Part shown: piece after piece, positions 1 through 20,779 of the stretch
Numbering within the stretch: position 1 is the first letter of the stretch
Layout: every line of letters starts with the position of its first letter
From: a virus
IMG/VR virus record: IMGVR_UViG_3300035670_001438
Span: 1-20,779 of that record
Length of the DNA stretch: 20,779 bases
Direction: 5' to 3' (one strand)
Program-made: the position numbers and the translations under genes
Notes under the pieces: model-generated
What the model saw: the letters and a program-made list of their open reading frames with translations, nothing else
Databases searched by the model: none
Told to the model about the DNA's origin: nothing

Positions 1-1457
1 CTTACGTTATTGGTTGTGAAAGGAAATTTTTCTTCACTGTAGATCTTCACCCGTTCCTCATAGTGCTTCAATGTGAAGTTTGTATAAGGACCATAACGTA
101 GATCATCAGCGATATCGTACAGCGTGGCTGCTTCTTTGTTTTCACCTAGACGTAGCACACGACCGATAGATTGCAATGCTCGAATCTTACTCTTTGTTGG
201 CGAGGAGAATATAATATTATGTAGGTTACGAATGTTTACGCCAGTCGAGAACGTTCCGTAACTTGCCACAATGATCGCATCATTTTCTTGTTCAGTAATA
301 TGTCTTACTGCTTCGCGATCTTCTGCTTCAACCCCACCATGAATAAAGAATACTTTTCTGCCGTTTGCTTTTTCAGTTATCCATTCATATAATAGTTTAC
401 CGTGTTTTTCGACATAAGTAAACAATACAAGACTATTGCCTTTGAGATTCAATGCAAGATCAGTGATGAAGCGATTGCGACCTTCATGTTGTGTCAGAAA
501 GTTCATCTCATCAGGATATGTAAATCCTTTGATGGACTTGCAAACAACCTCAGGATACTTCAATACAATACATTTGATACTGAAGTTGGCTAATTGCTTT
601 CGTTCAATCAGTTCTTTTGTAGAAATAACTTTGAACGTTGGTCCAAACAATCCCTCAAGAACGAGTTTATTTACTTTGCTATCATCAAGTGTACCTGTTG
701 TGCCAATACGCACATCACAGTTGATGAGTTTAGTCATGATGCTTGTGAGAGATTTTGCTTTGAATGTGTGTGCTTCGTCACCGATGATAAAATCAAACTG
801 CGCGAAGTATTTCTTTGGCATCTCATAGATAGACTGCCAAGTTGATATTACAAGATCACTATCAGGTATCTTGCTCTCACCGCCATAAATCTTTTGGCAA
901 TACTTTTCTACATCCCATCCATTAGCAGATGAATAGTTTTTAAAGTCACTATGCATCTGAGTGACGAGATTGATCGTAGGAACAATCAACAACCCTCGCT
1001 TCTTACCTGTGTTCAGCAGGTGACGGATCATCATATAGATGATTAATGATTTTCCCGATGCGGTTGGTGAAATGAGTACAGTTCTCTTTTTCGTAAGTCC
1101 GACGCTAGACGCAAGTAACTGATAATCTCTGGGCTCAATTGACAAAGAAAGAGCTGAAGCCAAATTTTTGGTGTCAACGGGATAGATTTCCTTTTCTTCA
1201 TCGATGTACTCGCAGGTATAGTTGCTATCCTTACAAAACTTTTTGATATACGGAACTAAACCAAGATAGATTTGTCTTGTATTCAGATTCAAGAGTCGAA
1301 TCTTTCCATCCCAATATTTATTGCGAAAGGCTGGAGAAAATTGGTAGCCTGGAGTTGAGAATGTAAAAAACTCTGACATCTCTTGCAAGATGGCAGGTTC
1401 AGCAGTCACTTGGACATAGATGTTATTTACTTTTTCAACAACGACGTGTTCTATCAT
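1..1457 (-). CDS. uvsW: UvsW-like superfamily 2 DNA/RNA helicase, 3' end cut by window edge
   Basis: In T4, UvsW is an SF2 helicase that unwinds branched DNA and R-loops and promotes strand annealing, supporting recombination-dependent replication late in infection. I translated an uninterrupted frame of 485 codons starting at ATG 1457 and running off the left edge; the T4 protein is about 500 residues, so only a short tail is missing. Visible motifs are an N-terminal region with YWDGKIRLL (residues 48-56), Walker A PTASGKS (131-137), DEAH box (227-230), motif III-like GTTGT (252-256), and motif VI QSIGRVLR (429-436). The start overlaps the uvsY stop as ATGA (1454-1457), which implies translational coupling. 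No promoter of its own is seen, so it is probably co-transcribed with uvsY. The family call is firm. The exact C-terminus cannot be seen. Confidence 0.93.
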   Translation of the reverse strand, partial: MIEHVVVEKVNNIYVQVTAEPAILQEMSEFFTFSTPGYQFSPAFRNKYWDGKIRLLNLNTRQIYLGLVPYIKKFCKDSNYTCEYIDEEKEIYPVDTKNLASALSLSIEPRDYQLLASSVGLTKKRTVLISPTASGKSLIIYMMIRHLLNTGKKRGLLIVPTINLVTQMHSDFKNYSSANGWDVEKYCQKIYGGESKIPDSDLVISTWQSIYEMPKKYFAQFDFIIGDEAHTFKAKSLTSIMTKLINCDVRIGTTGTLDDSKVNKLVLEGLFGPTFKVISTKELIERKQLANFSIKCIVLKYPEVVCKSIKGFTYPDEMNFLTQHEGRNRFITDLALNLKGNSLVLFTYVEKHGKLLYEWITEKANGRKVFFIHGGVEAEDREAVRHITEQENDAIIVASYGTFSTGVNIRNLHNIIFSSPTKSKIRALQSIGRVLRLGENKEAATLYDIADDLRYGPYTNFTLKHYEERVKIYSEEKFPFTTNNV

Positions 1458-1903
1458 CGAGCACCTTGAATGAACTTCTCCCAACCCATGTACTCTTTCA
1501 ATTGCCACGTGCGATTGTTCAATTCTTTCATGACATTGGTGCAGAAACTTGCTGCTTCTTCATGATAGGCTTTTTTGCGTTTCATTTTTGCAAGATCATC
1601 ATCACCGTCAAGATAAACTTGTATGTCTGACTTGAGAGTAAAACGAAACGGTTCCCAACCAAGTTTATCAAGTTCTTCTTGATCTAACTTGCCATTATAG
1701 TACATCCATTTCAGACGCTTGAGTTTGTCATATTCCAATCCTGCTCTCTTTGCAGCAAGATTATGGAGTGACAAATATTTGTTGTATTTGTTATGAAGCA
1801 ATGGAATGCGCAGGATTTCTTTGCCAGGTTCCGTAGTATCTACTTCGGAATCCTTTTCCCATTGCTGCATTAATTCTTCGAGTGGAGGTGTTTCTATTTT
1901 CAT
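1454..1903 (-). CDS. uvsY: UvsY-like recombination mediator
   Basis: 149 residues; T4 UvsY is 137. UvsY loads the UvsX recombinase onto gp32-coated single-stranded DNA. The N-terminus (LEELMQQWEKDSEVD, residues 8-22) aligns with the LEDLQEELKKD start of T4 UvsY. The middle is rich in Lys, Tyr and Leu (LLHNKYNKYLSLHNLA), and the C-terminus has an aromatic/basic pattern (LNNRTWQLKEYMGWEKFIQG) typical of the family in environmental T4-like phages. It is followed by uvsW with a 4-bp overlap, a known pairing of recombination genes. No Shine-Dalgarno sequence precedes the ATG at 1903, and a TATAAT lies only 6 bp upstream of it, so the message may be leaderless. A later start at Met12 (1870) would have only a weak GAAGAA upstream and would lose the conserved N-terminus. 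Confidence 0.88.
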   Translation of the reverse strand: MKIETPPLEELMQQWEKDSEVDTTEPGKEILRIPLLHNKYNKYLSLHNLAAKRAGLEYDKLKRLKWMYYNGKLDQEELDKLGWEPFRFTLKSDIQVYLDGDDDLAKMKRKKAYHEEAASFCTNVMKELNNRTWQLKEYMGWEKFIQGAR

Positions 1904-1909
1904 GCATCA

Positions 1910-1938
1910 ATTATAAATCATTTCAAATCAAAAGACAA
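1910..1938 (-). promoter_or_regulatory. Sigma70-like promoter of uvsY-uvsW
   Basis: On the minus strand there is a perfect -10 TATAAT (1915-1910), a 17-bp spacer, and TTGTCT (1938-1933), which matches four of six bases of the -35 consensus. A start about 7 bp past the -10 falls on or next to the uvsY ATG at 1903. A TTGCTT (minus strand, within 1942-1949) resembles the core of a T4 MotA box but lies too far from the -10 for a T4-type middle promoter. The fit to an early or middle gene such as uvsY is an inference from T4. Confidence 0.55.
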
Positions 1939-1958
1939 GTCAAAGCAAGAGTTGTCTT
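1932..1958 (-). repeat. 7-bp inverted repeat over the -35 region upstream of uvsY
   Basis: AAGACAA (1932-1938) and TTGTCTT (1952-1958) form a perfect 7-bp dyad with a 13-bp spacer. One arm covers the -35 hexamer of the uvsY promoter. It could be an operator, or a weak hairpin ending late transcription from the upstream tube-paralogue gene; the arm is followed by only a short T-rich stretch. The function is unproven. Confidence 0.4.
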
Positions 1959-2023
1959 ACAAGGATTGCACCAGTATAATCAGTATGTCTGGTTTGATCG
2001 GGACTCTCAAGAATTCTTATAGA

Positions 2024-2599
2024 TTATCTTATTCTCTCATAATCATAGTAAGAGAAACGGAAAGTTGCATCAGCAACAGCAATATTTTCCGCAGTGTCTG
2101 AAACATTGAATAGAATTGTTGACAATGATGTTGGGAAAATGTCGTAAAACTTCACACGAATATTTGGATTATTTTTATTTGTGTAAACAGTTAGAATTGC
2201 GTTTCCGTACTGAGGTCGTTTTTCTAATTGATCGCGAAGAAATTGACTATCAATAGAACTTGAAGATCTTACTGCTTCTTTTGCACTTCTTGCAAGTCCA
2301 ACGTATTCTTTAAAGTCTGTTGGGAAAGTGATGCCACGCATCCAATCATGCAGTTCAAGCCATGTTCTTAGATCTTCATCCACAAAGAATGTGATATTGA
2401 ATGTATCATAAACCAGTTTTTCTCCTGGCACATACAAATCAACAAACGGAGTTGAACGTACAACTTCTGTGAGCGATACTCCTGGAAAATTCGCAACTTG
2501 GCAAAAATATGTTACTCCAGGCAAACGATCAAAAGTTAATCTAAATTTTGTACTTTGTAATAGATCTGTGTTTTCTGGATTTCTATTCAGTACTGACAT
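2024..2599 (-). CDS. gp19-like tail tube paralogue
   Basis: 191 residues, not recognised as a named T4 gene. It aligns with the gp19 tail tube protein of this same window. Both have an early V-A/K-x-x-x-x-P-G turn (QVANFPGVSL here, KTAQLPGSTL in gp19) and a DED segment ending in an aromatic-RGI motif. That segment is DEDLRTWLELHDWMRGI (residues 74-90) here and DEDFVIRNAMESWIRGI (86-102) in gp19. Both also have a V-K/S-F-x-x-I/M-F-P strand near the C-terminus followed by an aromatic end (FRFSYYDYE). The tail-tube fold is also used by initiator and terminator proteins of contractile tails, so it may cap or start the tube; in related phages the gene after 23 is sometimes annotated as tail completion gp3, which I cannot confirm. 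It is preceded by its own late-promoter motif and follows the gp23 terminator, so it forms its own late transcription unit. The ribosome-binding site is weak. Confidence 0.7.
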   Translation of the reverse strand: MSVLNRNPENTDLLQSTKFRLTFDRLPGVTYFCQVANFPGVSLTEVVRSTPFVDLYVPGEKLVYDTFNITFFVDEDLRTWLELHDWMRGITFPTDFKEYVGLARSAKEAVRSSSSIDSQFLRDQLEKRPQYGNAILTVYTNKNNPNIRVKFYDIFPTSLSTILFNVSDTAENIAVADATFRFSYYDYERIR

Positions 2600-2627
2600 T
2601 GAGAGATTTCCGTGAATGGGTATAAAT

Positions 2628-2635
2628 TATTTAGG
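2628..2635 (-). promoter_or_regulatory. T4-type late promoter motif upstream of the tube paralogue
   Basis: The minus strand reads CCTAAATA, 28 bp before the ATG at 2599 and just beyond the gp23 terminator. It matches the CTAAATA variant seen upstream of genes 13, 18 and 67 in this window. Confidence 0.55.
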
Positions 2636-2639
2636 TAAT

Positions 2640-2668
2640 AAAAAAGGGGGAGTCTTTCGACTCCCCCC
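2640..2668 (-). terminator. Intrinsic terminator after gp23
   Basis: The minus strand reads a 9-bp perfect stem, GGGGGAGTC / GACTCCCCC, closed by a GAAA tetraloop (2658-2655) and followed directly by six Ts (2645-2640). It lies 55 bp after the gp23 stop. This is a textbook rho-independent terminator that ends the highly expressed capsid transcript. Confidence 0.92.
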
Positions 2669-2722
2669 AGTTCTTTGCCTTTTTGTTATTATCAAGTCGG
2701 CAATAACTTTTTAGCCCATCAA

Positions 2723-4066
2723 TTATTGATTGATGTTTAGAACAACGAACTTACGATAGTACATGTTCGTGTCGTGGGCTAGAGCACCAGTACCAGCACC
2801 AGTTGCAAATGGATTTGCTACGAGACCATAACGTGTCTTGAAGCCAACCTTTGGCTGGTAGGTTTGTGGATCAATTGCACGGACCATTTGTAGTGGGACG
2901 TATGGGCAGTAGAAGAGACCAGCGTCATAAGCATTGGTTCCCTTGTATCCTACTACGCAGTAGTCTGTACCAGCAACAGAATATGGATCAACATAAACTT
3001 TGATACGACCGAATAGTGTACCAGCGAATGTGTTGCCTGTATCGTCAACTGTTAGGTTTGTGTTGTTTGATAGTGCTGAGTTGTAGTCTAGAAGACCAGT
3101 CATTGCAAGAGCAGAGGCAACGTCTGTTGAGACGATAACCATGTTGCCCTTTCCGCGACGGGTGTCTTTAGCAATCTTATTTGCTGCTCTTTCGATAGCG
3201 AACAAGAGTGACTTGTACTTCTCAACCTGCCAACGACCGCTTGTGTCGCTTGCTGAAGAGAGGTTGAAGACATTGCCAGTTGCGTTGTTTGTGATACCTG
3301 CGTTAGCAGTTGCATAAACTGTACGAACAACTTCGCGGTTGATTTCTGCAAGAATTTCTGTTGACAAGATATTTGTCAATTCTGTTTCTGCGTCGAGACC
3401 GTGAATTGCCTTGAGGTCTTGTGCAAGTTCTAGCGTGTATGATGCTTGCAAACCACGTGTATTTGCTGTAACAGCAACGCGATCGATTTGGAAGCCCATG
3501 TGTGCTAGGTTTGCTGATTCGCCGAAGGCTGTTGAGAAGCCAGGACCTGTATTGTCAAGACCCCAAATTGAGGCATTGGCATTACCAGGATTGACTGCTA
3601 GAGTTGATTGTGTGCCTGTTGCAGCATTACCTGAGTGACCTGTGTTTGCTTCGTTGTACAATGCTTCACCAGCACGTGCTGTTGCAGATGCATAGGTTGA
3701 GCGCATTGCGAAAATCAAACCTGTTGGACCAGTCATTGGCTGAACACCGCAGATGTCATAAGCCATTAGGTTTGGTAGTGCACGACGTACAAGACCGATT
3801 AGGATTGGGTCGAAGCCTTTGATGCTGCCTTCTGAACCAACAACTGGTGACATACCGCCACCGACGTTATTTGGTAGACCGCCACCAGCGACTGAACCAG
3901 CTTCCCATAGGTTTTGCATGGAGCGTGATTCTTCCATAAGGGCACGTTCTTGGTTCTCTAGAACAAGTGCAGTAACTGCACGCTTGTAAGGATCTGTGAT
4001 CTTTGGGAGTTCTGAGTGATCAAGAACTGGAGCCCACTTCTTTGCATATGTTTCGTTAAGATACAT
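2723..4066 (-). CDS. 23: Major capsid protein gp23
   Basis: 447 residues; T4 gp23 is 521. It is the HK97-fold hexamer subunit of the head. Conserved blocks in order are the N-terminal scaffold-region helix (KRAVTALVLENQERAL), LVRRALPNLMAYDICGVQPM (residues 92-111), the MGFQIDR / YTLELAQDLKAIHGLDAE segment, EILAEINREVVRTVY, and the C-terminal YKGTNAYDAGLFYCPYVP and KVGFKTRYGLVANPFA. A predicted gp21 cleavage site, LWE/AGSVAGG after Glu55, matches in position and context the T4 site LTE/AEIGG. The stretch between IFAMRSTYA and MGFQIDR is roughly 60 residues shorter than in T4. The start is supported by CAGGAG 9 bp upstream. No late promoter lies directly before it, so it is probably transcribed from the gp22 promoter. 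Confidence 0.97.
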   Translation of the reverse strand: MYLNETYAKKWAPVLDHSELPKITDPYKRAVTALVLENQERALMEESRSMQNLWEAGSVAGGGLPNNVGGGMSPVVGSEGSIKGFDPILIGLVRRALPNLMAYDICGVQPMTGPTGLIFAMRSTYASATARAGEALYNEANTGHSGNAATGTQSTLAVNPGNANASIWGLDNTGPGFSTAFGESANLAHMGFQIDRVAVTANTRGLQASYTLELAQDLKAIHGLDAETELTNILSTEILAEINREVVRTVYATANAGITNNATGNVFNLSSASDTSGRWQVEKYKSLLFAIERAANKIAKDTRRGKGNMVIVSTDVASALAMTGLLDYNSALSNNTNLTVDDTGNTFAGTLFGRIKVYVDPYSVAGTDYCVVGYKGTNAYDAGLFYCPYVPLQMVRAIDPQTYQPKVGFKTRYGLVANPFATGAGTGALAHDTNMYYRKFVVLNINQ

Positions 4067-4096
4067 GTTATAACTCTCCTGAGTTCTTAGTTTAAA

Positions 4097-5269
4097 TTAG
4101 GCTTTTGGAGCCGTTTTTGTGATTGCTTGTACATAATGTTTCATCATACCATGTAGTTCTGCTACTTCTGGTTCTTCAACAGCTGTTTCTTGAAGAGCCT
4201 TTACCTCACTTTTCACATTTGTTTTTGTTGGGAAGTAGTTCTCGCGAATTACTGCGAGCTTATTATTAAACTCACCCTCTGTGGTGAACTCCACGCCCTC
4301 TGCGAGCGATTTCATTTTCTCAACCTGTACTTCGGTTAGACCTTCACAGATTTTGCGAATTGCTTCATTTTTCTTTGCTGCGTTTAGTTCTTCTGAAAGA
4401 GCCTTAATCTTTGTTTCTGACTCTTCTGAAAGTTTAGCAACTGATTCTTCAAGTTCTACAACTTTAACGGCAAGTTCTTCTGCAACATCGACTTTCTCTT
4501 CAGGAATTTCGATGTAGTGTTCTGCAAATAGATTCTTTAGACCGCCAATGAAGTCGTCAACTAGTTCTGCGCGAAGACCAGCTTCGATTGCAACTTTATT
4601 ATCTTCAACCCATTGCTCAACAACGTAGTTTAGATATTCATCAACTTGAGTTGACATTTCTTCTTTGATTGATTCAATTGCTTCTGTAAGAACCTGATCA
4701 TTTTCAGACATAACGTCTTCGATGATTGATTCTACGCGAGAATTAACTGCTGCTTCGAAGATTGTTGTTGCTTTTGTGCGGAACTCTTCAGAAAGTGATT
4801 CGCCATTGAATAGCGCATCAACATCTTCCTTCATTGACTTGCTGTGCTTCTTAACCATATCTTTCATCATGGTTTTCTTGGCTTCAACAAGATCTTCTTC
4901 TGAAATTTCAGCAACTTCTTCTGTTGTTTCTTCAGCTTCAGCAACAACTTCTGTTGTTTCTGCAGCAACTTCTGCAACAACTTCTTCTTCAGAGGAAACT
5001 TCTTCTTCAGCGATTACATCTTCTTCTGATGCATCAGTTTCTTCCATTGCTTGAACTTTGGCTGACTTTGCGTCGCCTTTTGCAGCAGGTTTAGCAGCAG
5101 GAGAAACAGCAGCTGCTGCCTTCTTACCTACTTCACCGCCTTCTGCGTCGGTTACTGTTGAACCACCGAGATCGTCCATCTCAGCTGGTAATTTCTTGGC
5201 TGCTTCTTTTCCAGCATTCATTGAAGCCTTAAGAATTTCTGCAGCGGATTCTGATAGTGATTTTGACAT
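4097..5269 (-). CDS. 22: Prohead core scaffold protein gp22
   Basis: 390 residues against 269 in T4. The main internal scaffold fills the prohead and is degraded by gp21 at maturation. Residues 1-75 are Ala/Lys-rich, about 75-125 are a run of Glu/Val/Ala/Thr, and the rest is charged and mostly helical, including a coiled-coil-like stretch (about 270-300). Several potential I/L-x-E gp21 sites are present, such as IAE, ISE, LVE, LSE and LTE. Identity rests on position between 21 and 23, composition and the cleavage motifs; the gene is preceded by a perfect late promoter and a CAGGAG site. The low-complexity acidic N-terminal extension is unlike T4. Confidence 0.85.
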   Translation of the reverse strand: MSKSLSESAAEILKASMNAGKEAAKKLPAEMDDLGGSTVTDAEGGEVGKKAAAAVSPAAKPAAKGDAKSAKVQAMEETDASEEDVIAEEEVSSEEEVVAEVAAETTEVVAEAEETTEEVAEISEEDLVEAKKTMMKDMVKKHSKSMKEDVDALFNGESLSEEFRTKATTIFEAAVNSRVESIIEDVMSENDQVLTEAIESIKEEMSTQVDEYLNYVVEQWVEDNKVAIEAGLRAELVDDFIGGLKNLFAEHYIEIPEEKVDVAEELAVKVVELEESVAKLSEESETKIKALSEELNAAKKNEAIRKICEGLTEVQVEKMKSLAEGVEFTTEGEFNNKLAVIRENYFPTKTNVKSEVKALQETAVEEPEVAELHGMMKHYVQAITKTAPKA

Positions 5270-5296
5270 TGTACTAAACTCCTGAAGAGATAATAT

Positions 5297-5304
5297 TATT
5301 TATA
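5297..5304 (-). promoter_or_regulatory. Late promoter TATAAATA upstream of gp22-gp23
   Basis: An exact match to the T4 late consensus TATAAATA on the minus strand, 4 bp past the gp21 stop codon and 27 bp before the gp22 ATG. It probably drives genes 22 and 23 up to the terminator at 2640-2668. Confidence 0.8.
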
Positions 5305-5308
5305 AATT

Positions 5309-5953
5309 TTAAAGTTTTGACAAGAAATTCTCAAAGATCTTCAATGAGATTTCGTCGATTTGTTTTTGCTTTGCGTTCTTGATTTGGTTATAATAAGCAT
5401 TGACGTCAATTTCTTTTACAACGCCATTATCCCAAACCCACTCTTTACCTTCCATAATACCTTGAACGAAAGCACCTGGCGCGGATGGATCCGCTACAAT
5501 ATCAGCCGCTGTGGCTAGATAATAATCGTCTTGAACCACGTTAACACCGTTCACTTCTTTAAGTGAACCCATTCCACGTGAAGATACACCAAGAGTCGCA
5601 CCACCTTCCATTAGTGATTTGGCGATTTTACCCATTGGTGTTTCAAGAATTTTTGCTTTGCCGACGAAGATATTACCATCTTCTTTGAGGCTAGTGATTA
5701 GATGAGAAACGCGATCTAGATTAATAGATGGTGAGTCTGGATGACCCAACTCACCAAATGCGCGATTCTTATCAACGTATTCTTCGCTGTAACGCTTTAC
5801 TTCTTTTGCAAGAGTTTCTTTTTTGTACATACGTCCGTTGCGATTCTTTTGCTCAGCAACGAGGAATGGACCTTGAATGAAGAGAGTTTTAACACCGTTA
5901 CTTTCTTCGGTGATTAATTTTACTTCTTCAATATTTTCTGTAATTAGTTTCAT
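5309..5953 (-). CDS. 21: Prohead maturation protease gp21
   Basis: 214 residues, the usual length. This serine protease cuts scaffold and capsid proteins after Glu in I/L-x-E contexts. Visible catalytic segments are FGELGHPDSP with His71, ATLGVSSRGMGS with the nucleophile Ser at 124 or 125, and AADIVADPSAPGAF with Asp151/155. The early strand FIQGPFLVAEQKNRNGRMY is also conserved. The N-terminus holds two ITE tripeptides (4-6, 14-16) that could be self-cleavage sites. The ATG at 5953 follows the stop of the upstream basic gene with no gap, so translation is probably coupled. The family call is firm; the exact Ser and Asp assignment is by motif only. Confidence 0.95.
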   Translation of the reverse strand: MKLITENIEEVKLITEESNGVKTLFIQGPFLVAEQKNRNGRMYKKETLAKEVKRYSEEYVDKNRAFGELGHPDSPSINLDRVSHLITSLKEDGNIFVGKAKILETPMGKIAKSLMEGGATLGVSSRGMGSLKEVNGVNVVQDDYYLATAADIVADPSAPGAFVQGIMEGKEWVWDNGVVKEIDVNAYYNQIKNAKQKQIDEISLKIFENFLSKL

Positions 5954-6256
5954 CTATTTTAGCCCCAATGATTTTCTCTTTAATAGAGATCTTTTTCTTT
6001 TCAACAATGCTCGAGCCATTTTTGCCTTTCTTTTAATTTTTGCTCTGCGCGCGGCAAGTTTTCTCTTCATTCTTTCTCGTGGCAACATTCTTACCAATTT
6101 GCCACCACGAATTGTATATCCTTTTACAGCAGAAAATACTTTACGACGCTGCACCTTTCCGCCACGAACTCTTGCGCGAATGATCTTTTTTCTGCCCATT
6201 TTTTGGACATTTGCTTCAGCAATAATTTCTCTAACTACTTCTGATACAATGCTCAT
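5954..6256 (-). CDS. Highly basic prohead core protein, gp68-like
   Basis: 100 residues, the last 80 extremely rich in Arg and Lys (for example RKIIRARVRGGKVQRRK and KRKLAARRAKIKRKAKMAR). The position between the gp67-side genes and 21 is that of T4 gene 68, a prohead core protein, and the length and basic character fit related phage proteins. Direct similarity to T4 gp68 could not be checked. The acidic-neutral first 14 residues end in IIAE/AN, a potential gp21 cleavage site that would release the basic body. The start codon overlaps the upstream stop as ATGA (6253-6256). Electrostatic binding to the acidic scaffold gp22 or to DNA is inferred. Confidence 0.6.
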   Translation of the reverse strand: MSIVSEVVREIIAEANVQKMGRKKIIRARVRGGKVQRRKVFSAVKGYTIRGGKLVRMLPRERMKRKLAARRAKIKRKAKMARALLKRKRSLLKRKSLGLK

Positions 6257-7119
6257 TCGTCACCAATGGTAAATTTAACTCTGCTTAATGCAAAGTGTGC
6301 TGCTTTCTCAAATCCTTTTGGATGTGTAAGCATATCAGCAAATTTCTTTTTATTTTCATCATTCAATGCACCATGAACCATATGGATGGCTTTTGCTGCA
6401 CCGTGACTGACCTTTAACTTTGATCCATCAGCAAACTTCATGTGACGTGACGTTTGTTTTGGGGATTGCTCTTGAGCAAATTTTGCAACTTGATCAAGAC
6501 TTTCCATAATTTCTTCTTGTTCAAATTCTTCTGCTTGAACGCCAGGAAGAACTTCTGTTTGTGTACCTGAACCCTTATATGGAATTGTAAACACTAGACC
6601 TAATCTAGAATTTACATACATTGCAACGCGACGACCATCTGGGAAAATTCTAATGCCAGTACGCTTTAATACAAGCATTGGTGGTGGCATTGTTTCATCT
6701 TTTAATGTTGCTTCACAAATTTGATCTTTATCAAGAATATCAAATGAATTCATTAATGGTTTTTGAGAACCAGATGGTTTCAATACTTGCAATTGTCTTC
6801 TGAAACGATTCATTGGAGTATTTTGTCCTAATGAATCAGAAGGAACATGAGAAGCAACTGACATATAATTTTTTCTTTCTGTTGCAGAAAGTTTACTTAA
6901 AATTTGATTTGCAGGTGCATTTGGTGTTTTTGCAGCCTGTGACATAAACTTCTCATGACCAGTTGCAGCTGCACTTACGTTTAGATCTCTAAGACCTAAC
7001 GTAGATTTAGCAGCATTCAATTTTGCAAGAAGATCTTTATTCTTCTGTGGCGACGCTGGTATCTGCTTCTGCTGACTCTGCGCTTCCACCAACTTCTGCT
7101 TCAACTGTTTCAAGTTCAT
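6253..7119 (-). CDS. Unrecognised head-module protein (288 aa)
   Basis: I do not recognise this gene, which lies between 67 and the gp68-like gene. Residues 1-45 are Gln/Lys-rich and helical, with a possible gp21 site LVE/AQ (10-12). Residues 50-115 are polar. A compact central block starting at about 145 reads MPPPMLVLKRTGIRIFPDGRR and then VAMYVNSRLGLVFTIPYKG, which looks like a small beta-rich domain. The C-terminus (about 220-288) is helical, with MKFADGSKLKVSHGAAKAIH and similar. The start at 7119 puts the first 27 codons inside gene 67 in another frame (83-bp overlap), with a weak AGAAGAA site. A start after the gp67 stop is possible but would need a non-ATG codon or Met59. A role in head assembly is inferred only from position. 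Confidence 0.7.
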   Translation of the reverse strand: MNLKQLKQKLVEAQSQQKQIPASPQKNKDLLAKLNAAKSTLGLRDLNVSAAATGHEKFMSQAAKTPNAPANQILSKLSATERKNYMSVASHVPSDSLGQNTPMNRFRRQLQVLKPSGSQKPLMNSFDILDKDQICEATLKDETMPPPMLVLKRTGIRIFPDGRRVAMYVNSRLGLVFTIPYKGSGTQTEVLPGVQAEEFEQEEIMESLDQVAKFAQEQSPKQTSRHMKFADGSKLKVSHGAAKAIHMVHGALNDENKKKFADMLTHPKGFEKAAHFALSRVKFTIGDE

Positions 7120-7282
7120 TTGATTCTTCTGGTGTTTCTGGTGTTAATAATTGCGATGCGATTTCGACTTTCTTAACATCTAATGCATCTGAAACTTTTG
7201 ATGCAATTGCGTCATTAAAGGCAGCTTGAAATGCTTCTTTATCACCAGCAATTGCAGCACTAACTAAATCTACATTTTCCAT
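7037..7282 (-). CDS. 67: Prohead core protein gp67
   Basis: 81 residues from ATG 7282; T4 gp67 is 80. It is a small core component needed for correct head shape. The first half is helical with DLVSAAIAGDKEAFQAAF and the conserved-looking segment ASKVSDALDVKKVEIASQLL, matching the pattern of T4 gp67 (NDLVAARKLFAEAM, then EEKIAIARNFL). The second half is Glu/Ser/Thr-rich and acidic, as in T4. I chose ATG 7282 instead of the in-frame TTG at 7294: that TTG overlaps the GGAG ribosome-binding site (minus strand TTGGAGATAATTATG), and a late-promoter motif lies just upstream. Confidence 0.82.
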   Translation of the reverse strand: MENVDLVSAAIAGDKEAFQAAFNDAIASKVSDALDVKKVEIASQLLTPETPEESNELETVEAEVGGSAESAEADTSVATEE

Positions 7283-7297
7283 AATTATCTCCAATTA

Positions 7298-8914
7298 TTA
7301 TTTAGTAATTTGTGCACTAAATGCACTATTGAGATCTTGTTGTGGTAATGCTTCTGGTGCTTGAGTTTGCATTGGCAATGATTGTTGCATTTGCATATTT
7401 CCAGAAGGCAAAACACCACCGCTTTGATCAGACAACTCACTCTGCTCTTCTTCAATTTCTTTTTGCATTTTCTCGATACCATCTTCATCAAATTGAAGTA
7501 CGTGCTTCTTGACCCATGCTCGAGAAAAATATGTTCCAACATATGGATCGATCTGATTCATCAATTGCAATCTAGAAGCCATCAATTCAGCTTCTTTTAA
7601 TTCCATAAAGTTATTATCTTTTAGGAAGTCATAATGAATAGTTTCTTTTAATTGTTTCCATTCATCGATAGAACAAATGCCTTTTAATGCAAGCTGGCGT
7701 TCCATCAACTCATCAAACAAAATACTAAATTTTGTTCTCAAACGACTGATGAATTTACTAAACTTCAATTCATCACGCGTGATTTCTGTTGAACGACCAA
7801 GTGTAAATCCGCTTTGTGATTCTAAACGAGAAACTGGAACGTTTAATGATTTGTATAGTTTTGATTCGAAATATTTAACGTCAGCCATTTCGCCAAGATT
7901 TTGTCCTGATGGTAACGTTGTGATTTCTGTTGATTTACCTTCACCGCGACGTGGAATCCAAAAGTCTTCCATCATTGACATAAATTTACGATCGTCTTTA
8001 ACTTCGCCAGTTGCTGAGTCATAGACAACTTTGTTTCTAAATTTCGTCATAATATCGCGCAAGTATTGCTCAGATTTAATTTTAGGCATATTGCCAACAT
8101 CGATGTAGAACACACGACGTTCTGGAGCACGACTTAAACGATAGATTACAATAGCGTCCTCAACCATTCGGAGCTGGTTGAGGGGCTTTATCGCTTTGTG
8201 AAGGTACGATAAGACCATTTGTCTCTTCGGATCCATTAGACCAGAGTTAACATTAACAATTGCATCAGCAGCAATTTTAACACCAGAGTCAGATGAAGAA
8301 GATATTAGTGTTTGACCTTGAGAAGTTGCCTTCTCATTGTAAATGTAGAATTCTTGAGTTCCCGTTACAACTTCGATGCCAGTTCTTGGATCTTTTTTCT
8401 TGACAACGTTGCGAACTTTTTTGATCTTTCTTGGATCGATGTATACCAATTCTTGAATTCCAAGTTTTGGTTGCTTTTCGTCAATTAACACTTGATAGAA
8501 TAATCTTCCGTCAATATACCAATTACGAAAAACTTCTTGACCAAAATTTGAGAAATCTAGTAAACGAAGAACATTTTGGAATTCTTCGCGGATCATTTCT
8601 TTAATTTTATCTGGCTGTTCAATGTCGTCTAAGATAATAGTGACAGACTTACCAGCTGTATCGTGAACAACAGTTTCATTAACAATATCATCAATTGCTG
8701 ATTCTAATTCTGGTTGCATCGACATCTCACGATATCGAGAAACTAAATCATTTTCGTTTTTGAAACTGGCTTCTAGATCTAGATATGTGCCAAAGTAACC
8801 GCCAGCAGTAACGGTAATTGCGCCATCGTCATTAACAGGAGCAGTAATTTGAGGTTGTAATTGAACCTCAGGTGCTTTCCTAATTAATTCCCAGCCGAAA
8901 AGATTAATTGCCAT
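7298..8914 (-). CDS. 20: Portal vertex protein gp20
   Basis: 538 residues; T4 gp20 is 524. A dodecamer forms the DNA entry channel and starts prohead assembly. Hallmarks are RYREMSMQPELESAIDDIVNE (residues about 60-80), FSNFGQEVFRNWYIDGRLFYQ, ELVYIDPRKIKKVR, the LSYLHKAIKPLNQLRMVEDA helix, YRLSRAPERRVFYIDVGNMPK, LESQSGFTLGRSTEITRDELKF, and a Gln/Ser/Pro-rich C-terminal tail after about 490. The gene follows a G/C hairpin after gp19. The ribosome-binding site is GGAG, 7 bp before the ATG. No clear late promoter is seen just upstream, so expression may depend on read-through from 18/19. Confidence 0.97.
   Translation of the reverse strand: MAINLFGWELIRKAPEVQLQPQITAPVNDDGAITVTAGGYFGTYLDLEASFKNENDLVSRYREMSMQPELESAIDDIVNETVVHDTAGKSVTIILDDIEQPDKIKEMIREEFQNVLRLLDFSNFGQEVFRNWYIDGRLFYQVLIDEKQPKLGIQELVYIDPRKIKKVRNVVKKKDPRTGIEVVTGTQEFYIYNEKATSQGQTLISSSSDSGVKIAADAIVNVNSGLMDPKRQMVLSYLHKAIKPLNQLRMVEDAIVIYRLSRAPERRVFYIDVGNMPKIKSEQYLRDIMTKFRNKVVYDSATGEVKDDRKFMSMMEDFWIPRRGEGKSTEITTLPSGQNLGEMADVKYFESKLYKSLNVPVSRLESQSGFTLGRSTEITRDELKFSKFISRLRTKFSILFDELMERQLALKGICSIDEWKQLKETIHYDFLKDNNFMELKEAELMASRLQLMNQIDPYVGTYFSRAWVKKHVLQFDEDGIEKMQKEIEEEQSELSDQSGGVLPSGNMQMQQSLPMQTQAPEALPQQDLNSAFSAQITK
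7299..7306 (-). promoter_or_regulatory. Late promoter motif ACTAAATA upstream of gene 67
   Basis: The minus-strand ACTAAATA ends inside the gp20 stop codon (TAA 7300-7298) and lies 16 bp before the gp67 ATG, leaving a very short leader that contains GGAG. The same octamer precedes genes 13 and 18. It probably drives 67 through 21. Confidence 0.65.
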
Positions 8915-8936
8915 GCATTAGCTCCATAATATAGAT

Positions 8937-8956
8937 GGGGGGAGAAAACTCCCCCC
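8937..8956 (-). terminator. G/C hairpin between 19 and 20, without a T-tract
   Basis: A perfect 8-bp stem (GGGGGGAG / CTCCCCCC) with a 4-base loop, 11 bp after the gp19 stop. The arms resemble those of the terminator after gp23, but the minus strand continues ATCTATATT and not a T run. It may be an attenuator, an mRNA 3'-end stabiliser or a processing site. Full termination is doubtful because gene 20 has no obvious promoter. Confidence 0.6.
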
Positions 8957-8967
8957 AACCAAGGCTA

Positions 8968-9555
8968 TTAGCCTACTAGTCCAAGACCAGCAGCAACTGC
9001 GCTCGCGCCACCTGCAACTTCTCTGTCATTTGCTAACCAGTATTGATACTGGAAGGTTACAGAGAATTCTTCGATGGTGTCGTTTGAACCCCAATCAAGT
9101 TCAATTGGTGACAAATCGATTGGAAACATTCCAACAAATTTGTATGACTTGATTGGTGATCCACCAGCCTTTGAGTACTGGAACACTTGAGCATCAGAAG
9201 CATATTGCTGAGATGTTAATGCTCTACGAAGATTCGTTTCATTATCATTAATGCCGCGAATCCAAGATTCCATTGCATTACGGATAACGAAGTCTTCATC
9301 GTTAATAATTGTTACTGTCCAATCAGCAAAAGTACGATTGCCAGCAACTTTAACTTCACGACCGAAGTAGTTTACTGGAACTGAACCTAATGTTGATCCA
9401 GGCAATTGAGCAGTTTTAACCATAAAAGATGATTTTACAGTTGCGGTAGAGCGACCCTGAACATATGAAGGAAAGTTTAGTCTTACTTCAAATAAATTAG
9501 GGCGAGCACCGTCACCTGTTAGCTGCTGACGAAATTGATTTACATTAAAAGCCAT
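8968..9555 (-). CDS. 19: Tail tube protein gp19
   Basis: 195 residues; T4 gp19 is 163. Hexameric rings of this protein form the inner tube that the contracting sheath drives through the envelope. Family features are FEVRLNFP near the N-terminus, FMVKTAQLPGSTLG (residues 44-57), YFGREVKVAGNRTFADWTVT, DEDFVIRNAMESWIRGI (86-102), the FVGMFPIDLSPIELDW strand, and the C-terminal FSVTFQYQYW. It follows the sheath gene 18, as in T4. It has CAGGAG 6 bp upstream and a late-promoter motif at the gp18 stop. The Ala/Gly-rich last 15 residues are probably flexible. Confidence 0.96.
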   Translation of the reverse strand: MAFNVNQFRQQLTGDGARPNLFEVRLNFPSYVQGRSTATVKSSFMVKTAQLPGSTLGSVPVNYFGREVKVAGNRTFADWTVTIINDEDFVIRNAMESWIRGINDNETNLRRALTSQQYASDAQVFQYSKAGGSPIKSYKFVGMFPIDLSPIELDWGSNDTIEEFSVTFQYQYWLANDREVAGGASAVAAGLGLVG

Positions 9556-9580
9556 TGTTTTCTCCTGACTTTATCTAGTC

Positions 9581-9588
9581 TATTTATT
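9581..9588 (-). promoter_or_regulatory. Late promoter motif AATAAATA upstream of gene 19
   Basis: The minus-strand AATAAATA differs from TATAAATA at one base. Its first two bases belong to the gp18 stop codon, and it lies 25 bp before the gp19 ATG. It fits high expression of the abundant tube protein. Confidence 0.65.
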
Positions 9589-11278
9589 AGAAGCGACCAA
9601 CGATTTCGTCGAAGGCGACGCCAGTGCGAACAGCGACAAAGTTCAACTGGATATAGTTGATGCTTCTTGCTGGCTTAATGTAGATATCGCCAACAAACTC
9701 ATTACGGTCAATAACTTCTGGAGTATTGTTTGTTTCGTCACAAACAACACGGAAGTCATAGATACCGCGACGACCTTGGACCAAGCGAAGGAATGGCTCA
9801 ACTAGATTCACGAACTGAGCTCTTGTAAATTCATCATTGAATTCGAAGAGGCTGGCGCGTGATGCACGAGCAATTGCCTTCTCAAGAACAATAAACAAGC
9901 GACGAACGTTGATACGGTCGAATGCGCTTGGCTTTGCTTGCATCGTCTTATCGCCGAAGAGAACAGTGCCCTCTCCAGGGAACGATACAACTGGGTTTAC
10001 ACCAGCCTTGTACAATGTATCGCGCTGTGTTTGATTTGGGTTAAATGCTAGTTTAATGACATTCTTCAATTGACCGCGATTAAATCCAGCTGGTGAGAAC
10101 CATGGATCGCGATCTTGGTCTGTACGAGCGCAGAGACCAGCAACGTCACCATTACACGGAATCCAACGGTAAATATCGTTGTACTTATCGTACTGATACT
10201 TCCAGTTGCTATCCATCACAGCATATGACGTTGATGTCAATGCATTACGGAAGTTCGTGATTGCAGTTACAGGATCTGCAGACTGCACATTTGCTAACGT
10301 TGGTGATACGAATGCAACGCAGTCTTTACGAGAAATAGCAAGACCAGTTACATAAGAAACTAGTGTTGCATCTGCGTTACCAGTCATAATTAAACTGATA
10401 TCAACATTTTCTGATGAAGCAAATTGTCCATATGCAGTTTGAACGTTACCAGTGCTTGGTGCTTCATCTGTACCGCGAATAAAGCTGATGCCGTTAAGAT
10501 TTTCACCATCGAATGCATGTGTTGAATTAGCGGCAACACCCCATGTGGCGCTGTTTTGACCCATGGCATAAACGTAGCGAGAATTGACATATAGAACATC
10601 GCGATAGTAGATTGATTCGCCACTTTCGCCTTTAGCATTAGATGCTTTAGAAACATTTGGGAATCTTTCTAGAACAGTGTTTGGTGTTCCTGAAATCAAA
10701 CCGTCTTCATCGACAACTGCAATATGCATTTCGTCATTAGCGTCAGATTTATGGTTTGCAGCAACCCAAGTTGAAGTTCCTGGAGCAGCATCGAAGTATG
10801 GAGCATATGCCCAACTTGTAAATGCTGTGGCGTTTGCGTTTGCGCAAACAGCAATTTTCAATGAGTTTCCAAGAGATCCAGGATATCTTGCGGCAAAGGC
10901 AACATACTGATCAGATGCTGTGAAGTATGATTGGAAGTAGTGATCTTCGCTTCTAACCTTAACGTTACTTTCATATGTTGCAGTAGAAACGTTTAGTGCA
11001 ATTGCAGTGTTTAGATTACCTGAATCTGCACGAGAGACGAACAAACTATTGCTGTATGATAGAAAGTTTGCTGCAGTGAAGAAGGTTAATGCTGTAATTG
11101 AGTCTGGTTTCCCGTAAACCTCAACAAGTTGATCTTCTGAAGAAACTTGACGGATTAGGTCGACTGGACCCCATTGGAATGCGCCACCGATGGCGCCAGT
11201 AGATGTTGAAACTGATGGGACAACCGTTGTTGTGTCAATTTCAGATACATTCACGCCTGGAGATACTTGAAAAGCCAT
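9587..11278 (-). CDS. 18: Tail sheath protein gp18
   Basis: 563 residues; T4 gp18 is 659. It is the contractile sheath subunit. The N-terminus is characteristic (QVSPGVNVSEID, then STSTGAIGGAFQWGPVD), followed by DQLVEVYGKP and AANFLSYSNSLFVSRA. The C-terminal conserved domain includes KAGVNPVVSFPGEGTVLFGDKT, NVRRLFIVLEKAIARASR, FVNLVEPFLRLVQGRRGIYDF and IYIKPARSINYIQLNFVAVRTG. The middle, surface-exposed part (about residues 100-290) is more variable and shorter than in T4. The start is backed by CAGGAG 7 bp upstream and a late promoter 39 bp upstream. Confidence 0.97.
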   Translation of the reverse strand: MAFQVSPGVNVSEIDTTTVVPSVSTSTGAIGGAFQWGPVDLIRQVSSEDQLVEVYGKPDSITALTFFTAANFLSYSNSLFVSRADSGNLNTAIALNVSTATYESNVKVRSEDHYFQSYFTASDQYVAFAARYPGSLGNSLKIAVCANANATAFTSWAYAPYFDAAPGTSTWVAANHKSDANDEMHIAVVDEDGLISGTPNTVLERFPNVSKASNAKGESGESIYYRDVLYVNSRYVYAMGQNSATWGVAANSTHAFDGENLNGISFIRGTDEAPSTGNVQTAYGQFASSENVDISLIMTGNADATLVSYVTGLAISRKDCVAFVSPTLANVQSADPVTAITNFRNALTSTSYAVMDSNWKYQYDKYNDIYRWIPCNGDVAGLCARTDQDRDPWFSPAGFNRGQLKNVIKLAFNPNQTQRDTLYKAGVNPVVSFPGEGTVLFGDKTMQAKPSAFDRINVRRLFIVLEKAIARASRASLFEFNDEFTRAQFVNLVEPFLRLVQGRRGIYDFRVVCDETNNTPEVIDRNEFVGDIYIKPARSINYIQLNFVAVRTGVAFDEIVGRF

Positions 11279-11317
11279 GTTTTTGCTCCTGTTTTGGAGA
11301 TAAAGAAACTTACTAGT

Positions 11318-11325
11318 TATTTAGT
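11318..11325 (-). promoter_or_regulatory. Late promoter motif ACTAAATA upstream of gene 18
   Basis: ACTAAATA on the minus strand, in the 59-bp gap between the gp17 stop and the gp18 ATG, followed by a leader with CAGGAG. It is the same octamer as before 13 and 67. Confidence 0.7.
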
Positions 11326-11337
11326 ATTTTGATGTTT

Positions 11338-12972
11338 TTAACGCTGCACAACGTCCCAAAGTGCTCCATCTGCAACAAATCGATGATCTGGATCATCTAC
11401 ATCGACGTGTCCACCCAAGAAAGTTGGTAAGGATTCTTCTTCGATTTGTTTCATTTGCTCTTCGTGTAGTTTCTTTTTAATATCAGTATTAGTCAATTCG
11501 GCAAAAAATGTTTGATTTGTCATCCATCCAAACAAAACTAGAGTCATAACTAGATCATCATGACTACCCTCTTCAGCCTCAAAACTGGAACCTTTTGAGA
11601 TAAATGTAGAAAGTTCTGAAATTGTATCAAAATCTTGGACTATCAACTTTTGACCTTCAATTAAATTTTTCATTAAAGAACAGCCAAGACGCTTTACCGA
11701 TTTGGTTGTTCGAATACCACGTTGAGATTTATTGCCATATCCCCATGTTAGAACTATCTTTTTCTGCATTTCTACTGTAGAAAGTATATTTTCATATTCA
11801 TAATCTTCGAATAGAGAATCAACAATTTGCTGTCCATTATCATTAATTTCGACGAGAGCATATGCTTGATTATAATAGTCACACACACGTTTTATAATCG
11901 AAGGATATACTAATGGGCTTATATTATTATCTTTATATGTACAAACCTGGCGATAAGGAATACTAGAAACATCCATAACGCTGAATGCAGAGTAATCTAA
12001 CCCCTTACCTCTAGATGTATCGACAATAACTGTGTATGTGTGCTCTGGAATTGGTGCTTGGTAGATTCGGATTCCATTTTCACTTAGATGTGCAGGTTTA
12101 ACGAACGCAAGAGATTTAAGCGCAGCAGCAGAAAGTAGAGTTCCTGATGAACCCATAAATTCGCATTCCATTTCTTGAAGGAATTTTTGCTCACCAAGAA
12201 CACGACGCTGTTCATCTGCCCATTGCTGAGTTCTTCCTGGAACCTGACGCCAGTTAGCCTCAACGTGTGTGAATCCATTTTGACCTTCAACTGCCTCAGT
12301 CCACATTCTATAGAAGTGATTCATACCGTTTGGCGTTGAAGAGATTAAAATCTTCGAAGTTGTACCAGAAGAAATCGTAGGATAAACGGATGTGAAGAAT
12401 TCTTCAGCAATGTTACTCGGTACAAATGCAAACTCGTCAAGATACAGTAATGAGATAGAGAAACCACGAATCGCACTTGATGCTGTTGAATTGGCAAGAA
12501 CACGGCAACCGTTTTCTAATTCAATATCGCCTTTGTTCCAAACTTTAACACCCTGCTGAATCCACATTGGCAATGCTTCATATGCCAATTTAATACGAGC
12601 AAGAATTTCTCTAGATGTACTGGCTTTGTTTGCAAGGATGGCAACTGTTTTGTCTTGATTAAAAAGAATGTACCAAAGGATATAGCCAACAATAATTGTA
12701 GTCTTACCAACCTGACGACCCGCCTTTACGATTACACGACGATTCTCATTAATATCAGTGACAACTTGTTTCTGGAAAGGATACAGTTCGATTTGAACAA
12801 AACCTTTATCAAGTGTAATGATCTTGACATAATTCTCAATAAAATATGTTGGATCTTGCGAGCACTTGAAGAACTCACGGACTTGATCTTCCGTGAGATT
12901 CATCGCCATATTCACTCGCTTTAACTTGGGATTGCCAAGATAATGTTTTAGTTTAGCCGCTATTGGATTCAT
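11338..12972 (-). CDS. 17: Large terminase subunit gp17 (packaging ATPase-nuclease)
   Basis: 544 residues; T4 gp17 is 610, with a longer N-terminus. The packaging motor cuts concatemeric DNA and pumps it through the portal. ATPase motifs are Walker A AGRQVGKTT (residues 84-92), Walker B LLYLDE (175-180) and the coupling SSTPNGMNHFY (211-221). RNase-H-type nuclease motifs are VIVDTSRGKGLDYSAF with Asp318, ALVEINDNGQQIVDSL, and EEGSHDDLVMTLVLFGW. The start YLGNPKLKRVNMAM (11-24) aligns with the T4 segment YMGLPNLKRANI, so ATG 12972 is credible even though it lies 20 bp inside gene 16; nested 16/17 starts also occur in T4. Confidence 0.98.
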   Translation of the reverse strand: MNPIAAKLKHYLGNPKLKRVNMAMNLTEDQVREFFKCSQDPTYFIENYVKIITLDKGFVQIELYPFQKQVVTDINENRRVIVKAGRQVGKTTIIVGYILWYILFNQDKTVAILANKASTSREILARIKLAYEALPMWIQQGVKVWNKGDIELENGCRVLANSTASSAIRGFSISLLYLDEFAFVPSNIAEEFFTSVYPTISSGTTSKILISSTPNGMNHFYRMWTEAVEGQNGFTHVEANWRQVPGRTQQWADEQRRVLGEQKFLQEMECEFMGSSGTLLSAAALKSLAFVKPAHLSENGIRIYQAPIPEHTYTVIVDTSRGKGLDYSAFSVMDVSSIPYRQVCTYKDNNISPLVYPSIIKRVCDYYNQAYALVEINDNGQQIVDSLFEDYEYENILSTVEMQKKIVLTWGYGNKSQRGIRTTKSVKRLGCSLMKNLIEGQKLIVQDFDTISELSTFISKGSSFEAEEGSHDDLVMTLVLFGWMTNQTFFAELTNTDIKKKLHEEQMKQIEEESLPTFLGGHVDVDDPDHRFVADGALWDVVQR

Positions 12973-13369
12973 TCTTTAATTGTCGCAATAACTCAGCAGT
13001 GCTTCCAACGAATACTGCCTTGTCCACTGAAATATTTTGTTGAGTTGGTTGTTCAGGACCATTCAATTCTTTTTGTTGTTTCTGTAAGATCATCAACTTC
13101 TCTGTAACGTCAGAGAGATTCTTGATCATGTTTGCTGCTACTTCATACGCTCTTGGATGTTGCGATTCTCTCGCCACTTCAAGAATGCCGTCCAAAGCCT
13201 CATTACCTTTTTCGATAAGATTGTAATAATTAGCACGAGAATAGTCAGCGTCAGGATTATCAGCTGATCTGTCTGGCTCATGAATAGTAACACTTTTATT
13301 GTCCTCAGTTACAACAGGAATATAATCAGTGTTCAAAATCGATGCTAAATTTTTATCTACTTCACTCAT
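12953..13369 (-). CDS. 16: Small terminase subunit gp16
   Basis: 138 residues; T4 gp16 is 164. It regulates gp17 and recognises DNA to be packaged. The predicted central helical pair (ANYYNLIEKGNEALDGILEV, then YEVAANMIKNLSDVTEKLMILQKQQKEL, about residues 46-104) fits the oligomerising coiled coil of the family. The acidic N-terminus and polar C-terminus (VFVGSTAELLRQLKN) are also typical. Identification rests on this architecture plus its place immediately before 17. The start overlaps the gp15 stop as ATGA (13366-13369), and its 3' end overlaps the gp17 start by 20 bp. Confidence 0.85.
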   Translation of the reverse strand: MSEVDKNLASILNTDYIPVVTEDNKSVTIHEPDRSADNPDADYSRANYYNLIEKGNEALDGILEVARESQHPRAYEVAANMIKNLSDVTEKLMILQKQQKELNGPEQPTQQNISVDKAVFVGSTAELLRQLKNESNSG

Positions 13370-14376
13370 GTTATATCAGGAAATTCTTCCAATGTAGTAT
13401 CGAATCCAAATGCTGTGTTAACGTTTGCAGTATTTGGATTTGGGGTAACAGTGAGTTTTGTTAATTGTCCTGTTACTTCTGATGTTGAAATTAAATTGTA
13501 TGCAGCATTTGTAACAGCACCAAATACAAATCTTCCTGTTTGGAATATTCCTTTTGTGTCAACAACAACTAGCGTATTTGTTGAAGCATTCCATGATTGT
13601 ACAAATGCTGTTGCATTCGCTGAAAGTGCAGACCTACCTTCATAAACTAACTCATTGACCTTATAGTTGCCAGTTCCGCCAGAACCTGTGGCAGTATTAA
13701 CTGTGAACGATCTCAATTCTGATGATTGATATGTGCTATCGTAAGTATTTGCTGTCACTTTTCTGATAATATCTGTGTTTGATACTGGACCATACATAAA
13801 ACCTTTCATTGTAAACGTCAAGGTCCATATGATCATTCTTGTTGTATCAGGGCTTCCTTCTGCATCAACAGAAGAGTTAATCGATTGAAGCACAACTGGT
13901 AAATCAACATTTTGCCCTAATCCAAGAACATCTCCCGTTAAAGTCAAGTCTGGATTAAAATATGGCAAAATTTGTTCGACAATTTGAGTTCCGTCTTCAA
14001 CGTTACGAACATATATGCTCAAACTAAAATCAAAATTATATGGAACAGCTCTAAATGATTTTATAGTGCTTGCATCACTAGGTAAAAACGTTTGATTAAA
14101 GTTACTAATTTTTCGTAATGGATCATAAGAAATTGCATCTAGTTCAAAACTCATTCGTGGTAGAGTTATTTGAACAGTACGGTCTAAATTTGAATCTTGA
14201 ATAATTCGATTATAGAATTTTTCTTTTTGTGCATATGATAGTGGCACTGTTATTCTTTCAATTTCTGCAGTACCTGCTTTGTTATATCTGACCAATTTAA
14301 TGTCATTAAAAATGGTGCCGAATGCCACGACCATCTTACGAATTGTTCTATGATAAAAATGTGATCTAGAAAGCAT
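13366..14376 (-). CDS. 15: Tail sheath stabiliser / tail terminator gp15 with extra C-terminal domain
   Basis: 336 residues; T4 gp15 is 272. The protein caps the tail and joins it to the neck. It matches T4 gp15 along its first 200 residues: FYHRTIRKMVVAFGTIFNDI (7-26) against FYNSSFRRYATLMGDLFSNI, then ITVPLSYAQKEKFYNR, ITLPRMSFELDAISY, IVEQILPYFNPDLT (132-145) and IIWTLTFTMKGFMYGPV (182-198). Residues about 233-302 form an added domain also found in gp14 here: GGTGNYKVNELVYEG, then ATAFVQSWNASTNTL and DTKGIF. The start codon overlaps the gp14 stop (TAATG, 14374-14378). Confidence 0.94.
   Translation of the reverse strand: MLSRSHFYHRTIRKMVVAFGTIFNDIKLVRYNKAGTAEIERITVPLSYAQKEKFYNRIIQDSNLDRTVQITLPRMSFELDAISYDPLRKISNFNQTFLPSDASTIKSFRAVPYNFDFSLSIYVRNVEDGTQIVEQILPYFNPDLTLTGDVLGLGQNVDLPVVLQSINSSVDAEGSPDTTRMIIWTLTFTMKGFMYGPVSNTDIIRKVTANTYDSTYQSSELRSFTVNTATGSGGTGNYKVNELVYEGRSALSANATAFVQSWNASTNTLVVVDTKGIFQTGRFVFGAVTNAAYNLISTSEVTGQLTKLTVTPNPNTANVNTAFGFDTTLEEFPDIT
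13471..13680 (-). other. Small beta-rich domain in gp15, homologous to one in gp14
   Basis: Residues 233-302 of gp15 (GGTGNYKVNELVYEG, ATAFVQSWNASTNTL, DTKGIF, GAVTNAAYNLIS) align with gp14 residues 189-256. T4 gp15 is 64 residues shorter than this protein, close to the size of the module. Confidence 0.75.
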
Positions 14377-15245
14377 TATGGCTCACCAAATGGATTTGTT
14401 TCTGTAAAATCTAAGAAATTGTCACCCTCAGTTTCAATTCTAACGTTATCATCATAATCATTAGAAGAATCTTCTTGAACGTTTCCACTGACTAAAGTCC
14501 AAGATGCATTACTTGATGCTCCAGTTATTGTTGTATTATTTGCAAATATTCCCTTTGCATTCCTAATTTTAAGTTTTCTTGTAACTTTATCCCAAGAAGA
14601 AACATAACCAAATGCTGTTGCAACTGACACATTTGCCCCTTGGAACACTTTTTCGTTTAATGTGAAGGTGCCTGTTCCACCTGCAGTGAGAGAATATTCA
14701 ACGTTGAATGCAGTTTTATTCCCAAGGTCATCAATTTCAGTTGTTCCAGTATTGAACAATTCTCCATTATACTTAAACGCTTCAATACTCAATCCAAACA
14801 TGTATGGTTGAACTTTACCTGCTTGGAAAAAATTCTTTTCTTCTTCAACAAATTTAATTTCCATTAATTTTTGTTGAACTGGTAACCAAATTAAGTCACC
14901 CTCTTTCGGAACAACTTCTCCAGAAATAGGAGTGACGTATCGATTGAATGACCTTCTAGCAACTGCTAATTTTGCAGACTTTTGAATCTCTAAACCAAAC
15001 TTAGAGAAAAATTCTTGATTGCCTTCAAAGTCTTGGAATGATTCCATGTAAACTTCAATCTTAATTGCATCATTAAATGTTTTGACAGGATCATCTCCGA
15101 ATAGTTCATCGGTAGATGACTGCGATGCTCTTGGGAGATAGTATACATCGATGCCATGATTTTTAATTGATTCGATAATCAAATCTTCAATTAAAAATTG
15201 CTCAGATGTTGCTTTCTGGTTGTTGAAATAGACACTAGTTGCCAT
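14376..15245 (-). CDS. 14: Neck protein gp14 with extra C-terminal domain
   Basis: 289 residues; T4 gp14 is 256. It is a neck component that closes the filled head and binds the tail. Family pattern: an early YFNNQKATSEQFLIEDLIIESIKNHGIDVYY start (YLPR at 36-39), an IEVYMESFQDFEGNQEFFSKFG block (63-84), LAVARRSFNRYV, GDLIWLPVQQKLMEIKFVEE and FFQAGKVQPYMFGLSIEAFKYNGE. Residues about 189-256 hold a GGTGTFTLNEKVFQG ... ATAFGYVSSW ... AKGIF domain homologous to one in gp15. The end is acidic. It starts one base after the gp13 stop, so it is probably coupled. Confidence 0.93.
   Translation of the reverse strand: MATSVYFNNQKATSEQFLIEDLIIESIKNHGIDVYYLPRASQSSTDELFGDDPVKTFNDAIKIEVYMESFQDFEGNQEFFSKFGLEIQKSAKLAVARRSFNRYVTPISGEVVPKEGDLIWLPVQQKLMEIKFVEEEKNFFQAGKVQPYMFGLSIEAFKYNGELFNTGTTEIDDLGNKTAFNVEYSLTAGGTGTFTLNEKVFQGANVSVATAFGYVSSWDKVTRKLKIRNAKGIFANNTTITGASSNASWTLVSGNVQEDSSNDYDDNVRIETEGDNFLDFTETNPFGEP
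14478..14681 (-). other. Small beta-rich domain in gp14, homologous to one in gp15
   Basis: Residues 189-256 of gp14 follow the pattern GGTG-x4-NE-x-V-x2-G ... ATAF ... SW-x3-T-x2-L ... KGIF ... GA-x2-NA-x3-L. The same pattern occurs in gp15 at 13471-13680, which points to a duplicated or independently inserted module. Confidence 0.75.
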
Positions 15246-15246
15246 T

Positions 15247-16008
15247 TTAGCCTACAAACATTTGAGGTGGTTCTTCGTATACGTCTCTTAGTTTATCTTC
15301 TAACGCTGCAACTTCTATGACTGCATCGTTATAAATTTTTTCTCCATTAACGACTAAACCGCCTGGAAGCGTATAATTTGCATATTTGGTGATATTTGCA
15401 CCCCATTGTTCTTTAAACAGAGCTGTAGTGTATTCTTTAACCCATGTATCATTAAACACTTTGCTATAGCAATCAGCATCGACAACTCGAATTGCCTCAA
15501 AACACAAATAGTTGTTAACAACAAATTTACCAGCCCAATCAGTCAAAATATTAAGTTTATTAATTTTCTTGTTGTATGTGTATGGAAACTCTCCAGTAAC
15601 AATCATGTCAAGCATTGATAAATGCTCTTGAGCGATAACGTAGTAAGTGTAAGAACTCGAAGTTAGGTTATAAAAGTCATTTAAACGAAGCTGGTAATTA
15701 ATATCAAATATATTAAAACCAGAAGATGATGTTGATGAAACAGAAGATCCGCTAAATGGAAACACTCTGCTCACACCCACGATACTATCTGCAAGTTTAA
15801 CGTATTTGTTTAGAATATCCGCGTTTGTGATTTTATGTGCAAGATATATCTTTTCGGTTCCATCGTAGTGATAATCTCTAAATTTACCGAGAGCGTCATC
15901 GATTCGATCTTCTAATTGATCGTCGTCGACATTAATGTCGATAACTGGAAATCCGAGTTTTCGTAGACAGTAATCTTTTAATTCTGAGCGGGTTGTTGGT
16001 GTTGCCAT
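15247..16008 (-). CDS. 13: Neck protein gp13
   Basis: 253 residues; T4 gp13 is 309. With gp14 it forms the head-completion collar. The N-terminus RSELKDYCLRKLGFPVIDIN followed by DDDQLEDRIDDALGKFRDYHYDGTEK (about residues 8-51) is typical of the family in T4-like phages, as are the KYVKLADSIVGVSRVFPF strand, FDINYQLRLNDFYNL, and the LPGGLVVNGEKIYNDAVIEVAALEDKLRD C-terminal segment. It has an AGAGAGG ribosome-binding site and a late-promoter motif overlapping the preceding glycosyltransferase stop. It heads the 13-14-15-16-17 operon, whose members overlap or abut. Confidence 0.92.
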   Translation of the reverse strand: MATPTTRSELKDYCLRKLGFPVIDINVDDDQLEDRIDDALGKFRDYHYDGTEKIYLAHKITNADILNKYVKLADSIVGVSRVFPFSGSSVSSTSSSGFNIFDINYQLRLNDFYNLTSSSYTYYVIAQEHLSMLDMIVTGEFPYTYNKKINKLNILTDWAGKFVVNNYLCFEAIRVVDADCYSKVFNDTWVKEYTTALFKEQWGANITKYANYTLPGGLVVNGEKIYNDAVIEVAALEDKLRDVYEEPPQMFVG

Positions 16009-16035
16009 GGAGATAGAACCTCTCTAATTATTCTA

Positions 16036-16043
16036 TATTTAGT
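16036..16043 (-). promoter_or_regulatory. Late promoter motif ACTAAATA upstream of gene 13
   Basis: ACTAAATA on the minus strand with the stop codon of the upstream gene (TAA, 16041-16039) inside it, 27 bp before the gp13 ATG. It resets late transcription between the accessory cassette and the neck-terminase operon. Confidence 0.68.
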
Positions 16044-16788
16044 TCTCAACCAATCTACCGTTTCTAGAACTATAAACAAGATTCGGATCCATATGAGCAA
16101 ACTGCTCCCAATTAGGCTCACCCTCTAAAATGCGTCTTCCAGTAGAGTTTTCTCCGATATGCTCTATCAAATTCTCTCCATTCGAACCTTTTAACGTTGC
16201 AGAATACATCTGATGAAAATAATCCAAATAAACCATTATCATCCCTTCGTTAATGTTAAAATTCCAATAATTCGTAAATGGATAATTTGTAATGTTTTTG
16301 CGATAAAGAGAGAAAATGATTGGAAATGTTTTTGTATTTTTAGAATAATAATATTGAGAAAACATGGTATCGGTTTCTTCTATTTTACTTTCTGTTTCAT
16401 GAAAGTACCATGGCTGTCGCTGCAGCACAACAGAAGCCATCTTTTCGTCTGATTCTAAACAATTAATCAGATCATCGATCTTAATTTTATGTTTTAAAAG
16501 AACATCATCTTCTTGATGGAGAACATAATCATAATCAGTGGTCTTAAGCCAATTAAAAAAGTTGGTCCAGGTTACAGATAATCCCAAATTTTCTGTATTG
16601 AGCCATAGCAATGTATTATGCGTTTTTGCCAACAAATTAAAGATAAAATCGTTTCTTGTTCTTGGATAATCATCTACTATCAAACGTGTGACTTGATGAT
16701 CCCCATAATCTATGTTATGGAGAGTTTCTAAAGTTTGTGTAAGATATTGTAATCGATTACACGAAAAGATTACATGAAGAATTTTCAT
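16039..16788 (-). CDS. GT-A fold (GT2-like) glycosyltransferase
   Basis: 249 residues, soluble, no signal peptide. The N-terminus has the nucleotide-sugar binding pattern: MKILHVIFSCNRLQYLTQTLETL (first strand and helix), RLIVDDYP (residues 35-42), NTENLGLSVTW (64-74) and a DxD-type metal site HQEDDV (91-96) after DYDYVL. This fits inverting family-2-like transferases, though the donor and acceptor cannot be told. ATG 16788 overlaps the upstream oxygenase stop (TAATG), so it is the last gene of a tight four-gene unit. The region is visibly more AT-rich than the structural genes around it, which suggests acquisition. Confidence 0.78.
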   Translation of the reverse strand: MKILHVIFSCNRLQYLTQTLETLHNIDYGDHQVTRLIVDDYPRTRNDFIFNLLAKTHNTLLWLNTENLGLSVTWTNFFNWLKTTDYDYVLHQEDDVLLKHKIKIDDLINCLESDEKMASVVLQRQPWYFHETESKIEETDTMFSQYYYSKNTKTFPIIFSLYRKNITNYPFTNYWNFNINEGMIMVYLDYFHQMYSATLKGSNGENLIEHIGENSTGRRILEGEPNWEQFAHMDPNLVYSSRNGRLVEN

Positions 16789-17345
16789 TAGAATTCTGTA
16801 TTAAAGAAAAACGTTTGGAATAGCCGACCATCTTGTAATGAATTGCCAAAGTAATCTACAGAAGCGTGATACATGTTTCCTCGATATAACACAATACGGT
16901 TAAATTTGTTGGAAACATAATCTGTCATTTCCCACTTGGTGTGATCATACCCATCATGATGCGGAGCGTCATTGTTTGTTCTCTCGTATTCTTTTGTTTC
17001 CTTCCAGCGATATAAGGCAGTGCCAGAAGAAAGTGGTGGATCAGGATTTAAATAACAAACACCTGCCCAAGTATTAAAACTGTCTGCATGAATCCATGTT
17101 CTATCTTTGGATGTGCAAATTTGAAATGCGCCAGTGTATCCAGAATCTTCGAACCAATGAGTGATTTTGCCGCCAGCGTTTTGAACAATGTGTTGTATTG
17201 ATGATTTGAGATCATCTGGAAGGTATGGTTTTGTTCTTAATCCAGGATAATTTCCAGAAACCTCAAATTTAAGAGAAAGAGCAAATGCTCTAACGTTCTC
17301 TGGATTGCTATAAAAATCATCGACAATAATAAGTTTCGTTTTCAT
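16788..17345 (-). CDS. 2-oxoglutarate/Fe(II) oxygenase-like protein (DUF6445-like)
   Basis: 185 residues. The metal-binding triad of the double-stranded beta-helix oxygenases is visible: TWIHADSFNTWAGVCYLN with His86 and Asp88, and YRGNMYHAS with distal His160. Arg174 in QDGRLFQTFFF is the likely 2-oxoglutarate anchor. Proteins of this type are small hydroxylase-like genes common in aquatic phages and bacteria; the substrate is unknown. Upstream is a good AAGGTGA ribosome-binding site in the 9-bp gap from the previous gene. The location between glycosyltransferases suggests action on a sugar, a nucleotide sugar or the protein side chain to be glycosylated, but that is inference. Confidence 0.72.
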   Translation of the reverse strand: MKTKLIIVDDFYSNPENVRAFALSLKFEVSGNYPGLRTKPYLPDDLKSSIQHIVQNAGGKITHWFEDSGYTGAFQICTSKDRTWIHADSFNTWAGVCYLNPDPPLSSGTALYRWKETKEYERTNNDAPHHDGYDHTKWEMTDYVSNKFNRIVLYRGNMYHASVDYFGNSLQDGRLFQTFFFNTEF

Positions 17346-17354
17346 TTGATCACC

Positions 17355-18107
17355 TTAATAGTACATAAACCTTGCTGATGTTCCATCCCATCCACAAACT
17401 CTCCAATCTGTCTCAACAATATCTTTTTCATATGGTCGCGTCAAGTAATATGATAGAGTTTCAATATCATAATGCGCCATAGATTTTTGTTTTAATAAAT
17501 GTATTGTTGCTTCATTAATATCTATCATTTTGTCTAATTGAGAACTACCAAATGCATATAAGACTGTGCAATATTGATGCAAACGATTATTATTTTGCTC
17601 TGTTCTTCTATCTATAAAATGATAGTTCCATCTATCTTGCCACTCAAAATTTAGTGGTCGTTTAAAAAACATTTTATGCAAATTTTCGACATTGAATAAA
17701 GAATCATTCAAATCAAAATAAAAGTATCTACCGCAACCTTTAATAATATAATCATATTCAAGAATTTCTTTTTTAAATGCTCTATAAAATGTATTCAACA
17801 ATAATGATTCGCACAAACTTTTATTTGGATGTGTGTTGACAACATCAAATGCATTTCTATCAATTTCTTTTAATGGAATAAATTCTGTATTTCTAAAAAA
17901 ACGAAATAAATGTTGATACTCAGCATAATCTTCTGAAGAGTCTACAAAAATAATTTTAGAATCTGGAAACGCATTTCTTATAGAGTTAACAGTAAAGATA
18001 CTTTGACGAAATCGTTCCTCTTTTGAGAAAACAGTTCGAACTTTGCTGTATGTTAACGGTGCTTCTTTTGTTTGAATAGAAGAACCGACTACAAATAACT
18101 TATTCAT
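17355..18107 (-). CDS. Putative glycosyltransferase-like protein
   Basis: 250 residues. The family is not certain. The order of elements resembles GT-A type proteins found in polysaccharide clusters: an N-terminal strand (KLFVVGSS), a helix with FRQSIFTVNSIRNAFPDSKIIFVDSSED (residues 33-60), then YDYIIKGCGRYFYFDLND (118-135), where IIKGxGRYF resembles the I-K-I-S-G-R-Y motif of such enzymes. The C-terminus is Tyr/Trp-rich (LSYYLTRPYEKDIVETDWRVCGWDG). It overlaps the upstream GT4 gene by 8 bp and is followed 9 bp later by the oxygenase. No transmembrane segment is seen. It could instead be a non-enzymatic relative; no clear DxD is placed with confidence. Confidence 0.55.
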   Translation of the reverse strand: MNKLFVVGSSIQTKEAPLTYSKVRTVFSKEERFRQSIFTVNSIRNAFPDSKIIFVDSSEDYAEYQHLFRFFRNTEFIPLKEIDRNAFDVVNTHPNKSLCESLLLNTFYRAFKKEILEYDYIIKGCGRYFYFDLNDSLFNVENLHKMFFKRPLNFEWQDRWNYHFIDRRTEQNNNRLHQYCTVLYAFGSSQLDKMIDINEATIHLLKQKSMAHYDIETLSYYLTRPYEKDIVETDWRVCGWDGTSARFMYY

Positions 18108-19095
18108 AAAAATTGTTCTTTATAATTTTTAACAGATATTGTCTATGGAGTTCGTGAACATTTTCGTCAGAATAATCTAAACCATGATATCGACATTCGA
18201 ATGGATCTATAGATTCTATGTCATTCATTGCATTTATTAATGATTTAAAGTCTCTAATTCTATATCCTGTAACACCATCAATAACAATCTCGGGAAATGC
18301 GCCCCAATCAGTTGTGATGACTGGTGTACCAGAAAGATTTGCTTCAATTACCATATTACCAAATGGCTCAACATAATATGTTAAACCTAACAAACATTTG
18401 GCATTTTTCATTAATTGTTTTCTTTGTTCTGCATTCGCAACACCAAACATCTCAACATGATCTGGTGTTTTACTGTATCCTAAATTTTTCAAATTTCCAG
18501 GACCAGCAATTATTAATTTTTTACCAAGTTTTTGTGTTGCTTGGATTGCAAGATGTATTCCTTTCTCTTCAACAACTCTACCAAAATATAAAAAATAATC
18601 TTCTTTTTTATCAGAATACTCAAATTCTTCAATAGTGAATGGGTTTGGAATTACTGCATCAAACCAAGAAGGGTTCATAAGCATTCCACGCTCGCCATAA
18701 AACATATGCATTTGCGCATAAGAGGTGAATGCTCGATATGGTGCAAATATTCCATTCGCTCTATACCCAATCGATGGTTCGACCCATTTACAGTTTGGAT
18801 TCATCTCACATGCAAGTTTATTGTCTACGCCAAAAAAACAAACAATGATATCACCATCAGATGCTCTTTGTCTAATTTGAGCACCAGCAATTTCATTGAA
18901 TCGTTTTATTTCTTTTGGGGTTGTATCAACATCGATATGCTCACAGTCGACTTGTGCGCCTGGAATTCCATAATGAATCATCTCAAAGTGTTGAGAAAGA
19001 TGTTTAATGTATTTGTAACCGTGGACTGCGAATGGATCAGTGCGGTTCATCAATCCTGTTGGATTGCGCGGATTAACAAGAACATGTATTTTCAT
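18100..19095 (-). CDS. Family 4 (GT-B) glycosyltransferase
   Basis: 331 residues; a retaining GT-B enzyme. The C-terminal donor domain is clear: FLYFGRVVEEKGIHLAIQAT (residues 168-187), KKLIIAGPGN (192-201), HVEMFGVANAEQRKQLMKNA, the E-x7-E signature EPFGNMVIE (243-251), and SGTPVITTDWGAFPEIVIDG with GVTGYRI. The N-terminal acceptor domain starts MKIHVLVNPRNPTGLMNRTDPF, a pattern seen in phage and LPS-locus transferases. It is the first gene of the cassette, with a late-promoter motif GATAAATA upstream and a weak GTGAG site. It could glycosylate virion proteins or remodel host surface sugars; the sequence does not decide. Confidence 0.87.
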   Translation of the reverse strand: MKIHVLVNPRNPTGLMNRTDPFAVHGYKYIKHLSQHFEMIHYGIPGAQVDCEHIDVDTTPKEIKRFNEIAGAQIRQRASDGDIIVCFFGVDNKLACEMNPNCKWVEPSIGYRANGIFAPYRAFTSYAQMHMFYGERGMLMNPSWFDAVIPNPFTIEEFEYSDKKEDYFLYFGRVVEEKGIHLAIQATQKLGKKLIIAGPGNLKNLGYSKTPDHVEMFGVANAEQRKQLMKNAKCLLGLTYYVEPFGNMVIEANLSGTPVITTDWGAFPEIVIDGVTGYRIRDFKSLINAMNDIESIDPFECRYHGLDYSDENVHELHRQYLLKIIKNNFYE

Positions 19096-19120
19096 AATAA
19101 ACTCACATACTAATAAAATC

Positions 19121-19128
19121 TATTTATC
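19121..19128 (-). promoter_or_regulatory. Late promoter motif GATAAATA upstream of the sugar cassette
   Basis: GATAAATA on the minus strand contains the fibre gene stop codon (TAA, 19126-19124) and lies 25 bp before the GT4 start. It fits the NATAAATA-type late element of T4-like phages and implies that the cassette is expressed with the virion genes. Confidence 0.6.
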
Positions 19129-20779
19129 GAACATCCTTCATCGTCAATGTTCCCCAGAATGTGGTGCCACCATCATATGTCAAGAATGTCCAAAGGTCGC
19201 GTGCATTTGCATCTGTTGTTGCTGGAGGAATCGTGCCACCAGCCCAATAAACAGTATTAGTCCATGATGGAGTTTTACCACCAGTGCCGTCTTGAATCAC
19301 CAACATTGAAATTAATTGACCTGTTCCAGAGGCTGGTGCATTTGCAAAGGTGAATGCAGTACTTCCAGTTAATACATGACGGAAATAATTTGAGTTTGAT
19401 AGATCAACAGTGTTTGCTGTTGTTGTCGCAGTGCAAGCGACCATAAAGTCTTTTGCACCTCTCAAAGTTATTCTTGTCGTGCCATCAGAAACATTATTTG
19501 CCGCTGTGTATGCAGCGTTTGCTTGACCATAAGCATTATTGGCTTGTGTGCGTGCAGTGTTAGCCTGATCGCGTGCTGCATTAGCCTGACCATAAGCATT
19601 GCCAGCAATTGTCACACCAGAGTTTGCTTGACCATACGCAGAATTTGCTGTATCGCGAGCAGTGTTTGCTTGAGTTCTAGCAGTGTTTGCTTGATCACGA
19701 GCATTATTTGCTTGACCGTAAGCATTACCAGCAATGGTTACTCCAGAATTTGCTTGAGCATATACAATGTTCGCATGAGCATATGCGCCATTAGCCTGTG
19801 CATAGGCACCGTTGGCTGTATCTCTGGCAGTGTTTGCCTGACCGCGAGCAGCATTTGCCTGACCATACGCAGCGTTGGCTTGACCATATGAATTTAGCGC
19901 ATTTGTTTCAGAAGTATTAGCAGCACCATATGCATCATTAGCAGTTGTTCTAGCAGTGTTTGCTTGGTCGCGAGCAGTGTTGGCTTGACCATATGCGCTC
20001 AATGCAACTGTTTCTGCTGTATTTGCTTTACCGTATGCATCATTAGCAGTTGTTCTAGCAGTATTAGCCTGAGCGTAAGAATCGTTTGCTGTCCCGCGAG
20101 CAGTATTTGCCTGGTCACGAGCAGTATTTGCTTGAGCGTAAACTATATTTGCATGCGCATACGCACCATTGGCTTGTGCATATGCACCTTGAGCAGTAGT
20201 CTGTGCTGAATTTGCAGCACCATATGCATCATTAGCAGTTGCGCGAGCCGTGTTTGCTTGACCATAAGCGACATTCGCCTGACCATATGCAGTATTTGCT
20301 TGGTCTCTAGCGGCATTTGCTTGAGCATATGAATTTAGCGCATTTGTTTCAGAAGTATTAGCAGCACCGTATGCGTCATTGGCTGTATTGCGTGCGGTGT
20401 TAGCCTGAGCATAAGAATCATTAGCAGTGTTGCGTGCGGTATTTGCTTGATCTCTTGCGCTATTTGCTTGACCATAAGCAGCATTGGCTTGATCATTTGA
20501 AATAGTTAGATTTGCTTGCGTTGCAACAGCATTACCAACAAGCAAGATGCTATTGGCTTCAAGATTTGCTCGAAGTGTTGCCATAATTGTATTAGCAACA
20601 TCGATGACATTATTCTCATGACCTTCGTCAGCTAATCCTGTAAAGAGATAGAATTTACCATCTCCTGCATGACGAGCAAGACCAGAGTGTTGATAAACTC
20701 CAGCAGTATTATGACCACCCATGAAACCGATATCGACAAGATCACTGGTTTCATTATTAGCAGCCAAATAAATCAATGG
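19124..20779 (-). CDS. Fibre-like structural protein with 48 heptad repeats, 5' end outside window
   Basis: The frame is open to the right edge (codons CCA TTG ATT...), and the TTG at 20776 has no ribosome-binding context, so the true start lies outside. Residues are numbered from 20776. The first 93 residues include SDLVDIGFMGGHNTAGVYQH and ARHAGDGKFYLFTGLADEGHE, a segment typical of fibre proteins of aquatic T4-like phages. Residues 94-429 are 48 uninterrupted heptads of consensus [YR]-x-[QT]-A-N-x-[AS]. This periodicity puts Ala and small residues in core positions and suggests a long alpha-helical, probably trimeric, rod. The last 121 residues (TLRGAKDFMVACTATTTANT ... WGTLTMKDVR) form a beta-rich tip like other phage fibre C-termini. 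It precedes the neck genes, where T4 has the coiled-coil fibritin gene wac. It could be a tail fibre or a whisker; which one is unresolved. Confidence 0.82.
   Translation of the reverse strand, partial: PLIYLAANNETSDLVDIGFMGGHNTAGVYQHSGLARHAGDGKFYLFTGLADEGHENNVIDVANTIMATLRANLEANSILLVGNAVATQANLTISNDQANAAYGQANSARDQANTARNTANDSYAQANTARNTANDAYGAANTSETNALNSYAQANAARDQANTAYGQANVAYGQANTARATANDAYGAANSAQTTAQGAYAQANGAYAHANIVYAQANTARDQANTARGTANDSYAQANTARTTANDAYGKANTAETVALSAYGQANTARDQANTARTTANDAYGAANTSETNALNSYGQANAAYGQANAARGQANTARDTANGAYAQANGAYAHANIVYAQANSGVTIAGNAYGQANNARDQANTARTQANTARDTANSAYGQANSGVTIAGNAYGQANAARDQANTARTQANNAYGQANAAYTAANNVSDGTTRITLRGAKDFMVACTATTTANTVDLSNSNYFRHVLTGSTAFTFANAPASGTGQLISMLVIQDGTGGKTPSWTNTVYWAGGTIPPATTDANARDLWTFLTYDGGTTFWGTLTMKDVR
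19490..20497 (-). repeat. Array of 48 in-frame 21-bp (7-residue) repeats
   Basis: 1008 bp encoding 48 consecutive heptads with no insertion or phase break. Most are of type YGQANTA, RDQANTA, RTTANDA or YAQANxA; rarer variants are ETNALNS, VTIAGNA and YAHANIV. Synonymous codons differ between copies, but some longer blocks are nearly identical at the DNA level, which points to repeated internal duplication. Confidence 0.9.
19885..20368 (-). repeat. Pair of 43-bp identical direct repeats inside the heptad array
   Basis: Bases 19885-19927 and 20326-20368 are identical over 43 bp. The offset is 441 bp, exactly 21 heptads, and the repeats encode the same AANTSETNALNSY stretch. This is a signature of recent duplication or recombination within the fibre gene. 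Confidence 0.85.

Follow-up and report, generated by a model that had tools for sequence, protein, structure and literature searches.

A conserved cassette encoding three putative glycosyltransferases and a putative hydroxylase adjoins the tail-fibre gene of a freshwater T4-like phage

2-Oxoglutarate (2OG) oxygenases and glycosyltransferases are common in aquatic T4-like phages, and their roles are usually guessed to lie in host metabolism or O-chain change. The locus described here, from a freshwater T4-like phage, raises the question of what three predicted sugar-transferring enzymes and one predicted hydroxylase act on next to a tail-fibre gene. It lies in a window of 20,779 nucleotides, the whole stretch of DNA analysed (IMG/VR record IMGVR_UViG_3300035670_001438). 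According to the list of open reading frames, four minus-strand genes at positions 16039-19095, here called GT4, GTx, OX and GTA, are flanked by the fibre gene and gene 13. The initial annotation had described them as overlapping or closely spaced, and coordinates, strand and junctions (-8 nt for GT4/GTx, +9 nt for GTx/OX and -1 nt for OX/GTA) agree with this. The cassette is separated by 28 nt from the fibre stop codon and by 30 nt from the neck gene 13 (15247-16008, minus strand; phrog_211, 1.6e-39), which forms its downstream boundary. The surroundings are indeed T4-ordered, running 13-14-15-16-17-18-19-20-(two small genes)-21-22-23, followed by uvsY and uvsW. Pelagibacter and Synechococcus phages are equally near by their major capsid protein, and psbA was not found in six relatives. 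The proposed comparison of base composition with the neighbouring genes g13-g17 revealed no clear mark of foreign origin, as the GC content is 0.29-0.37 in the cassette and 0.34-0.38 in g13-g17 and is clearly lower only for GTx.

A late promoter-like motif, GATAAATA (19121-19128, minus strand), overlaps the fibre stop codon and is located 25 nt before the GT4 start. A second one, ACTAAATA (16036-16043, minus strand), overlaps the GTA stop codon 27 nt before gene 13, where a new unit begins. Both had been noted before, and the same arrangement is seen in distinct relatives: TAAATA, the late-promoter core, is present 18-45 nt upstream of GT4 in 28/42, of g13 in 41/42 and of g18 in 17/17 cases, but is rare at this distance before the inner genes GTx (1/41), OX (2/49) and GTA (0/49), the chance expectation being 0.0125 per site. 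This conserved placement suggests that a single late promoter serves all four genes and supports the late expression assumed for the cassette.

GT4 (18100-19095, minus strand, 331 aa) is a predicted retaining GT-B glycosyltransferase (PF00534, Glycos_transf_1, 3.2e-22, 79.3 bits with a cut-off of 26.4; phrog_3408, 1e-59), which matches PDB glycosyltransferases at 2.8e-14 and whose EX7E motif is kept in 73/73 distinct relatives. GTA (16039-16788, minus strand, 249 aa) is a putative GT2-like GT-A glycosyltransferase with an EDD motif present in 78/78 distinct relatives; it scores 17.7 bits (0.0035) against PF00535 (Glycos_transf_2), below the cut-off of 23.3, and its jumbo-phage homologue scores above it (27.4 bits, 3.8e-6). 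OX (16788-17345, minus strand, 185 aa) belongs to the DUF6445 family of Fe(II)/2OG oxygenases (PF20043, 2.6e-14, 54.2 bits with a curated cut-off of 24; phrog_1644, 2e-37). The metal triad (H86-x-D88 and H160) and the distal arginine for 2OG (R174) are invariant across 31 aligned sequences, and the HxD..H..R pattern recurs in 82/82 distinct OX proteins. In RefSeq cyanophages, relatives of DUF6445 are labelled 'minor coat protein', a name that seems misleading in view of the locus. The parts consulted of the cyanophage virion proteome papers yielded no evidence on DUF6445 proteins. For GTx (17355-18107, minus strand, 250 aa) no Pfam family match was found, none of the four proteins matched PF11397 (GT60), and the defence-system and NCBIfam libraries yielded no specific family for them.

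As a sequence-only search of solved structures with the OX, GTx and GTA profiles gave no usable match, we compared predicted folds, a check that had also been suggested earlier. The best Foldseek matches of the GTx AlphaFold2 model (pLDDT 94.1) are alpha-1,3-galactosyltransferase and glycogenin (E 3.5e-6, TM about 0.5), and the predicted fold is a GT-A fold of the retaining type, as in GT6/GT8. However, KxxGRYF stands where a DxD motif is expected, and no DxD was recognised in the sequence and predicted strands; because of this and the missing Pfam match, we leave GTx out of the GT6/GT8 families. The OX model (91.1) is a PHD2-like double-stranded beta-helix, with PHD2 (7e-6), OGFOD1 and HygX among its Foldseek matches, all at E about 1e-5. 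HygX, the substrate of which is a sugar-containing antibiotic, reaches an even higher TM-score. The fold alone fixes no substrate, and prolyl 4-hydroxylation is one candidate activity of OX.

An oxygenase paired with glycosyltransferases also follows the logic of base J and of TET/JBP phages, in which OX would hydroxylate a base that the transferases then glycosylate, in the manner of base J or T4 hydroxymethylcytosine. A dCMP deaminase gene adjoins the jumbo-phage copies of the cassette, and a separate Tet_JBP gene is present in the relative G011. However, this gene is located about 28 kb from the G011 cassette, in the replication region, and is found there also in the cassette-negative relative G012. 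OX itself is a DUF6445 and not a Tet_JBP protein, its nearest folds include protein hydroxylases, it is located in a late structural unit, and the hydroxymethylase PF00303 was not found in six relatives. DNA hypermodification, raised as an alternative in the initial annotation, is thus highly improbable.

In all of 52 divergent viral contig clusters, drawn at about 95% at the nucleotide level, GT4, GTx and OX follow one another in this order, so that the search for the gene order in relatives was positive and the homologues are not mere unrelated singletons. GTA comes directly next in 39/41 T4-type clusters, follows after a 509-nt insert in 1/41 and is missing in 1/41. Median dN/dS values of 0.04-0.11, similar to those of the structural genes g13 and g18, indicate strong purifying selection on the cassette. 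The same block, at 36-63% identity, is found in an unrelated jumbo-phage lineage, which points to a self-contained, transferable unit. The invariant order, the single promoter, the selection and the transfer all fit the earlier impression of a system-like operon. At the T4-type site the cassette is optional, as GTA, its last gene, is present at 25/45 gene-13 loci in a sample of the best 80 of more than 590 IMG/VR gene-13 loci. A GTx search of bacterial genomes returned a single locus, itself on a phage contig that had been binned with an actinomycete MAG and carries the same cassette and gene 13, and hence no host context was gained.

Which candidate substrate travels with the cassette? The adjacent tail-fibre gene (19124-20779, minus strand; phrog_13173, 2e-18, and other tail-fibre families), the 5' end of which is off the contig, encodes a QAN-repeat shaft. 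The initial annotation had proposed glycosylation of a virion protein, with a fibre rod rich in Asn, Thr, Ser and Tyr in mind. Asn (12.7%) and Thr (12.4%) are indeed abundant, but Ala (23.6%) is more so, with Tyr at 5.5% and Ser at 4.2%, so that the shaft is really Ala/Asn/Thr-rich. The rod is also not favoured as the target, since the linkage is kept over 35 distinct fibres with either QAN coiled-coil shafts (Pro about 1-2%) or collagen-like shafts (Pro mostly 9-15%); a common element, such as the C-terminal domain (19124-19468, minus strand), is a better candidate. For the same reason, namely that the cassette accompanies QAN shafts almost free of proline just as well, we dropped the prolines of collagen shafts as a target. 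In the gene-13-anchored sample (best 80 of more than 590), the C-terminal domain is encoded at most 1.5 kb upstream of the cassette in 15/15 loci that carry it, and beside g13 in 0/12 cassette-less loci (Fisher 6e-8, a value uncorrected for relatedness). The window fibre, as far as it lies on the contig, contains four prolines only, each within this domain, and both prolines of PPATT (residues 517-521; 19214-19228, minus strand), a candidate acceptor site, are more than 95% conserved among 29 distinct C-terminal domains. A strict rule that the domain implies the cassette was rejected, as the domain is found widely and, in cassette-less relatives, on another protein. Partial Mantel tests relating the cassette to the fibre domain were set aside as evidence as well, the gradient being explained by physical linkage.

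The region between fibre and gene 13 is known to be hypervariable (PMC7029224), and other genes occupy it in cassette-negative relatives. The cassette could therefore have landed in a hot spot of accessory-gene recombination and have as its substrate a small molecule or a soluble host component, such as a free glycan or a cofactor, that has nothing to do with virion or envelope. GT4 distantly resembles pterin glucosyltransferases, and cyanophage 2OG oxygenases have been proposed to act in nitrogen metabolism (PMC3037559). A hot spot alone, however, does not predict the 15/15 vs 0/12 link to the fibre domain in the gene-13 sample, and we consider this explanation quite unlikely.

With moderate confidence, we propose that the cassette is a transferable, late-expressed module for building a short glycan onto a virion protein, the best candidate being the C-terminal domain of the adjacent receptor-binding fibre. 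The proposal builds on what can be read from the sequences, namely that the genes keep a fixed order behind one promoter, encode members of enzyme families whose catalytic residues are intact, are under selection, have moved between phages that are not related and are linked to the fibre domain; from these features we infer that the enzymes are active and that the fibre is their target. Assembly would take place in the host cytosol while particles assemble. The DUF6445 enzyme would hydroxylate an amino-acid side chain, which then takes the first sugar, or alternatively a sugar in the growing chain, and three glycosyltransferases working in series would build a chain that is one to three sugars long. 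The order of the two steps, with hydroxylation first and glycosylation second, is a tentative part of the proposal. The absence of a recognisable DxD in GTx and the occurrence of the C-terminal domain in cassette-less phages count against fibre glycosylation.

The jumbo-phage copies count against it as well, as they adjoin genes for dCMP deaminase, UDP-glucose dehydrogenase or carbamoyltransferase and not fibre genes, and the fibre C-terminal domain had no match on the 207-kb jumbo contig G001. This makes host-glycan remodelling a serious rival, in which the cassette would alter the surface glycan of the infected host, such as an O-unit that is lipid-linked on the cytosolic face. Such a change might protect against superinfection or free progeny from debris; a link to a receptor-binding domain is then equally expected, fibre and cassette sharing a receptor. 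The generic GT4 profile matches include LPS/EPS enzymes. Furthermore, the cassette resembles the host recognition cluster of pelagimyophages and cyanomyophages, an accessory and variable set of fibre and glycosyltransferase genes between structural and neck genes, and its variable glycosyltransferases have been read as modifiers of the host O-chain (PMC7029224). The window and the relatives G005 and G011 likewise combine fibre and glycosyltransferase genes between baseplate or fibre and neck genes. Unlike that cluster, the cassette is a fixed four-gene operon with a 2OG oxygenase, linked to one fibre domain. By family assignment, it also contains no genes for a flippase, polymerase or lipid-linked initiating transferase, and its four genes are assigned to families other than the flippase and bactoprenol glycosyltransferase of GtrABC serotype conversion. 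Late expression would come late for superinfection exclusion, and known O-chain changes offer no obvious role for the oxygenase. Taking both sides into account, we regard both the remodelling and its suggested benefits as possible, but doubtful.

Returning to fibre glycosylation, the site (as the host recognition cluster) and phage glycosyltransferases as such are already known, while no published description of the four-gene module or its fibre linkage was found, nor any mention of DUF6445 in the literature searched. The decoration of fibres with sugars is a modification type barely explored in phages, and an operon that is fixed and transferable and goes with a single receptor-binding fibre domain narrows this to the specific question whether phage fibres are hydroxylated and glycosylated. 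If so, there would be consequences for host range, for fibre stability and for the interpretation of many so-called auxiliary metabolic genes. A study of phage collagens regarded the prolyl hydroxylases needed as absent from bacteria and viruses (PMC3368898), a view that the cassette locus would test.

If fibre glycosylation is the right reading, the working of the cassette would resemble the Skp1 pathway of Dictyostelium and Toxoplasma, in which a soluble PHD2-type 2OG hydroxylase and several cytosolic transferases act in series on one protein (PMC6939170, PMC12101541); the predicted OX fold is PHD2-like and that of GTx glycogenin/GT8-like. The Skp1 pathway differs in being eukaryotic, in having a single proline target and in using a GT60 enzyme that is missing from the cassette, and we claim no common ancestry. 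A viral counterpart passed on as a unit, in which the DUF6445 enzyme targets a conserved residue of the fibre domain for hydroxylation, for example a PPATT proline, and the three transferases add the glycan, is unlikely. We know of no oxygenase in the virion glycosylation of mycobacteriophages. There, virion proteins are established targets of phage-encoded glycosyltransferases, as we propose here, in a different phage group and on capsid and tail-tube C-termini (Freeman et al. 2023, as cited in PMC12619734).

Oxygenase and glycosyltransferase genes are also grouped beside fibres in cyanophages and near relatives, in line with modification of a virion protein. In the cultured cyanophage S-CAM7 (NC_031927), a tail-fibre-like gene and a collagen-repeat gene (PF01391) are followed by genes for a GT4 homologue (36.5%), a GT-like protein and a 2OG oxygenase and by a tail-fibre gene. 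Unlike in the cassette, this oxygenase belongs to PF13640 instead of DUF6445, the similarity of the middle gene to GT-B is weak, and the run is upstream of another fibre and not at gene 13. S-WAM2 carries DUF6445 and 2OG oxygenase genes between fibres and gene 13, and DSL-LC02 has DUF6445 and annotated transferase genes between fibre and collagen-like genes. In the relatives G005 and G011, a second and separate set, consisting of an oxygenase and a PF11397 (GlcNAc transferase) gene, lies outside the cassette and flanks the same fibres on their far side.

The initial annotation had described a cassette of four overlapping or closely spaced genes (16039-19095), and all four proved to be real, with the coordinates it had assigned to them. 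In transcription order these are GT4 (18100-19095), GTx (17355-18107), OX (16788-17345) and GTA (16039-16788), with junctions of -8, +9 and -1 nt. The window comprises 20,779 nt of an uncultivated T4-like phage, from an IMG/VR-type virus record. Every recognised gene in it lies on the minus strand and, read from the high coordinates, the order is a fibre gene lacking its 5' end, the cassette, genes 13, 14, 15, 16, 17, 18, 19 and 20, two small genes, genes 21, 22 and 23, a second tail-tube-like gene, uvsY and uvsW. The two small genes (5954-7119), one without a PHROG match and the other with a weak match to phrog_4187, are located between genes 20 and 21, a position that genes 67 and 68 occupy in T4. 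The second tail-tube-like gene (phrog_45, 2024-2599) is found between gene 23 and uvsY, and the regular gene 19 at 8968-9555.

GT4 matches PF00534 (3e-22 in a profile search) with an EX7E motif present in 73/73 distinct relatives and is, by its sequence, a retaining GT-B transferase. GTx has no Pfam match. Structure prediction, which had been proposed for GTx and OX, gave a GT-A fold for GTx (AlphaFold2, pLDDT 94), whose closest structural matches are alpha-1,3-galactosyltransferase and glycogenin (TM about 0.5); KxxGRYF occupies the position expected for DxD. OX is a DUF6445 member with invariant H86-x-D88, H160 and R174, and its fold comes closest to those of PHD2, a prolyl hydroxylase, of OGFOD1 and of HygX, an antibiotic-sugar oxygenase. 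GTA carries an invariant EDD and a weak GT2 match, which is under the cut-off in the window and over it in a jumbo-phage homologue. DUF6445 proteins are named 'minor coat protein' in RefSeq cyanophage/pelagiphage phrog_1644 records (e.g. NC_031935, NC_020484), although motif and fold identify the protein of the window as a 2OG oxygenase; this label is probably a propagated misannotation.

Scans of viral contigs with each cassette protein yielded about 300 loci, of which many overlap one another. In the proposed search for this gene order, with relatives clustered by k-mer at about 95% nt, GT4-GTx-OX was invariant in 52 clusters, and GTA directly followed OX in nearly all of them. Among T4-type genomes, G011 (173 kb) is without GTA, and in G007 OX and GTA are separated by an additional gene for a 2OG oxygenase. 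Median dN/dS across the cassette is 0.04-0.11, and equally low in genes 13 and 18. The late promoters assigned to the cassette and, anew, to gene 13 also recur: a TAAATA core lies 18-45 nt upstream of GT4 in 28/42 distinct relatives and of gene 13 in 41/42, but upstream of the three inner genes in 3/139 cases; by chance, 0.0125 would be expected per site. This distribution predicts one late transcript. Late expression, if it holds, speaks against a role in DNA modification, as do the DUF6445 identity and protein-hydroxylase-like fold of OX and a separate Tet_JBP oxygenase gene that relatives with and without the cassette alike carry in their replication region; we consider this role very improbable. 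The Tet_JBP genes of two T4-like freshwater relatives (G011:C1:111747-112133 and G012:C1:194474-194860) suggest a modification of DNA bases that does not depend on the cassette.

The cassette block was also found, at 36-63% identity, in a jumbo lineage in which no T4-type major capsid match was detected. Occurring as the same block in T4-type phages and in this lineage, the cassette is a self-contained unit that has been transferred from one phage group to another, unrelated one. In the jumbo lineage, a dCMP deaminase comes next, and the neighbourhood contains rIIA-like genes, a UDP-glucose dehydrogenase or a carbamoyltransferase rather than fibres. This context fits remodelling of the host surface, the published reading of glycosyltransferases in the fibre-gene 13 region (PMC7029224), better than it fits modification of a virion protein; we regard this main rival as possible, if on the unlikely side. 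A 207-kb, cassette-bearing contig of the jumbo lineage (G001) also encodes a CsgG curli-secretion protein (G001:C1:106075-106701, 1e-49). Such genes are reported for pelagimyophages and methylophages.

Among the best 80 of >590 loci from a scan with gene 13, which does not favour the cassette, 45 distinct ones extend far enough upstream; 25 of these have GTA upstream of gene 13 and 20 do not; G011 is among the latter, yet has GT4-GTx-OX. After stricter de-duplication of the same best 80, the 1.5 kb upstream encode the C-terminal domain of the window's fibre (19124-19468) at 15/15 loci with the cassette and 0/12 without it (Fisher 6e-8, phylogeny ignored). In a larger set anchored on the cassette itself, this domain is present on the immediately upstream fibre in 32/44 T4-type cases. 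Two shaft types occur in these domain-bearing fibres: QAN coiled-coil repeats (about 1-2% proline), the type seen in the window, and GXY repeats of the collagen-like kind (mostly 9-15% proline). Since either type is found beside the cassette, the association is with the C-terminal domain and not with the shaft. The domain itself is widespread, and its presence is not sufficient for the cassette. Among the fibre genes immediately upstream of the cassette in 35 distinct relatives (e.g. loci L088, L123), this one C-terminal domain occurs on QAN or collagen-like shafts, so that the shaft is exchanged while the tip stays fixed.

We propose, as the reading with the best support and at roughly even confidence, that the cassette is a module that assembles a glycan on a virion protein late in infection; the C-terminal domain of the adjacent fibre is the first candidate. 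OX would hydroxylate a residue, which the transferases would then glycosylate, a chain that is plausible by analogy with Skp1. The window's fibre has four prolines only, all within this domain; both prolines of PPATT (residues 517-521) are among the three that are >95% conserved in 29 distinct domains.

A second gene set is located on the opposite side of the same fibres in the T4-like contigs G005 (L215:15308-18927) and G011 (L326:8355-12149), partly in L343, L344 and L345, and recurs in relatives with and without the cassette. It comprises a PF13640 2OG oxygenase, a DUF6065 protein, a DUF6065-related protein and a PF11397 GlcNAc transferase (the last in G005 and G011), PF11397 being the Pfam counterpart of GT60. 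The Skp1-pathway enzyme acting on hydroxyproline belongs to GT60 (PMC6939170). Comparable arrangements exist in cultured cyanophages: S-CAM7 has a GT4 homologue, a GT-like gene and a PF13640 oxygenase flanked by a collagen-repeat protein and a tail fibre, in S-WAM2 the stretch from the fibres to gene 13 contains DUF6445 and a further 2OG oxygenase, and DSL-LC02 has DUF6445 and transferase-like genes amid fibre and collagen-like genes. In S-SSM7 and Sf-FS3, DUF6445 is paired with genes annotated as fucosyl- and GT25 transferases, at sites not beside fibres.

The fibre-gene 13 region is already known, as are glycosyltransferases and 2OG oxygenases of phages, and virion glycosylation is known in mycobacteriophages, according to work cited in PMC12619734. 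In the open-licence papers searched, we found no account of the fixed four-gene module, of its spread from one phage group to an unrelated one, or of any association with a fibre domain. A T4-like phage contig that carries both the cassette and gene 13 (locus L224, JANXME010000142.1) was binned in an Actinomycetes MAG, which is either contamination or a host hint. In a different phage (L060:13810-15453 and 8001-8579), a DUF6445 gene with 52% identity to that of the window adjoins other genes of unknown role and lies about 5 kb from a collagen-like repeat protein gene.
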